Assembly: GCA_947481635.1 (NCBI GenBank)
Contig: CANKHJ010000006.1
Coordinates: 1-58,574 of the forward strand
Source of the DNA: Bradyrhizobiaceae bacterium
GTDB lineage: Bacteria; Pseudomonadota; Alphaproteobacteria; Rhizobiales; Xanthobacteraceae
Length of the DNA stretch: 58,574 nt
Direction: 5' to 3'
In this document: in pieces, positions 1 to 58,574 of the stretch
How the letters are laid out: every line of letters starts with the position of its first letter
How positions within the stretch are numbered: the stretch's first letter is position 1
Position numbers and translations under genes: made by a program
The notes under the pieces: generated by a model
What the model saw: the letters and a program-made list of their open reading frames with translations, nothing else
Told to the model about the DNA's origin: nothing
The model's database searches: none

Positions 1-283
1 CGGCCAGGTTCGTGCCGGACAGAAATTCAGCCCCGGCCAGAACGTGATCGTGCTGGTGCGCCCGGAAAACCTGGTGGTCGGCGCTCAGGTCAACGGCAAG
101 CCGGCGATGAACTGGGAAGGCAAGGTCGCGCAATCAATCTTCCGCGGCTCGCATCGCTCGATCGTGGTCGATACCGCCGGCCTGCGGCTCAACGTCGAAG
201 CACCGGCCGTGGACAACGCGCGCGTCGGCGACACCGTCAAGATTACCGTTCCGCACGACCAAGCATGGGCGATTAACGCATAG
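1..283 (+). CDS. ABC transporter ATP-binding protein, C-terminal TOBE domain (5' partial)
   Basis: Only the last 93 codons are inside the window, read in the frame that begins at base 2 and ends at the TAG at 281-283. The visible part contains the 'VLVRPENL' strand and a following beta-rich stretch with 'IFRGSHRSIVV', typical of the TOBE domain that follows the ATPase core in spermidine/putrescine- and iron-type importers (PotA/FbpC group). The nucleotide-binding motifs lie outside the window. It would energise an importer. The orphaned solute-binding protein fragment at 5060-6007 belongs to the same transporter class and could be its former partner, which is inference. Confidence 0.8.
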   Translation, partial: GQVRAGQKFSPGQNVIVLVRPENLVVGAQVNGKPAMNWEGKVAQSIFRGSHRSIVVDTAGLRLNVEAPAVDNARVGDTVKITVPHDQAWAINA

Positions 284-289
284 CCCAAC

Positions 290-365
290 TGTCATCGCCC
301 GCGAAAGCGGGCGATCCAGTAGACGCCGGCGAATATTGGATGCCGCGCTTTCGCGGGGCATGACA
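290..365. repeat. Intergenic palindromic repeat (two hairpins inside an outer inverted repeat)
   Basis: TGTCAT at 290-295 pairs with ATGACA at 360-365. Inside is a perfect hairpin CGCCCGC-GAAA-GCGGGCG (296-313) and a second GC-rich imperfect dyad at 341-360. The layout of two back-to-back hairpins closed by GTCAT/ATGAC ends recurs elsewhere in this window, so it looks like a member of a REP-like family rather than a single terminator. Confidence 0.75.
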
Positions 366-399
366 CTCGATAGAGTGCTGCGATCGAAGGTGAGACACC

Positions 400-2079
400 A
401 TGGCCCGCAAACTGCGCAGCAATTATCCCGAAGGCACGTCGTTGTGGGCGGTGCGACGTGCGCAGTGGCGCGCGCTCGGCCTGACCGATGAAGACATGCT
501 GAAGCCGAAGATCGCGGTGGTGAACACCTCATCCGAGCTCGCGATCTGCTTCTCGCATCTCGATGAAATCTCCAAGGCGGTGAAGGACGCGATCCGCGCG
601 GCGGGCGGCCTACCCTTCGAGATCCGTACCGCGGCGCCGTCGGACTTCATCCACAGCGCCGGCCGCGCTGGCACCTACATTCTACCGACACGCGACTTGA
701 TCACCAACGACATCGAAGTGCAGGTCGGCGGCGCGATGCTCGACGGCATGGTCTGCCTCACCTCCTGCGACAAGACCGTGCCCGGCCACCTGATGGCGGC
801 CGCGCGTCTCAACATTCCGACCATCATGATGGTGTGCGGCTATCAGCCGAGCGGCTCCTACAAGAATCATCACATGGATATCGAGGAGGTGTTCCTCGGC
901 GCCGGACACCATGTGGCCGGCAAGATCACGCTGCAGGAGCTCAAGGAGATGAGCGACAACGCCATCCTGGGCCCAGGCGTCTGTTCGGGCATGGGGACGG
1001 CCAACTCCATGCATATCGTGTGCGAAGCGCTCGGCATGTCGCTGCCCGGCGGCGCGCCGATCTTGGCCAATAGCGAGCGGATGTGGGACTTCGCACGCCG
1101 TACTGGCGCGCGCATCGTGGCGATGATCGAGGAAGACCTGCGCCCACGCGATATCATGACGCCAGAGGCCTTCGCCAATGCGGCGATGGCGATCCTCGCG
1201 GTGTCGGGCTCGATCAACTGCATCAAACACCTGCAAGCGACCGCGATCGAGGGCAAGGTCGACGTCGACGTCTATGCGCAATTCGAGAAGCTCGCCAACA
1301 CCATTCCGGTGCTGTCGGCGGTACGACCGATCGGCGACACCTCGATCGAGGCGTTCGAGGAGGCCGGCGGCGCGCTCGCGCTGATGAAGGAGCTCGAGCA
1401 ATTCGTGAACAAGGGCGCGATGACGGTGAGCGGCAAGTCCGTCGGCCAAAATCTCGCCGACGCCGATGCCTCCAAGAACGACGCGATCCGTGACGTCGGT
1501 CACGCATTGTCGAACAAGCCGGCGATCGTGATCGTGCGCGGCAGCCTCGCGCCGGAAGGCGGGATCGTGAAGCTCGGCTTGCGCGAGGGCAAACGCCTGA
1601 CCTTCTCCGGCACCGCGATCTGCTTCCCGGCCGCCGACCTCGCGATCAAGGCACTGACCGATGGCGTCATCAAGCCGGGCCATGTGGTGATCCTGCGCGG
1701 CCTCGGCGTCCAAGGGGGCCCCGGCATGGGTATGGCCTCGCGCGTGGTGTTCGCGATCGACGGCATGAATCTCGGACCGGAGGTCGCCTTCGTGACCGAT
1801 GGGCAATTGTCCGGCCTGGTGAACAAGGGCCTGGTGATCGGCGAGGTGACCCCGGAAGCCGCGATCGGCGGACCGCTCGGGCTGGTCGAAGATGGCGACC
1901 ACATCTCGATCGACATCGAGGCGCGCACCGCCAACCTCGACGTGCCGGCCGACGTGCTGGCGCAGCGGCGTGCCAAGTTCCAGAAGCCGGTGCACAAGGA
2001 CGAGGGCTGGGTGTCGATCTATCGCCGCTCGGTGCAACCCTTGTCGAAGGGCGCATCGCTGGTCGATCCGGGGCTGTAG
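400..2079 (+). CDS. IlvD/Edd family dehydratase
   Basis: A 559-residue protein of usual length for the IlvD/Edd family, which removes water from a dihydroxy-acid or sugar acid using an Fe-S cluster and Mg2+. Three probable cluster cysteines are at the family positions: Cys50 in 'SSELAICFSH', Cys123 in 'TSCDKTVPGH' (with the Mg-binding Asp-Lys pair) and Cys195 in 'GPGVCSGMGTANSM'. The C-terminal half carries the 'LAPEGGIVK' strand. The ATG follows 'AAGGTGAGACACC'. Whether it acts on 2,3-dihydroxyisovalerate (branched-chain amino acid synthesis) or on an aldonate cannot be told from sequence. Its place among catabolic genes favours a sugar-acid or other hydroxy-acid substrate. Confidence 0.92.
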   Translation: MARKLRSNYPEGTSLWAVRRAQWRALGLTDEDMLKPKIAVVNTSSELAICFSHLDEISKAVKDAIRAAGGLPFEIRTAAPSDFIHSAGRAGTYILPTRDLITNDIEVQVGGAMLDGMVCLTSCDKTVPGHLMAAARLNIPTIMMVCGYQPSGSYKNHHMDIEEVFLGAGHHVAGKITLQELKEMSDNAILGPGVCSGMGTANSMHIVCEALGMSLPGGAPILANSERMWDFARRTGARIVAMIEEDLRPRDIMTPEAFANAAMAILAVSGSINCIKHLQATAIEGKVDVDVYAQFEKLANTIPVLSAVRPIGDTSIEAFEEAGGALALMKELEQFVNKGAMTVSGKSVGQNLADADASKNDAIRDVGHALSNKPAIVIVRGSLAPEGGIVKLGLREGKRLTFSGTAICFPAADLAIKALTDGVIKPGHVVILRGLGVQGGPGMGMASRVVFAIDGMNLGPEVAFVTDGQLSGLVNKGLVIGEVTPEAAIGGPLGLVEDGDHISIDIEARTANLDVPADVLAQRRAKFQKPVHKDEGWVSIYRRSVQPLSKGASLVDPGL

Positions 2080-2115
2080 CCGCTCTCCGTCAGTTCCGTC
2101 CGCCGACCACATCCA

Positions 2116-2148
2116 CCGTCATGGCCGGGCTTGTCCCGGCCATGACGG
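2116..2148. repeat. Perfect 14-bp-arm palindromic repeat downstream of the dehydratase
   Basis: CCGTCATGGCCGGG and its exact reverse complement are separated by CTTGT. The left arm, loop and most of the right arm are identical to bases 49278-49305, so this is a dispersed element. It could also act as a transcription stop for the dehydratase gene, but no T-run follows. Confidence 0.8.
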
Positions 2149-2221
2149 GCGGAGGGTTTTGTGCCCTCTCCATGACGGTGCTCGGTTTGTACGACGGGTA
2201 GGAAAGGCGTAAACTTCGCCG

Positions 2222-3694
2222 ATGCTTGAAACCGCCGAACGTGCCGCCGCCGCTCCGCTGAATTTGCCCGCCGACGGGCTGGTCGCTGTCGTCAAGCGCG
2301 ATTGCCCGACCTGCGTGCTGGTGGCGCCGCTGATCAAGGAATTGTCGGATCGCGGCGTGCCGATCACGGTCTATTCGCAGGACGATCCGAGCTTTCCCGA
2401 TGGCCTGAGCGGCGTCCGCTATGACGACGATCTCGGCTCGTCCTTCGGCCTGAACATCGAATTCGTGCCGACCGTGATCCGCATGGAAGCCGGCCGCGAG
2501 GCCGAGCGCATCTTCGGCTGGAGTCGCGCGCAATGGCAGGCGCTGACCGGCATTCCCGATCTCGGCAAAACTCTCCCCGACATGCGCCCGGCCTGCGGAT
2601 CGAAGACCACCGATCCCGGCATGCAGGCGCGGCTCAAGGTGCGCTTCAGCCAGACCGGCCTCGCTTCGCGCCGCATTCCGGTGCCGCGCGAGATCGACCC
2701 GCTCGAACTGGTGCATGAGCGCGGCTGGAGCGATGGCCTGCCGCTGGTGCCGCCGACCGAAGAACGCGTGATGCTGATGCTCGAAGGCACCGCGCGCGAT
2801 CCGAAGGAAGTGGTCGGCCTGATGCCGCCGAACCGCGTCGAATGCACCGTCGAGAAGATCGCGATCAACGCCGTGATGGCCGGCTGCAAGCCGGAATATC
2901 TGCCGGTCGTGATCACCGCGGTCGAGGCCGCGCTGATCCCCGAATTCGGATTGCATGGCGTGCTGGCGACCACCAACGCGGTCGCGCCGGTGATCATGGT
3001 CAACGGGCCGATCGCCAAAGGCATCGGCATGAATTCCAAGGGCAACGTGCTCGGCCAAGGTTTCCGCGCCAACGCGACCATCGGGCGCGCGCTACAGCTG
3101 GTGGTGCGCAATGTCGGCGGCGGGCGCCCGCAGGAGGTCGACCGCGCGGTGTTCGGCAATCCGGGCAAATACACCTTCTGCTTCGCCGAAGACGAAGACG
3201 ACGGTATCTGGCCCACCTATGCCGAGGAACGCGGCTTCAAGCGCGGCACCTCGACGGTCACGCTGTTTCCCGGCGACGGCAACACGCCGATCATCGATCA
3301 TATCTCGCGCGAGCCGGAAGGCCTGGTGCAGTCCTATGCCGGCTGCCTGCGCTCGCTCTACAATCCCGGCCAGATCAACGACGTGTCGGCTTTCATCCTG
3401 GTGTCGCCGGAACACGCGCAGGTATTCTACGACGCTGGCTGGTCGAAACAGCGCGTCAAGGATGAACTCTACGCCCGGCTGAAACTGCGGCGCGACGAGA
3501 TCCTCGAAGGCCGCCAGGGCATCGGCAGCATGAAGCCGGAAGACCTCACCGACCCGAATCGATTGTTTCCGAAATTCCGCACCGGCAGCCTCAATCTCGC
3601 GCGCGCCGGCGGCAGCGCCGGCAAATATTCGGCGATCATCTCGGGGCTAGGCTCCATCACCATTAATCCCTGCATCAAGGAGGTCCGCTTATGA
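2222..3694 (+). CDS. Thioredoxin-fold protein with a large C-terminal domain, partner of the UGSC selenoprotein
   Basis: A 490-residue protein without signal peptide. Residues about 18-110 look like a thioredoxin fold, with a CPTC redox motif (Cys28-Cys31) and a 'VPTV' cis-proline strand near residue 83. Residues about 155-490 form a separate domain that starts with 'ERGWSDGLPLVPPT' and has the glycine-rich 'IAKGIGMNSKGN'. I recall this domain beside UGSC-family genes but cannot name an activity. The stop codon overlaps the next start (ATGA), so the two proteins are probably made together. A dithiol fold coupled to a Sec/Cys-rich protein suggests that this product reduces or cooperates with the selenoprotein, which is inference. 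The start is the first ATG after 'AGGAAAGG'. Confidence 0.75.
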   Translation: MLETAERAAAAPLNLPADGLVAVVKRDCPTCVLVAPLIKELSDRGVPITVYSQDDPSFPDGLSGVRYDDDLGSSFGLNIEFVPTVIRMEAGREAERIFGWSRAQWQALTGIPDLGKTLPDMRPACGSKTTDPGMQARLKVRFSQTGLASRRIPVPREIDPLELVHERGWSDGLPLVPPTEERVMLMLEGTARDPKEVVGLMPPNRVECTVEKIAINAVMAGCKPEYLPVVITAVEAALIPEFGLHGVLATTNAVAPVIMVNGPIAKGIGMNSKGNVLGQGFRANATIGRALQLVVRNVGGGRPQEVDRAVFGNPGKYTFCFAEDEDDGIWPTYAEERGFKRGTSTVTLFPGDGNTPIIDHISREPEGLVQSYAGCLRSLYNPGQINDVSAFILVSPEHAQVFYDAGWSKQRVKDELYARLKLRRDEILEGRQGIGSMKPEDLTDPNRLFPKFRTGSLNLARAGGSAGKYSAIISGLGSITINPCIKEVRL

Positions 3695-4227
3695 CCGAAA
3701 CATCCGCTGAAGTATTCTTGCTCGACCCGACGGCGGAATCCTCACCGGTGATGATGCCGCGGCTGAAGCGGCCGGCCTCGATCGAAGGCATGACCATCGG
3801 CCTGCTCGACATCGCCAAGCAGCGCGGCGACGTGTTCCTCGACCGGCTCGACGAACGCCTCACCACCAACGGCTTCAAGGTCGAACGCTTCGCCAAGCCG
3901 CGTTTCTCGATCGTCGCGCCCGACGCGCTGAAACAAGAGATGCAGAGCCGCGTTCAGGTGGTGATCGAAGGCCTCGCCGATTGAGGGTCCTGCACGTCGT
4001 GCTGTATGCATGACATCAAGGATCTCGAATCTCGCGGCATTCTCGCGGTCGGCGTCGCGACGACGGAATTCGTCCAGGCGGCCGCTGTGCAGAACGGCTT
4101 CCTCGGCTACGACCCGGCGGTCGTGTTCGTGCAGCACCCCATTCAAGATCGTACGGATGATGAAATCCGCGCGCTCGCGGATATTGCGTTCGACGAAATC
4201 ATGGCGAAGCTGCAAGATAAGCCATGA
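3691..4227 (+). CDS. UGSC-family selenoprotein, read through in-frame TGA
   Basis: The frame opens at ATG 3691 (overlapping the upstream stop), meets TGA at 3982-3984 and continues without interruption to TGA 4225-4227. Read with TGA as selenocysteine, the product has 178 residues with Sec98 in the motif U-G-S-C followed by T-S-C-C. This motif names the UGSC (seleno)protein family as I recall it; some members have Cys in place of Sec. Both sides of the TGA have the codon bias and periodicity of a real gene. The downstream part has no ribosome-binding site before its first ATG (4006), so it is unlikely to be a separate gene. The exact reaction is unknown. Four thiol/selenol residues within eight positions (98, 101, 104, 105) imply redox or metal chemistry. 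A conventional gene finder would end it at residue 97. Confidence 0.85.
3985..4014 (+). promoter_or_regulatory. Candidate bacterial SECIS hairpin just after the Sec codon
   Basis: Directly after the TGA, the RNA can pair GUC (3987-3989) with GAC (4012-4014) and UGCA (3991-3994) with UGCA (4007-4010), with one C-U mismatch between them. The apical loop is 12 nt and has GU at its second and third positions, as bacterial SECIS loops usually do. The loop G is about 12 nt from the UGA, closer than the 16 nt or more usual for bacterial SECIS, so the fold is only a candidate. An alternative small hairpin GCAC-GUC-GUGC (3992-4002) lies inside it. Confidence 0.4.
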
Positions 4228-4238
4228 CGTGAACTCCC

Positions 4239-4547
4239 ATGAATGCGCTTCCGCTCGGCATCGTCCTCGGCTTGATCTGCGGCGCGGCGTCGGTCGCGCT
4301 GATGCTGCCGATGTCGTTTCCCGACAAGCCGACCGCGCTGGCAGCAGCCTTCGCCAGCCGGTTTATGCTCGGGCTATTTAGCGCGACTGTGACGCTGTCG
4401 CTGCATCCGATCCTGGCCGGCGCAGTGGTCGGGCTCCTGGTCAGCATTCCAGACGCGCTGATCACCAAGGCCTATGTTCCGATTCTCGGCCTCGGGCTGG
4501 CGTTCGGGCTTATCTGCGGCGTTGCGGTCACGTACCTCCGGACCTAG
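4239..4547 (+). CDS. Small hydrophobic membrane protein of unknown function
   Basis: A 102-residue protein made almost entirely of hydrophobic stretches: about residues 4-27, 38-52, 54-70 and 80-98, so three or four membrane segments. 'GLICGAAS' near the N-terminus and 'GLICGVAV' near the C-terminus are similar and hint at an internal repeat. It begins 11 bases after the selenoprotein stop and on the same strand, so it may be the last gene of that operon. The Shine-Dalgarno sequence is weak. I do not recognise the family. Confidence 0.65.
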   Translation: MNALPLGIVLGLICGAASVALMLPMSFPDKPTALAAAFASRFMLGLFSATVTLSLHPILAGAVVGLLVSIPDALITKAYVPILGLGLAFGLICGVAVTYLRT

Positions 4548-4643
4548 TTCCGACCCATCCGGCATTTCGGGAAAAAGGCGGCTTGCCTGACGCCCGTCGC
4601 GCCCTCGTGCTATAAAATCAGACCTTCGTCGTAGTGCCCTTGC

Positions 4644-5060
4644 ATGCCGTCCGGATATCCCATCGTCGACTGCGACATCCACGCCACAGTGCCGAGCTTC
4701 AAGGTTCTGCTGCCGTATCTGGACGATTACTGGCGCGAGCATTTCGAGTCGCGCGTCACCGACAATCTTGCGCTCAACATGACCTCGTCGCCGCCGAACG
4801 CGCCGCTGTCGATCCGCCCGGACTGGAAGCCCAAGGCCGGGCTGCCGAGTTCCAAGGTCGAGGAAGTCAGCCAGCATGCGCTCGACGCCTTCGGCTCGAG
4901 TTTCAGCATCTTCAATCCGGTCGGCTTCGCGCAGGTGATGCATGCCGAGGACATGGCGGCCGTGCTGTGCCGCGCGGTCAACGACCTGATCGCCAAGAAA
5001 TGGCTCGATCGCGACCCGCGGCTGCTCTATCGCTGGTCGGATCGCGGCCGCGTCACGCGG
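4644..5060 (+). pseudogene. Amidohydrolase (PF04909-type), N-terminal third only, truncated
   Basis: The first 127 codons match the start of the intact amidohydrolase at 20276-21388 closely by eye: 'IVDCDIHATVPS', 'YLDDYWREHF', 'SSPPNAPLSIRPDW', 'LDAFGSSFSI' and 'KKWLDRDPRL' all have counterparts in the same order. Homology stops at about base 5024. The frame then runs on into arginine/serine-rich residues that are only the out-of-frame reading of the next gene. The metal-site His and Asp of the C-terminal two thirds are missing, so it cannot be an active enzyme. Confidence 0.8.
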
Positions 5061-6007
5061 CGGTTCCCGACTCGGTCATCGAAGGCGCGAAGAAGGAAGG
5101 CGCTGTGCTCTGGTATGACGGCTACGCACGCGAGGATGGCGAGAAGGTGCTGGCCGAATTCCAGAAGGCCTATCCCTTCGTCAAGAACGCCCAGTATGTC
5201 GAACTGCCGGCGGCGCAGAAACAGGCGCGGCTGACCCAGGAATGCCTCGCGGGCGGACCGACCACCGACATCTATCTCAACGGCGCCTCGACGGTGCAGC
5301 AGGTGGTGAAGCAGGGCTTCTTCCACGACGTGAACTGGAAGGAACTCGGCGTTCCCGAGGCCGCGATCGAAAGCAAGAACATGGTGTGGATCGCCACCGC
5401 CATCAATTGCGCGGTCTACAACACCCAGAAGGTGAAGGAGGCCGACGCGCCGAAGACCTGGGAAGACCTGCTCGATCCGAAATGGAAAGGCCGTGTCGGC
5501 TGCTGGCAGCGCCCTGCGGGCATCATGTATCTGTCGCCGGTTTATGGCGAGGAGAAGACCCGCGAATACGCCCGCAAGTTCGCCGTCAACGAGCCGCGGC
5601 TGTTCCCCGGCACGTTCCAGGTGTCGCAAGCGGTCGGCGCCGGCGAGGTCGATGTCGGCTTCGGCGCCGTCGACTCGGCGCAGCGCATCGTCATGCGCGG
5701 CGCGCCGCTGAAGATCCTGGTGCTGGAGCCGGTGCCGCTCTCCCTGCTCTATGCCGGCCTGGTGAAATTCGGCAAGAACCCGAATACCGGCAAGCTGCTG
5801 ATCTCATGGCTCGAGACCAAGGACGGCGCGATGGCGTTTGAAAACGCCACGCAACGCGGCCATCTGCCGGTGAAGGAAACCAAGACCGCGCAGTTGCTGG
5901 AGGGCAAGAAGCACTCCTATTACGGCGCGCAATACGAAATCGAGAAGTCCGACCACCTCAACGCGTTCGAGGCGGAGCTCGCGAAGATCATTGCGCGGCG
6001 GGGGTAA
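5060..6007 (+). pseudogene. Extracellular solute-binding protein lacking its N-terminus, fused to the amidohydrolase remnant
   Basis: From about 5060 the +2 frame reads a nearly complete periplasmic binding protein of the iron/polyamine (type 2) class. It starts with 'VPDSVIEGAKKEGAVLWYD', continues with 'TWEDLLDPKWKGRVG' and ends 'AFEAELAKIIARRG' before TAA. The signal peptide and start codon that should precede it are gone, replaced by the amidohydrolase fragment in another frame. The open frame can be extended upstream to an ATG at 4634, but those residues are a shifted reading of the amidohydrolase. Without export signal it should not work as a receptor. It may once have served the transporter whose ATPase ends at 283. 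Confidence 0.75.
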
Positions 6008-6029
6008 CAGGTCTGCACCCCCGCGAAGA

Positions 6030-7085
6030 TTACGCCGCGCGAAGCGCCGCGTTGCCCTGCCCGCCGACGATCACCGGTGCGGCGCCAATCCATGGACCGT
6101 GCGGCAACAGCAGCCGCGCAGTGACCACCGCGAGCGATCCCTCCGCGAACGCAACGTCGCCGCCGGTTTCGGAGACCTTCTCGAGCGGGTAACTGCCGAC
6201 GCAGCTTTCCGCGATATAGCCCTCGATGTCCGGATGGACGAACTGCGCCGAGAACGGCTGGCCCGGCTTGAGTCCAGCGAGCGCCTGCGCGAACCAGGCA
6301 TCCGCATCACGATCCGCAGCATCCTGCGAGAAGGTGCGCGCGCGGCGCACCCAGATGCCTTTGTAGGCAACCGAGGCACGCACCGCGAAACGCGATCCGA
6401 GCGGGGCCGCACCGGACACCCGCGCGAACGCGGCGCGTTCCGCAAGATCGACGGCGATGTGGACATAGGCTTCTTCGGCGCCGGCGAGTCGCGCGGCCTT
6501 CTCGACCGCGCCGACCACGGCGCCGGCGTCCCGCATCGTGGCGACGTCGACCTGCGCCAGCGCGTCGGTCGCGATCGTGTTCGCCTTCGCCAGCAGTCCG
6601 CGCTCGGCGTCGTCGATCACACGGCGCGCTTCGGCGAACGCCTTGCCGCCCTCGACCAGGACAACCTGCGGCGCGGCTTCGGTCAGGTCCTCGTAGAGAC
6701 CATTCGGCAGCGCATCCATTTCGAGAATGCCGATGCGCTTGATGGTCGGATCGGCCGCGACACGCTCGCCGACCGTCTTGCCCGGCCGCATCGTATTGAC
6801 CAGTTCGCCGACCGGCTTCACCGAATTGATCCACTTCGCGACGCGCTTCGACAGCGCGGTGGCGAACACCGGCTCGCCCTCGCGCGGCACATAGAGCAGC
6901 GCATCGGCCCAGTAAGGCGTGAAAGCCGTGACCCAGGTCACCGCGCTCGGCCGCGGAAAATTGGTGTACATGATCAGCGCATCGAGATTCTGCGCGCGCA
7001 TCGCGGCGCGCAGCCGCGTCAGCCGCTCGGCCAGCGCGGAGGCCGGCACTTCATCGGTATTCCAGGCCATCAAGCCGCGACGCAT
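6030..7085 (-). CDS. M24/creatinase-fold protein, probably non-metal (degenerate peptidase)
   Basis: A 351-residue protein with a creatinase-type N-terminal domain ('RLTRLRAAMRAQNLDALIMYTNFPRPSAVTWVT'; split here only for description) and a C-terminal pita-bread-like domain. That domain shows none of the usual five M24 metal ligands (Asp, Asp, His, Glu, Glu) in recognisable context. It is the last gene of the minus-strand transporter/hydantoinase operon, 12 bases after a second M24-like gene. A pair of divergent M24 subunits could form one enzyme that acts on an open-chain amide released by HyuAB. Creatinase itself is a metal-free member of the fold. The activity is unknown. Confidence 0.75.
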   Translation of the reverse strand: MRRGLMAWNTDEVPASALAERLTRLRAAMRAQNLDALIMYTNFPRPSAVTWVTAFTPYWADALLYVPREGEPVFATALSKRVAKWINSVKPVGELVNTMRPGKTVGERVAADPTIKRIGILEMDALPNGLYEDLTEAAPQVVLVEGGKAFAEARRVIDDAERGLLAKANTIATDALAQVDVATMRDAGAVVGAVEKAARLAGAEEAYVHIAVDLAERAAFARVSGAAPLGSRFAVRASVAYKGIWVRRARTFSQDAADRDADAWFAQALAGLKPGQPFSAQFVHPDIEGYIAESCVGSYPLEKVSETGGDVAFAEGSLAVVTARLLLPHGPWIGAAPVIVGGQGNAALRAA

Positions 7086-7097
7086 GACAGAAGCTCC

Positions 7098-8198
7098 TTA
7101 TTGCGCCGGAACGCTGAATAATTCGCGCGGCGTGCGCGTGAACAGCTCATGGCCGTCCTGCGTCACCGTCATGATGTCGCCGAGCACCATGTAGCCGACA
7201 GTCGGATTATAGGTGTTCGGATGCACGATGATGGTCATGCCGGCTTCGAGCGGCGTGTGTACGTCTTCCAGGATCTGCGGCTTGGTGTCGGCGAACAGGC
7301 CGAGGCCGTGGCCGCGCACGCGGGTATATTCGCTGGTGACGTAATCGCCGAGCCCGTGCCTGCGGAACACGTCATTCTCGGCCTTGGCGACCTCGGACGC
7401 CTTGGTGCCGTGGCGCACGATGGCGATGCCGGCTTCCATCGCTTCCTTGTAGACATTGAACGCGGTGAGCTGATCGGCCGAGGCTTCGCCGACCACCAGG
7501 GTACGACAGATCTGCGCGTAGTAGCCGTCGACATTCGGCGTCAGTTCGGTGGTGACGAGGTCACCCTGCTTGATGATTTTGCCGGCCGGCGGCGCCATGC
7601 CGCGCACTTCCGGACCACCGACGCCCATGATCATGAAATTGTCGTCGACGCCGCGCGAGCGGTAGAACGCCTCGACCTCGGCGATCAGTTCATAATCGGC
7701 GCGGCCGACGCGCGCCGCGGTCTTGAACACCGCATAGCCTTCGTCGGCGAGCTTCGCCGAACGGCGGATCGCATCGACCTCGGAGGTGAGCTTGTTCATC
7801 AGCAGATTGTCGATGAAGGCGGTCTCGTCGGTGAGGCGCAGGTCCTTCCGGCGTGCGGCGAGCCGGCGCGGCAGCAGCTTGAACGGCCCGGCGCCGATGC
7901 GCGCATTGCCCGCACGCTCCATCGCCTTCTCGACCTCGGCGATGATATTCGGCGTGTAGACAACCGTGAGATCCGGCGATTCGACCGAGGCACGTTCCGC
8001 TTCCAGCGGCGAGTCGAGATAAAGCGTCACCTCGCCGTCGCGCCGCGCGACCGCCAGCCCCTGCCCTTCGAGCAACCCGTAATCCGCGACGTAACGCAGA
8101 TAATCGCCCTGCCACGCGTTGCCGTAGACCACGAGCACATCGAGCTCGCGCTCGGTCATGGCTTTGAACAGTCTCTTGCGGCGGTCGTTGCTGATCAT
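7098..8198 (-). CDS. M24-family (Xaa-Pro peptidase/creatinase-like) protein
   Basis: The start chosen is ATG at 8198, giving 366 residues ('MISNDRRKRLFKAMTEREL'). A longer frame exists but would run deep into hyuB, whose stop is at 8200-8202. The C-terminal catalytic domain keeps the family's 'RGHGLGL' histidine and a 'HPNTYNP' turn. The first two Asp ligands read Glu ('VTTELTP') and Gln ('YYAQICRT'), and the last acidic site reads 'LGDIMTV'. This suggests a metal-independent, creatinase-like mechanism or a changed metal site. It is co-transcribed with hyuAB and the TauABC-type importer. The natural substrate may be a carbamoyl or amidino compound, which is inference. Confidence 0.82.
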   Translation of the reverse strand: MISNDRRKRLFKAMTERELDVLVVYGNAWQGDYLRYVADYGLLEGQGLAVARRDGEVTLYLDSPLEAERASVESPDLTVVYTPNIIAEVEKAMERAGNARIGAGPFKLLPRRLAARRKDLRLTDETAFIDNLLMNKLTSEVDAIRRSAKLADEGYAVFKTAARVGRADYELIAEVEAFYRSRGVDDNFMIMGVGGPEVRGMAPPAGKIIKQGDLVTTELTPNVDGYYAQICRTLVVGEASADQLTAFNVYKEAMEAGIAIVRHGTKASEVAKAENDVFRRHGLGDYVTSEYTRVRGHGLGLFADTKPQILEDVHTPLEAGMTIIVHPNTYNPTVGYMVLGDIMTVTQDGHELFTRTPRELFSVPAQ

Positions 8199-8199
8199 G

Positions 8200-9888
8200 T
8201 CACGCGACCTTGAGTTCGATTCCATAAAGCTTGGCGGCCGCTTCCGGCGACACCAGGCCGGATACCACGTCCTCACGCAGTTCGTCACGGTTGCGCTTGG
8301 CCGGATCCCCATAGCCGCCGCCGCCCGCCGTCTCGAAGGTGACGCGATCGCCGGCATCGAGGTCGAGCTCGGTGCCCTTCTTGACGTCCTGCTTGCGGCC
8401 GTCGACGCGATGGATGACCGCGGTGTTCACCTTGCCGTCCTTGCCGCCATGCAGGCCCCAGGGCGCGTTCAGGGTGCGCTCCAGGTTGATGTTCACCTTG
8501 CATTTCTGCAGGCAGCGATAGGTCAGTACCACGCCGAGGCCGCCGCGATGCTCGCCGGCGCCGCCTGAGTCGGGCAGCAGCCCGAACTCCTCGATCACCA
8601 TCGGATACTTGATTTCCTGCAGCTCGATCGGCGAATTGCGCACGTCGCCCTGGCAGATCGAGACCGAGGCCGACTCACCGTCCTCATGCGGACGCCCACC
8701 CCAGCCACCACCGAAGATGTTCATGAGGAGGAAGCGCGAGCCGTCTTCCTTGAAGCCGTAGAACGAGCAGCCGCCCATGTCGCCCTTATGCGCGGCCGGG
8801 ATCATGTGCGGGATCGCGGGCGCCAGCGCTTTGAGGATGGTGTCGATCACCGTCGGCAACGCGATGCTCCACAGGCCGAGCGCGGCCGGCGGCTTGGCGC
8901 TCAGCATCGTGCCTTCGGGAAGGATCACTTCGAGCGGGCGGAAACAGCCTTCGTTGACGTCGAGCTCCGGCGAGGTGATCGCCTTGAACGCAACACGCGC
9001 GGCAGCGATTCCGCCGGAGCGGCCGGAATTGATCGGCCCCTGCACCTGCGGATTCATTTCGGAGAAATCGACGGTGAACTTGCCGCCCTTGATGATCACC
9101 TTGACCTTGATCCGCAGGCGCTTGTCGAGATTGCGGCCGTCATTGTCGAGGAAGCTCTCGGCCTCGTATTCACCGTCCGGGATCTTCTCGACCACCGCGG
9201 CGGCGGACCGGTCCGACTGGTCCCAGACCTCGTCGATGCAGCTCTCCACCACCGGCTGGGTGTAACGCGCCAGCAATTCGGCATAGCGGCGCGCGCCAAG
9301 CTGGCAGGATGCGATCTGCGCCCGCATGTCGCCAAGGCTGGCCTCGGGATAGCGCACGTTGTCGTTGATGATCTGCCACAAAGTCTCGTTACGCTTGCCG
9401 GCTTCGTAAATCTTCAGCGATCGGATCTGCAGGCCTTCGTGGAAAATCTCGGTGGTCGCGACCGAACCAAAACCCTGGCGCAGCCCGCCGATATCGACCC
9501 AATGCGCGCGGTTGGCGGCAAAGCCGACCAGTTCGCCCTCATGGAAACACGGCGCGTAGATCACCATGTTGTTGAGATGCTGGCCGCAGACACCGCCATG
9601 ATTCATCGCCAGCACGTCGCCCGGCGCAAAACCCTTGGTGCCGTAGCGCTTGATCCCGTCCTCGACCGCGACGCCGAGATCGGCGAGGAAGATCGGTAAC
9701 CCGCCGCGATTCTGCGAGATCATCCGCCCCTTGGTATCGATCAGGCCGCAGCAGAAATCGCGCACCTCGTAGATCATCATATTATAGGCAGCGCGCATCA
9801 GCGCGTTGGCCATCTCGTCGCCGTAAGCGACGATGGCATTGCGCACCACCTCGACGGTGATCGGATGGGGTTTGTTACGGTCGCTCAT
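8200..9888 (-). CDS. hyuB: Hydantoinase B / oxoprolinase family protein
   Basis: A 562-residue HyuB-type subunit, matching the family's usual length. It opens with 'ITVEVVRNAIVAYGDEMANAL', has 'PGDVLAMNHGGVCGQHLNNM' and 'ANRAHWVDIGG' in the middle, and ends with the Gly-rich 'TAGGGGYGDPAKRN'. Together with HyuA it should form an ATP-dependent cyclic-amide hydrolase (N-methylhydantoinase, 5-oxoprolinase, acetone carboxylase-related superfamily). Its start overlaps the hyuA stop by 4 bases, so translation is coupled. The substrate is not fixed by sequence. Confidence 0.93.
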   Translation of the reverse strand: MSDRNKPHPITVEVVRNAIVAYGDEMANALMRAAYNMMIYEVRDFCCGLIDTKGRMISQNRGGLPIFLADLGVAVEDGIKRYGTKGFAPGDVLAMNHGGVCGQHLNNMVIYAPCFHEGELVGFAANRAHWVDIGGLRQGFGSVATTEIFHEGLQIRSLKIYEAGKRNETLWQIINDNVRYPEASLGDMRAQIASCQLGARRYAELLARYTQPVVESCIDEVWDQSDRSAAAVVEKIPDGEYEAESFLDNDGRNLDKRLRIKVKVIIKGGKFTVDFSEMNPQVQGPINSGRSGGIAAARVAFKAITSPELDVNEGCFRPLEVILPEGTMLSAKPPAALGLWSIALPTVIDTILKALAPAIPHMIPAAHKGDMGGCSFYGFKEDGSRFLLMNIFGGGWGGRPHEDGESASVSICQGDVRNSPIELQEIKYPMVIEEFGLLPDSGGAGEHRGGLGVVLTYRCLQKCKVNINLERTLNAPWGLHGGKDGKVNTAVIHRVDGRKQDVKKGTELDLDAGDRVTFETAGGGGYGDPAKRNRDELREDVVSGLVSPEAAAKLYGIELKVA

Positions 9889-11951
9889 GATGCGCTCCCG
9901 ACGTCGATCTTGATCAGCAGATGCCCGGCTTCAGTAACGGTCGCGACGTCGCCCGGCGGGATCAGCGTCGTCGAATTCGGCTCTTCGATCACGGCAGGAC
10001 CTTCAATGACGGTGCCGGCCGGCAAAGCCGGGCGCCACACCACCTTGGCCTTGAGCGGCTTCGCGGCATCGTCGAACACCACTTCGCGCTCGCCGTCCTC
10101 GCGGTTGGCTTCCTCCGGCACCCATTTCTCCAGCAGCCAGCGCTCCGCCAGCGTGTCCTCGCGCGGCGAGGTCACGACCAGGCGCACGTTGACGATCTCC
10201 ATCGATTCATCAGGGGCCGACTGGCCGTAGCGGCGGTCATGCTCCTTGTCGAAGGCAGCGCGCACCGCATCGAAATCGCGGATCAGGTCAGCCGGGGAGC
10301 GCACCGCGATCGGGATTGCGTGCTCCTGTCCGACATAACGCAAATCGGCATAGAAGCGGAAATCACCTTTGGCTTGCGCGATGCCGTCGCGTTCGAGCTG
10401 CTCGCGCCCGGCTTCCAACAGTTCGCCGAAAATGCGTTCGACCTCGGCCACATCGAGCGCGCCGATGCGGCCGATCAGCGTGCGCACGAAATCCTGCCGC
10501 CACGAGGCCATCAGCATGCCGAGCGCCGAGAAGGTGCCGGGCAGCTTCGGGATCAGCACCTGCGGCACGAAAATCTCGCGCGCGATGGCGCAGGCATGCA
10601 GCGGACCGCCGCCGCCGAACGCGATCATCGTCGTGTCGCGCGGATCGACGCCCTTGTTGACCGACACCGCGCGTACCGCGAGCGACATCGAGGAATCGGC
10701 GATCTTGATGATGCCGAGCGCGGCCTCGCGCACCGACAGGCCGAGCGGCTTGCCGAGCTTGTCCACCATCGCCCGCTCCGCCGCGGGAATATCGAGCTTC
10801 ATCGCCCCGGAGAGGAAGCGCTGGGCGTTGAGCCGGCCGAGGATCAGATTGGCGTCGGTCACGACCGGCGAGTCGTTGCCCTTGCCGTAACAGGCGGGAC
10901 CCGGATCGGCGCCCGCGCTCTGCGGGCCGACATGGATGCCGCCATTCGGATCGACCCAGGCGATCGAGCCGCCGCCCGCGCCGATCTCGACGATATCGAC
11001 CACCGGCAACTGCATCGGCTGGCCGTCAGCCGCATGGCCGATGACATAGCCTTCCTCGATCGCCGGCCCACCGTTGGTGATCAGGCTGGTCTTTGCGGTG
11101 GTGCCGCCCATGTCGAAGCCGATGCATTGCTCCAGCCCCATCTCCTTGGCGAGCCGCCCGGCGCCGATCATGCCGGCGACCGGGCCGGATTCCATCATCG
11201 CGACCGGCTGGTCCTGCGCGAGGCCGATCGACATCACGCCGCCATTCGAGCGCATGATGTGGATCTGGCCTGGGAATTTCTCGGCGCGCAGATAGCCTTC
11301 CAGCTTGAGCAGATAGCCGCGGACGCGCGGGCCGACAAAGGCGTTGAGCGCCGTGGTCGAGGTGCGCTCATATTCGCGATACTCGCGCAGGATCTCGTGC
11401 GACAGCGTGATGAACAGGTCGGGCCGCGCCTTGCGCAGGATTTCGCCGATGCGCCGCTCATGCGCCGGATTGGCATAGGCATGCATCAGGCACACCGCGA
11501 CCGCCTCGATGCCGAGCGTCTTGAATTCAGCGAGCAGCGCCACGACCGCGGCCTCGTCCAGCGGTGTCAGCACGTCGCCGTGCGGGCCGACGCGCTCCGG
11601 CACCTCGAAGGTCAGTTCGCGCGCGATCAGCGGCTTCGGCCGATGGAAGAACAGATTGAACGCCTCGATCCGATTGCCGCGGCCGATGGCGTAGACGTCG
11701 CGGAAGCCCTTGGTGGTGATCAGCGCGGTCCTGGCACCCTTGCGCTCCAGCACCGTGTTGATCGCGATGGTCGAGCCATGCAGCACCTCGGAGAGACCCG
11801 GCATGTCGCAATGCGCCAGTTCGAGGCTGGTCGCGACGCCGCGCGTCGGATCGGCCGGGACCGTCGAGGTCTTAGAGGTGACGATGCGACCATCCACGCA
11901 ACCCACGAGGTCGGTGAAGGTGCCGCCGATGTCGATACCAACGATGTTCAT
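9885..11951 (-). CDS. hyuA: Hydantoinase A / oxoprolinase family protein
   Basis: A 688-residue HyuA subunit with the N-terminal phosphate-binding motif 'GIDIGGTFTDLVG' and the second actin/ASKHA-like motif 'GFDMGGTTAKTSL', followed by 'VDIVEIGAGGGSIAWVD'. It is expected to bind ATP and, with HyuB, open a cyclic amide such as a hydantoin or oxoproline in the cytoplasm. It begins 48 bases after the second permease gene of the same operon, which suggests that the importer brings in the ring compound. Length is standard, and no break is seen. Confidence 0.94.
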   Translation of the reverse strand: MNIVGIDIGGTFTDLVGCVDGRIVTSKTSTVPADPTRGVATSLELAHCDMPGLSEVLHGSTIAINTVLERKGARTALITTKGFRDVYAIGRGNRIEAFNLFFHRPKPLIARELTFEVPERVGPHGDVLTPLDEAAVVALLAEFKTLGIEAVAVCLMHAYANPAHERRIGEILRKARPDLFITLSHEILREYREYERTSTTALNAFVGPRVRGYLLKLEGYLRAEKFPGQIHIMRSNGGVMSIGLAQDQPVAMMESGPVAGMIGAGRLAKEMGLEQCIGFDMGGTTAKTSLITNGGPAIEEGYVIGHAADGQPMQLPVVDIVEIGAGGGSIAWVDPNGGIHVGPQSAGADPGPACYGKGNDSPVVTDANLILGRLNAQRFLSGAMKLDIPAAERAMVDKLGKPLGLSVREAALGIIKIADSSMSLAVRAVSVNKGVDPRDTTMIAFGGGGPLHACAIAREIFVPQVLIPKLPGTFSALGMLMASWRQDFVRTLIGRIGALDVAEVERIFGELLEAGREQLERDGIAQAKGDFRFYADLRYVGQEHAIPIAVRSPADLIRDFDAVRAAFDKEHDRRYGQSAPDESMEIVNVRLVVTSPREDTLAERWLLEKWVPEEANREDGEREVVFDDAAKPLKAKVVWRPALPAGTVIEGPAVIEEPNSTTLIPPGDVATVTEAGHLLIKIDVGSAS

Positions 11952-11999
11952 GCTGCTCCGGGGACTCTTGACTCGGTCGTGAGGTGGCGCTTGGAACGC

Positions 12000-12812
12000 C
12001 TAGTTCCGCCAGCGTGTGAAGCGCCGTTCGGCGATGCGAACCAGTTCGTTCAACAGAATGGCCATCACAGCCAGCACGGCGATCAGGGCGAAGAGCGGCG
12101 CGGGATCGAAGGTCTCGGCATAGAGCTTGGTCCAATAGCCGATGCCACCGGTGGACACATACAGTTCCGCCAGGATCACCCCGAGCAGGGTCAGCGTCAT
12201 GCCGAGCCGCAGGCCTGCGAACAGGCTCGGCACCATGTGCGGGAAATAGACATGGCGCGCGAGATCGAAATTCGATGCGCCCATCGAGGACGCGCTGCGC
12301 AGATACAGTGCGTTGACGTTGCGCATGCCGGCGACGACGTTGACGATGATCGGAAAGATGCCATGACTGACGCCGAAGGCGATCTTGCAGGCTGGGCCGA
12401 TGCCGAAGGTCAGCACGAACAGCGGCAACAGGATCACCTGCGGAATGGCATAGAGCAGGATCACGATCGGATAGAAGCTGCGCCGTCCGAAATTGCTCCA
12501 GCCGACCGACAGGCCGACAACCAGGCCGATGATGATTGCCATGACGTAGGCAACCAGGACCTCGGTGAAGGCCTGGTAGATCGCGCCCCGGATGCGCGGA
12601 TCGACCAGGATCTCGTCGAACAGCGCATAGACGATCGCGCTCGGCGGGCTGAACAGCCGCGGGTTGCCGATGAAGCGCGCATAGATCTCGAAGGCGACGA
12701 CCAGACCCAGCAGCACCAGGCGGCGAGTCCAGATCACCTTGGCGCGTCGGCTCATCCCGCCAATGAAAGACGGTGTGGATGCGGCGGGAACGCGGGCTGC
12801 GGCGACGGTCAC
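12000..12812 (-). CDS. ABC transporter permease (SsuC/TauC type)
   Basis: A 270-residue integral membrane protein with about six hydrophobic segments and the EAA loop region near 'YLRSASSMGASNFDLARHVYFPHMVPSLFAG' (given by position: about residues 165-195). It starts with GTG at 12812, one base after the previous permease stop. Two different permeases in tandem indicate a heterodimeric channel. The neighbouring ATPase and receptor are of the nitrate/sulfonate/taurine/pyrimidine-precursor class, so the load is probably a small organic nitrogen or sulfur compound. Confidence 0.9.
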   Translation of the reverse strand: MTVAAARVPAASTPSFIGGMSRRAKVIWTRRLVLLGLVVAFEIYARFIGNPRLFSPPSAIVYALFDEILVDPRIRGAIYQAFTEVLVAYVMAIIIGLVVGLSVGWSNFGRRSFYPIVILLYAIPQVILLPLFVLTFGIGPACKIAFGVSHGIFPIIVNVVAGMRNVNALYLRSASSMGASNFDLARHVYFPHMVPSLFAGLRLGMTLTLLGVILAELYVSTGGIGYWTKLYAETFDPAPLFALIAVLAVMAILLNELVRIAERRFTRWRN

Positions 12813-12813
12813 G

Positions 12814-13569
12814 TCAATACTCCCGCCGGCGGTTCTCGATCGCCGAGACGATGAAATTGAGCGACACCGCCGTGATGATCACGAACACGATCCAGGCATA
12901 CATCCGCGCCGGCTCCATCAGTTCGGCGGCGAGCGAGATCGCCTTGCCGACGCCGGCGGCCGACGACAGCGTCTCGCCGCCCAGCACCGATGCGAAAGAG
13001 ATGAAGAAGCTCACCCGCAGACCGGTCAGGATCACCGGGAAAGCGGCGGGGAACAGCACGTGGCGGAATGTATCGAAGGACGAGGCGCCCATCGATTTCG
13101 CGGCGCGCAGGTAGCGTTCGTCGACCGAGTTGAGGCCCGCAATGGTGATCAGCGCGACCGGAAAGAAGCCATAGGTCGCGGCATAGGCGACCTTGGACGC
13201 CGGCCCGATGCCGAAGAACAGGATGAACACCGGGAACAACAGCGTCAGCGGAATCGCGAAGGTGCTGGCGATCAGTGGCTCCATCACCGCGGTCCAATGG
13301 CGTGAGCGGGTCACCAGATAGGCAACCAGGAGACCCGCAACCACCGCGATGATCCAGGCCTGTGCGATCGTGAACAGCGTCACGCGCACCGCGGACCAGA
13401 ATTGCCCGGTCTGCACCAGGCGCATGAAGGTCGCGTAGACGATATCCATCGGCGGCAGGAATAACGGTGTGACGGCGCCGGTCTTGGTCAGCCCGTACCA
13501 GACGCCGGCCATGATCGCGAGGAAGGCGACCTGGATCGAGCGGGTGGTGAAGTTGGCCTGGTCGTTCAT
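12814..13569 (-). CDS. ABC transporter permease (SsuC/TauC type)
   Basis: A 251-residue permease with a transmembrane N-terminus ('FLAIMAGVWYGLTKTGAV') and an EAA-like loop around 'YLRAAKSMGASSFDTFRHV'. The 'YLR.A.SMGAS.FD..RHV' core matches the second permease, showing that the two arose by duplication. Start is ATG 13569, 13 bases after the ATPase stop. It forms the membrane channel with the 12000-12812 product. Confidence 0.9.
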   Translation of the reverse strand: MNDQANFTTRSIQVAFLAIMAGVWYGLTKTGAVTPLFLPPMDIVYATFMRLVQTGQFWSAVRVTLFTIAQAWIIAVVAGLLVAYLVTRSRHWTAVMEPLIASTFAIPLTLLFPVFILFFGIGPASKVAYAATYGFFPVALITIAGLNSVDERYLRAAKSMGASSFDTFRHVLFPAAFPVILTGLRVSFFISFASVLGGETLSSAAGVGKAISLAAELMEPARMYAWIVFVIITAVSLNFIVSAIENRRREY

Positions 13570-13582
13570 CGTTGGACCGCGT

Positions 13583-14437
13583 TCATGCGTGCGCCGCCTC
13601 GGCTTCGCGCGCGAGCGCGATGGCCTGGCGGACCTCGTCGCGCAGCAGCGCGTAGGCTTGATTGCGCAACTCGCTGAATTTCGGCGTCAGCATGAAATCG
13701 GGCGAGCGGGGATGCGGCTCGTCCACCTCGATGATCGACTTGATGCGGCCGGGCCGCGCCGTCATCACGAAGATCCGGTCGGACAGGAACACGGCCTCGG
13801 CGAGGCTGTGGGTGACGAACACGATGGTCTTGCCGGTCTTCGCCAGCAGCTCGGAGAGATCCTCGCCCAGCACCATGCGGGTCTGTTCGTCGAGCGCGGC
13901 GAACGGCTCGTCCATCAGGATGATGTCGGTGCCGAGCGCGATGCCGCGCGCGAGATTGACGCGCTGGCGCATGCCGACCGACAACTGGTTCGGATAGTGA
14001 TCGATGAAGGCGCCCATGTTGACGGCTTCGAGCGCCTGCTTGGTGCGCGAAGCCCACTCGGATTTCGCGACATTCTGGAATTTGAACGCGACGTCGAAAT
14101 TCTCGCGGATCGTGTACCAGGGAAACAGCGTACTCTCCTGGAACACGAACGAAATGTCGCGCGGCAACGGGCCTTTCACCGGCTTGTCGCCGACCATCAC
14201 GACGCCGTCGGTCGCCGGGAACAGGCCGCCGACGATGTTGAGCAGGGTCGATTTGCCACAACCGGACGGGCCGAGCAGGCAGACGAACTCGCCCCGCCGC
14301 ACGTCGAGCGACATGTCATCGACCGCAACCACCTCATTCGGGGAGCCGGCGTCGCCGAAGCGCTGCGAGACATTGCGGATGGAGATGGCCACCGGACGGC
14401 CCGCTGCGGCCGCCCGGAAAGGCGTAGACTCACTCAT
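13583..14437 (-). CDS. ABC transporter ATP-binding protein (SsuB/TauB type)
   Basis: A 284-residue ATPase with Walker A 'GPSGCGKST', Q-loop 'FVFQESTLFPW', Walker B 'ILMDEPFAALDE' and H-loop 'VFVTHSLAEAVFLSDR'. The signature reads 'LSVGMRQRV' where LSGGM is usual, a mild change. It starts at ATG 14437, 27 bases after the receptor gene. It drives the two adjoining permeases. Confidence 0.93.
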   Translation of the reverse strand: MSESTPFRAAAAGRPVAISIRNVSQRFGDAGSPNEVVAVDDMSLDVRRGEFVCLLGPSGCGKSTLLNIVGGLFPATDGVVMVGDKPVKGPLPRDISFVFQESTLFPWYTIRENFDVAFKFQNVAKSEWASRTKQALEAVNMGAFIDHYPNQLSVGMRQRVNLARGIALGTDIILMDEPFAALDEQTRMVLGEDLSELLAKTGKTIVFVTHSLAEAVFLSDRIFVMTARPGRIKSIIEVDEPHPRSPDFMLTPKFSELRNQAYALLRDEVRQAIALAREAEAAHA

Positions 14438-14464
14438 ACGTGTTCTCGTTCCTGAAGCGCGATG

Positions 14465-15451
14465 TCACTTGATCGAGACGGGTGCGAAGCCCTTGATATA
14501 CATGTCTTCGATCTTTGGGACGGTATCCAGGATGCCGAGCTCTTTCAGCGACTCGCTGATCAAAACCAAAGCCTTCTGGTCGAACACGCCATCGAACGAC
14601 ATCATGCCCATCTCGATGTCATAGGCATCCCTGATCACGCGATCCGACAGCTTCATGGTGCGGGCGACCGATTTGATCGTCCCTTCCTTGTCGGTCTTCA
14701 TGTAGTCGGCGACCTTGAACCACGCGCGCAGGAAACGCTTCACCAGATCGGGGTTGTTCTTGATCAGGTTGTCATGCGCGAAAATGACGTGGGTGTGGAA
14801 ATGCGGCACGATCTCGCCGAAGGTCATCAGCACAGTGCCCTGGCCGTTGATCTGCATCTCATAGGCCTGCTCGGTGGCGGTCACGTTGGCGGGAAGATCG
14901 CCGGTTTCCATCGCCGCCAGCCGGGTGCGCATGTCGCCCATCGGCACGACTTCGACGCCGTCCGGACCCCAGCCCTTTTCGCTCGAGATCTTGCGCGCCA
15001 GCCAGTCCGTGAGCGAACCGGCGGTGGTGACACCGATACGCTTGCCCTTCAGGTCGTTGATTGTCTTGATGCCGCTATTCTTGCCGACGATCAGCGCCAT
15101 GTTCTCCGGCTTGTTGGCCAGCGCCGCGACGCCGTGGGCCGGAACGCCCTTGATGGCGTAGCCCATGCCCGGCCCTGAGCCGAGGCCGACGTCGATCGAA
15201 CCGGCAGCGAATGCCTGCTGCATGCGCGCATCGCCGGCGAAGGAGACGATCTCCGCGTCAATGCCTTCGCTCTTCCAGATGCCCTGCTCGACGCCGATCT
15301 CGAGGCCTGCGAACGGGAACGAGGTCGTCACCGATTTGGCGATGCGCAGCTTGGTGAGCTGCTGGGCCTGCGTGGGCGCAGCGCCCAGCACGATTGACGC
15401 GCCGGCGATCAATGCCAGCGCCATCAGCGACCGTCTGTTGAAACCATCCAT
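14465..15451 (-). CDS. ABC transporter substrate-binding protein (NMT1/TauA-like)
   Basis: A 328-residue secreted receptor. The start at ATG 15451 is chosen because GGGAGG lies 6 bases upstream; an ATG at 15457 touches that GGGAGG and is less likely. The N-terminus 'MDGFNRRSLMALALIAGAS' begins a Sec signal peptide ending near 'PTQAQQ'. The mature part begins 'LRIAKSVTTSFPFAGLEIGV' and contains 'GKRIGVTTAGSLTDWLARK', as in NMT1/TauA/SsuA-like receptors. It is the first gene of the operon and is divergent from the LysR gene, so its promoter is in 15452-15606. Confidence 0.9.
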   Translation of the reverse strand: MDGFNRRSLMALALIAGASIVLGAAPTQAQQLTKLRIAKSVTTSFPFAGLEIGVEQGIWKSEGIDAEIVSFAGDARMQQAFAAGSIDVGLGSGPGMGYAIKGVPAHGVAALANKPENMALIVGKNSGIKTINDLKGKRIGVTTAGSLTDWLARKISSEKGWGPDGVEVVPMGDMRTRLAAMETGDLPANVTATEQAYEMQINGQGTVLMTFGEIVPHFHTHVIFAHDNLIKNNPDLVKRFLRAWFKVADYMKTDKEGTIKSVARTMKLSDRVIRDAYDIEMGMMSFDGVFDQKALVLISESLKELGILDTVPKIEDMYIKGFAPVSIK

Positions 15452-15596
15452 GATCATCCTCCCAGATGCGGCGATCCGGATCGCCAACCTTTGTCCCGCG
15501 CCGCCGCCCAGCGATGGGCGGGCGCTTGGTTGCGGCCACTTTGGGGCCCTCGAAAACCTGAAAGCAAGGGGTGGGAAGGCGATGGGTCGTATAGTA

Positions 15597-15608
15597 ATAT
15601 AGCTATAT
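15597..15608. promoter_or_regulatory. 12-bp perfect palindrome over the LysR start, candidate operator
   Basis: ATATAGCTATAT is perfectly self-complementary and overlaps the ATG (15607-15609) of the LysR gene, in the 155-bp gap between it and the divergent receptor gene. A GC-rich genome rarely produces such a site by chance. LysR-type regulators bind AT-rich dyads in divergent promoters, so autoregulation is plausible. No Shine-Dalgarno sequence precedes this ATG, so the message could be leaderless. Confidence 0.5.
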
Positions 15609-16548
15609 GCTGAACCTGACCCTGCGCCGCCTGGAAGTGTTCGTCACCGTTGTCGAGGCCGGCGGATTCTCCGCCGCAGCAGGCCGGCTCGGGATCGCGC
15701 AGCCGTCGGTGAGCTCGCATATCCAGGCGCTGGAGGCCAAAGCCGGCGGCTCGCTGTTCGACCGGCCGCGCGGCCGGAAGCCGACCCTGACCGCGCTGGG
15801 CACCTCGTTCCTGGCGCATGCCCGGCTGCTGCTGGCCGAGGCCAATGAGCTCACCGTCAATCTCGATCGCGAGCGCAAGGCGACGCCGGCGCGCATTGAT
15901 TTCGCATGCCAGCGCTCGCTCGCCAATTTCGTGTTCACCTCGGTACTGGCGGATTTCGCACGCCATCATCCGCAGACCGAAGTCGTGGTACGCATCGGCA
16001 TGCAGGAGGATGTGCTCGCGCAAGTCGAGCAAGGCCAGGTCGATCTCGGCTGTCTGCTCAGCAACGAAGAGCTGGCAAACGTCGCCTCGACCATCATCGG
16101 ACGGCAGCAACTGGTGTTCGTCGCATCGCCGCAGCATCCGCTGGCGCAGCGCCAGCAGATCGCACCCGCGGAGCTGCTGGATTGCGCCTTTGTCGGCCCG
16201 CCGCCGAGCTCGCTGTTCGGCCAGGCGCTCAACGCGCTGCTGCGCCAGATCGGCGTCCGTCAGGTGAAGATGGCGTTCCAGGCGACCGAGTATCAGTTCA
16301 TCCGCGAATTGGTGATCGCCGGCGTCGGCATCTCATGCTCCGCGCTGACCAGCGTCCAACGCGACCTGCAAACCGGGACGCTGGTGATCCTGCCGGTGCA
16401 GGCGCCGCCGCTGACCATCGACATCCGCCAGGTTTTCTCGCGCCGGCGCCTGCTGGCCCCCGCGGTGAAGACCTTCGCCGAATATCTGCGCGAGCATTGC
16501 CAGTCGGCGGATATTTTCCACCTGCCCGCCGTTCCAAAAATCGCGTGA
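15607..16548 (+). CDS. LysR-family transcriptional regulator
   Basis: A 313-residue regulator. The winged helix-turn-helix is at residues about 1-60 ('LRRLEVFVTVVEAGGFSAAA', then 'LGIAQPSVSSHIQALE'), followed by the linker helix and a periplasmic-binding-like effector domain from about 90. It is transcribed away from the TauABC-hyuAB-M24 operon and is the obvious candidate to control it, with the inducer probably a transported or hydrolysed compound. The exact start is uncertain because there is no clear ribosome-binding site. Confidence 0.92.
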   Translation: MLNLTLRRLEVFVTVVEAGGFSAAAGRLGIAQPSVSSHIQALEAKAGGSLFDRPRGRKPTLTALGTSFLAHARLLLAEANELTVNLDRERKATPARIDFACQRSLANFVFTSVLADFARHHPQTEVVVRIGMQEDVLAQVEQGQVDLGCLLSNEELANVASTIIGRQQLVFVASPQHPLAQRQQIAPAELLDCAFVGPPPSSLFGQALNALLRQIGVRQVKMAFQATEYQFIRELVIAGVGISCSALTSVQRDLQTGTLVILPVQAPPLTIDIRQVFSRRRLLAPAVKTFAEYLREHCQSADIFHLPAVPKIA

Positions 16549-16628
16549 TGGATTGCCCACCGATTGCATGACAGCGGCCGAGGCGGCAGAGTGCGCGCCC
16601 TAGAAAGCGCCATGCCGGGAGGCCGCCG

Positions 16629-17813
16629 ATGAAAATCACCAAGATGGAAACGCTGCACGCCAATGGCGGCTGGCGCACATTGTCGTTCCTCAAGGTGACG
16701 ACCGATGAAGGCCTGGTCGGCTGGTCGGAATACAACGAAGGCTTCGGTGCCGGCGGCGTCACCGAGATGATCCACAAATTCGCGCCGACCGCGCAGACCT
16801 TCGATCCGCGCGAGGTGGGCCGCATGAGCGAGTCGCTGCGTGCCACCACGCGCATCTCGACCGGCGCCCTGACCCACCAGGCGGTCGCCGCGATCGAAAA
16901 TGCCTGCCTCGATATCAAGGCGAAGGCGCTCGGCGTGCCGGTCTACGCATTGTTCGGCGGGCCGTTCCGCGAGCGCCTGCCGCTCTACTGGTCGCATTGC
17001 GGCAGCTTTCGCGTATGGCGTGGCGAGATCTTCGAGAAGCTCGGCTTTGAGCCGGTCCGCTCGCTCGACGACATCAAGAAGCTGGGGCAACAGGCGGTGA
17101 AGCGCGGCTTCCGTGCGATCAAGACCAACCCGGTCTCGTTCGGCGGCGCGCGTGCGTTCAACGCCGGCCTGCGCATTGCGCCCGGCTGGCTCGACCGGCA
17201 CATGACGCCGCGCGTGATGGGCGAGATCGAGGACCTGCTTACCGCTTTTCGCGAAGGCATCGGTCCGGATACCGGCCTGATGCTGGACCTGAATTTCGGC
17301 CTGCGCCCGGAGGGCTATATCCGCGTCGCCAAGGCGCTGGAACGCTTCAACATGTTCTGGCTCGAGATCGACATCCACGATCCGGAAGCGCTCGCGTTGA
17401 TCCGCCGCTCCAGCGCGACACCGATCACCTCGCTGGAATCGATCCACGGCGTGCGCAATTACCGGCCGTATTTCACCAACTACGCGGTCGACATGGCCGT
17501 GGTCGACGTGCCGTGGAACGGCGTGTGGGAGAGCGTGCGCATCGCCACTTTGGCCGACGCCTTCGAGGTCGACTGCGCGCCGCATAATTTCTACGGCCAC
17601 CTCGCGACCCTGATGAGCGCGCATTTCTGCGCCGCGATCCCGAATTTCCGCATCATGGAGATCGAGGTCGACGACGTGCCGTGGAAAGATGAACTGGTCA
17701 CGGTCGCGCCGAAGATCGAGAATGGCGAATTGATCGTGCCGACGACGCCGGGTTGGGGCGCCGACGTGAACGAAGAGGCGCTGAAGAAATATCCGGCGAA
17801 GGCTAAATATTGA
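16629..17813 (+). CDS. Mandelate racemase/muconate lactonizing enzyme family protein
   Basis: A 394-residue enolase-superfamily enzyme. It has the N-terminal capping domain (to about residue 120) and a barrel with metal ligands in 'LDLN', 'LEIDIHD' and 'SLESIHG'. A lysine in 'AIKTNP' lies where the catalytic K-x-K pair usually is; only one lysine is obvious. GGGAGG is 6 bases before the ATG. Members abstract a proton next to a carboxylate and act as acid-sugar dehydratases, racemases or cycloisomerases. The exact substrate cannot be told. It lies 80 bases after the LysR gene. Confidence 0.9.
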   Translation: MKITKMETLHANGGWRTLSFLKVTTDEGLVGWSEYNEGFGAGGVTEMIHKFAPTAQTFDPREVGRMSESLRATTRISTGALTHQAVAAIENACLDIKAKALGVPVYALFGGPFRERLPLYWSHCGSFRVWRGEIFEKLGFEPVRSLDDIKKLGQQAVKRGFRAIKTNPVSFGGARAFNAGLRIAPGWLDRHMTPRVMGEIEDLLTAFREGIGPDTGLMLDLNFGLRPEGYIRVAKALERFNMFWLEIDIHDPEALALIRRSSATPITSLESIHGVRNYRPYFTNYAVDMAVVDVPWNGVWESVRIATLADAFEVDCAPHNFYGHLATLMSAHFCAAIPNFRIMEIEVDDVPWKDELVTVAPKIENGELIVPTTPGWGADVNEEALKKYPAKAKY

Positions 17814-17858
17814 GGCGCGTGCACCAGGCATAGTGTCGAATAGGAACGGAGATAAGCC

Positions 17859-18548
17859 GTGGCCAAGTATCTGCTGGTGAGTTTCAAGACCTGCCCCTGG
17901 GTGCAGCGCGCCGCCATCGTGCTGCGCGAGAAAAATATCGCCTTCGAATTCCGCCACATCGAGCCCGATAACAGGCCCGACTGGTTTCTCGCGATCTCTC
18001 CGCACAAGAAGGTGCCGGTGATACGCATCGACGACGCGACATCGCTGTTCGAGTCAAATGCAATTGCCGAATATCTCGACGAGACGATCGAGCCGCGCCT
18101 GCATCCGGCGGATCCGGTACAGCGGGCGGTGAACCGCGCCTGGACCGATTACCTCCCGACCTTCGCGAGCCAGGTCACCGGCTTCGCCTATGCCGAGGAT
18201 GAGAAAAGCTACCACGAATCCATCGCGAAAATTCCGGAGGCGTTCGGCCGGCTCGAAAAGGCGCTGGAGACCCAGAAAGCCGGGCCGTTCTTCAACGGCG
18301 CGCGCTATTCACTGGTCGACGCCGCCTATGCGCCGTTCCTGCAGCGCTACATCTACCTCGATCGCATCCGGCCGATCGGGCACATCGCAGCATTCCCACG
18401 CGTGAAGGCCTGGGCCGATGCATTGATAGCCCGCGCGTCGACGCATTCGTTCCCGCCGGCGGAATTCGAATCGATGTATCGCGACGCCGTGCGCAAGCGC
18501 GGCAAGTGGCTGTCGCAATTCGTCGAGGTTGCGCAGGCCGCGGAATAG
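17859..18548 (+). CDS. Glutathione S-transferase family protein
   Basis: A 229-residue GST with a thioredoxin-like N-terminal domain containing 'FKTCPWVQRA' (Cys12 in the place of the catalytic residue) and the glutathione-binding 'KVPVIRIDD' and 'LFESNAIAEYLDE'. An all-helical C-terminal domain follows from about residue 90. The Cys active site is typical of omega/beta-like enzymes that do glutathione-dependent reductions, not only conjugations. The start is GTG, with CGGAG upstream. It follows the enolase-superfamily gene by 45 bases, so it is probably in the same transcript. Confidence 0.9.
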   Translation: MAKYLLVSFKTCPWVQRAAIVLREKNIAFEFRHIEPDNRPDWFLAISPHKKVPVIRIDDATSLFESNAIAEYLDETIEPRLHPADPVQRAVNRAWTDYLPTFASQVTGFAYAEDEKSYHESIAKIPEAFGRLEKALETQKAGPFFNGARYSLVDAAYAPFLQRYIYLDRIRPIGHIAAFPRVKAWADALIARASTHSFPPAEFESMYRDAVRKRGKWLSQFVEVAQAAE

Positions 18549-18596
18549 ATGCGCGCTGCGCGACGGCGGCCTGCCCGGCCAAACACACCCACCGCA

Positions 18597-18680
18597 GTCA
18601 TGCCCGGGCTTGGCCCGGGCATCCACGACTTACTTCGGCTCGTGAAAGACGTGGATGGCCGGGACTAGCCCGGCCATGAC
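18597..18680. repeat. Intergenic palindromic repeat, double-hairpin type
   Basis: GTCATGCCCGGGC / GCCCGGGCATCCACG is followed about 30 bases later by CGTGGATGGCCGGG / CCCGGCCATGAC. The outer GTCAT/ATGAC ends and the inner CGTGGAT/ATCCACG match the element at 49278-49368. It lies between the convergent GST and Rieske genes. Confidence 0.75.
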
Positions 18681-18729
18681 GGAGCAAGTGGATAGGTCAG
18701 CGATGATCACGGAGCAACGGCTCCAGCGC

Positions 18730-19161
18730 TCACACATCCACGAGGATGTAATTGTCCTTCACCGACACCGAAAACGTCTCCGCGATATACGGGCCCTTCG
18801 ATTTGTCGCCGAGCTTCTCGACCTCTTCCCCGGTTTCCACCTTGACGTGATAGGCCTTCACCTTGGTGCGCACCGGGTCGCACCAGGACTGGCCGGTGCG
18901 GATGTCGAATTCCCAGCCGTGCCACGGACAGCGCAGCAATTCGCCTTGGCGAGTAAGGCGATAATGTCCCGGCTCGTCGGACTCGGCGAGGCCGATGATG
19001 CGGCCCTTGCAGAGCGAGGCACCCTCGTGCGGGCATTTGTTGGCGAGCGCGTAATAATCGCCCTTGACGTTGAATACGCCCAGTTCGCGGCCGCGCACCG
19101 TGACCACCTTGCTGGTGCCCGGCTCGATCTCACCAACCTTCGCTACCACATGCCAGCTCAT
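18730..19161 (-). CDS. Rieske [2Fe-2S] ferredoxin-like protein
   Basis: A 143-residue single-domain protein with both cluster-binding boxes: Cys43-x-His45 in 'NKCPHEGAS' and Cys78-x2-His81 in 'LRCPWHGW'. The 32 residues between the boxes exceed the usual spacing, so it has an insertion. Such small Rieske proteins carry electrons to ring-hydroxylating oxygenases. No oxygenase alpha subunit or reductase is adjacent. Instead its ATG overlaps the stop of an amidohydrolase gene by 4 bases, so the two are made together. Confidence 0.9.
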   Translation of the reverse strand: MSWHVVAKVGEIEPGTSKVVTVRGRELGVFNVKGDYYALANKCPHEGASLCKGRIIGLAESDEPGHYRLTRQGELLRCPWHGWEFDIRTGQSWCDPVRTKVKAYHVKVETGEEVEKLGDKSKGPYIAETFSVSVKDNYILVDV

Positions 19162-20279
19162 GCTTGCCCCAGATTGAACAGCTTCTTTGCATTGCCTGAA
19201 AAAATCTTGCGCCGGTTCTCGTCGGAGAGCTTCACCTGAATGGCGTGCGCCGGATCGTCGAAATCCCAGTGCGGATAATCGGTGGAGAACATCAGCCGGT
19301 CATAGCCGACCCATTCCATCGCGCGCGTCAGGTCGTCGGGCCGGTCCGGCTCCTCGATCGGTTGCGTCGTGAACCAGATATGGTCGCGGATATATTCTGA
19401 CGGCTTGCGCTTGAGATGCGGCACCTCGGAGCGCATGCGCTCGAATTGCGCGTCGAGCCGCCACGCTAGCGCCGGCAGCCAGGCAAAGCCGGCTTCGATC
19501 ACCACCATCTTGAGCGCGGGAAAACGTTCGAACACGCCTTCGACCACCATGCTGATGATCACCGACTGCATGGTCTGCACCTGCGAATGGTGCTCCTCAA
19601 GATAGAAGGACGGCCAGCCGGTACCGCCGCTGACCGGATGGCCCGCAACGCCGCCGACATGCAGTGCGATCGGCCTTTTCGCGGCGACCGCCGCCTCGTA
19701 GATCGGCCAGAAGCGCTCGCGGCCGATCGGATCGCCGTTGCGCGGCGGCAGCAGGATCTGGACGAAATGCGGGTCATCGGCGCGGCGTTCGATCTCGGCG
19801 ACCGAGCCGGGCGTATCTTCCGGCGCGATCTGGATCGAAGCGCGCAGCCGTTTCTCGGGGCGGCAGAATTTCTCCAACTGCCAGTCATTGACCGCGCCGA
19901 CCAGCGCCTGACCGAAGTCGATATTGCGCTGGCTGCCGGAATTGAGCCGCAATGGAATCAGCACGCCGACCTCGACCCCATTCGGGTCGAGATGCTGCTG
20001 GCGCATGAAATCCAGATCGGAGCCCGGAGGTCCGCCGCTCGGCGGCCACGCGTCGAGCCGCGACACCTCCGCCTGCATGCGCGGAAACGCCAGCATCTCC
20101 TTGAAGCCCTGGCGCACGAACATGCCGTAGGTGTTGAGATGGTCCCACCACCGCTTCGACAGGAACGGCTTGAACTCCTCGAACGACGAACTCGAAGGAT
20201 GGATGTCGCAATCGACGATGCCGGGCTTGACCGGCTTGTTCGCCTGTTCAGTCGCCGGGTAGTCGAGCACATCGGTCAT
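19158..20279 (-). CDS. Amidohydrolase family protein (ACMSD/decarboxylase-like, PF04909 type)
   Basis: A 373-residue TIM-barrel metal hydrolase. The start is ATG 20279, which overlaps the upstream stop by 4 bases; an in-frame extension to 20390 would lie inside the neighbour. It has the metal-site entry 'IVDCDIHPS', a barrel histidine in 'ALHVGGVAGHP' and the C-terminal Asp in 'FSTDYPHWDFDDP'. This subfamily includes 2-amino-3-carboxymuconate semialdehyde decarboxylase and non-oxidative aromatic-acid decarboxylases, so decarboxylation or C-C hydrolysis is as likely as amide hydrolysis. It is in a three-gene unit with the Rieske protein and the next amidohydrolase. Confidence 0.9.
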   Translation of the reverse strand: MTDVLDYPATEQANKPVKPGIVDCDIHPSSSSFEEFKPFLSKRWWDHLNTYGMFVRQGFKEMLAFPRMQAEVSRLDAWPPSGGPPGSDLDFMRQQHLDPNGVEVGVLIPLRLNSGSQRNIDFGQALVGAVNDWQLEKFCRPEKRLRASIQIAPEDTPGSVAEIERRADDPHFVQILLPPRNGDPIGRERFWPIYEAAVAAKRPIALHVGGVAGHPVSGGTGWPSFYLEEHHSQVQTMQSVIISMVVEGVFERFPALKMVVIEAGFAWLPALAWRLDAQFERMRSEVPHLKRKPSEYIRDHIWFTTQPIEEPDRPDDLTRAMEWVGYDRLMFSTDYPHWDFDDPAHAIQVKLSDENRRKIFSGNAKKLFNLGQA

Positions 20280-21388
20280 GCGTTGACCTCCAGCCGTGAG
20301 TAGGTCGCGAGCGCGTTGTCCCACAGCACCTTGCGTGCGAGTGAGCCGGTCAAGGCCTTTGGCAGTGCGTCGGTGCCGTCGAATTGCCAATGCGGATAAT
20401 CGGTCGAGAACATCAGCACGTCATCGGAGCCAATCTGCTCGACGATGCGCTCGAGGTCGCCCGGCTCGGGCGGCGCATCGATCGGCTGGATTGTGAAGCG
20501 CACATGCGCGCGGATGATTTCCGCCGGATATTGCTTCACCCACGGCACCTCCATGCGCACGCCGCGCCAGGTCTTGTTGGCGCGCCACATGAAAGCTGGA
20601 AGCCAGCAGAAGCCGGATTCGGCGAACACGAATTTGATGCCAGGGAATTTCGAGAACACGCCCTCGGCGACCAGGCTGAGCAACTGGCTCTCGAAAGCGC
20701 CCGACTGGTTGACGTAATCTTCAAGGAAATAGGACGGCCAGCCGATCGAGGTCGGCGCATGGCGGTAGGTCGAGCCGGCATGCACGACGATCGGCAGGCC
20801 GTATTTTTCAGCCGCCTTGTAGATAGGCCAATGGGTACGGCGGCCGAGCGGCTGTTCGCCCATCACCAGCATCAGCACCGAGACGAAGCGCTTGTCGCCG
20901 GCGCGGCGTTCGATTTCCTCGACCGCGAATTCGGGATTCTCCAGCGGGATCACGATCGACGCACGCAGGCGCGGATCGCGATCGAGCCATTCCTTGGCCA
21001 GCCAGTCATTGATGGCGCGCGCGAACACCGCCGCCATGTCGTCGCTGTGCAAAGCGAGCGAGCCATGGATGGTGTTGCAGATCGCATAGCTGCTGCCGAA
21101 GGCATCGAGCACATGCTTCCCGAGGATCGCCGGGTCGCTGCCCGGCTTGGCCCCGGCCGGCAGCCGCCAATCCGGCCGCGACGTGATCGGCGCATTGGGC
21201 GGCTGGCTGGTCATGACGAAATTGAGCCGGTCGATGCCGCGCGCGATAAACTGCTCGCGCCAGTATTCATCGAAATACGGCATCAGCGTCTTGACGCTCG
21301 GCACCGCGGGATGGACGTCGCAATCGATCGCCGGGTGGCCGAAAATGCCAGCCCTCGCCTTCACCCGTTGCTGGGTTACCGTATCCAT
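20276..21388 (-). CDS. Amidohydrolase family protein (PF04909 type)
   Basis: A 370-residue paralogue of the neighbouring amidohydrolase, with 'AIDCDVHPAVPS', 'IVVHAGSTYRH' and 'FSTDYPHWQFDG'. It is the first gene of the minus-strand unit. Its first 130 residues are much closer to the truncated copy at 4644-5060 than to the two other intact copies in this block, so the remnant came from this subgroup. Start is ATG 21388. The divergent amidohydrolase gene begins 121 bases away, and the shared gap must hold both promoters. Confidence 0.9.
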   Translation of the reverse strand: MDTVTQQRVKARAGIFGHPAIDCDVHPAVPSVKTLMPYFDEYWREQFIARGIDRLNFVMTSQPPNAPITSRPDWRLPAGAKPGSDPAILGKHVLDAFGSSYAICNTIHGSLALHSDDMAAVFARAINDWLAKEWLDRDPRLRASIVIPLENPEFAVEEIERRAGDKRFVSVLMLVMGEQPLGRRTHWPIYKAAEKYGLPIVVHAGSTYRHAPTSIGWPSYFLEDYVNQSGAFESQLLSLVAEGVFSKFPGIKFVFAESGFCWLPAFMWRANKTWRGVRMEVPWVKQYPAEIIRAHVRFTIQPIDAPPEPGDLERIVEQIGSDDVLMFSTDYPHWQFDGTDALPKALTGSLARKVLWDNALATYSRLEVNA

Positions 21389-21509
21389 GCGCGTTCCCGA
21401 TCCTGCGGCGGTTCCGCCGCTATTGGGCCAAGGGAATAGTCCCGTCCGGCCCGACGATCAACCTTCCGGCGCGCATGACGACAGGCTATATCTGGGGCAG
21501 GAGAACGCC

Positions 21510-22613
21510 ATGAACGTCACCGTGCGCGACCGCGACGTGAAGCCGGCCACCAAGCTGAGCATCATCGATTGCGACATCCATCCGACCATCCGGAATCCGG
21601 AGGATGTCCGCCAGTTCCTGCCCAAAAAGTGGCGTGCGCTGCATCGGGAATACGGTAATTTCTCGCGCGAGCCGCTGGATACCGGGATGTATCCGCGCAT
21701 CACGCCGGCGCTGAGCCGCGCCGATTCCTGGCCGTCGAATGGCGGCCCGCCTGGCTCCGACCTCGAACTGATGCGGACCCAGCATCTGGATGCCAATGGC
21801 GTCGAGGTCGGCATCCTGATCCCCCTCGCCACCAAGGCCGGCGACCAGCGCAACGTCGCCTTCGGCCGCGAGATGACCCGCGCCATCAACGAATGGCAGA
21901 TCGGCCTCTGGCTCGCGCCGGAGCCGCGCCTGCGCGGTTCGATCCTGGTCGCGCCGGAGGATCCCGAAGGCGCCGCCAAGGAAATCCGCGAACGCGCCAA
22001 GGACCGGCGCTTCGCCCAGATCCTGTTGCAGCCGCGCGCGGTGGAGCCGATGGGGCGCAAGCGCTATTGGCCGATCTTCGAGGCCGCGGTCGAATGCGGG
22101 CTGCCGATCGGCTCACATATCGGCGGCCAGGGTGGCCATGCCGTAACCGGCTCCGGCTGGCCGTCTTATTACTTCGAAGACCACCACGCCCATGTGCATG
22201 GGCAGCAGGCCTTCGTCACGACGCTGGTTTTGGGCGGCGTATTCGAACAATTCCCGTCGCTGAAATTCGTTCTCACCGAGCCGGGCTTCGCCTGGGTGCC
22301 GGCCTTATGCTGGCGGCTCGACAAGCACTGGCAGCGTTTCCGCGACGAGGTTCCGCACCTGAAGCGCCCGCCGTCGGAATATGTGCGCGACAACATCTAT
22401 TTCACGACCCAGCCGGTCGATGAGCCGGAGCGGCCTGCAGACCTGATGACGGTGATCGACTGGATCGGCCACGACAAGCTGATGTTCGCGACCGATTATC
22501 CGCACTGGGACTTCGACGACCCGCGCTATGTGTTCGGCGCGGCAAATGTGCCGAAGGAGATCCAGGCGAAGATCCTGCGCGAGAACGCCAGGCGGGTTTA
22601 CGGCTTCGCCTGA
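21510..22613 (+). CDS. Amidohydrolase family protein (PF04909 type)
   Basis: A 367-residue protein starting at ATG 21510 behind GGCAGGAG; a much longer open frame upstream is not used because it overlaps the divergent gene. It has 'SIIDCDIHPTI', 'GSHIGGQGGH' and 'FATDYPHWDFDDP', and resembles the 19158-20279 protein throughout ('GGPPGSDL', 'HLDANGVEVGILIPL', 'VPHLKRPPSEY'). Three intact members within 3.5 kb suggest tandem duplication with an inversion. The downstream Bug receptor gene may supply the substrate. Confidence 0.9.
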   Translation: MNVTVRDRDVKPATKLSIIDCDIHPTIRNPEDVRQFLPKKWRALHREYGNFSREPLDTGMYPRITPALSRADSWPSNGGPPGSDLELMRTQHLDANGVEVGILIPLATKAGDQRNVAFGREMTRAINEWQIGLWLAPEPRLRGSILVAPEDPEGAAKEIRERAKDRRFAQILLQPRAVEPMGRKRYWPIFEAAVECGLPIGSHIGGQGGHAVTGSGWPSYYFEDHHAHVHGQQAFVTTLVLGGVFEQFPSLKFVLTEPGFAWVPALCWRLDKHWQRFRDEVPHLKRPPSEYVRDNIYFTTQPVDEPERPADLMTVIDWIGHDKLMFATDYPHWDFDDPRYVFGAANVPKEIQAKILRENARRVYGFA

Positions 22614-22723
22614 CGGCCCGTAGCTGAATCGCCCCGGCGCCGCCCTTGCAGGGCAGGCCTTGCCGCGTGCTAACATGCCGCCAAGTCGGGTAACGACAGA
22701 CAAACATCCTGGGGAGACGACCA

Positions 22724-23695
22724 ATGACCCGTGCATTTCGCGCGTTCGGTTTGGCTGGCTTGATACTGCTCGCCGCCGCGCCGCCCGCCATCGCACAGAC
22801 TTATCCCAACCGCCCCATCACCATGGTGATCGGCTTCCCGCCGGGCGGCTCGACCGACGCGGTCGGCCGCATCCTGCAGGAACCGATGAGCCAGTCGCTC
22901 GGGCAGCAGATCGTGATCGACAATCGCGGCGGCGCCGGCGGCACCACCGGCGCGGCAGCGGTCGCGAATGCGCCGCCCGACGGCCATACGCTGCTGCTCA
23001 CGGTCAACGCGTCGCTGACCATGAACATGTATATGCAGAAGAACTTCCCGTTCGATTCGAAAAAGGCATTCGCGCCGGTGACGCCGACCGCGGACGTGGT
23101 ACTGGCGCTGGTGGTGAATGCCGACCTGCCGGTGAAGACCGTCGCGGAACTGATCGAATACGCCAAAAAGAATCCCGGCAAGCTCTCCTACGGAAGCTCG
23201 GGCGTCGGGTCGGGGCACCACATCTGCGGCGAGTTGCTGAAACAGAAGACCGGCATCGACATGGTGCATGTGCCCTATCGCGGCGGCGCGCCCGCGATCC
23301 AGGACCTGGTCGCCGGCAACATCCAGGTGAGTTTCGGCACCCTGCCCTCCGCAATGCCGCATGTGCAGAGCGGCAAGATCCGCATGCTCGCGATGGCCGA
23401 GCGCACCCGCCATCCCGATTTCCCGAACCTGCCGACGGTCGATGAAACCGTGCCGGGCGTGTTCAACATCGGCTGGAACGGCATCCTCGCGCCCGCCGGC
23501 ACGCCGCAGCCGGTGATCGACAAGCTGCATGCCAGCGCAACCGCCGCGCTGAAGCTTCCCGATGTGGTCGCCAAGATGAAGCTGCAGGGGCTGACCGTGA
23601 TGAGCAGCAGCCCGGCCGAGTTCCGCAAGCTGATCAACGATGAAGTGGATTTCTGGGGGAAGGTGATTCCCTCGATCGGAATCCAGCCGGAGTAA
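22724..23695 (+). CDS. Bug/TctC family tripartite tricarboxylate-type substrate receptor
   Basis: A 323-residue periplasmic receptor with a signal peptide of about 25 residues ('GLILLAAAPPAIAQT') and the family start 'YPNRPITMVIGFPPGGSTD'. The 'PPGGSTD' and 'VIDNRGGAGG' loops bind the carboxylate of the ligand in known Bug proteins. No TctA/TctB membrane genes are nearby, as is usual for orphan Bug receptors. It lies 110 bases after the amidohydrolase gene. The likely ligand is a small aromatic or dicarboxylic acid, which is inference. Confidence 0.92.
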   Translation: MTRAFRAFGLAGLILLAAAPPAIAQTYPNRPITMVIGFPPGGSTDAVGRILQEPMSQSLGQQIVIDNRGGAGGTTGAAAVANAPPDGHTLLLTVNASLTMNMYMQKNFPFDSKKAFAPVTPTADVVLALVVNADLPVKTVAELIEYAKKNPGKLSYGSSGVGSGHHICGELLKQKTGIDMVHVPYRGGAPAIQDLVAGNIQVSFGTLPSAMPHVQSGKIRMLAMAERTRHPDFPNLPTVDETVPGVFNIGWNGILAPAGTPQPVIDKLHASATAALKLPDVVAKMKLQGLTVMSSSPAEFRKLINDEVDFWGKVIPSIGIQPE

Positions 23696-23702
23696 CTCGT
23701 GC

Positions 23703-23803
23703 CCCCGCGAAGGCGGGGCCCATACGCCGTGCAGAACGAATAAGGCGAGTTCTACCCGACTTTCATTGATGGGCCGCGGCGTATGGGCCCCGCCTCCGCG
23801 GGG
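23703..23803. repeat. Long inverted repeat between convergent genes
   Basis: The 27-bp arm at 23703-23729 and the arm at 23777-23803 are reverse complements at 26 of 27 positions, separated by 47 bases. Each arm itself contains a GC hairpin (CCCCGC / GCGGGG). It sits between the convergent Bug and thiolase genes and could stop transcription from both sides. Confidence 0.75.
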
Positions 23804-23810
23804 ACGCACG

Positions 23811-25043
23811 TCACCCTCCGCGCGAAATCACCGTACACACCGTCGTCGTCGCGCTGCCGCCGATGTTGAGCGTGGCGGCGCGGCGCGCGTCATCCACCTG
23901 ATAGCCGCCTGCGGTACCAGTGACCTGCTTATGCGCATCGAGCGCCATGCGCACGCCGGTCGCGCCGACCGGATGGCCGAGGCCGATCAGGCCGCCCGAC
24001 GGATTGATCGGGATGCGGCCGGTCTTGCGGATCGCACCCGCTTCCACCGCCTTGAAGCTTTCGCCCGGCGCGGTGATGCCGAAGTGATCGATGGTCATGT
24101 ATTCGGTCATCGAGAAACAATCATGCACCTCGATCAGGTCGAGATCGTCGACGCCGCCGATATCGGAGCGGCGGAACGCATCGGTGATCGCACCACGCAC
24201 ATGCGGAAACACGTAATCGCTGTCGCGGCTGTCGGAGAGCTTGTCTTCGAGCCGCATCGTCGCGGTGCGATGGCCGAAGCCGTCTAGCGTCGAGAGGTCG
24301 TCAGCCGACAAGCCGCGCTTGCGCGAGAATTCCTCGGCGAAACGGCGTGAGGCGAGGAACACCACAGCCGCGCCATCAGTCACCTGTCCGCAATCCTGGC
24401 GCCGGATGCGGCCTTCGATCACCGGGTTCTCGTCGTCATCGGCGGTGAAGGCGTTGTTTCCGAAGGTCCATTTGCGGGTATGGGCGTTCGGATTACTGCG
24501 CGCATTCTCGTAATTGATGCGCGCAATCTCGCCGAGATGGCGATAATCGATGCCGTAGCGGCGGTCATATTCGTCCATCAGCGAATTGAACATCGCCGGC
24601 CAGACGTAGCGCACATTCTCGGCCTCACGCCCGCGCCAGCAGGCCGCGCCCAGGTGGCGCGCCGCCATCTCGCCGGGCACGTTGCGCATCATCTCGACAC
24701 CGAGCACGCAGGCGACATCGTAGCGCCCCGCCTCGATCTCGGCAGATGCCGCAAGCAGCGCGAGCGAGCCCGACGCGCAGGCCGCTTCATGACGTCCTGC
24801 GGGAAGCCCGTTGAACTCCGGCCGGATCGCGGCAAAGAAGCCGCCGAGCTGGCCCTGGTCGCAGAACAGCTCCGCGACGAAATTGCCGACATGCGCCGTC
24901 TCGATCTCTTTCGCATCGAGACCGGTGGAGTCGAGTCCGGACTCGACCGTCTCGGACATCATGTCGAAGATCGATTTTCCCTCGCGGGAAAAATTGCGCG
25001 AGAAATCGGTCTGCGCGCCGCCGAGAATGAAGACGCCGCTCAT
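23811..25043 (-). CDS. Thiolase family protein (SCP2/acetyl-CoA acetyltransferase-like)
   Basis: A 410-residue thiolase-fold protein. The nucleophile cysteine is in 'EAACASGSLALLA', the His/Cys pair in 'EVHDCFSMTEYM' and the C-terminal His in 'GGLIGLGHPVGATG'. This layout matches the SCP2/SCP-x thiolase group, which cleaves 3-ketoacyl-CoA, often of branched or steroid side chains. No DUF35 OB-fold partner gene is adjacent. The start overlaps the stop of the nitronate monooxygenase-like gene. It is the last gene of a four-gene operon headed by the carotenoid oxygenase. Confidence 0.9.
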   Translation of the reverse strand: MSGVFILGGAQTDFSRNFSREGKSIFDMMSETVESGLDSTGLDAKEIETAHVGNFVAELFCDQGQLGGFFAAIRPEFNGLPAGRHEAACASGSLALLAASAEIEAGRYDVACVLGVEMMRNVPGEMAARHLGAACWRGREAENVRYVWPAMFNSLMDEYDRRYGIDYRHLGEIARINYENARSNPNAHTRKWTFGNNAFTADDDENPVIEGRIRRQDCGQVTDGAAVVFLASRRFAEEFSRKRGLSADDLSTLDGFGHRTATMRLEDKLSDSRDSDYVFPHVRGAITDAFRRSDIGGVDDLDLIEVHDCFSMTEYMTIDHFGITAPGESFKAVEAGAIRKTGRIPINPSGGLIGLGHPVGATGVRMALDAHKQVTGTAGGYQVDDARRAATLNIGGSATTTVCTVISRGG

Positions 25044-25996
25044 GCCTGCCTCCGCTGCGCCGCCGCGGGCGGCGAGGTCCGATCCGCGAAGCGCGCAATC
25101 GCGGCATGATAGCCGCGCTCCAGCTCATCGACCACCTGCGCGACCGGCTCGACCGCTTTCGAGGTGTGCAGCCCCTGCCCCGCCGACCAGGTGTCGCGCC
25201 AGCGTTTGGTGGCGCCTTCGCCGGCCGCGTAGTTGCGATCGGGTTTGCCGGCGAGGTCTTCCAGCGTGATGCCGCAAACCGCGAGACTCGGCTTCAGCCA
25301 TGACGCCGGCGTTCCGGTGATCGCAGCGCTGACGACCAGATCGTCGGATCCGCAATCGACGATCATCTGCTTATAGCCGTCGACCGCGCGGCTTTCCTGC
25401 GTCGGCAGAAAGCGCGTGCCGACATAGACATAATCCGCGCCAGCGGCGATGGCGCCTGCGATGCCGGCGCCGTCCGAGATGCCGCCTCCGATCACGATCG
25501 GGCCGTCGAAGAATTCGCGCAAGGCCGAGATGAATGCGAAGGGCGAGAAGAAGCCGGTATGCCCGCCGGCGCCGGCCGCGATGCAGACCAGGCCGTCGGC
25601 GCCGGACGCCACCGCCTTGCGCGCGAGATTGAGATTGATCACGTCGGCGAACACCTTGCCGCCATAGCCATGCACGGTCTCGATCGCGGGCTTCGGACTG
25701 CCGAGCGCGGTGATCACCAGTGGCGGCCTGTAGGTCGCAACGCGCGCGAGATCATCGGCAAGACGCGCATTGGTCGAATGCGTGATCAGGTTCGCGGCCC
25801 AGGGCAGCGCGCCGACACCCGCAACGATCTCGCGCATCCAGGCATCGAGCTCGTCCATGTTGCGGCAATTGGTGGTCGGGAACGACCCGATGATGCCGGC
25901 CTTGCAACTCGCGACCACCAGTTCTGGCCCGGAGCACAGGAACATCGGCGCGGCGATCACCGGCAGGCGCAGATCGAAGAGCGGGCTTTGGGTCAT
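25040..25996 (-). CDS. Nitronate monooxygenase (2-nitropropane dioxygenase-like) FMN protein
   Basis: A 318-residue TIM-barrel flavoprotein. It begins 'LPVIAAPMFLCSGPELV' and has the active-site loop 'GAGGHTGFFSPFAF', whose His is catalytic in nitronate monooxygenases, and the phosphate-binding 'GGGISDGAGIAGAIAAGADYVYVG' (about residues 175-200). Many relatives in CoA-thioester operons have other redox roles, such as enoyl reduction, so nitroalkane oxidation is not certain. It lies between two thiolases with almost no gaps. Confidence 0.88.
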   Translation of the reverse strand: MTQSPLFDLRLPVIAAPMFLCSGPELVVASCKAGIIGSFPTTNCRNMDELDAWMREIVAGVGALPWAANLITHSTNARLADDLARVATYRPPLVITALGSPKPAIETVHGYGGKVFADVINLNLARKAVASGADGLVCIAAGAGGHTGFFSPFAFISALREFFDGPIVIGGGISDGAGIAGAIAAGADYVYVGTRFLPTQESRAVDGYKQMIVDCGSDDLVVSAAITGTPASWLKPSLAVCGITLEDLAGKPDRNYAAGEGATKRWRDTWSAGQGLHTSKAVEPVAQVVDELERGYHAAIARFADRTSPPAAAQRRQA

Positions 25997-25997
25997 A

Positions 25998-27170
25998 TCA
26001 ATTCACACGCTCGATGATCATGGCCGCGCCAACGCCCGATGCGCCCGACGCCACGACGAGACCGATGGTGCCGCCGGAGGCGTCCAGCGCGTCGAGCAAG
26101 GTCGACAGCAGGATCGCGCCGGATGCGCCCATCGGATGGCCTTTGGCGAGATGGCCTCCGCCTAAATTCACCTTAGCAGGATCGACCTTATAGTCGCGCT
26201 CGAACATCGCGATCGTCACCGCGAAGGCTTCCATGAATTCGATACAGTCGACATCATCGAGCGACAGTCCGGCGCGGGCAAGCACCTTGCCCATGGCGGC
26301 GAAGCCGGCGGTGAGCGAGTCGCGCGGGTCGGCGCCGGCTTCCGCATAGGCCACGATCCGGGCGCGTGCCGCCTTCGCATCCTTGCTGACAAAGGCGAGA
26401 CCCGCGCCATCCGCGATCGGCGGTGCGTTGGCGATGGTGTGGCGATGGTCGATCGGCGCGTCGCCCAACACGGCGCGAAACGCCGCGGCGACCTCGCCGA
26501 AGGCCGGCTGCAAGGTTCCGAGCGCTTCCGCGGTCGCCTGCGGCCGGATCGCCTCATCGCGATCGAGTGCAACGCCGCCGTCGGTGCGTTTCACCGCAAT
26601 GCGCGAGCGCAGCAGCGCCTTGCCATTCGCCTCGGCCGCCGCGGCCTTGCGATGTGAGGTCGCGGTGACCGCATCGAGCGCATCACGCCCCACGCCTTCC
26701 TTGATCGCGAGAAGATCGGCAGCGACGGCGACCGGAAAGAACCGTGCACGTTCCGGCAGGTCTCGCTCACCGTAGAACGTCGCCTTGTCGGCGAGGAACG
26801 GCACCTGCGACATGCTCTCGACGCCGCCGGCCAGCGCATGATCGATGCGGCCGGACGCGATCGCGGCGCTCATCTGGCCGATCGCGGACAGGCCCGAGAC
26901 GCAATAATTGTTGACGGTGTAGGCCGGCATCGCATCCGGCAGCCTGGCGCGGAATTTCGACACCAGGGCGATGTTGCCGCCCTGCGCGCCGATCTGTCCG
27001 ACACAGCCGAGCACGAGACTTTCGGCGCGTTCGCGCACGTTGACGACGCGCTGCTCCAGCGCATCGACCAGCCCGGCGACGAGATCCTGCGGCTTGATCG
27101 CCGCAAGCCCGCCATCCGGCCGCGCCTTGCCGCGCGGCGTGCGCACGGCGTCGGTGATGTAGACAGACAT
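25998..27170 (-). CDS. Thiolase-family protein with altered active site
   Basis: A 390-residue thiolase from ATG 27170 ('MSVYITDAVRTPRGK'); the longer frame runs into the neighbour. The nucleophile Cys is present in 'NNYCVSGLSAIGQ' and the His in 'GHLAKGHPMGASG'. The usual 'NEAFA' reads 'MEAFA', and the C-terminal Cys of 'C-x-G-G-G' is missing, the region reading 'VVASGASGVGAAM'. The loss of the second catalytic cysteine suggests altered or lost thiolysis/condensation. It follows the carotenoid oxygenase by 8 bases. Confidence 0.85.
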   Translation of the reverse strand: MSVYITDAVRTPRGKARPDGGLAAIKPQDLVAGLVDALEQRVVNVRERAESLVLGCVGQIGAQGGNIALVSKFRARLPDAMPAYTVNNYCVSGLSAIGQMSAAIASGRIDHALAGGVESMSQVPFLADKATFYGERDLPERARFFPVAVAADLLAIKEGVGRDALDAVTATSHRKAAAAEANGKALLRSRIAVKRTDGGVALDRDEAIRPQATAEALGTLQPAFGEVAAAFRAVLGDAPIDHRHTIANAPPIADGAGLAFVSKDAKAARARIVAYAEAGADPRDSLTAGFAAMGKVLARAGLSLDDVDCIEFMEAFAVTIAMFERDYKVDPAKVNLGGGHLAKGHPMGASGAILLSTLLDALDASGGTIGLVVASGASGVGAAMIIERVN

Positions 27171-27178
27171 GATTGCGT

Positions 27179-28624
27179 CTAACGCGCGCCGATCTCGCTG
27201 CCCGGCGCCCAGGTCGCGTGGAAGCCGGCCGGCACGCGGCATGGCAGAACGACACGCGCGATCGGGCCCGCCGCGATATCCTTGGCGTTGAGCACCTGCA
27301 CTTCCGACGCGCCGCTATTCTCATCAGTCGTGAAGGTGACGAGATAGCCGTCATCTTCATCCTTGGCGCCGATGCGCGGCGCGAAGGCGCCCTCCGACCC
27401 GAACACGCCCGGCGCGTATTTGTAGGTTTCGGCCGCGCCGGTCTCCAGATTGTATTTGTGGAAGCCGTCGAAGCGCAAAGTCTCGCCCGGATCGAGCGAC
27501 ACGTTGTAGGAATAGCGGCCCTTGCGGCCGTTATATTCGTTGTTGATCGCTGGAAATTCGCCGAGCCGGTCATCGAGCTGGCGCGAACGCACAGCGCCGG
27601 TGCGCATGTTCATGCGCCACTCCACCGGCACCGCATGCAGCGCGAGCACCACAGCCATCGGCGCATAAGGGCCGTAAGACGGATTCGGCTTGAGGCCGTT
27701 CGGCACCATCTTGCAGGCATGCATCACCACCTCGTCGCCATCCTCCCAGGCATTGACGACGTGATAGATGTAGCAAGGCTCGACCTCGAACCACTTGATG
27801 TCGGCGCCCGAGCCGTTGCGCGGCGCGACGCCGAAACGCGCGCCGCGGTCCTGCGATTCGATGCGCCAGAGATTCTTGCGGCGGCCGGCTTCCGAGAACA
27901 CCACTGGCAGATCATGCAGGATGACGTAATTCTCGGTCAGCCCCATGTCGTGCGGCAGCCGCGCGCCCGGCAATTCGACGCGCTGGAAATTCTTCAGCAC
28001 GTTGTCCTTGCCGACGATGCCGTAGGACATCCAAGGCTGGTGCAGCGAATAATCGAAGAATGCGAATTCGCCGGTCTTGGTGTCGGTCTTGCCATGCGCC
28101 GAGACGCAGCGCGGCAATGCGCCGCCGAAATCCTCGTTGCGGATCGTCTCCAGCGTGCGCGCATCGACGCGCACCGGCGTGCCGCTGATGTACCACAGCG
28201 CCATCAGCGCGCCGTTGTGGAACACGAGGTCGGTATTCGCGGTGTCCTTGTAGACCTTCTCGCCGCGCGCCGGATTGGCCGGCAGCAGCACGCCGCCGGC
28301 ATCGAGCGTCCCGGCGAGCTCAGACTTGAGATCGTCGGTGCGGATATAACGGTTACGGTATTCCGCCTTGCCGTTCTCGAAATAGACGGCGTGGATCATG
28401 CCGTCGCCGTCAAACCAGTGATGCAGGTCGATCGGCGTGTTGGCGGGGTTCGGGCCGTTGCGGCAATAGGCGCCGTGCAGGTCGCGCGGGATCTCGCCGA
28501 TCACCGTGCAATCGACCACAGTGGTTTCCGCCGAGACCGGGGCGAAGATGCCATTGAGATAGGGATTGAGATCGACGAGGCTCGGAGTGTCCTGGTCGCG
28601 GGACGCGGTCGCGCTGCTGGGCAT
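27179..28624 (-). CDS. Carotenoid oxygenase family (CCD/RPE65-like) protein
   Basis: A 481-residue protein from ATG 28624, with GGAGG six bases upstream; the frame is open further but has no support. All four iron-binding histidines of this seven-bladed-propeller dioxygenase family can be placed: His177 ('SAHGKTD'), His225 ('LPHDMGLTENY'), His288 ('YIYHVVNAWED') and His469 ('AGFHATWAP'). These enzymes split double bonds in carotenoids, apocarotenoids or lignin-type stilbenes with O2. Here it heads an operon with two thiolases, so the cleaved product probably enters CoA-dependent degradation. No carotenoid synthesis gene is near. It is divergent from the double HxlR gene. Confidence 0.92.
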   Translation of the reverse strand: MPSSATASRDQDTPSLVDLNPYLNGIFAPVSAETTVVDCTVIGEIPRDLHGAYCRNGPNPANTPIDLHHWFDGDGMIHAVYFENGKAEYRNRYIRTDDLKSELAGTLDAGGVLLPANPARGEKVYKDTANTDLVFHNGALMALWYISGTPVRVDARTLETIRNEDFGGALPRCVSAHGKTDTKTGEFAFFDYSLHQPWMSYGIVGKDNVLKNFQRVELPGARLPHDMGLTENYVILHDLPVVFSEAGRRKNLWRIESQDRGARFGVAPRNGSGADIKWFEVEPCYIYHVVNAWEDGDEVVMHACKMVPNGLKPNPSYGPYAPMAVVLALHAVPVEWRMNMRTGAVRSRQLDDRLGEFPAINNEYNGRKGRYSYNVSLDPGETLRFDGFHKYNLETGAAETYKYAPGVFGSEGAFAPRIGAKDEDDGYLVTFTTDENSGASEVQVLNAKDIAAGPIARVVLPCRVPAGFHATWAPGSEIGAR

Positions 28625-28677
28625 AGCAAGCCTCCATTGTCGCGTTTGACCGGATAATACCTCAATAATAGCTTTAC

Positions 28678-28692
28678 GCAAGTTACTCTTGC
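28678..28692. promoter_or_regulatory. Candidate HxlR operator in the divergent carotenoid oxygenase / HxlR promoter
   Basis: GCAAG-TTACT-CTTGC is a perfect inverted repeat with a 5-base spacer, 54 bases before the carotenoid oxygenase start and just before the regulator start at 28710. Its first ten bases, GCAAGTTACT, occur again at 31018-31027 before the livK gene. The surroundings are AT-rich compared with the rest of the window, as expected for a promoter. Confidence 0.5.
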
Positions 28693-28709
28693 CCGGTACA
28701 ATCCACAAA

Positions 28710-29684
28710 ATGGCCGCGCCCGTCCCGCCCATGATTGCCGCCAATTCAGCCCGCCGGGCGCTGAAAATCCTCGGCGACCGCTGGACGCTGCTGATCCTGC
28801 GCGACGCCTTTCTCGGCACCCGCCAGTTCAGCGCCTGGCAGGGGCGTCTCGGCGTCACGCCGACGGTGTTGACCAAGCGGCTCAAGACCCTGGTCGATAC
28901 CGGTATCTTCAAGCGGGCGCGCTTCAATGAAGTGCCGCCGCGCGTCGAATATCAACTCACCGACAAGGGGCTCGATATCTATCCGGTCGCGCTGATGATC
29001 CTGCGCTGGGAGCAGACTTGGTTTCCCGTGCCGGCCGGCACGCGCATGGTATTGCGCCATACCCGCTGCGGTCGCGAGATGCAGCCGCGCTTCACCTGCG
29101 GCCATTGCAGCGGCGAAGTCACGGCGCGCGATGTACGCTATCGCGATGGGCCGGGCGCGGGCCTTGAGTCGGCTACGGCGAACCGGCTGCGGCGTGCGAC
29201 GATCACAGCGCAGGACCAGCGCGGTACGCACGGCTTCCTCGAACACGCGGTCGATATCCTGGGTGACCGCTGGTCATGGGAAGCGATCGGCGCGGCGTTC
29301 CTCGGGCACAAGCGCTTCGACGCATTCCAGGCGCAGACCGGGATGGCGAGCAACATTCTCAGCGACCGGCTGCGCCGTCTGATCGACGACGGCATCCTGA
29401 CGCGGCGCGCCTATCAGGACCGCCCGCCGCGCTACGAATATCTGCTCACAGAGAAAGGCCGCGACTTCTACGCCGCGACCGTGATGCTGGTGTGTTGGGG
29501 CGATCGCTGGCTTGCGGGGACCAAGGGACCGCCGGTGCTGCTGACGCACAAGGCCTGCGGCTCGGCGCTCGACCCACAGGTAACCTGCAGCGGCTGCGGC
29601 GAGGTGCTCGATCCGCACGATGTCGCATACGACATGAATGATGGGACTACGGCGCGGCCGCTGACGCTGAACGCGGCGACGTGA
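28710..29684 (+). CDS. Tandem double HxlR-type transcriptional regulator with two Cys clusters
   Basis: A 324-residue protein with two winged-helix HxlR modules in one chain, at about residues 10-100 ('ALKILGDRWTLLILRDAFLG') and 175-265 ('AVDILGDRWSWEAIGAAFLG'). Each module is followed by a possible zinc-knuckle: 'CGREMQPRFTCGHC' and 'CGSALDPQVTCSGC'. Ordinary HxlR proteins are about 110-150 residues and bind as dimers, so this is a covalent pseudo-dimer. The start is ATG 28710; a TTG at 28689 is possible but would lie within the candidate operator. It is expected to control the divergent carotenoid-oxygenase operon. Confidence 0.9.
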   Translation: MAAPVPPMIAANSARRALKILGDRWTLLILRDAFLGTRQFSAWQGRLGVTPTVLTKRLKTLVDTGIFKRARFNEVPPRVEYQLTDKGLDIYPVALMILRWEQTWFPVPAGTRMVLRHTRCGREMQPRFTCGHCSGEVTARDVRYRDGPGAGLESATANRLRRATITAQDQRGTHGFLEHAVDILGDRWSWEAIGAAFLGHKRFDAFQAQTGMASNILSDRLRRLIDDGILTRRAYQDRPPRYEYLLTEKGRDFYAATVMLVCWGDRWLAGTKGPPVLLTHKACGSALDPQVTCSGCGEVLDPHDVAYDMNDGTTARPLTLNAAT

Positions 29685-29702
29685 CGCCGGACTCCGCTGC
29701 GC

Positions 29703-29817
29703 TCCCCTCCCCCTTGCGGGGAGGGGTTGGGGGTGGGGGTTGATACGCAAAAGTTATTTGAAGTGGCTCCCACCCCGCTCGCCTTCGGCGAGCGACCCTC
29801 CCCGCGAGGGGGAGGGT
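29703..29817. repeat. Purine/pyrimidine-rich inverted repeat between convergent genes
   Basis: The left arm (from 29703) and the right arm (ending 29817) carry CTCCCC...GGGGAGGGG and CCCTCCCC...GGGGGAGGG in opposite orientation. The right arm also holds a perfect hairpin CGCTCGCC-TTC-GGCGAGCG (29776-29794). This type is widespread in Bradyrhizobium-like genomes as I recall. It lies between the HxlR and LivK genes and may terminate both. Confidence 0.7.
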
Positions 29818-29825
29818 AAGAAGAG

Positions 29826-30992
29826 CTATTTCGTGTTCAGCAGCGGGCTGACCGGGGTCCAGACGCCGCCCTTGATCTGCTCGACCTTCACCGATTCTGG
29901 CGAGGCGTGATTATTCACGAAGCTCTTGGTGTCATAGAAGATCGGGTGCGTGATGTTCGACGCCTTGAGCGCGGCCACGACCTTGTCAGCGGTGAGATCC
30001 TTGCCCGCCGTCTGCACCGCCTTCACGAACCAGTCGGTATAGGCATAGGCGAGCAGCGCGTTCTCGTCGGGCGCGAGATTGAAGCGCTTCTGGAAATCGT
30101 CGGCCCACTTCTTCACGTCGCCGGTCGCCTTGGGCGGATCGATGCTCGACCAGGTGCCGACGCCATAGAGGCCTTCCACCGCATCCTTGCCGAGCGCCGC
30201 GACAATGTTGGTGCGGCCCGGTGTTGCAGTGAGCAGCTTCACATCCTTCATGCCGAGCTTCTTGACCTCGGCGGCGATGCCGACGGTCTCGCGGATGATG
30301 GTGGCGGCGATGATCAGGTCGACGCCCGCGGCCTGCATGCGAGCGACCTGCGAGGAGAAATCGATATCGCCGGGCTTGTAGCTCGCTTCCGCTGCGAGGG
30401 TGAGGCCCTTCGCCGCAAGCGCAGGCTTCACGCCGGCGCCGACCAGATCGCCCAGCGGACCTTCCTGCGAGATGTAGCCGATCTTCTTCGGCTTGAACTC
30501 GTCGATCATCCAGGTCACCGCCGCAGCGGTGGTGCTGTCATAATTGGCGATGGTGGTGAAGGAGAGCGGGCTGGCGCCGCCGATCTTCTGCAGCAGCGAG
30601 GATGCCCCCCACGGCGCGTAGTAGATGACGCCGGCATCGGTCGCGCGCTTGATCACCGCGGCGTTGGTGCCCGAACCAAAGGAATTGAGGATCGCGAACA
30701 CCTCGTCGCTGCGGATCAGCTTGTCGGCGGCGCGCACCGCGACCTGCGGCTGGCTCGCATTGTCCTCGACAATCAGCTTGAACTTGCGGCCATTGATGCC
30801 GCCGGCCTCATTGGCCTCGTCGAGCCGCATCTGCATGCCGTTGCGCAGCTGCGGCATGCCGGCGGCAACCGGGCCGGACAGGTCGAGATGGCTGCCGAGC
30901 TTGATTTCGGTATCGGTGACGCCAGCGGCCTGAGCGCCGGTCATGCCGAGCGCGGCGACCGCCGCAATCGGAATCATCCATTTCGCGAACAT
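29826..30992 (-). CDS. Branched-chain-amino-acid-type ABC receptor (LivK family)
   Basis: A 388-residue type 1 periplasmic receptor with signal peptide (about residues 1-22, ending 'AQAAG') and the family start 'EIKLGSHLDLSGPVAAG'. The ATG has GGGAGG upstream at 30999-31004. In this family aromatic acids, fatty acids and hydroxy acids are also ligands, and the acyl-CoA synthetase in the liv operon beginning at 33711 suggests a carboxylic acid. The promoter contains a dyad related to the one at the HxlR gene, so receptor and carotenoid oxygenase may be induced together. Confidence 0.92.
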   Translation of the reverse strand: MFAKWMIPIAAVAALGMTGAQAAGVTDTEIKLGSHLDLSGPVAAGMPQLRNGMQMRLDEANEAGGINGRKFKLIVEDNASQPQVAVRAADKLIRSDEVFAILNSFGSGTNAAVIKRATDAGVIYYAPWGASSLLQKIGGASPLSFTTIANYDSTTAAAVTWMIDEFKPKKIGYISQEGPLGDLVGAGVKPALAAKGLTLAAEASYKPGDIDFSSQVARMQAAGVDLIIAATIIRETVGIAAEVKKLGMKDVKLLTATPGRTNIVAALGKDAVEGLYGVGTWSSIDPPKATGDVKKWADDFQKRFNLAPDENALLAYAYTDWFVKAVQTAGKDLTADKVVAALKASNITHPIFYDTKSFVNNHASPESVKVEQIKGGVWTPVSPLLNTK

Positions 30993-31004
30993 GTTCGTCC
31001 TCCC

Positions 31005-31025
31005 TAACTTGTTATATGCAAGTTA
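31005..31025. promoter_or_regulatory. Candidate HxlR operator before livK
   Basis: TAACTTG-N7-CAAGTTA is a perfect 7-bp-arm inverted repeat ending 12 bases before the livK start and abutting its GGGAGG. It contains GCAAGTTACT (31018-31027), identical to 28678-28687 in the HxlR/carotenoid oxygenase promoter. A bound regulator would block the ribosome-binding-site region, consistent with repression. Confidence 0.5.
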
Positions 31026-31117
31026 CTGCGGTTATTGCGGTTTTGCCAGAGGAAAATGTCAAGCGGTGTTCCGATAAAACCCGCTTGTCTATCCGCGGCC
31101 TTAGCAAGCGGCCGCGG

Positions 31118-32572
31118 TCACGGCAGGAAATCCCTCAGGTTCACGCTCGAAAAATTCTTTGGCATGGCCATGTCAAACTTCACGCGCTCCGCAGGCTCGG
31201 TGAGCGGCCCCTTGGTAGCGTCTATCATCCAACGTGTGCCAACGCGCTGACGCCCTGTATTGCCGACCAAAGGCGAAGCGCTATCGAGGGCCCAGACCTT
31301 CACATTCGGAAGAAAAATGACATCCCGATCAGCACGTACGCGACTGGCGATGGACCACATGATCTGACGAACGTCTGAAACGTCGATGTCTTCGTCGACG
31401 GCGATTGCCAGTTTCGGCTGCTGATAGGGTCCGGAAAGAGCCGCCATCAAAGCAATTTTTGCTTCCCCTTCCATCCGTGGGCGCATCTTGATGACGATCG
31501 CGAACAAACCGGAAATGGTAAGCAGCCTGACGTCCAGCAGGTCCAGACCGCCATCAACCTTCTGAAGATGCTCTCGCGTTGCGATCTCAATCCCAAGGCC
31601 GGTTGTGGACTGCGTATCCGTAACGGGAAATCCGCAGTGCAGCGCGTAATAGATAGCGTCGTGTCGCCGCGTGATTGCCTTCAGCCGAAACACATGCGAC
31701 ATTTTTTTTCCGGGATAAGTCCCGGTCACTTCGCCAAACGGACCTTCGGCTTCCAGATGATTGCCGGGAATTATTTCTCCTTCCAAAACAATTTCAGCGT
31801 CAGCCGGAACGTTTAAATCTATCGTCTCACAGCGCACCGTGCGGACCGGTTCTTTCAACAGCCCGCCTGCTAGCTCAAGCTCATCGACCTCAAACGCCGT
31901 CGTATAGCCAGAGGCAAACCAGATCGCCGGGTGCACGCCGATGACAACCGCGACAGGAGTCGGCTCGCCACGTTGAGAATATTTCTCATATATCCGCGAT
32001 GCGTGCCGGGGAAGAATGGCGAATCCAGTCGTATCCTTCCCCCGGACCTCCATCCGGTGGAACGACAGATTGCCTATCCCCGTATCGGGGTCTTTCATGA
32101 AGGCGATACCCGACGGAATGTATCGCCCGGAATCACGCTCGGAGACTATGGCAGCAGGAATATCTCGCAGGTCGGCGTCATCGCCGAGAAATTTCAGCTG
32201 CTTGACGGGCGCGGATGCTGCGTCAACCAATTGAGATGCGATGGGCGATTGAAGTCTACGACCAATCTCCCCGTGCAGATGGTCCTCATCTATTTCAAGG
32301 CCTATCGCCCATTTCTTGCGATCGGCGATGATCTGACTACACGCCCTCCAGCCGGGATGACCTTCGATATTTGTGAAAAGGCTCGACTTACCCAGCTCGG
32401 CATATGTCTTCCATTCGATAGCCGACATATTCTTTTCCGGGTCGACAGGCTTGTCGAACCGAACAAGTTCGCCGCTTTCTTCGAGCGCCGCCAAATGAGT
32501 CCGGTAGGATTGATCCCGAGTCGCTTTCTTTTGCTCGGTTGAACGAGCAGACTTTTCATCTAATTTTTTCAT
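31118..32572 (-). CDS. UbiD family decarboxylase
   Basis: A 484-residue UbiD-type enzyme, which uses prenylated FMN to decarboxylate (or carboxylate) aromatic or alpha,beta-unsaturated acids. It has the conserved 'LEAEGPFGEVTGTYPG' segment with the catalytic Glu, 'ARIYEKYSQRGEPTPVAVVIG' upstream and the C-terminal 'VGTRWMIDATK'. The N-terminus is lysine-rich ('MKKLDEKSARSTEQKKATRD'). The prFMN synthase UbiX is not in the window and must be supplied elsewhere. Base composition is lower in GC than its neighbours, suggesting transfer together with the adjacent Bug receptor. Confidence 0.92.
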   Translation of the reverse strand: MKKLDEKSARSTEQKKATRDQSYRTHLAALEESGELVRFDKPVDPEKNMSAIEWKTYAELGKSSLFTNIEGHPGWRACSQIIADRKKWAIGLEIDEDHLHGEIGRRLQSPIASQLVDAASAPVKQLKFLGDDADLRDIPAAIVSERDSGRYIPSGIAFMKDPDTGIGNLSFHRMEVRGKDTTGFAILPRHASRIYEKYSQRGEPTPVAVVIGVHPAIWFASGYTTAFEVDELELAGGLLKEPVRTVRCETIDLNVPADAEIVLEGEIIPGNHLEAEGPFGEVTGTYPGKKMSHVFRLKAITRRHDAIYYALHCGFPVTDTQSTTGLGIEIATREHLQKVDGGLDLLDVRLLTISGLFAIVIKMRPRMEGEAKIALMAALSGPYQQPKLAIAVDEDIDVSDVRQIMWSIASRVRADRDVIFLPNVKVWALDSASPLVGNTGRQRVGTRWMIDATKGPLTEPAERVKFDMAMPKNFSSVNLRDFLP

Positions 32573-32660
32573 CTCAGCGGGTCCTCACGGAGGTGGATCA
32601 ACAGAGCCGGAGACGCGTGGTCAGCGGCACCTGACTTGCAAGCCTGGAAGAAACTGCTTT

Positions 32661-33623
32661 TCACTCCAGCTTGATGTTCTCCGCCCGAACCACCGGCTCC
32701 CATCGCGCCAACTCGGCAGCCATGAATCGACTCATATCCTGCGGCGTTCCCCGGATCGCGTGCATGCCCAGGACAGGAAAGAGCTGCTGTGCCTCTTGGC
32801 TGTCTAAGAATTCGCTGACCAGCGTGTTAATTCTCTCGACGATGGAGGCAGGCATTCCCGCAGGGCCCATGATGCCGAACCAGGTACCAGCCACGAGATC
32901 ATAACCCGACTCTTTGAGAGTCGGTACGTTGGGAAGAGTTTTCAGCCGCTCGGATGACGATACGGCCAACATCTTTGACTGTTCAACCTGCGGAACAAAT
33001 CCAGGAAAGCCAGCTTCGATTTGGCCGCCCAAGACGTCGGTGATCAGCTGCGCCGAGCCTCTATAGGTCACATGAGTCACTTGAATATTGGCGGCTCGCG
33101 CCAAAGACACAGCGGCGATGTGCGCCATCGTGCCATTGCCGCTATTTCCGATGTTCAAGCTGCCTTTCGCTTTTGCAAGCTCGACCAGTTGCTGGATATT
33201 CGATACCGGCAGGTTCGGGGTTGCTATGAGGACCTGGGGTATGATGCCGATCATGGCGATTGGCGTGAAGTCGACAGCAGGGTCGAACGATAGATTTTTA
33301 TAAAGCAGCTTGTTTGTAACCGCAGGTCCGGTTGAGGTGAGAAAGAGCGTATAGCCATCCGGCGCCGCCCTCGCCACTGCCGCTGCAGCGATATTACCTG
33401 CCGCTCCGCCGCGATTTTCGATGACCACTTGTTTGCCAAGCTGCTTGGACAGCATGCCGGCGATAGGACGTCCGATACCGTCGGTGGACCCACCAGCGGG
33501 GAAGGGAATGACCAGCGTAATATTCCTGTCGGGCCACGATTGACTCATTGCAGCAGACGGCAGCGCGATAGCCACAATTGTCGTCAGCAGCGACAGCATC
33601 GATGCCGTTCCTGATCTCCGCAT
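32661..33623 (-). CDS. Bug/TctC family substrate receptor
   Basis: A 320-residue receptor. ATG 33623 is chosen because GGAGG lies 5 bases upstream; an in-frame ATG at 33641 precedes that site. The signal peptide ends near 'SAAMSQS', and the mature part begins 'WPDRNITLVIPFPAGGSTD' with 'VIENRGGAAGN'. It is 88 bases upstream of ubiD on the same strand and shares its lower GC. The receptor plausibly captures the acid that UbiD decarboxylates. It is clearly a diverged copy, not a recent duplicate of the 22724-23695 receptor. Confidence 0.92.
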   Translation of the reverse strand: MRRSGTASMLSLLTTIVAIALPSAAMSQSWPDRNITLVIPFPAGGSTDGIGRPIAGMLSKQLGKQVVIENRGGAAGNIAAAAVARAAPDGYTLFLTSTGPAVTNKLLYKNLSFDPAVDFTPIAMIGIIPQVLIATPNLPVSNIQQLVELAKAKGSLNIGNSGNGTMAHIAAVSLARAANIQVTHVTYRGSAQLITDVLGGQIEAGFPGFVPQVEQSKMLAVSSSERLKTLPNVPTLKESGYDLVAGTWFGIMGPAGMPASIVERINTLVSEFLDSQEAQQLFPVLGMHAIRGTPQDMSRFMAAELARWEPVVRAENIKLE

Positions 33624-33710
33624 GCATTCCTCCCTCAGCATTCAAACGCCTTCTCATCGGCGAGTTCACGTCCTCATTCAGCTACACAATGCGCGCCTCG
33701 ACGTCACGGA

Positions 33711-35552
33711 TTATTCTCGATACATCTGCTCGATCAGCGGCGCGTATTTCTGCGCGACGACCTTACGCTTCAGCTTCATGGTCGGTGTCAGCTCCTCATC
33801 CTCGGCGGTGAGCAGCTGCTCGATGATCCAGAAATTCTTGATCTGCTCCACGCGCGCGAGCTTGGCGTTGACGATCTCGATCTCGTCGCGGATCAGCGTC
33901 ACCACCTCGCTGGCGCGCGTCAGGCTCGCGAAATCGGTATAGGGAATCGCTTTCGCCTGCGCGAATTTCGCGACGCTGTCCTGATCGATCATGACCAGGC
34001 AGGTGAGATATTTGCGTCCATCGCCGACCACGATTGCGTCTGAAATATACGGGCTGAACATCAGCGCGTTCTCGATCGCGCTCGGCGTCACGTTCTTGCC
34101 ACCCGAGGTGATGATGATGTCCTTCAGCCGGTCGGTGATGCGCAGATAGCCATCGGCATCGAGCGTGCCGCAATCGCCGGTATGCAGCCAGCCCTCGGCA
34201 TCGATGGTCTCGGCGGTCTTCTCCCGCATCTTCCAATAGCCGGCGAACACATTCGGGCCGCGCACCAGGATCTCGTCCTGCGGACCGATCGCGAGTTCGG
34301 TGCCTTGTACTTTTGCACCGGCGCTGCCGATCTTGATGCGATGCGGCGGTGTGAAGGTGGCGACGCCGGTGGTCTCGGTCATGCCATAGGCTTCCAGCAG
34401 GTCGACGCCGATCGCCATATACCAGGCCAACATGTCCGGCGGGACCGGCGCCGCGCCAGCGAACGCCTTGCGGATATTCTGCAAGCCAAGAAAGCGGCGG
34501 ATGTTCGAGAGGCAAACCGCGGACAGGAGATCGAAGCGCCATTGGCGCGCGCGGCCGACCGGCCGCCCTTCCACCTTGGCCTGCGCCAGCGCCTGCCCTT
34601 CGGCGAGCGCGTAGCGATAGACCATGCGCGCCAGCGGGATCGCATCGTCCATGAACAGCGTCACCTGCGAATACATCTTCTGCCAGAAGCGCGGCGGCGC
34701 GAAGATCAGGTGCGGCGCGACCTCGCGCATGTCGTTGAAGATGGTGCTGGAGTTTTCCGGGAAGTGGACCGTCTGCCCGAGCGCGAGCTGGTTGAACACC
34801 GTCGCCATGCGCTCGGCGATATGACACAGCGGCAGGAACGAGAGCGTCTTGCCATGCGCGCCGATGCCGAGGAAATCCGGCGCGGTCAGGATCTGGAACA
34901 TCAGGTTGCGGTTCGAGATCATCGCGCCTTTGGGCAGGCCGGTGGTGCCCGAGGTGTAGACCAGGAAGCCGATGTCGCTCTGCCGGCCGGCATCGATCGC
35001 GGTTTCGAATTCACCCGGCCGCACCCGCGCCAGCGCCATCCCCTGCGCCAGGAGGTCGTCGAAGAACATCGCATGCGGATCGCTGAAGCCGCGCAGCCCT
35101 TCGCGATCCATCACCACGATCAGCTTGAGCGCGGGACAACGACCGCGCACCGCGAGCGCCTTGTCGAGCTGCTCCTGATTTTCGACGAACAGAACCCGCG
35201 TCGCGGAATCGCGCAACACATATTCCACCTGTTCCGGCGACGACGTCGGATAGATGCCGTTGCCGACGATGCCTACGCCCTGCGCGCCGAGATCGATATA
35301 GACCCATTCCGGACGGTTCTCGGCCAGCACAGCAACGACGTCGCCGCGTATGACGCCATGCTCCATCAGCGCGAGGCCGATACCGCGCGCGCGCGCGTAA
35401 TACTGGCTCCACGAGACCGAATACCAGATGCCGCGTTCCTTGCGGCGCAACGCCGGCACCTCCGCCCAATCATGCGCGCGATGCCGAAACAGCTTCGCCG
35501 GCGTATCGCATCCCGCGACGGTGAAGATGTCTGGTGCCGTGACGGCGTCCAT
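33711..35552 (-). CDS. AMP-dependent acyl-CoA synthetase (long-chain type)
   Basis: A 613-residue adenylate-forming enzyme. It has the P-loop-like 'YTSGTTGLPKGAMISNRN', 'YGMTETTG' and the C-terminal hinge and lysine region 'GWLHTGDCGTLDADGYLRITDR' (by position about residues 430-455) followed by 'KDIIITSGGKNVTPSAIEN'. It activates a carboxylic acid with ATP and CoA. It is the last gene of the livHMGF operon, a pairing I recall from Bradyrhizobium-type aromatic or fatty acid uptake clusters. Translation may instead start at GTG 35558, which overlaps the livF stop. Confidence 0.92.
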   Translation of the reverse strand: MDAVTAPDIFTVAGCDTPAKLFRHRAHDWAEVPALRRKERGIWYSVSWSQYYARARGIGLALMEHGVIRGDVVAVLAENRPEWVYIDLGAQGVGIVGNGIYPTSSPEQVEYVLRDSATRVLFVENQEQLDKALAVRGRCPALKLIVVMDREGLRGFSDPHAMFFDDLLAQGMALARVRPGEFETAIDAGRQSDIGFLVYTSGTTGLPKGAMISNRNLMFQILTAPDFLGIGAHGKTLSFLPLCHIAERMATVFNQLALGQTVHFPENSSTIFNDMREVAPHLIFAPPRFWQKMYSQVTLFMDDAIPLARMVYRYALAEGQALAQAKVEGRPVGRARQWRFDLLSAVCLSNIRRFLGLQNIRKAFAGAAPVPPDMLAWYMAIGVDLLEAYGMTETTGVATFTPPHRIKIGSAGAKVQGTELAIGPQDEILVRGPNVFAGYWKMREKTAETIDAEGWLHTGDCGTLDADGYLRITDRLKDIIITSGGKNVTPSAIENALMFSPYISDAIVVGDGRKYLTCLVMIDQDSVAKFAQAKAIPYTDFASLTRASEVVTLIRDEIEIVNAKLARVEQIKNFWIIEQLLTAEDEELTPTMKLKRKVVAQKYAPLIEQMYRE

Positions 35553-35554
35553 GA

Positions 35555-36331
35555 TCACCGCCAGGTCTTGCGCCGTTTCCAGCGCTGCTTGCCGGCGTCG
35601 GTAGCTTCGCGGGATGCGGCGCCACCGAGATAGAAATCCTGCACGTCCTGCTTCGCCATCAGTTCAGAGCATGGGCCCGCGGCGACGATGCGGCCGAGTT
35701 CCATCACGTAGCCTTCATGCGCGGTCGCGAGTGCAACCGTCGCGTTCTGCTCGACCACCAGGATGGTGGTGCCGGTCTCGGCGTTGATGCGCGCGATGAT
35801 CTTGAAGATTTCCTTGGTCAGCAGCGGCGACAGGCCGAGCGACGGCTCGTCGAGCAGCAGCAGCAGCGGCTTCGCCATCAGCGCACGGCCGATCGCCAGC
35901 ATCTGCTGCTCGCCGCCGGACAGGAGCCCGCCATGCTGCGCGACGCGTTCATGCAGCCGCGGAAACCACGCGAACACGCGCTCGAGGTCGTCGCTGACGC
36001 CCGCGCCGGTTTTGCGCGCGAAGCAGCCCATCATCAGGTTGTCCTTGACGCTGAGGAACGGAAACACCTGCCGTCCTTCGGGCACCAGCACGACGCCGCG
36101 CCGCGCCACCACATCCGGATCGAGACGATCGATCGGTTCATTGTCGAACAGGATGCTGCCCTTGAACGGATCGACCACGCCAGCGATGGTCTTGAGCAAC
36201 GTGGTCTTGCCCGCGCCATTCGCGCCGAGCACCGCGACGATGCGCCCTTCAGGAACATCAAGGCTCACGCCTTTGATGGCGTTGACCGGGCCGTACCAGG
36301 TTTCGATGTTGCGGACCGACAGCAAGGTCAT
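35555..36331 (-). CDS. livF: Branched-chain amino acid-type ABC transporter ATPase LivF
   Basis: A 258-residue ATPase from ATG 36331 ('MTLLSVRNIETWYG'); the longer frame enters livG. Walker A 'GANGAGKTT', signature 'LSGGEQQML' and Walker B 'LLLLDEPSLGL' are intact. The C-terminus has an extra basic tail ('GKQRWKRRKTWR') beyond the usual LivF end, and its last codons overlap the synthetase start region. It works with LivG at the cytoplasmic face of LivHM. Confidence 0.93.
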   Translation of the reverse strand: MTLLSVRNIETWYGPVNAIKGVSLDVPEGRIVAVLGANGAGKTTLLKTIAGVVDPFKGSILFDNEPIDRLDPDVVARRGVVLVPEGRQVFPFLSVKDNLMMGCFARKTGAGVSDDLERVFAWFPRLHERVAQHGGLLSGGEQQMLAIGRALMAKPLLLLLDEPSLGLSPLLTKEIFKIIARINAETGTTILVVEQNATVALATAHEGYVMELGRIVAAGPCSELMAKQDVQDFYLGGAASREATDAGKQRWKRRKTWR

Positions 36332-36332
36332 C

Positions 36333-37094
36333 TCAGGTCCCCAGATACGCGGCGAGGACATCTGGATGCGCGCGCACCTCCGCAGCGGAACCGGTTGCGA
36401 TCGCCTCGCCCATGTTCATGCACAGCACGCGGTCGGCCGCCTCCGCGACCAGCGACATGTCGTGCTCGACCATGATCACGGTGATGCCGAGATCATGCTT
36501 GATATCGTCGATCCAGAAGGCGAGATCGCGCGCCTCCTCCGGATTGAGACCGGACGCCGGCTCGTCGAGCAGCAGCAGCTTCGGCTGCGTCGCCAGCGCG
36601 CGCGCCAGTTCCACGACCTTGCGCACCCCGTAAGGCAGGCCCGCGACCAGGGCGTTGCGATAAGGCGCGAGATCAAGCAGCTCGATCACGTCCTCGACCC
36701 GCGCACGCGATTCCTCTTCGGCGCGGCGGACATTCGGCAGCCAGCAAAGCTGAGCCAGGATATTACCGTGCGGGAAGCGATGCCGGCCGAGCAGCAGGTT
36801 CTGCAGCACGGTCGCGCCTTCGAACAGCTCGATATTCTGGAAAGTGCGCGCGATGCCGTGGTTGACGACCTGATGGCGCGCGACGGCGGTGATGTCGTTC
36901 CCTTGGAACACCACCCGTCCCGCGCTCGGATCGAACACCCGCGTGATGACATTGAACACCGAGGTCTTGCCCGCGCCATTCGGGCCGATGATGGCGAACA
37001 CCTCGCCCTGCTCTACCGAGAAAGACAGATCGCGGATCGCATGCACGCCGCCGAACGACAATTCCAGATGCTCGACCGCGAAAAAGCCGCTCAC
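36333..37094 (-). CDS. livG: Branched-chain amino acid-type ABC transporter ATPase LivG
   Basis: A 253-residue ATPase with Walker A 'GPNGAGKTS', the family variant signature 'LPYGVRKVVELARAL' and Walker B 'LLLLDEPASGLN'. The start is GTG at 37094, overlapping the livM stop by 4 bases. The stop lies one base from the livF start. It forms the ATPase pair with LivF. Confidence 0.93.
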   Translation of the reverse strand: MSGFFAVEHLELSFGGVHAIRDLSFSVEQGEVFAIIGPNGAGKTSVFNVITRVFDPSAGRVVFQGNDITAVARHQVVNHGIARTFQNIELFEGATVLQNLLLGRHRFPHGNILAQLCWLPNVRRAEEESRARVEDVIELLDLAPYRNALVAGLPYGVRKVVELARALATQPKLLLLDEPASGLNPEEARDLAFWIDDIKHDLGITVIMVEHDMSLVAEAADRVLCMNMGEAIATGSAAEVRAHPDVLAAYLGT

Positions 37095-38167
37095 CGGTAG
37101 CGCTCCGATTTCATATAGGTCTTGCCGCGGCGGAAGGTGTCGCGGCGATAGAGCGGGAAACTCTGGAACAGCGCCTTGAGCTTGAGCCAGCGCCCGTTCA
37201 GGCCCATCGGCTCGAACAGGATGAACAGCGCGAGCACCAGCCCGAACACGAAAATCTCCAGGCCGAATTGTCCGGACACTGCCGCGGGCAGCATCGGCTT
37301 GAGCTTGGAGATGAAGGTCGGCAGCAGGCTGATGAAGATCGCGCCGAGGATCGCGCCGCGCAGCGAGCCGAGCCCACCGATCACCACCATCATCACCAGT
37401 TCGAGCGACAACAGCAGGCTGAATCCCTCGGGCGTGACGTGCTGCACATGATGCGCCATCAGCGCACCGGCGACGCCGGTGACCGACGCCGAGATCACGA
37501 AGGCCAGAACCTTAGTGCCGCCGACCCAGATGCCGAGCGCATGCGCCGCGGTTTCCGAATCGCGCACGCCGACCAGCGCACGGCCGATCGATCCGCGCGT
37601 GAGATTGATCAACGCGACGAACACGATCAGCAGGATCGCGAGGCAGAGGAAATAGAACGGACGCAACCCGCCGAGATCGATGCCGAGGATGCTCGGCGAC
37701 GGCACCGGCACGCCGGTATAGCCGCCGGTGACGGACTTCCAGCGCCCGATCACCTGTTCGAGAATGATCGAGAAGGCGAGCGTTACCATCGCCAGATGCA
37801 GCCCGGACACGCGGATCGCCGGCAGGCCGATCATGAGGCCGACCGCCCCCGACAACGCGCTCGCCGCGATGATCGAAATCACGAACGGCACGTCGTGGCT
37901 GATGAACCAGACATGCGCATAGGCGCCGATCGCGAGAAACGCCGCATGGCCGAATGAGATCTGGCCGGTGAATCCGGTCAGCACCATCAGCCCGAGGCTG
38001 GCGATGCACATGATGAAGATGAAGCTGACCTCGCCGACATAATAGCGCGGCAGAATCCACGGCGCCGCCAGCAGCAACAGGAACAGCGCGCCATAGGCGA
38101 GCCAGTCGGCCCGATAGCGGATCAGGCGCTGCGCATCGCGATACGTGGTATCGTAATGGAATCGCAT
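37091..38167 (-). CDS. livM: Branched-chain amino acid-type ABC transporter permease LivM
   Basis: A 358-residue permease from ATG 38167. A frame open to 38890 lies over livH and is not used. It has about nine hydrophobic segments, the 'GFTGQISFGHAAFLAIGAY' motif of LivM and a cytoplasmic loop 'IGRALVGVRDSETAAHALGI'. A hydrophilic C-terminal tail of about 30 residues (to 'YMKSERYR') is longer than usual. Confidence 0.93.
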   Translation of the reverse strand: MRFHYDTTYRDAQRLIRYRADWLAYGALFLLLLAAPWILPRYYVGEVSFIFIMCIASLGLMVLTGFTGQISFGHAAFLAIGAYAHVWFISHDVPFVISIIAASALSGAVGLMIGLPAIRVSGLHLAMVTLAFSIILEQVIGRWKSVTGGYTGVPVPSPSILGIDLGGLRPFYFLCLAILLIVFVALINLTRGSIGRALVGVRDSETAAHALGIWVGGTKVLAFVISASVTGVAGALMAHHVQHVTPEGFSLLLSLELVMMVVIGGLGSLRGAILGAIFISLLPTFISKLKPMLPAAVSGQFGLEIFVFGLVLALFILFEPMGLNGRWLKLKALFQSFPLYRRDTFRRGKTYMKSERYR

Positions 38168-39051
38168 CAGACCCGCCGCCCATGCGCTTCGCCGAGCAGG
38201 CCGCGCGGATAGAGAATCAGCACCGCGATCAGCACCAGATAGGCCATCACGTCCTTGAAGCCGTCGGGCAGATAGACGCCCGCCAGTTGCTCGACCACGC
38301 CGATCAGCAGGCCGCCGACAATCGCGCCCGGAATCGAGCCGAAGCCGCCCAGCACCAGGGCCGCCAGCGCCTTCAGCACCACGAACCACAGCCCGATATC
38401 GACCAAGGCGATCGGCGCCAGCAGCACGCCGCCGACCGCGGCCATCGCGCCGGCCATCGCCCAGACAAAAGAGTTCAGCCGCTTCACCGGAATGCCGCAG
38501 AGATAGGCCGCAAGCTGGTTCTGCGAGGCGGCCTGGATCGAGATGCCGAGCGAGCTGAAGCGCAGGAAGGCGAACAGCAGCGCGGTGATGATCAGCGCGG
38601 CCGCGATGATGACGAGATTGAGATCGGCAATCACCAGTCCGCCGACATGAGTGCTTTGGCCGGACCACGGCGTCTGGAACGTGCGCGACGACGGGCCGAA
38701 GGCCATGCTCACCGCACCGCGCAGCATGAAGGCGATGGCGAGCGTCAGCATCGCGCCGGCGAAATGTGGCTGGCCGACAATCACGCGCATCACCCGCGCC
38801 TCGAGCAGCCAGGAAATGCCGGCGGCGATCAGCATGGTTATGATTACCGCGAGCCAGAATGGCAGGCCGGCGATGGTGATCAGCCCCCACGCGACAAAGG
38901 CCGAGCCCATCAGGATGTCGCCATGGGCGAAGTTGATGACCTCGGTCGCCTTGTAGATCATCACCAGCCCGAGCGCGACCAGCGCGTAAATCGAGCCGAT
39001 TGCGATCCCATTCAGCGTGAGCTGCAGGATCTGCAGCGTTTGCGGGTTCAT
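38167..39051 (-). CDS. livH: Branched-chain amino acid-type ABC transporter permease LivH
   Basis: A 294-residue permease. ATG 39051 is chosen because GGGGAGGAG lies about 6 bases upstream; an in-frame start at 39111 is poorly supported. Typical LivH motifs are 'GIAIGSIYALVALGLVMIYKATEVINFAHGD' (residues about 12-42) and 'FGSIPGAIVGGLLIGVVEQL'. It is the first gene of the livHMGF-acyl-CoA synthetase operon; the promoter lies in 39052-39157, shared with the divergent hydrolase gene. Confidence 0.93.
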   Translation of the reverse strand: MNPQTLQILQLTLNGIAIGSIYALVALGLVMIYKATEVINFAHGDILMGSAFVAWGLITIAGLPFWLAVIITMLIAAGISWLLEARVMRVIVGQPHFAGAMLTLAIAFMLRGAVSMAFGPSSRTFQTPWSGQSTHVGGLVIADLNLVIIAAALIITALLFAFLRFSSLGISIQAASQNQLAAYLCGIPVKRLNSFVWAMAGAMAAVGGVLLAPIALVDIGLWFVVLKALAALVLGGFGSIPGAIVGGLLIGVVEQLAGVYLPDGFKDVMAYLVLIAVLILYPRGLLGEAHGRRV

Positions 39052-39157
39052 CCCGTCTCCTCCCCGACTCAGTCTACATGGCCGGTCACGCTTTGAAACC
39101 GTGTTGAGCACCCATGCTTTACGGATATAATCGACGCGATAAACGGGGGAGGAAAAC

Positions 39158-39865
39158 GTGGCAACAGTGGTGCTGGCGCATGGCGCCTGGTCGTCGGCCT
39201 GGGCATGGAAAAAAGTGCGTCCGCTGATGCGCGAGGCCGGGCACGAATTCTATACGCCGAGCTACACCGGACTCGGCGAGCGCGCTCATCTCGCAGATCC
39301 ATCGAATGATCTTGAAACACACATACAAGACGTGCTCGGCGTGATCGAGGCCGAGGACCTGCGTGACTTCGTGCTGCTCGGCCACAGCTACGGCGGCATG
39401 GTCGCAACCGGCGTGGCAGACCGCGCCCGCGACCGCGTCAAACACCTGATCTATCTCGACGCCTTCGTGCCAAAAGACGGCCAGAGCCTCGCCGACCTCA
39501 TGCCGCCGGCACTGGCGCAGCACATGACGGCCGGCATGCCGGCAGGCGAGTGGCGCGTGCCACCGAACCCGCCTTCGCAGGACACCTCGCCTGAAGACCT
39601 TGCCTGGATCACTGCGCACCGAAAGCCGCAGTCGATCAAGTGTTTCGTAAGCCCGCTGAAGCTGCGCAACGGCCCGATCACGGTACCGCGCAGCTACATC
39701 CAGGCGATGCGCTATGCCGCTCAGGGGCCGTTCAGCCAGTTCGCCCAGGCGGCGAAGAGCGACAAAGGCTGGACGAGCTACGAGATCGACGCCAGCCACA
39801 GCCCCAACATCACCGCGCCCAAGGCCCTAGTGGAGTTGCTGAACAAGGTCATCGCCACGGCGTGA
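39158..39865 (+). CDS. Alpha/beta hydrolase
   Basis: A 235-residue alpha/beta-hydrolase fold protein with the nucleophile elbow 'LLGHSYGGMV' (Ser77), the oxyanion strand 'VVLAHGAWSSAWAW', an acidic residue in 'YLDAFVPKDG' and a C-terminal His in 'IDASHSPNI'. It resembles plant-type methylesterase/salicylate-esterase-like hydrolases in length and layout. The start is GTG after GGGGGAGG. It is divergent from livH; it may hydrolyse an ester or ring-cleavage product. Confidence 0.9.
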   Translation: MATVVLAHGAWSSAWAWKKVRPLMREAGHEFYTPSYTGLGERAHLADPSNDLETHIQDVLGVIEAEDLRDFVLLGHSYGGMVATGVADRARDRVKHLIYLDAFVPKDGQSLADLMPPALAQHMTAGMPAGEWRVPPNPPSQDTSPEDLAWITAHRKPQSIKCFVSPLKLRNGPITVPRSYIQAMRYAAQGPFSQFAQAAKSDKGWTSYEIDASHSPNITAPKALVELLNKVIATA

Positions 39866-40153
39866 GATTGGACGGCAGTGGCGCGTGATGAGGCGCGCCG
39901 ATTGGGTTTCCGAGAGCGGAAGCCGGACGAAGAATCCCCTTTTTGCTGCAATGCAGCATTGCTGCTAACGCATTGCCGGTTATACCGCTATCCAATCTAC
40001 TGATTTCTCTAAATTTTTTAGATATTGCTGCGCCGCACTCAAACTTCCAAAGCCCCCTACCAGCAGCCGCTAGGCCCGCTCAGGTATACTTTATGCAGAG
40101 CCCTTTCGATCCGGCGGCGCGAGGCCGCGCCTTCCGGATTGAAGGAGGCACAC
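39866..40153. other. Non-coding gap with AT-rich centre and small hairpins
   Basis: No convincing gene. It holds a perfect hairpin TGCTGC-AAT-GCAGCA (39944-39958) following CCCCTTTT, and an AT-rich tract around 39995-40030 with CTAAA-TTT-TTTAG. The promoter of the secreted-protein gene is probably at the right side. The low GC is unusual for this window. Confidence 0.5.
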
Positions 40154-40531
40154 ATGAAGGCCGTTCATTTCGCTCTCTGCGTCGCGACACTGGCGTTGAG
40201 TCCCGCTCTCGCTGCCGACGATGGCCGCTTCGCCAACGCAGCTAAGAAGCAGTGGTTCGAAAGCCTGGAAATCCCCGATGCGGCGCGGCAACGCATGGGG
40301 ATCGTCTACAAATCCTGTTGCGATCGCGGCGACCTGGTGAAGACCAAGTTCCGCGTCGGCATCAGCGGCGACGACGTGTGGGAATACCTCGACGAGGCAG
40401 GTGGTGGCTGGAAAGTGGTGCCGGCGGATATCATCCTCGATCAGCCCGGCCTCGATGGTGAGCCGCGCATGTTCAAGCGACTGATGACCGGCGAGCCGCT
40501 GTGTTTCGTGAAGCCGAACGGAGGGATTTGA
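40154..40531 (+). CDS. Small secreted protein of unknown function
   Basis: A 125-residue protein from ATG 40154, with AAGGAGG six bases upstream. A signal peptide of about 21 residues ends 'SPALAADD'. The mature part has three cysteines, two adjacent in 'YKSCCDRGD' and one near the end in 'GEPLCFVKPNGGI', and several tryptophans. This pattern resembles small periplasmic proteins common in Bradyrhizobium-like genomes, but I cannot assign a function. It is convergent with iorB. Confidence 0.82.
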   Translation: MKAVHFALCVATLALSPALAADDGRFANAAKKQWFESLEIPDAARQRMGIVYKSCCDRGDLVKTKFRVGISGDDVWEYLDEAGGGWKVVPADIILDQPGLDGEPRMFKRLMTGEPLCFVKPNGGI

Positions 40532-40556
40532 TGCAGGAGGAGGCCGGGACGCCCGA

Positions 40557-42107
40557 CTAAGCGGCAGCGACCCGGCCGAGCTTCATCAGCATCTTGTCCA
40601 ACGCATCGCCTTCGGGATCGGCCAGTGCCGCCTTGCGCGCGGTCGCGAGCGCAGCCGCCGCATTGGCATAGACGTCCGGACCCGCGTTGACCGCGGCGAG
40701 CGTCGGATCGACGATGGCCTCGAACAGACGCTGGAAGTTGCGCGTGCCGCGCCGGTGCGTGTCGCTGTAGCCCTTGATCAGCCGGGCGGTCTCGGCGATC
40801 TCGCGCGCAAACGCGGTATCATGCGGCAGCGCCGCTTCGATCGCGGCCAGCCAGCGCTCGATCAATGCCTGCTCCACGCCGTAGCGATAACCGCTGCGGC
40901 GCAGCGGCTTGAACGCCGCCATCATGCGCAAAAGCGCAAAGCCGAAGATCGTATTGGTGCGGATATGCAGGCCGATGTTGAACTTGTCGCGCCGGCCGGT
41001 GCGTTCGGCCCAGCCGAGCAAGGGCCGCGCGATGAAGGCCGGCATCAGCGAGGAGAATTCATCGAGGCCGGGCTTGAGAAATTCGGTGACGATCACCGGC
41101 TGCTCGTCCTTCGCGCCCGAGCCCTTGCGCACGTGATCGATACGGCCGGTGCGGGTCTTGATCTGCGCGACGCGGATCACGTCCTCATAGGTCATCCACA
41201 GCGCGAGATGCCGCCCGGCTTCACGCGTCGCCGAATAATCGCCATCGGCCTTGGTCTCGGCGGCCAGCACGCGATCCATCCGGTCGAGATAGAGCCGCGC
41301 ATAATTCTCGTCTTGATAGTCGAACACCCGCGCGGCGCCTTCCATGACGATCTCGGTGGACGGCGCCGGATAATCGCGCGCGATGCGGTCGCGCAAACGC
41401 TCCAGCACCGTCGGTGCCGGCACGGCTTCGGCGACCGGCGCGGGCTTGCGCATCGGGGTCTTGAGTTCGACGACATCGCCGCGCGCGACGCTCAGGCCAT
41501 AGGCGAAGCCGCGCAGGTTGGCGTCGACCGCCTTGCCCTCGCCCTTGATCGCATTCTCGAGCGCCTGCGCGGAAATCGGCAGGATGCCGGTGCCGGCAAT
41601 GGCGCCGAGCATCACGGCGTTGATCACGGTGCCGGCCTCGCGCGCGGCGCGCGCGAAATCGCCGATCACGACGCGCTTCGCCATGGTGCGCGCGGCAGCT
41701 TCCAGCGCGTCGGCATCGAGCCGCGAATCCGCCATGCCCATCTTCTCGTCCAGCAGATAGAAGCGGTGGCTCGACGAGATCAGCGTGGTGCGGTTCGGCG
41801 TGACGAAGCCGTTCTGGCAGGCGCGCGCCGCCTCGGCCAATTCGGTCGCCACCATCAGGTCGATGTCACCGGCCTGCGGGTAGAGCGCCATGATCGGCTC
41901 AGGCTTGCCGGGCTGCAGCTTTTCGCCGAACACCTCGATGTAATAGGTGGTGGCGCCGGTGCGCTGTGCGACGCCCGGCACCGACGTCGCCTGGACGATC
42001 AGGTTCTGCTCGCGCGCCGCCGCGAGAATCCAGTCGGTCATCACGCCGCCGCCCTCGCCGCCGAGCGCGGAGATCAGCACCGTGACCGGACGCGTCGCTT
42101 CGGTCAT
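40557..42107 (-). CDS. iorB: Indolepyruvate oxidoreductase subunit beta family protein, extended form
   Basis: A 516-residue protein. Residues 1-200 are the 2-oxoacid:acceptor oxidoreductase gamma-type domain ('VTVLISALGGEGGGVMTDWI', 'QATSVPGVAQRTGATTYYIE'). Residues about 240-510 form an additional helical domain, recalled as DUF6537, that archaeal IorB lacks. With the adjacent alpha subunit it should decarboxylate aryl pyruvates such as indolepyruvate to aryl-acetyl-CoA, passing electrons to ferredoxin. The gene starts 5 bases after iorA ends. Confidence 0.9.
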   Translation of the reverse strand: MTEATRPVTVLISALGGEGGGVMTDWILAAAREQNLIVQATSVPGVAQRTGATTYYIEVFGEKLQPGKPEPIMALYPQAGDIDLMVATELAEAARACQNGFVTPNRTTLISSSHRFYLLDEKMGMADSRLDADALEAAARTMAKRVVIGDFARAAREAGTVINAVMLGAIAGTGILPISAQALENAIKGEGKAVDANLRGFAYGLSVARGDVVELKTPMRKPAPVAEAVPAPTVLERLRDRIARDYPAPSTEIVMEGAARVFDYQDENYARLYLDRMDRVLAAETKADGDYSATREAGRHLALWMTYEDVIRVAQIKTRTGRIDHVRKGSGAKDEQPVIVTEFLKPGLDEFSSLMPAFIARPLLGWAERTGRRDKFNIGLHIRTNTIFGFALLRMMAAFKPLRRSGYRYGVEQALIERWLAAIEAALPHDTAFAREIAETARLIKGYSDTHRRGTRNFQRLFEAIVDPTLAAVNAGPDVYANAAAALATARKAALADPEGDALDKMLMKLGRVAAA

Positions 42108-42112
42108 CGTGG

Positions 42113-44302
42113 TTACTCCGCCGCCTGGGCGAAGGCCGCCGGCACCGGCAAAGCCGGCGTCGGCGCGGCTTCCGGCGTTGCGAGCCAGGCAATCACGCGA
42201 CGGCGCAGGCCGGTCATGCGCGCTTCAATCCAGCTCGGGTTATGCACGACCTCGGTCTTGTAGAAGCTTGGGCACAGGATCGCCGCATGCGAGACCTCGC
42301 CGCACAGCCCGCAACCGACGCAGGTCTCGACCACCGTCGCGATCGGATCCTGGCGCAGCTTGTCGGGATTGTCCTTGATCGCCAACGAGGGGCAGCCGGA
42401 GAGCCGGATGCAGGAATGGTCGCCGGTGCAGACCGCTTCATCGATGCCGAATTTCGGCTTCGCGACGCGCTTTCCCTCTGCGATGTTCTTGGCGTCTTCC
42501 GCGCGCACGCGGCGCTGCTTGGCGAGCATGCACTCGCCTTCCGCGATGATGACCTTGAGGCCTTTCTCGACCGTGGACATCGCTTCCTTCAACACCTTGG
42601 CGACATCGGCGACCTTGTAATTGTTGACCGTCTTCATCCACTTGATGCCGACGCCCTTGAGCGCGTTCTCGACGGTCTGGTCGCCCTTCACCAGGCCGTC
42701 GCGCCGCTGCAGCGACGACGGCAGGAATTGCCAGCCGGTCGCCGAGGTGTAGCCGTTCTTCATCACGATCAGCACACTGTCGGCATTGTTGTAGGTCGCC
42801 GATGCGACGCCGGTGGTGAGGCCGTTATGCCAGAAGCCGCCGTCGCCCATGATCGAGATAGTGCGCTTGCCGAAATTCGCCGCGATGCCGGTGGAGCTGG
42901 CGAGGCCAAGGCCGTAACCAACGCAAGTGTTACCGACGTTGAACGGCGCATACATGCCGAAGCTGTGGCAGCCGATGTCGCCCGACACATGGGTCTTGCC
43001 GAGCTCGCGCTCCATCAGCTTCACCGACGAGAAGATCGGCCGTTCCGGGCATCCGGTGCAGAAGGTCGGGTTGCGGCCCGGAATCGCGGCGCCGACCAGC
43101 GCATTGGCCTGGGTCTTGTAGCCGGCGATCTCCGCCGACTGCGCATTCGCCTCTTCGATCAGGTGATCGACGCCGGCCGGACGGGTCTTGTCGAGGAAGG
43201 CGGCGAGGCCCTTGAGCACGACGTCGGCGGTGTATTCGCCCCCCATCGGCAGGACATCCTTGCCGTGAAGCTTGGTGTTGAGGTCGGCGCGGCGCAGGAT
43301 CGTCGACACTGCCTGCTCGATATAATCGGGATGCCCCTCCTCCATCACCAGCACCGCGCGCTTGCCGGCGCAGAAATTGGAGATCTCGTCCGGCACCATC
43401 GGATAGGTGACGTTGAGCACCATCATCGGGATGCGCGCATTGCCGAACGCATCCGCGAGGCCGATGCGCTGCATCACGCGCAGCACCGTGTTGGTGATGC
43501 CGCCCTGCAGGATGATGCCGACCTCGGAGAGATCGCCCGGTAGCACCTCGTTGAGCTTGTTGTCCTTGATGAACTGGATCGCGGCCGGCAGCCGCTTATC
43601 CATCTTCAGCCGCTCCTGCGCGCCGGTGAAACCCGGCTGCGGCAGGCGCATCATGTCGAATTCAGGCGTGCTCAGCTTGTTGTTGCGCGAGATCGTGCCG
43701 GAGCGATTATCCTTGGCATCGAAACGGCCATAGACGTGGCAGGTGCGGATGCGCAGCTGCATCATCACGATCGAGTTGGAGGCCTCCGACAGCTCGAAGC
43801 CCTTCTCCACCATGTTGACGATGGTGGTCAGGTTCGGTCGCGGATCGAGCAACCACATCGACGACTTCATCGCGAAGGCGTGGCTGCGCTCCTGGATCAC
43901 GCTGGCGCCTTCGCCGTAATCCTCGCCGAGAATGATCATGCCGCCACCGACCAGACCGGACGACGAGATGTTCGACAGCGCGTCGGACGCAACATTGGTG
44001 CCGACCGGAGACTTCCAGGTCACCGCGCCGCGGATCGGATAATTGATCGAGGCCGCAAGCATCGCGCCGGCGGCGGCTTCGCTGGTCGAGGTTTCGAGAT
44101 GCACGCCGAGTTCGTCCATCAGCGGCTTGGCATCGACCAGCACGTCGATCAGATGCGAGATCGGCGAGCCCTGATAGCCGCCGACATAGCTGACACCGGA
44201 CTGCAGCAGCGCCTTGGTGACCGCGAGGATACCTTCGCCATGGAAGACGTCGCCGTCGCCCAGACGCAGCGATTCGACCTCGGTCTTGAAAGATCGTTCC
44301 AT
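42113..44302 (-). CDS. iorA: Indolepyruvate ferredoxin oxidoreductase subunit alpha
   Basis: A 729-residue TPP enzyme, usual length for IorA. It has the pyrimidine-binding N-terminal part ('VGGYQGSPISHLIDVL'), the TPP/Mg motif 'GDGGFWHNG', 'TFCTGCPERPIF', and a C-terminal ferredoxin-like region with Cys residues in 'VCTGDHSCIRLSGCPSL' and 'ETCVGCGLCGEVS' then 'LCPSF'. This supports two [4Fe-4S] clusters. It works with the following iorB in aromatic amino acid or arylpyruvate breakdown. The 274-base gap to 44577 has both divergent promoters and no gene. Confidence 0.94.
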   Translation of the reverse strand: MERSFKTEVESLRLGDGDVFHGEGILAVTKALLQSGVSYVGGYQGSPISHLIDVLVDAKPLMDELGVHLETSTSEAAAGAMLAASINYPIRGAVTWKSPVGTNVASDALSNISSSGLVGGGMIILGEDYGEGASVIQERSHAFAMKSSMWLLDPRPNLTTIVNMVEKGFELSEASNSIVMMQLRIRTCHVYGRFDAKDNRSGTISRNNKLSTPEFDMMRLPQPGFTGAQERLKMDKRLPAAIQFIKDNKLNEVLPGDLSEVGIILQGGITNTVLRVMQRIGLADAFGNARIPMMVLNVTYPMVPDEISNFCAGKRAVLVMEEGHPDYIEQAVSTILRRADLNTKLHGKDVLPMGGEYTADVVLKGLAAFLDKTRPAGVDHLIEEANAQSAEIAGYKTQANALVGAAIPGRNPTFCTGCPERPIFSSVKLMERELGKTHVSGDIGCHSFGMYAPFNVGNTCVGYGLGLASSTGIAANFGKRTISIMGDGGFWHNGLTTGVASATYNNADSVLIVMKNGYTSATGWQFLPSSLQRRDGLVKGDQTVENALKGVGIKWMKTVNNYKVADVAKVLKEAMSTVEKGLKVIIAEGECMLAKQRRVRAEDAKNIAEGKRVAKPKFGIDEAVCTGDHSCIRLSGCPSLAIKDNPDKLRQDPIATVVETCVGCGLCGEVSHAAILCPSFYKTEVVHNPSWIEARMTGLRRRVIAWLATPEAAPTPALPVPAAFAQAAE

Positions 44303-44576
44303 GAACCGCTCCCAGTCGGCCCGCGCATTTTTGCTGCGGCCGAAGATCTTTGTTTTTTCAAAGGTTTACCTGAAATCCAGGGATACCTTACAGCGATCCC
44401 AACCTACGGCCAGACGCCGGTCCGGTCAAATGTCCGGGCACATGGCGCCATAACCCCAAGGGCAATTGACTTGGGTGCCCAAAATCAGTCCGATGCCGCC
44501 GCATAGAACAATGAGAGTGACGCGAATTCGCGGCTGGCCGACAGCCTGAAAACGCGTTCGGGGAAGGAAGCCGCCG

Positions 44577-45935
44577 ATGGCGAAAAAGACCAATATCAAG
44601 AAGAGCGACCTGAAGATCCACGAGCCTCGTCAGACGCAGAACCTTGGTCCGAAGGCATTGTCGGATTCGTCCTTGGGTGTCGATCCGGAGTGGCGCTGGG
44701 ACCGTCCGATCCAGTCGCCTGGCATCTCGGGGGTGGATTTCGAGAACCGGGTCGACTTCAAGCGACTGCGCAATTACCGGTTCAAGCGGCTGCGGGCGGC
44801 TTTGGATCGTTCGGAGTGTGGGGCGCTGCTGTGCTTTGACGTCAACAACATCCGCTACATGACCTCGACCAAGATCGGCGAGTGGGAGCGCGACAAGATT
44901 TCGCGGTTCTCATTGCTGGCCGGGAACAAGGACGCAGTGTTGTGGGACTTCGGCTCTGCGGCGGCGCATCACCGGCTGTATTGCGACTGGCTGCCGCAGG
45001 AGAACTGGCGCGCGGGCCTGCTCGGTCTGCGCGGCACGGTGCCGCCGTCGGCGGGGCTGATGGCGGCGCATGCCAAGGAGATCAAGGGGCTGCTGGATGA
45101 CGCCGGCGTCGGCAATCAGCCGGTCGGGATCGATATCCTGGAGCCGGGGATGCTGTTCGAACTGCAGAAGGCCGGGGTGAAGATCGCCGACGGCCAGCAG
45201 ATCATGCTCGACGCGCGCGAGATCAAGAATATCGACGAGATCATGCTGCTGAATTATGCGGCGGCGATGGTGGACGCGACCTACCAGATGATCTGGGAAG
45301 AGCTGAAGCCCGGCATCAAGGAGAATGAGCTGGTCGCGAAGGCGAACAAGATGCTCTACGACCTCGGCTCCGACGACGTCGAGGCGATCAACGCGATCTC
45401 GGGCGAGCGCTGCAATCCGCACCCGCATAACTTCACCGACCGGCTGATCCGCCCGGGCGACCAGGCCTTCTTCGACGTGCTGCAGTCGTACCAGGGCTAT
45501 CGCACCTGCTATTACCGCACCTTCAATGTCGGGCGCGCCACCGACTCGCAGCGCGATGCCTATAAGCAGGCGCGCGAATGGCTGGATAATGCGATTGCGC
45601 TGATCAAGCCCGGTGTCAGCACCGACACGGTGGCCGCGGTGTGGCCAAAGGCTGAGGAGTTCGGCTTCCCGAATGAACTGGCGGCGTTCGGGCTGCAGTT
45701 CGGCCACGGGCTGGGTCTCGCTTTGCACGAGCGGCCGATCATCAGCCGGGTGGTGTCGATGGAGCAGCCGATGGAGATCAAGACCGGGATGGTGTTCGCG
45801 CTGGAGACCTATTGCCCGGCGACCGACGGCTATTCGGCGGCGCGGATCGAGGAGGAGATGGTGGTCACCGACACCGGCTGCAAAGTGATCTCGCTGTTCC
45901 CGGCCGAAGAGCTGCCGATCGCCAACCGGTATTGA
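44577..45935 (+). CDS. M24-family enzyme resembling DMSP lyase DddP / creatinase
   Basis: A 452-residue protein with a basic N-terminal leader ('MAKKTNIKKSDLKI') and an M24 C-terminal domain: Asp300 in 'FFDVLQSYQGYRT', His377 in 'FGHGLGLALHERP', Glu410 in 'ALETYCP' and Glu425 in 'ARIEEEMVV'. Length and these positions resemble DddP, which splits dimethylsulfoniopropionate. The second canonical Asp of the M24 site seems replaced by Cys311 ('YRTCYYRT'), so DMSP lyase activity should not be assumed. It is followed 5 bases later by the E1alpha gene, so its product probably feeds the 2-oxoacid dehydrogenase-like complex. Confidence 0.85.
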   Translation: MAKKTNIKKSDLKIHEPRQTQNLGPKALSDSSLGVDPEWRWDRPIQSPGISGVDFENRVDFKRLRNYRFKRLRAALDRSECGALLCFDVNNIRYMTSTKIGEWERDKISRFSLLAGNKDAVLWDFGSAAAHHRLYCDWLPQENWRAGLLGLRGTVPPSAGLMAAHAKEIKGLLDDAGVGNQPVGIDILEPGMLFELQKAGVKIADGQQIMLDAREIKNIDEIMLLNYAAAMVDATYQMIWEELKPGIKENELVAKANKMLYDLGSDDVEAINAISGERCNPHPHNFTDRLIRPGDQAFFDVLQSYQGYRTCYYRTFNVGRATDSQRDAYKQAREWLDNAIALIKPGVSTDTVAAVWPKAEEFGFPNELAAFGLQFGHGLGLALHERPIISRVVSMEQPMEIKTGMVFALETYCPATDGYSAARIEEEMVVTDTGCKVISLFPAEELPIANRY

Positions 45936-45940
45936 GCGCA

Positions 45941-46963
45941 ATGAACCAGCACGCAAAGACACCCTCCAAACCCGTCAACGACGATATCGGCGAGGCTGTC
46001 CGGCTCGATCTGTACCGGCGCCAGATGGTGATCCGCCAGGCCGAGACGCGCGCCTATGACCTGTTCCTGCAGAACCTGGTCAAAGGGACCAGCCATCTGT
46101 CGCTCGGGCAGGAGGCGATCGCGGCGGGCTTTGCGGTCGCGATGAAGGCCGGGGATACCAGCTTCTGCACCTATCGGGGACACGCCCATACGCTCGCGCG
46201 CGGGGTGCCGGTGGAGCAGGTGCTGGGCGAACTGATGCAGCGCGACAACGGCCTGATGCGTGGCAAGGGCGGCTCGATGCACCTGACCTCGGTGGAGCAT
46301 GGGGTGATGGGCTCCTATGCGATCATCGGTGCGCATCTGCCGATCGCCTGCGGCTCGGCGTGGCGCTCGCAATACCAGGGCACCGACGAGGTCTCGGTGG
46401 TGTTCTTCGGCGACGGCACCACCAATATCGGCGCGTTCCATGAATCGCTGAACTTCGCGGCGGTGTGGAAGCTGCCTGTGGTGTTCGTCTGCGAGAACAA
46501 CCTCTACATGGAATATACCCCGATCAAGGACGTCACCGCGGTGGAGCATCCGGCCGCCGACCGCGCCTCGGCCTATGGGCTGGAGCGGATCGTGATCGAC
46601 GGCAATGACGCGGATGCGGTCTACCGCGAGGCCCAGAAGGCCTATGCCAAGGCCCGGGCGGGCGACGGCCCCTCGATGATCGAATGCATGACCTACCGCC
46701 ATAGCGGCCATTCGCGCGCCGATCCGGCCAAATACCGGCCCGAGGGCGAACTCGAGGAATGGCTCAAGAAGGACCCGATCAAGATCTACCAGGAGCGCTG
46801 CCGCCAGTTCGGGATCAGCGATGCCATGATGGCAAAGATCGACGCCGAGGTGCTCCAGGTGGTCGATGACGCGACCGAGGCCTGCAAGGCCTCGCCGTCG
46901 CCGCCGCTGGAGCTGATCACGACGGATGTTTATGCGGATGGGGGCTGGGCGTGGCGGAACTGA
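45941..46963 (+). CDS. Thiamine-dependent 2-oxoacid/acetoin dehydrogenase E1 alpha subunit
   Basis: A 340-residue E1alpha from ATG 45941. It has 'YRGHAHTLARGV', 'RGKGGSMHL' and the TPP-binding motif 'FFGDGTTNIGAFHESLNFA'. The phosphorylation-loop region 'YRHSGHSRADPAKYR' is as in pyruvate and acetoin enzymes. Size and subunit split (alpha, then beta, then E2) match PdhA/AcoA-type complexes. The context, following an M24 enzyme and preceding a hydroxyacid dehydrogenase, suggests a dedicated catabolic complex. Confidence 0.92.
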   Translation: MNQHAKTPSKPVNDDIGEAVRLDLYRRQMVIRQAETRAYDLFLQNLVKGTSHLSLGQEAIAAGFAVAMKAGDTSFCTYRGHAHTLARGVPVEQVLGELMQRDNGLMRGKGGSMHLTSVEHGVMGSYAIIGAHLPIACGSAWRSQYQGTDEVSVVFFGDGTTNIGAFHESLNFAAVWKLPVVFVCENNLYMEYTPIKDVTAVEHPAADRASAYGLERIVIDGNDADAVYREAQKAYAKARAGDGPSMIECMTYRHSGHSRADPAKYRPEGELEEWLKKDPIKIYQERCRQFGISDAMMAKIDAEVLQVVDDATEACKASPSPPLELITTDVYADGGWAWRN

Positions 46964-47928
46964 CCTATCGCGACGCGGTGTCGCGCGCGATCGCGCAGGA
47001 GATGGCGCGCGACAATAACGTGGTGTTCCTCGGCGAGGACATCGGCAAGGCCGGCGGCGTGTTCAAGGCCACCGTCGGGCTCTACGAGCGCTTCGGGCCC
47101 TTGAGAGTCAGGGACACCCCGATCTCGGAACAGGCGATCCTGGGGGCCGCGATGGGCGCGGCGATGACCGGGCTGAAGCCGATTGCGGAGATCATGTTCT
47201 CGGACTTCCTGGCGGTGTGCTTCGACCATATCGCCAACGAGATGGCGAAGAACCGCTACATGTCGAACGGGCAGCTCAAATGCCCCTTGGTGGTGCGCAC
47301 CGCCAATGGGGCCGGCTCAAGGTTTGGGGCGCAGCATTCCCAGAGCGTCGAGAACTGGGCGATGATGATCCCCGGCCTCAAGGTGGTGGCGCCGTCGTCG
47401 CCGGCGGACGTGATCGGGCTGTTCGCGGCCGCGGTGCGCGACCCGGACCCGGTGATCTTCTTCGAGCATAAGTCGCTCTACGGCATGAAGGGCGAGGTGC
47501 CGGATGGCGAGATCCTCGACACGCTGGGCACAGCCAAGATCCTGCGACCGGGCAAGGATGCAACCATCATCGCCTTGGCGCTGATGGTCGGCCGCGCCAT
47601 GGAGGCGGCCGAGCGGCTCAAGGCCGAGCATGGCATCGACTGCGAGGTGATCGACGTGCGCTCGCTGGTGCCGCTCGACACCCGCTGCATCCTCGGCTCG
47701 GTGGCCAAGACCCATCGGCTGTTCACGGTGGAGGAGAACCCGCGGCTGTGCGGCTGGGGGGCGGAGATCGCCTCGATCGTGGCGGATGAGTCGTTCTACG
47801 ACCTCGACGGCCCGATCGTGCGGATCACGACGCCGCATCTGCCGCTGCCGGCGGCGGACAATCTGGAAGACGTGGTGCTGCCGACGGTCGATCGGATCGT
47901 CGACACCGTCAAACGCAGCATGGCGTAA
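46951..47928 (+). CDS. 2-oxoacid/acetoin dehydrogenase E1 beta subunit
   Basis: A 325-residue transketolase-like beta subunit. It starts at GTG 46951, inside the last codons of E1alpha (13-base overlap). It has 'YRDAVSRAIAQEMARDNNVVFLGEDIG' (about residues 5-31), 'PISEQAILGAAMGAAMTG' and the C-terminal 'VEENPRLCGWGAEI'. It pairs with E1alpha to form the thiamine-diphosphate sites that decarboxylate the 2-oxoacid or cleave acetoin. Confidence 0.93.
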   Translation: MAELTYRDAVSRAIAQEMARDNNVVFLGEDIGKAGGVFKATVGLYERFGPLRVRDTPISEQAILGAAMGAAMTGLKPIAEIMFSDFLAVCFDHIANEMAKNRYMSNGQLKCPLVVRTANGAGSRFGAQHSQSVENWAMMIPGLKVVAPSSPADVIGLFAAAVRDPDPVIFFEHKSLYGMKGEVPDGEILDTLGTAKILRPGKDATIIALALMVGRAMEAAERLKAEHGIDCEVIDVRSLVPLDTRCILGSVAKTHRLFTVEENPRLCGWGAEIASIVADESFYDLDGPIVRITTPHLPLPAADNLEDVVLPTVDRIVDTVKRSMA

Positions 47929-47939
47929 GGGGTATCCAC

Positions 47940-49271
47940 GTGAGCGACGTGCTGATGCCGCAGCTCGGCGAGACCGTCCGCGAGGGCAAGATCGTCACCT
48001 GGTTCAAGGCTGTGGGGGATCCCATCAAGCCGGGCGACAACCTGTTCGAGGTCGAGACCGACAAGGTCACGGTGGAGGTGCCGGCGACCGGGGCGGGCAT
48101 CATCAGCGATATCCGGGTCGATGCCGGCGACGTCGCCAAGGTCGGGGTGGTGGTGGCGGTGATCTCGCCGGCGGGCACTGCACTGGTGCAGCGAGCCAAG
48201 GGTGAGCCGTCCAAGGCCGCCGCGGCAGCACCAGTGGCGAAGGCCTCAGCTCCGGCCGCACCACCGGCCCAGGCCGCGCAGCCAGCGCAACCGATCAATC
48301 TCAATCCGTGGCGCGAGGTGAATACGCCCGAGCGCAATTATGGTCCGGCGACCTTGGCCAATGGTGCTCGGATCACGCCCCTGGCGCGGCGCCTCGCGTC
48401 CGAAGCAGGCCTTGATGTTGCATCGCTCAAAGGTTCCGGCCCGCATGGCCGTGTCACCGCGCGCGACATCGACACCGCCAAGACCCAGCAAGTTACCCGC
48501 GCCCCGGCACAAACGACCGCACTCGACTCCGGCCTCACGCTGGATCAGGTCAAGGCGCTGTATCGCGAGACCCCATTCGAAGAGGTCCCGCTCGACGGCA
48601 TGCGCCGCGTCATCGCGACGCGGCTGGTGCAGGCCAAGCAGACCGTGCCGCACTTCTACGTCACCATGGACGTCGAGATGGAGCGCCTGATCAAGCTGCG
48701 CGAAGAGGTCAATGCAGCGGCCCCCAAGGACGGACCCGGTTCATTTAAACTCTCGGTCAACGACTTCGTCATCAAGGCGCTGGCGATCGCGCTGCAGCGC
48801 GTCCCGGCCGCCAACGCGGTGTGGGCGCAGGACCGTATCCTGCGGTTTGGCCAGTCCGACGTCGCGGTCGCGGTATCGGTCGAAGGCGGGTTGTTCACAC
48901 CGGTGATCCGCAAGGCCGAGCAGAAGTCGCTGTCGGCGATCTCGCGCGAGATGCGCGACCTCGCTGCACGCGCGCGCGACAAGGCGCTCAAGCCGGAAGA
49001 ATACCAGGGCGGCTCCACCGCGGTGTCCAACCTCGGCATGCATGGGGTGCGCGAGTTCGCCGCGATCATCAATCCGCCGCATGCCACGATCCTCGCGGTC
49101 GGCGCGGCGCAGCGCCGCCCCACCGAGGCCGCCGATGGCAGCGTCAGGTTCGTCAGCCAGATGACCGCGACCTTGTCCTGCGACCATCGCGTCGTCGATG
49201 GCGCGCTCGGCGCGGAACTGCTCGGCGCCTTCAAGGCGCTGATCGAGAACCCTGTGATGATGGTGGTGTAG
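47940..49271 (+). CDS. Dihydrolipoamide acyltransferase E2 component
   Basis: A 443-residue E2 from GTG 47940. One lipoyl domain (1-78) has the lipoylated Lys in 'FEVETDKVTVEVPA'. An Ala/Pro-rich linker follows, then a peripheral-subunit-binding domain ('ITPLARRLASEAGLDVASLKG'; about 145-180) and a catalytic acetyltransferase domain ending with 'SCDHRVVDGALGAELL', whose His and Asp are catalytic. No E3 dihydrolipoamide dehydrogenase gene is adjacent, so the complex must borrow E3 from elsewhere. Confidence 0.93.
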   Translation: MSDVLMPQLGETVREGKIVTWFKAVGDPIKPGDNLFEVETDKVTVEVPATGAGIISDIRVDAGDVAKVGVVVAVISPAGTALVQRAKGEPSKAAAAAPVAKASAPAAPPAQAAQPAQPINLNPWREVNTPERNYGPATLANGARITPLARRLASEAGLDVASLKGSGPHGRVTARDIDTAKTQQVTRAPAQTTALDSGLTLDQVKALYRETPFEEVPLDGMRRVIATRLVQAKQTVPHFYVTMDVEMERLIKLREEVNAAAPKDGPGSFKLSVNDFVIKALAIALQRVPAANAVWAQDRILRFGQSDVAVAVSVEGGLFTPVIRKAEQKSLSAISREMRDLAARARDKALKPEEYQGGSTAVSNLGMHGVREFAAIINPPHATILAVGAAQRRPTEAADGSVRFVSQMTATLSCDHRVVDGALGAELLGAFKALIENPVMMVV

Positions 49272-49277
49272 CCCCAG

Positions 49278-49368
49278 CCGTCATGGCCGGGCTTGTCCCG
49301 GCCATCCACGTCTTCGGTGCGGCGATGAAGCAAGACGTGGATGCCCGCGACAAGCGCGGGCATGACGG
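49278..49368. repeat. Intergenic palindromic repeat, double-hairpin type
   Basis: It starts with the same bases as 2116-2143 (CCGTCATGGCCGGG, CTTGT loop, then CCCGGCCAT), followed by CCACGTCTT. It closes with AAGACGTGG, ATGCCCGCG, CAAG, CGCGGGCAT and GACGG. The inner CCACGTCTT/AAGACGTGG and outer CCGTC/GACGG pair, giving a cruciform-like double hairpin. It lies between E2 and the dehydrogenase gene on the same strand. Confidence 0.8.
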
Positions 49369-49391
49369 AGCAAAGACGAGAGGAATGAGTG

Positions 49392-50354
49392 ATGATGAAG
49401 ATCGGTTGGGTCGGGCTTGGCCGGATGGGCACGCCGATGGCGGAGAAGCTGATCAAGGCCGGCTATCCGGTGAAGGTGTGGAACCGGACCAGGTCGAAGG
49501 CCGAGCCGCTGGCCAAGAGCGGGGCGACCATCGTCGACCGGCTCTCGGAGCTGCGCGACGTCGATGTGCTGTTCACCATGGTGTCGAAAGGCAAGGACCT
49601 CGACGAGGTCTACTTCGGCGAGAACGGTATTGTCGGCGACGGCCGCTCCAATCTTCCGAAGATCTTCGTCGACTGCTCGTCGGTCGGCAACGAGGACTCC
49701 GCCGAGATCCGCAAGAAGCTGACCGCGCGCAACATCCAGTTCCTGGCGACCCCGGTGAGCGGCAACGGCAAATGCGTCAAGGCCGGCAAACTCAGCGCCG
49801 TCGCCTCGGGGCCGCGCGACGCTTACGACAAGATGAAGCCGGTGATCGAGACCTTCGCGTTGAAGGGCGTCTCCTACGTCGGCGAGGGCGAGCTCGCGCG
49901 CTTCTGCAAGATCGCCCACAACGTGCTGCTCGGGGTCTATATCCAGAACCTCGCCGAGATCACCATCCTGGCGCAGAAGGCCGGCGTGCCGCGGCATGCG
50001 TTCCTCGAATGGATCAACAACAGCGTGATGGGCTCGACCTTCTCGCGCTACAAGTCGCCGGCTCTGGTCAACCTCGACTGGACCACGACCTTCACACCGG
50101 AGCTGCTGCGCAAGGATCTCGATCTCGGGCTTGAGGCCGGACGCGAACTCGGCGTGCCGATGCCGGTCACCGCCGCGACCCGCGAGGCGATCCAGCAGCA
50201 CTTCGGCGCCGCCAGGCTCAAGCCCGATCCGGAGGCCTATATCCAGGCCGACTTCGCGGCGTTGCTCGAGACCGTCGCGCTGGGCGCCGGCATCACCAAG
50301 CTCGAGAGCGAGAACAAGACCGTTCTCAGTGGCCTGGAGACTGACGGCCACTGA
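49392..50354 (+). CDS. NAD(P)-dependent 3-hydroxyisobutyrate dehydrogenase-family enzyme
   Basis: A 320-residue beta-hydroxyacid dehydrogenase. It has the N-terminal Rossmann motif 'VGLGRMGTPMAEKL', substrate-binding 'DCSSV' and 'TPVSGNGKCV', and the catalytic Lys in 'FCKIAHNVLLGVY'. It would oxidise a 3-hydroxyacid or reduce a semialdehyde. The start may be GTG 49389, ATG 49392 or ATG 49395; GAGAGG is just upstream. It is co-oriented with the E1/E2 genes and the liv transporter, so it probably belongs to the same pathway. Confidence 0.92.
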   Translation: MMKIGWVGLGRMGTPMAEKLIKAGYPVKVWNRTRSKAEPLAKSGATIVDRLSELRDVDVLFTMVSKGKDLDEVYFGENGIVGDGRSNLPKIFVDCSSVGNEDSAEIRKKLTARNIQFLATPVSGNGKCVKAGKLSAVASGPRDAYDKMKPVIETFALKGVSYVGEGELARFCKIAHNVLLGVYIQNLAEITILAQKAGVPRHAFLEWINNSVMGSTFSRYKSPALVNLDWTTTFTPELLRKDLDLGLEAGRELGVPMPVTAATREAIQQHFGAARLKPDPEAYIQADFAALLETVALGAGITKLESENKTVLSGLETDGH

Positions 50355-50369
50355 CGCCCAACACACACG

Positions 50370-50495
50370 CCGTCATGCTCGGCCTTGTGCCGGGCATTCA
50401 CGTCTTGCTTGCTTCTGCATCACAAAGACGGGGATGCCCGGCATAGGCGAGCGAAGCGACGCCGTCCTTCGGACGGCTTTGCCCGGCCATGACGA
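50370..50495. repeat. Degenerate palindromic repeat before the second liv operon
   Basis: CCGTCATGCTCGGCCTTGTG begins it, and GCCCGGCCATGACGACGG ends it, with TTCACGTCTT and AAAGACGGGGATGCCCGG between. A further hairpin GCCGTCC-TTC-GGACGGC is at 50461-50477. It belongs to the same family as 49278-49368 but carries an extra inner hairpin. The rest of 50355-50646 shows no gene. Confidence 0.7.
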
Positions 50496-50646
50496 CGGTG
50501 TAATGCTCACGCTGGTGGGCAACAATGTCGCAGTTCCAAGCAGGCTTGAAACTTCATCGCCGATCAGCGACGTTGTTGCCGGGAGGATGGCGTCATTCAA
50601 TGAGCGCGCGGCCACGTTGCCGTGCCTCGGTACGCCCGCATGCGGC

Positions 50647-51516
50647 ATGTCCTATGATCTGCTGATCAATGCCATCGTGGCCGGGCTGCTGCTCGGCGGC
50701 TTCTATGTCGCGGTGACGATCGGCCTGTCGATCTCGTTCGGCATCCTCGACATCGTCAATATCGCCCATCCCGCCTTCATCATCCTGGGCGCTTACGTCG
50801 TCTACATCGTCAACAGCCAGTTCGGGCTGGACCCGATCCTGGTGGCGGTGGTGATGCTGCCGGTCTTCTATGCGCTGGGGGCTGGCGTCTATCAGGTCTA
50901 TTTCCTGTCCTTCGAGCGACGCGGCCAGGCGGCGTTGCGTGGCCTCGCTTTCTTCTTCGGCCTCCTTTTCGTCAACGAAGTCGCGCTGATCCTGGTCTTC
51001 GGCGTCGACTATCGCTACGTAACGGCGCCCTATATCGGCCCGTCGCTGCGTCTCGGTCCGATCGATTTTCCGTTGCGCATGCTGATTCCGTTCCTGACCG
51101 CGATGGTGATGTTCGCGGCGATCCAGCTATTCCTGTCGCGCACCTTCATCGGTCGCGCCATCAAGGCGGTGTCGCAGGATCAGCTCGCGCTGCGCCTGAT
51201 GGGTGCCGATCCAACGCGCATCAAGCGGATCGCCTTCGCGCTGTCGATCGCGACCGCATCGATCGCGGGCGCCTTGCTGATCATCATCCAGCCGATCGAG
51301 CCCTCGATCGGACGGGAATTCATCGGTCGCGCCTTCGCGATCTGCGTGCTCGGCGGCATGGGTAGCCTGCCGGGGACGATCGTCGCCGGCCTGCTGCTCG
51401 GTGTCGTCGAAAGCCTGACCGCGACGTTCCACGGCCCGTCCTGGTCGCCAGCGATCAGCTTCGGATTCCTCCTGATCACCCTTGCGGTTCGCCCCGCCGG
51501 TTTGATGGGGCGCTGA
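50647..51516 (+). CDS. livH: Branched-chain amino acid-type ABC transporter permease LivH
   Basis: A 289-residue permease from ATG 50647 ('MSYDLLINAIVAGLLLGGFY'). The open frame continues upstream through the repeat but has no coding support there. It has about eight hydrophobic segments, 'GLSISFGILDIVNIAHPAFIILGAY' and 'GRAFAICVLGGMGSLPGTIVAG', both typical of LivH. It is the first gene of a livHMGF run and probably uses the convergent LivK (53990-55264) as receptor. Confidence 0.92.
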   Translation: MSYDLLINAIVAGLLLGGFYVAVTIGLSISFGILDIVNIAHPAFIILGAYVVYIVNSQFGLDPILVAVVMLPVFYALGAGVYQVYFLSFERRGQAALRGLAFFFGLLFVNEVALILVFGVDYRYVTAPYIGPSLRLGPIDFPLRMLIPFLTAMVMFAAIQLFLSRTFIGRAIKAVSQDQLALRLMGADPTRIKRIAFALSIATASIAGALLIIIQPIEPSIGREFIGRAFAICVLGGMGSLPGTIVAGLLLGVVESLTATFHGPSWSPAISFGFLLITLAVRPAGLMGR

Positions 51517-51519
51517 AAA

Positions 51520-52464
51520 GTGAAGACCTGGACCTTCTTCCTTGCCGGACTCGCAGTGGGCGCGCTCACGTTCGGCGCCGCGCGGCTGACCGGAAACGAT
51601 TATGTGTTCTTCGCCGGCTATGTGGTGCTGCAATCCGTGGTGCTCGCCACCGCGTGGAACATCCTCGGCGGCTATACCGGCTACGTGAATTTCGGATCGT
51701 CGGCATTCTTTGCGGTCGGCGCCTACACCACGGTGTTCTTCTACAAGACATTTCCGATGCCAGTGCCGCTGCTGGTCCTCTGTGGCGGCGTGGTGTCCGG
51801 CATCATCGGGCTCGGCATGGGCTATCTCACGCTGCGCCTGCGCGGCGCCTTCTTTGCGATTGCGACGATCGCACTGCTCGTTGTGCTGCAAACCCTGATC
51901 GTGAACTGGACCTATGTCGGCGGCTCGCGCGGCGCCTATATCATCCGGCCGCAAAGCGTTCCGCTGCTCGGCAGCTACATCCAATATCTGTTCCTGATCA
52001 TGCTCACGCTGGCGGTTGTGGCGGTGACCTGTGCGCGGCTGATCGAACGGTCCCAGCTCGGGTTCGGCTTCGCCGCGATCCGCGACGATGAAATGGCCGC
52101 CGAGGCTTCCGGCGTCCCGACGCTGAAGCTGAAGCTGATCGCGACGACGATCTCCGGCGCCTTCATGGGCATGGCCGGCGCGCCGTTCCCCTATTACATC
52201 AGCTATCTGCAGCCGAGCTCCGCCTTCGTGCTCGATTATTCGGTCAACGCGATCGCGATGTCGATGATCGGCGGCACCTCGACCTGGCTCGGCCCCGTCA
52301 TCGGCGCCCTCCTGCTCGGCACCCTGCAGCAGGTCGCGTCGGTGACCGCGTCACCCGCGGTCAATCTGCTGATCGTTGGCTTGCTGCTGATCTTCTTCGT
52401 CATCGTCGCGCCGAACGGCATCGTCGGCTTGGCGCAGAGCCTGCGCGCAAGGATGCGGCGATGA
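51520..52464 (+). CDS. livM: Branched-chain amino acid-type ABC transporter permease LivM
   Basis: A 314-residue permease starting at GTG 51520, three bases after livH. It has 'GGYTGYVNFGSSAFFAVGAY' and the cytoplasmic loop 'LGFGFAAIRDDEMAAEASGV', both diagnostic of LivM. It ends with overlap into livG (ATGA-type, 4 bases). It forms the heterodimeric channel with LivH. Confidence 0.92.
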   Translation: MKTWTFFLAGLAVGALTFGAARLTGNDYVFFAGYVVLQSVVLATAWNILGGYTGYVNFGSSAFFAVGAYTTVFFYKTFPMPVPLLVLCGGVVSGIIGLGMGYLTLRLRGAFFAIATIALLVVLQTLIVNWTYVGGSRGAYIIRPQSVPLLGSYIQYLFLIMLTLAVVAVTCARLIERSQLGFGFAAIRDDEMAAEASGVPTLKLKLIATTISGAFMGMAGAPFPYYISYLQPSSAFVLDYSVNAIAMSMIGGTSTWLGPVIGALLLGTLQQVASVTASPAVNLLIVGLLLIFFVIVAPNGIVGLAQSLRARMRR

Positions 52465-53192
52465 GCGAATTGCTGGCGGTCGAAAATCTCGGCAAAAAAT
52501 TCGGCGGCTTCGTCGCGCTGGACGGTATCAACCTGTCGGTCCGCAAGGGCGAGCGGCTCGGATTGATCGGCCCGAACGGCTCGGGCAAAAGCACTTTCGT
52601 CAACTGCATCTGCGGGACGTTGCGCAACGAGACCGGCAGTGTCCGCTTCGAAGGCGCGCTGCTGGACGGCAAGATCGCGCATCAGCGCACCCGCATCGGG
52701 TTGGCCCGCAGCTTCCAGCTGCCGCGCCCCTTCATGACCATGTCGGTCGCGGACAATCTGCGTATTCCTCTGCTCTATACGGTCAACGCGCGCTCCGGCC
52801 CGCGCATCACGTCGGGCGATGCCGCGGCGCGCACCCACGAATTGCTGGCGCTGGTCGGCCTCGAAGCCAAGGCCCTGCATCGACCATCGGACCTCACCCA
52901 GATCGAGATGCGCAAGCTGGAACTGGCGCGCGCCATCGCCACCGAGCCGAAGCTGCTGATCGCCGACGAGGCGATGGCCGGGCTGTCGCAATCCGAGATC
53001 GACGACATTCTCAAGCTGCTGATGCAACTGAACGAGCGCGGCATCACGGTGATCCTGATCGAGCACATCATGAGCGCGGTGATGAGCTTCTCGCAGCGGC
53101 TGGTGGTGTTCGTGTCCGGCCGCAAGATCGCCGACGGCGTGCCGACCGACGTGATGCGCGACCCCGACGTGGTGAGGGCGTATCTTGGGTAG
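52461..53192 (+). CDS. livG: Branched-chain amino acid-type ABC transporter ATPase LivG
   Basis: A 243-residue ATPase with Walker A 'GPNGSGKST' and Walker B 'LLIADEAMAGL', where the common DEP reads DEA. Its signature region is unusual: 'LTQIEMRKLELARAI' instead of LivG's LPYG-type. The helical and H-loop parts ('VILIEHIMSAVM') are present. It overlaps livF by 8 bases. Confidence 0.9.
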   Translation: MSELLAVENLGKKFGGFVALDGINLSVRKGERLGLIGPNGSGKSTFVNCICGTLRNETGSVRFEGALLDGKIAHQRTRIGLARSFQLPRPFMTMSVADNLRIPLLYTVNARSGPRITSGDAAARTHELLALVGLEAKALHRPSDLTQIEMRKLELARAIATEPKLLIADEAMAGLSQSEIDDILKLLMQLNERGITVILIEHIMSAVMSFSQRLVVFVSGRKIADGVPTDVMRDPDVVRAYLG

Positions 53193-53916
53193 CAGCATCA
53201 CCATCCAGGGGCTGCATGCCGGTTACGGATCGGTGCGCGTGCTCGAAGACATCTCGATGACCATCGGTGCCGGCGAAATCGTCGCGCTGCTCGGCACCAA
53301 CGGCAACGGCAAGAGCACGCTCATGAAATGCGTCATGGGCATGCTGCAGCCGAAGGCCGGCAGCATCATTGCCGAGATTGACGGCGAGCGCCACGATCTG
53401 GTCGGCCGCTCCACCGAAGAGATCGTGGATCTCGGCATCGCTCTGGTACCCGAGGGCCGGCGGCTGTTTCCAAAGCTCACCGTCGAAGAGAACCTGATGC
53501 TCGGCGGCTTCCGCGCCAAGGCCCGCGCCGACATCAAGCGCAATTACGAATTCTGCTGCGAGACCTTCCCGCGCGTCGCCGAACGCCGCGCTCAGCTTGC
53601 GGGGAGCCTGTCAGGCGGCGAGCAGCAGATGCTGGCGCTGGCGCGCGCGCTGATGACCGCGCCGCGCATTCTGCTGGTGGACGAGCCGTCGGTCGGTCTT
53701 GCGCCGATCTTGGTGGCGCGCACCATCGACGCGATCAAATTGCTGCAGGAGCGCTATCAGCTAACGGTCCTGATGTCGGAGCAGAACTTCAACCAGGCGA
53801 TCCGGATCGCCGACCGCGGCTATGTGATCGTCCACGGAAAGATCGCATTCGAAGGACGATCCGCCGCGGAGCTTAACAATAACGATTTGATCCGGAAGTT
53901 TTATCTCGGCGTTTAA
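53185..53916 (+). CDS. livF: Branched-chain amino acid-type ABC transporter ATPase LivF
   Basis: A 243-residue ATPase with Walker A 'GTNGNGKST', signature 'LSGGEQQML' and Walker B 'ILLVDEPSVGL'. The start is a rare TTG at 53185, inside the end of livG, so its translation probably depends on livG. It is the last gene of the plus-strand operon that begins at 50647, or perhaps at 44577. Confidence 0.92.
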   Translation: MGSSITIQGLHAGYGSVRVLEDISMTIGAGEIVALLGTNGNGKSTLMKCVMGMLQPKAGSIIAEIDGERHDLVGRSTEEIVDLGIALVPEGRRLFPKLTVEENLMLGGFRAKARADIKRNYEFCCETFPRVAERRAQLAGSLSGGEQQMLALARALMTAPRILLVDEPSVGLAPILVARTIDAIKLLQERYQLTVLMSEQNFNQAIRIADRGYVIVHGKIAFEGRSAAELNNNDLIRKFYLGV

Positions 53917-53930
53917 AACTACGCCGTCAT

Positions 53931-53960
53931 AAAAAAACACCGCGCGAACGAGTCGCGCGG
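53931..53960 (-). terminator. Rho-independent terminator for the minus-strand livK
   Basis: CCGCGCG (53940-53946), loop AACGAGT, CGCGCGG (53954-53960). On the minus strand the hairpin is followed by TG and a run of seven T (53937-53931), a textbook intrinsic terminator, 30 bases after the livK stop. For the convergent plus-strand livF the same hairpin has no T-run. Confidence 0.85.
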
Positions 53961-53989
53961 CGCTCTCATTTCGACTTATCCAGAGAGGC

Positions 53990-55264
53990 TTACTTCGCCT
54001 TCTCGTAAGGATAAATCACCTTGCCGGTAGCCAGGTTGGCGGGCGCAAGGATCGGCTGCTTGCTCATGTCCTTGAACTCATCGAGGGTGTTCGCCTTGAT
54101 GTTCACGAACTGCTGCTGCAGCATTTGTGACGTGGTCCATTCGCCGAGCGGGCCGAACTTGATCTCGCCGACCACGGTCTTGACCGGGTTCTTGTGCAGC
54201 CAGTCCGAGATCTTCGCGTCGTCGATGCTCTTCGAACCTTCCACGCCGGCGGCGAGCGTCTGCAACTGCGCATACGCCCACGGCGGGATGTAATAGCCCA
54301 GCGGATCGACCTGCTCGGCGCCGGCCTTGGCCTGGTACTTCTTGATCACGTCGTTGATCAGGTCGCTTTCCAGCGTCTTGGCCGGGAGCCAGGTTTCGTA
54401 GTTGACGAAGCCGTTCAACAGCGGACCGAGCTGCGTCTTGAACACGGTCAGCTGCAGGCCGACCATGCCGCCGCCGATCATCTTCGGCTTGAAGCCGATC
54501 TCGTTGATCGCGCGGACGAACGCCACCGATTCCACCGGGTAGGAGCAGATCACGACGAGATCCGGGTTGGTGGCCTGGATCGCGCGGATGATCGGCGCCA
54601 TGTCGGTCGAATTCGGCGGATAGGTCTTGTCGTAGACGATCTTCAACTGGTCGGCGATGGCGTTCTCACGAGCGCCGTCGCACACCACGCGGCCGAATTC
54701 AGCGTCGGCCCCGACAATGGCGATGGTTTCCGGCTTCGGATTCTGCGCAGCAGCGATCTCGAAGAAGCCCTTGGTGAAGGCCGGCTTCGGAGTAGGTCCA
54801 GTCGGGATCATCGAAAAGTAGCGGTCATACTTGAATTCAGCGTTGACGGCGGTGCCGAACAGGCTGACCAGCACCTTGCCCTTCTGCATCGCGACCGGGA
54901 TCGACGGAGCGATCTGGCCGGTGGCGTAAGGCCCAACGATCAACTCGACTTTGTCGGCGTCGATCAGCTTGGTGTAGATACCCGGCACGGTCGCCGGATT
55001 GCTCTGGTCATCGTAATAGACGAGCTTCACCGGACGGCCGAGAAGCCCGCCCTTAGCATTGGTATCGGCTTCCCAGATCTGCATGGTCAGCAGCGCCGAC
55101 TTGCCGACGGCGGCAAGCGGGCCGGTGAGCGCCATGCTGAAGCCGATGCGGATCGGCTCTCCGGATTGAGCGGATGCCGGGGATGACATCCCCGCCAGCG
55201 CCGCCACGGCCAGACTCGCCGCGGCGAGCCGGCCGAAAATTCGGCGTGTTCCTGTCATTGTCAT
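53990..55264 (-). CDS. Branched-chain amino acid-type ABC receptor (LivK family)
   Basis: A 424-residue receptor from ATG 55264, with GGGAGGAG seven bases upstream. The signal peptide (about 34 residues) ends 'SSPASAQSG'. The mature part starts 'PIRIGFSMALTGPLAAVGKS' and has 'VYYDDQSNPATVPGIYTKLI' and 'SIPVAMQKGKV'. It is convergent with livHMGF and should serve it. Relatives of this length often bind aromatic acids, which would fit the ring-cleavage genes beside it, but the ligand is not determined. Confidence 0.92.
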   Translation of the reverse strand: MTMTGTRRIFGRLAAASLAVAALAGMSSPASAQSGEPIRIGFSMALTGPLAAVGKSALLTMQIWEADTNAKGGLLGRPVKLVYYDDQSNPATVPGIYTKLIDADKVELIVGPYATGQIAPSIPVAMQKGKVLVSLFGTAVNAEFKYDRYFSMIPTGPTPKPAFTKGFFEIAAAQNPKPETIAIVGADAEFGRVVCDGARENAIADQLKIVYDKTYPPNSTDMAPIIRAIQATNPDLVVICSYPVESVAFVRAINEIGFKPKMIGGGMVGLQLTVFKTQLGPLLNGFVNYETWLPAKTLESDLINDVIKKYQAKAGAEQVDPLGYYIPPWAYAQLQTLAAGVEGSKSIDDAKISDWLHKNPVKTVVGEIKFGPLGEWTTSQMLQQQFVNIKANTLDEFKDMSKQPILAPANLATGKVIYPYEKAK

Positions 55265-55325
55265 TCTGTTGCTCCTCCCTGGTGATTTTAAATTCGTCAC
55301 GCGGCTTAGGCGACGCGGCCTGAAG

Positions 55326-56213
55326 CTATGCTGCTTTTTTGGCGGCCGCAGTTTTGTTCAACACGAAATCATACTCTACCACATAGAACGGGGTCGCGGA
55401 CACGTCGCCCGCGGGCGTCTTGCTGCCGGCTTCCATTTTCTTGAACCCGGTGATCAGTTCAGGCTTCACGCCGAATACCACGTCACTATCGAGATACTGG
55501 GTGTTCTCCTTGAACAGATGCGTCACCAGCCGGTCATAGCCGGCGGCGTCGATCAGGAAGTGAATGTGGGCAGGACGGAAATAGCTGATCTTGGTCTTAT
55601 GGATCAGTTCGCCCACCGGACCATCCATCGGAATGGCATAGCCGAGCGGCACCACCGTGCGCACGACATAGTGTCCGTCCGCGCCGGTGCGATAGATCGC
55701 GCGCAGGTAAGCCTCGTCCTGACCGGGGATCTGCGACTCGTAGAGGCCCTCGGTGTCGGCCTGCCAGACGTCGACCCTCGCACCCGCGACCGGCCGACCT
55801 TCGAGGTCGCGGATGACGCCACTGATGTAGCAGGGATCGCCGTCCGCGCCGGTCGACATGTCGGCGCCCATCGCCAGTTCCGGCGACCCTTCGATGAAGA
55901 ACGGGCCTTGCACCGTCGACGGCGTCGTGCCGCTTGCGAAGCGATGATTGATCGCGTCGACCAGCATGCTGACGCCGAGCACGTCAGAGGTCAGGATGAA
56001 TTCCTGGCGCTTATCGTCGCAGGTCTGGCCGACCTTGGTGAGCCACAGGATCGCCGCCATCCATTCCTGTTCGGTCAGATTGACCTCACGGACGAAGGCA
56101 TGGAGGTTCTTGATCAGCGCGACCATGACCTCGCGCAAGCGCGGGTCGGGCGTGTTCTCCTCCCAGCGCTTCATGGCGATATCGGTGAGGGTTTTTTCAG
56201 TGACGTAAGGCAT
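55326..56213 (-). CDS. Intradiol ring-cleavage dioxygenase, hydroxyquinol/catechol 1,2-dioxygenase type
   Basis: A 295-residue protein from ATG 56213 (the longer frame has no start support). Residues 1-95 are the helical dimerisation domain. The catalytic domain has the non-haem Fe(III) ligands: a Tyr in 'ADTEGLYES', a second Tyr in 'VVPLGYAIP' and two His in 'RPAHIHF'. Family knowledge: it opens catechol or hydroxyquinol between the two hydroxyls to muconate or maleylacetate. The length fits hydroxyquinol dioxygenases. It starts the block of aromatic genes and lies 61 bases upstream of livK, probably in the same transcript. Confidence 0.92.
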   Translation of the reverse strand: MPYVTEKTLTDIAMKRWEENTPDPRLREVMVALIKNLHAFVREVNLTEQEWMAAILWLTKVGQTCDDKRQEFILTSDVLGVSMLVDAINHRFASGTTPSTVQGPFFIEGSPELAMGADMSTGADGDPCYISGVIRDLEGRPVAGARVDVWQADTEGLYESQIPGQDEAYLRAIYRTGADGHYVVRTVVPLGYAIPMDGPVGELIHKTKISYFRPAHIHFLIDAAGYDRLVTHLFKENTQYLDSDVVFGVKPELITGFKKMEAGSKTPAGDVSATPFYVVEYDFVLNKTAAAKKAA

Positions 56214-56302
56214 GGCGCTCTCCACCCGGGATTTTCTGCATTCTGCCAAAAAAAATCGCGCAATCCTACCCGCGATTATACCGGCGGGTGAAGCTATCCG
56301 AT

Positions 56303-56342
56303 CGTCATTCCGCGGTGCCCGAAGGGCGAACCCGGAATGACG
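56303..56342. repeat. Short inverted repeat between dioxygenase and MetE-like genes
   Basis: CGTCATTCCG (56303-56312) pairs with CGGAATGACG (56333-56342), with GCCC-GAA-GGGC inside. It resembles common alphaproteobacterial dispersed repeats and may also stop transcription of the gene ending at 56429. Confidence 0.65.
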
Positions 56343-56428
56343 GCGGTCAGAGTGGGCGCGGTCGCCTAAACAGACGGCCCACGCCACGGCGGGCCGTATG
56401 GTCAATAACCGAACGCGGCGAAGGCCGC

Positions 56429-57598
56429 TCAGGCGGCCGCGCGGCCCCACAGGCGGGCCGAGGCGATGTCCGCGCCCTGACGCAGCGACTGGAGCTTGAG
56501 CCATACCGCCGGCTCGATCACCCATTCGCGGCCGGTGAAGGTGCCGAAGCCGCAATCGGTTGAGGCGACGACCCGCTCGCGGTCGCCCACCGCGGCCACC
56601 GCTTCCTCGATGCGCCGCGCGACGGTCTGCGGGTGCTCGATGAAATTGCTAGTGGTCTCGACCACACCCGGCATCAGGATCATGTGGTCGGGCAGCTTGT
56701 GGGTCTTGAAGGCGGCGAATTCGTGCTGGTGGCGCGGGTTGGCGAATTCGATCGAGAGCGCGCCGGCGTTGCACTGGTAGAGCGCCGGCAGGATCTTCTC
56801 GAGCGCGATGTCGTAGAGATGCGGGCCTTCCCAATTGCCCCAGCAGACATGCAGCCGCACGCGGTCGCGCGGAATGCCTTCAATGCCGGCATTGATCGCC
56901 GCCACATGGCGCTCGCAGGCGCCGACGAATTCATTGTCGGTCAGGTCGCGATGGAACATGACCCGGTCCATGGCGAGATCGGGCGCGTCGATCTGCAGCA
57001 CCAGGCCGGCATCGGCGATGGCGCGATACTCCTTCGACATCTCGCGTGCGAGCGCCATCATGTAGGCCTCGTGCGAGTCATAGAAGGCGTTGTACATCGT
57101 AGTCGAGATGATGCCGGGCGATGCCGCGGTCATGAAGCTTTCGGGGAACGCCTTGGTCTCGGCGACGATGTCCTTGAACAGCTTGATCTCGGCGTTGATC
57201 GGGCCGGTGTCGGTATAGTGGATTTCGGCCTGTGCCTCGGGCGCATTCTGCTGCTTGCTCTGATGCGGGAAGCGCATCAGCAGCATCTTCACCAGTTCGG
57301 GAAACTCATCGAATTCCCGGCCGCGGCGCCGCTTTGAGGCGCCGGCGAATCCGGTCATGCGCTGCGGCACATAGGTCTGGAAGCCGACGCGCTGCTGCTC
57401 GCCATCATTGCCGATATCGATGCCGGCTTCCTTCTGCTTGGCGACCACGTGGCGCAACGCCTTGGCCATCTCGGCATCGAAAACCTTCTGGTCGTAGGCC
57501 TCTCCAGCCTCGCGCTTGATCAGCAGGTCGGACAGCGTTTCATTGCGCGGCAGGCTCCCGACATGGGTGGTGAGTATGCGATCCCGGCTGGCTATCAC
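56429..57598 (-). CDS. Cobalamin-independent methionine synthase (MetE C-terminal domain)-like protein
   Basis: A 389-residue barrel protein like the MetE C-terminal half, with no N-terminal half. The probable zinc ligands are His and Cys in 'RLHVCWGNWEGPH', Glu in 'LSIEFANPR' and Cys in 'ASTDCGFGT'. Proteins of this size transfer methyl or alkyl groups to thiols (epoxyalkane:CoM transferase is one example). Beside two ring-cleavage dioxygenases it might use a methyl group from an aromatic methyl ether, which is inference. Start is ATG 57598, divergent from the LigB gene. Confidence 0.88.
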   Translation of the reverse strand: MIASRDRILTTHVGSLPRNETLSDLLIKREAGEAYDQKVFDAEMAKALRHVVAKQKEAGIDIGNDGEQQRVGFQTYVPQRMTGFAGASKRRRGREFDEFPELVKMLLMRFPHQSKQQNAPEAQAEIHYTDTGPINAEIKLFKDIVAETKAFPESFMTAASPGIISTTMYNAFYDSHEAYMMALAREMSKEYRAIADAGLVLQIDAPDLAMDRVMFHRDLTDNEFVGACERHVAAINAGIEGIPRDRVRLHVCWGNWEGPHLYDIALEKILPALYQCNAGALSIEFANPRHQHEFAAFKTHKLPDHMILMPGVVETTSNFIEHPQTVARRIEEAVAAVGDRERVVASTDCGFGTFTGREWVIEPAVWLKLQSLRQGADIASARLWGRAAA

Positions 57599-57793
57599 GC
57601 GGCACGTCCTCCCGGCTCAGCTTGCGATTGGCGTCACGCAACGACCGGCAAAAAACACCGGTTGCTCGCTGACCAACTCACTACGGAAAAATTCCCAGTT
57701 CGTCGTAGAAAAAGGATTAGCAATCGTTTGCCATCCCCGATAAGTTTGGTCAAGTTCGTCCGTCATTTGCGACGGAATTGGGGGAGAATATCG
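57599..57793. promoter_or_regulatory. Divergent promoter region of the MetE-like and LigB genes
   Basis: A 195-base gap with lower GC than the genes. It contains the inverted repeat CCGTC-ATTTGC-GACGG (57760-57775) 18 bases before the LigB start, a possible operator. GGGGGAG lies before the ATG at 57794. No gene is seen. Confidence 0.5.
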
Positions 57794-58574
57794 ATGGGAA
57801 AAATCGTCTTTGCCGCAGGAATTCCGCATCTGCCGGCGATGGTCGGCCTCTACGATCGCGCTCCTGTCGAGGTTCAGACTGTGGTGCGTAACAGCTTCGA
57901 TGCATTTCGCTCGGAACTGATCGCGTCGGCCCCGGATGTCATCATCGTGTTCGCGAATGATCATCTCGTGAACAGCAGAATTCGGACCTATCCCGATTTT
58001 CTCATCGGCATGGCGGACGAACATCGCGGTCCCCACGAATGGTTCAAGCCGTGGATCGGCTGCCGCGATTATGTGATCAAGGGAGATCGTCAGGTCGCTG
58101 CGGCACTGTTTCAGGGCATGACACGGCGCGGCATCCGCATGTTCGCGGACACCGCCAATCTCAAATTCGACGACAATATCTCGGTGCCCGTGACGATGGG
58201 CGACCTCGACAAGCTCGGCATTCCGCTCGTCCCGGTGCTGCAGAACTGTATCGTTCCGCCGGTGCCGGAGCAGCATCGTTGCTATGAGGTCGGACAGGCT
58301 TTGGCCGACATCATCAAGAACGATCTTCCGGAAGGGAAGCGCGTCGCGTTGATCGGGTCGGGCGGCCTCAGCCACGAGCCCGGCGGATCGCGCTATTATG
58401 TGATCGACGAGGAATTCGATCGCTGGTTCCTCGATCTCTCGACGTCGGGTGACCATCAGAAGATGCTGAAGGAGCTTACGTTTGACAAGATGGAAGCGGC
58501 CGGCTCGGGCGGCACTTGCGAGTTGTTTGCCTGGGTGGTGATCATGGGCGCGATCGGCGAGCATCCGGGCCGCA
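57794..58574 (+). CDS. Extradiol ring-cleavage dioxygenase, LigB domain (3' partial)
   Basis: Reading from ATG 57794 gives 260 residues without a stop to the window end. It begins 'MGKIVFAAGIPHLPAMVGLY' and contains 'VIIVFANDHLVNS' and 'VALIGSGGLSHEPGG', with the metal and catalytic histidines of class III (LigB-type) dioxygenases such as protocatechuate 4,5-dioxygenase. The Fe(II) ligands are probably His12 and the His of 'NDH'. The C-terminal end is outside the window. An intradiol and an extradiol enzyme close together suggest two aromatic substrates or two steps. Confidence 0.9.
   Translation, partial: MGKIVFAAGIPHLPAMVGLYDRAPVEVQTVVRNSFDAFRSELIASAPDVIIVFANDHLVNSRIRTYPDFLIGMADEHRGPHEWFKPWIGCRDYVIKGDRQVAAALFQGMTRRGIRMFADTANLKFDDNISVPVTMGDLDKLGIPLVPVLQNCIVPPVPEQHRCYEVGQALADIIKNDLPEGKRVALIGSGGLSHEPGGSRYYVIDEEFDRWFLDLSTSGDHQKMLKELTFDKMEAAGSGGTCELFAWVVIMGAIGEHPGR

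Follow-up and report, generated by a model that had tools for sequence, protein, structure and literature searches.

The stretch of DNA analysed here, called the window throughout, comprises 58,574 nucleotides from a Bradyrhizobiaceae bacterium and carries a module of two overlapping genes, a partner gene followed by a gene for a UGSC-family selenoprotein (table 1). The module comes after an IlvD/Edd-type dehydratase, with which the partner and UGSC genes possibly form one operon, and the TOBE end of an ABC transporter ATPase. The ATG of the UGSC gene at 3691 shares the sequence ATGA with the stop codon of the partner. With the in-frame TGA translated as U, the frame runs for 97 residues, U98 and a further 80 residues before its own TGA stop; from Sec98 onwards the protein reads U98-G-S-C-T-S-C-C.

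Table 1. Features of the partner–UGSC module and its upstream neighbour (window coordinates).
Feature	Position	Strand	Basis or detail
IlvD/Edd-type dehydratase, directly 5' of the module	400..2079	+	possibly same operon
Partner gene (490 aa), sharing ATGA with the start of UGSC	2222..3694	+	near UGSC in most loci
Thioredoxin-fold domain of the partner (predicted), about residues 10-111, C28-P-T-C31	2249..2554	+	predicted structure, alignment
Shine-Dalgarno AAGGAGG, preceding ATG 3691	3677..3683	+	read from sequence
UGSC-family selenoprotein gene	3691..4227	+	178 aa through TGA98; stop TGA 4225-4227
TGA codon read as selenocysteine 98, U of U-G-S-C	3982..3984	+	
SECIS-like two-part hairpin directly 3' of UGA	3985..4025	+	folding, loop codon
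Hairpin outer stem	3985-3991/4019-4025	+	folding
Hairpin inner stem	3996-4002/4008-4014	+	folding
Hairpin loop, conserved GU at 4004-4005	4003-4007	+	loop codon comparison

A preliminary description of this DNA had placed the TGA at the first position of a U-G-S-C motif and proposed that read-through yields a single protein of 178 residues. Translation from ATG 3691 confirms the frame, and family matches span both halves of the joined product: PF24696 covers residues 10-175 (E 1.9e-35, 123 bits against a cut-off of 25) and NF041046, 'UGSC family (seleno)protein', covers residues 33-174 at 133.8 bits, above its cut-off of 125 (E 4.4e-39). With the curated cut-off passed and the U/C-G-S-C motif present with its in-frame UGA, the protein belongs to this family, and homologues align on both sides of residue 98, in the family profiles as in the alignment of Sec sequences. 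The 81 codons said to continue past the TGA are indeed there if the stop is counted, leaving 80 residues. The Cys residues noted at +3, +6 and +7 are likewise all present (C101, C104 and C105), but the last is not conserved, the +7 residue being Ser in 17 of 28 Sec UGSC genes. C101 and C104 are invariant in 27 aligned Sec sequences, which include the window's own and were picked by motif; C104 is absent from the UGSC proteins of Paracoccus, Acidovorax and Variovorax. Profile searches also gave a weak UGSC match to DUF116, under the cut-off (E 0.025), and PDB sequence searches with UGSC, the partner and sets A1 and A2 gave no meaningful match. Annotation can split such genes, as the preliminary description had expected: in Paracoccus ferrooxidans CP038202.1 one UGSC is entered as two adjacent 'hypothetical proteins' (6396-6683 and 6723-6965 of locus L126) that make a single UGSC when joined through the TGA.

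The sequence supports the prediction that the TGA at 3982-3984 encodes selenocysteine, as the preliminary description had proposed, on the strength of the sel genes, the recurrence of the TGA, its replacement by Cys and a hairpin. In profile searches of the source genome, selA, selB, selC and selD were all found over the cut-off (SelA 555.6, SelB 420.1 and SelD 430.2 bits), with tRNA-Sec (selC, anticodon tca) adjoining selA on contig C44. Across 385 genomes of the class, 40 held a UGSC match, with at most eight per genome and 100 in all. Counted by hand, 94 of these 100 matches contain exactly one in-frame TGA and six have none, which excludes a chance origin; that the TGA coincides with the motif position was verified in 28 stand-alone and 18 fused loci. 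A strong SelA match (>260 bits, a line set after the next match was seen at 64 bits) was present in 34 of the 35 genomes with a TGA-type UGSC versus 22 of 350 others (Fisher 1e-32, kinship ignored), and the sole TGA-type genome without one, G011, is 77% complete. A genome scan recovered 28 homologues in which a Cys codon (TGC or TGT) takes the very place of the TGA; the scan pattern demanded Cys, so that Sec forms were excluded by design and these counts carry no Sec:Cys ratio.

Bacterial SECIS elements have a conserved G in the loop just 3' of the UGA. The 48 bases from 3979 fold with an energy of -20.3 kcal/mol (z -3.33), equalled by 2 of 200 shuffles. We compared the resulting hairpin across 28 Sec genes, a set that omits L034 and L044, where the strict motif was unmatched. 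The loop codon at +7 is AGT or TGT (NGT) in 28 of 28 Sec UGSC genes versus none of 28 Cys genes, in which it is TCG (13), TCC (6), TCT (4), AGC (3), TCA (1) or ACC (1). Of the 28 Sec sequences, all form pairs +16:+30, +18:+28, +19:+27 and +20:+26, and 25 form +17:+29; three of these pairs also form in most Cys sequences (27/27, 24/27 and 25/27), where the protein motif alone dictates them. The seven-pair inner stem is formed in 90% of Sec versus 72% of Cys cells, and the mean folding z against codon resampling is -1.28 for Sec genes and -0.28 for Cys genes. The hairpin columns are nearly invariant; they therefore offer little covariation, and the loop codon carries more weight. An Rfam search of positions 2000-6000 returned no SECIS-type match (one chance row).

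Mechanical ORF calling divides the UGSC gene into products of 97 and 73 aa, and it is these ORFs from automatic gene finding that would suit a TGA acting as a real stop, or arising by error, with two short proteins or a pseudogene as the outcome. Against such a reading stand the conserved TGA, the Cys replacement, the hairpin and the Sec machinery, and we regard it as extremely improbable. A base error at 3982-3984, which would have undermined the original proposal, is very unlikely because many genomes carry the same TGA with a matching hairpin.

Pfam and NCBIfam searches found no family for the partner. It is genetically linked to UGSC: all 28 Cys loci have a partner match nearby, as do 28 of the 30 Sec loci, one of them the window's own. 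No partner match came from L049 or from L032, which lies close to the start of its contig; in L047 the match is a short, weak fragment where the contig begins. A second partner gene comes after in 9 of 18 loci of one sampled set, and on haloarchaeal plasmids the gene order is partner, UGSC, partner. The AlphaFold2 model of the partner (pLDDT 79.6) predicts that the protein carries a thioredoxin domain: residues ~10-111 match thioredoxins in structure (best Z 10.2, rmsd 3.2, 104 aligned), the structure lists barely probing the protein beyond this segment, and by eye 22 of 26 aligned rows show a CxxC motif. A larger alignment has 117 rows, in which some genes appear twice; almost every row keeps D171, C222 and E323, and the loop at 245-262 is highly variable.

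Thioredoxin-system genes also lie beside some modules. Arthrobacter has stand-alone trxB, trxA, partner and UGSC genes in a row, Roseovarius the order partner-UGSC-trxB, and Variovorax a trxB three genes 5' of the partner; a free TrxA can adjoin a partner that has no fused thioredoxin domain (L097, L098 and L128). In a tblastn search with two TrxB queries taken from module loci (L127 and L128; E <1e-20), 20 of the 79 module loci, spanning 1.20 Mb, had a TrxB-like gene, compared with a single one of the 41 control stretches, which span 0.84 Mb (1.4 expected). The 20 loci include the two that supplied the queries, four from Methylobacterium and two with hits 4-6 kb off, and the controls comprised 40 stretches of class genomes and the remainder of the window, the named genomes having no controls of their own. 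The TrxB-like hits of fused modules are 30-36% identical to the queries and are therefore better called TrxB-type reductases than certain thioredoxin reductases. No TrxB-like match was found in the window by tblastn. The grd operons, too, occur with trxA and trxB.

In 18 of 23 fused-type loci, UGSC and partner are a single chain read with one Sec codon. The source genome itself has such UGSC/partner fusions on contigs C31 and C46. The C31 fusion (L101, 7744-9642, minus strand) has the motif U-G-T-C, the same four residues as PrdB. On C46 (L100) the order is a TrxB-like gene, a Sec-type UGSC/partner fusion with the motif U-S-T-C, and selB; the TrxB-like match lies 62 bases from the UGSC fusion match. 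On a conjugative IncP plasmid of Acidovorax sp. T1, a Sec-type fusion (L125, 6425-8986) lies 3' of two transposase genes and is covered only in a short piece by annotated genes. Fusions in Sporomusa and Vibrio europaeus carry M-G-T-S instead of U-G-S-C (L130, 6311-8035, and L132, 6422-8107); they keep both domains and lie near aconitase X and DUF126. Part of the family is therefore incapable of selenol/thiol redox chemistry at this position, and the fold must also serve some function that needs neither group there.

The AlphaFold2 model of the UGSC domain (pLDDT 92.3, pTM 0.85) has five alternating strands and helices and places Sec98 between the strand 90-96 and the helix 99-114, which suggests a flavodoxin-like fold. 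The Foldseek and VIA matches listed include flavodoxin, TIR, CheY and PurE types, and no thioredoxin was among the best 50 Foldseek and 50 VIA matches listed. The best VIA match had Z 11.1 over 125 aligned residues (rmsd 3.0). The second, with Z 11.0 over 134 aligned residues (rmsd 3.7), is chain 8s7v_H of an MCR activation complex (16% identity); it was not accepted as a relative because it is tied with unrelated folds.

Judged from profile comparisons, UGSC is a remote homologue of PrdB, the 26-kDa Sec subunit of D-proline reductase, its Sec aligned on the Sec or Cys of PrdB. All UGSC proteins (73 sequences) against PrdB plus GRDB-like sequences gave a probability of 93%, E 2.9e-7 and a score of 56.3, set against a maximum of 22.0 in 50 column shuffles. 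The fused forms against six PrdB alone gave 95.5% (E 1.5e-8); stand-alone UGSC gave 79% (E 1.5e-5) against the combined PrdB and GRDB-like set, 51.8% (E 1.5e-4) against PrdB alone and 19% (E 0.0012) against GRDB-like sequences alone. With the motif masked on both sides, the 73 UGSC sequences still matched the GRDB-like set with a score of 37.2 (E 1.4e-4), the highest of 60 shuffles being 20.8; 18 decoys from neighbour families, unmasked, scored at most 26.6. Each of the six PrdB outscored all 88 real decoy proteins with all three UGSC profiles (31.9-40.2, 42.0-60.1 and 29.2-31.9, with the best decoy at 23.8); the decoys were chosen without regard to a flavodoxin-like fold. Smaller early alignments compared with hhalign had given weaker values (21%, E 0.001; 1.9%, E 0.025), the stronger ones following the addition of fused forms and PrdB sequences. 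The comparison used rows of set A3 shorter than 260 aa, and the fused set omits L145, L149, L150, L130 and L132, which have no Sec/Cys motif or the wrong frame. Four PrdB sequences were annotated as prdB on plasmid records (Peptoclostridium, Terrisporobacter, Enterococcus and Ligilactobacillus) and two were recognized by similarity in unannotated plasmid stretches (Acetoanaerobium and Paraclostridium); four of the six have Sec (UGTC) and two Cys (CGTC). The UGSC protein has no direct match to PF07355 at E up to 10, and the PF07355 model ends about where the Sec lies. PF07355 matches (PrdB/GRDB-like Sec or Cys proteins, L052-L071) occur in 30 of 289 class genomes.

We also considered the partner as a PrdA/GrdE pyruvoyl protein. 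Its score against three PrdA, 16.2, falls inside the shuffle null; by this method the partner shows no relation to PrdA, so that this reading was rejected and the chemistry of PrdB is not simply transferable to UGSC, although a PrdA may be encoded elsewhere. PF09338, the GrdE/PrdA family, matched in 0 of 289 class genomes, the source included, and no control genome matched either.

Gene neighbourhoods lend modest support to a role of UGSC modules in the catabolism of small acids. Around Cys modules (80 of 98 neighbours) we found GntR/FCD (8) and AraC (8) regulators, SDF symporters (5), BKACE (4) and TctC (3), and plasmid modules lie near CoA transferases and TRAP and TctC-type transporters. 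Neighbours of Sec modules are mixed (86 families over 67 proteins, the commonest in three), and a search among all 67 for a common operon substrate found no shared family; it is because of this mixture that support for catabolism stays modest. Elsewhere in the window, within 4634-6007, an amidohydrolase N-terminal remnant in the frame of 4644-5234 runs out of frame into a solute-binding protein (SBP_bac_6) encoded by an overlapping ORF, an arrangement that resembles a deletion junction, a frameshift or an assembly join at about 5070. A UbiD decarboxylase and its upstream neighbour (31118-33641) have third-position GC of 0.60 and 0.65, against 0.74-0.92 for most window ORFs, and this stretch is possibly a recent acquisition.

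Taken together, we think that UGSC and its partner probably work as a reductase that depends on thioredoxin and acts on a small organic compound imported for catabolism; the best reading of the module is a thioredoxin-driven selenol reductase without the pyruvoyl partner of PrdB. In such an enzyme, the substrate would be bound between UGSC and the partner's C-terminal domain, with its conserved D171, C222 and E323, and would be attacked by Sec98, which sits where a helix of the predicted flavodoxin-like fold begins. The selenenyl intermediate would close to an Se-S bond with C101 (UxxC), which the CPTC of the partner's thioredoxin domain would reopen, with NADPH feeding electrons via thioredoxin reductase. 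The variable loop at 245-262 may set the substrate, and candidate bonds to be broken are C-N, C-S, C-halogen or others.

The same UxxC, thioredoxin domain and TrxB neighbours would suit any thiol redox enzyme, including a Sec-based peroxide or disulfide reductase for stress defence, reduced by thioredoxin and oxidized by peroxide or a protein disulfide. The available text of PMC13188914 and PMC2398784 places UGSC with proteins of thioredoxin-like fold, which would favour such an enzyme; the predicted UGSC model speaks against that grouping, as far as a prediction can, being flavodoxin-like and with no thioredoxin among the best 50 Foldseek and 50 VIA matches listed. The nearest sequence relatives found, PrdB and GRDB, are substrate reductases, a single genome can hold as many as eight matches, and the neighbours belong to transport, regulation and acid catabolism rather than to stress genes, all of which makes a stress reductase unlikely. 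Also unlikely, in our estimate, is a lyase, racemase or isomerase in which Sec or Cys serves as nucleophile or acid/base and redox partners only keep the selenol reduced. The M-G-T-S variants, with both domains kept in the absence of Sec or Cys and with aconitase X and DUF126 nearby, would fit such an enzyme, and so would the IlvD dehydratase adjoining the window module. Yet in the 27 Sec and 28 Cys sequences aligned, which were selected by motif, the site is as a rule U or C followed by Cys at +3, and the dedicated thioredoxin domain and TrxB enrichment also point away from non-redox chemistry.

Extending the reductase reading to the family, UGSC modules might be a third, pyruvoyl-free class of selenol reductase beside glycine and proline reductase, a view we hold tentatively and at less than even confidence. 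Each would consist of a minimal PrdB-like Sec domain and a partner, wired to thioredoxin by a fused domain or by trxA/trxB, and the many paralogues in bacteria and haloarchaea would each be tuned to a substrate by the partner loop. The selenoprotein itself is ordinary, belonging to a known family; its surroundings are what is informative about a long-standing unknown family. With the PrdB link, the near-constant partner and the thioredoxin wiring, a family of 'unknown function' becomes an enzyme open to testing, its subunits and electron donor named and its candidate substrates supplied by the adjoining genes.

UGSC selenoproteins have been in print since at least 2008, when 255 Sec sequences in the GOS metagenome placed them among the commoner environmental selenoprotein families, according to the available text of PMC2398784; the domain 'Unknown_1' described there as fused to UGSC may be the partner domain. 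The family is also mentioned in the accessible parts of PMC9312934, PMC7539508 and PMC5029168, and a 2026 review, in the portion available, assigns it no function (PMC13188914). In the UGSC literature at hand, mostly outside subscription journals, we found no link of UGSC to PrdB and no reaction for UGSC. The preliminary description's remark that the redox cluster has no known reaction thus still holds for that literature, though the relation to PrdB now narrows the possible chemistry.

Compared with known systems, the window's gene is a further member of an already known selenoprotein family: it agrees with UGSC as defined by NF041046 and PF24696, and as described in the available text of PMC2398784, in its full-length match, its motif and the existence of Sec and Cys forms, with no defining difference. 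Thioredoxin-fold selenoproteins (Prx-, Trx- and Grx-like) share with it the UxxC motif and the thioredoxin link; the fold of UGSC, in contrast, is predicted to be flavodoxin-like. To PrdB and to GrdB of glycine reductase (PF07355) the likeness is a remote homology over 68-134 columns, with Sec aligned on the PrdB Sec/Cys and a shared UxxC; the UGSCTSC of UGSC also fits the UxxCxxC given for GrdB in the accessible part of PMC13188914. UGSC differs from PrdB/GrdB in being shorter (178 aa) and in having no direct PF07355 match, and its adjacent partner, which shows no profile relation to the pyruvoyl protein PrdA, is predicted to carry the thioredoxin domain.
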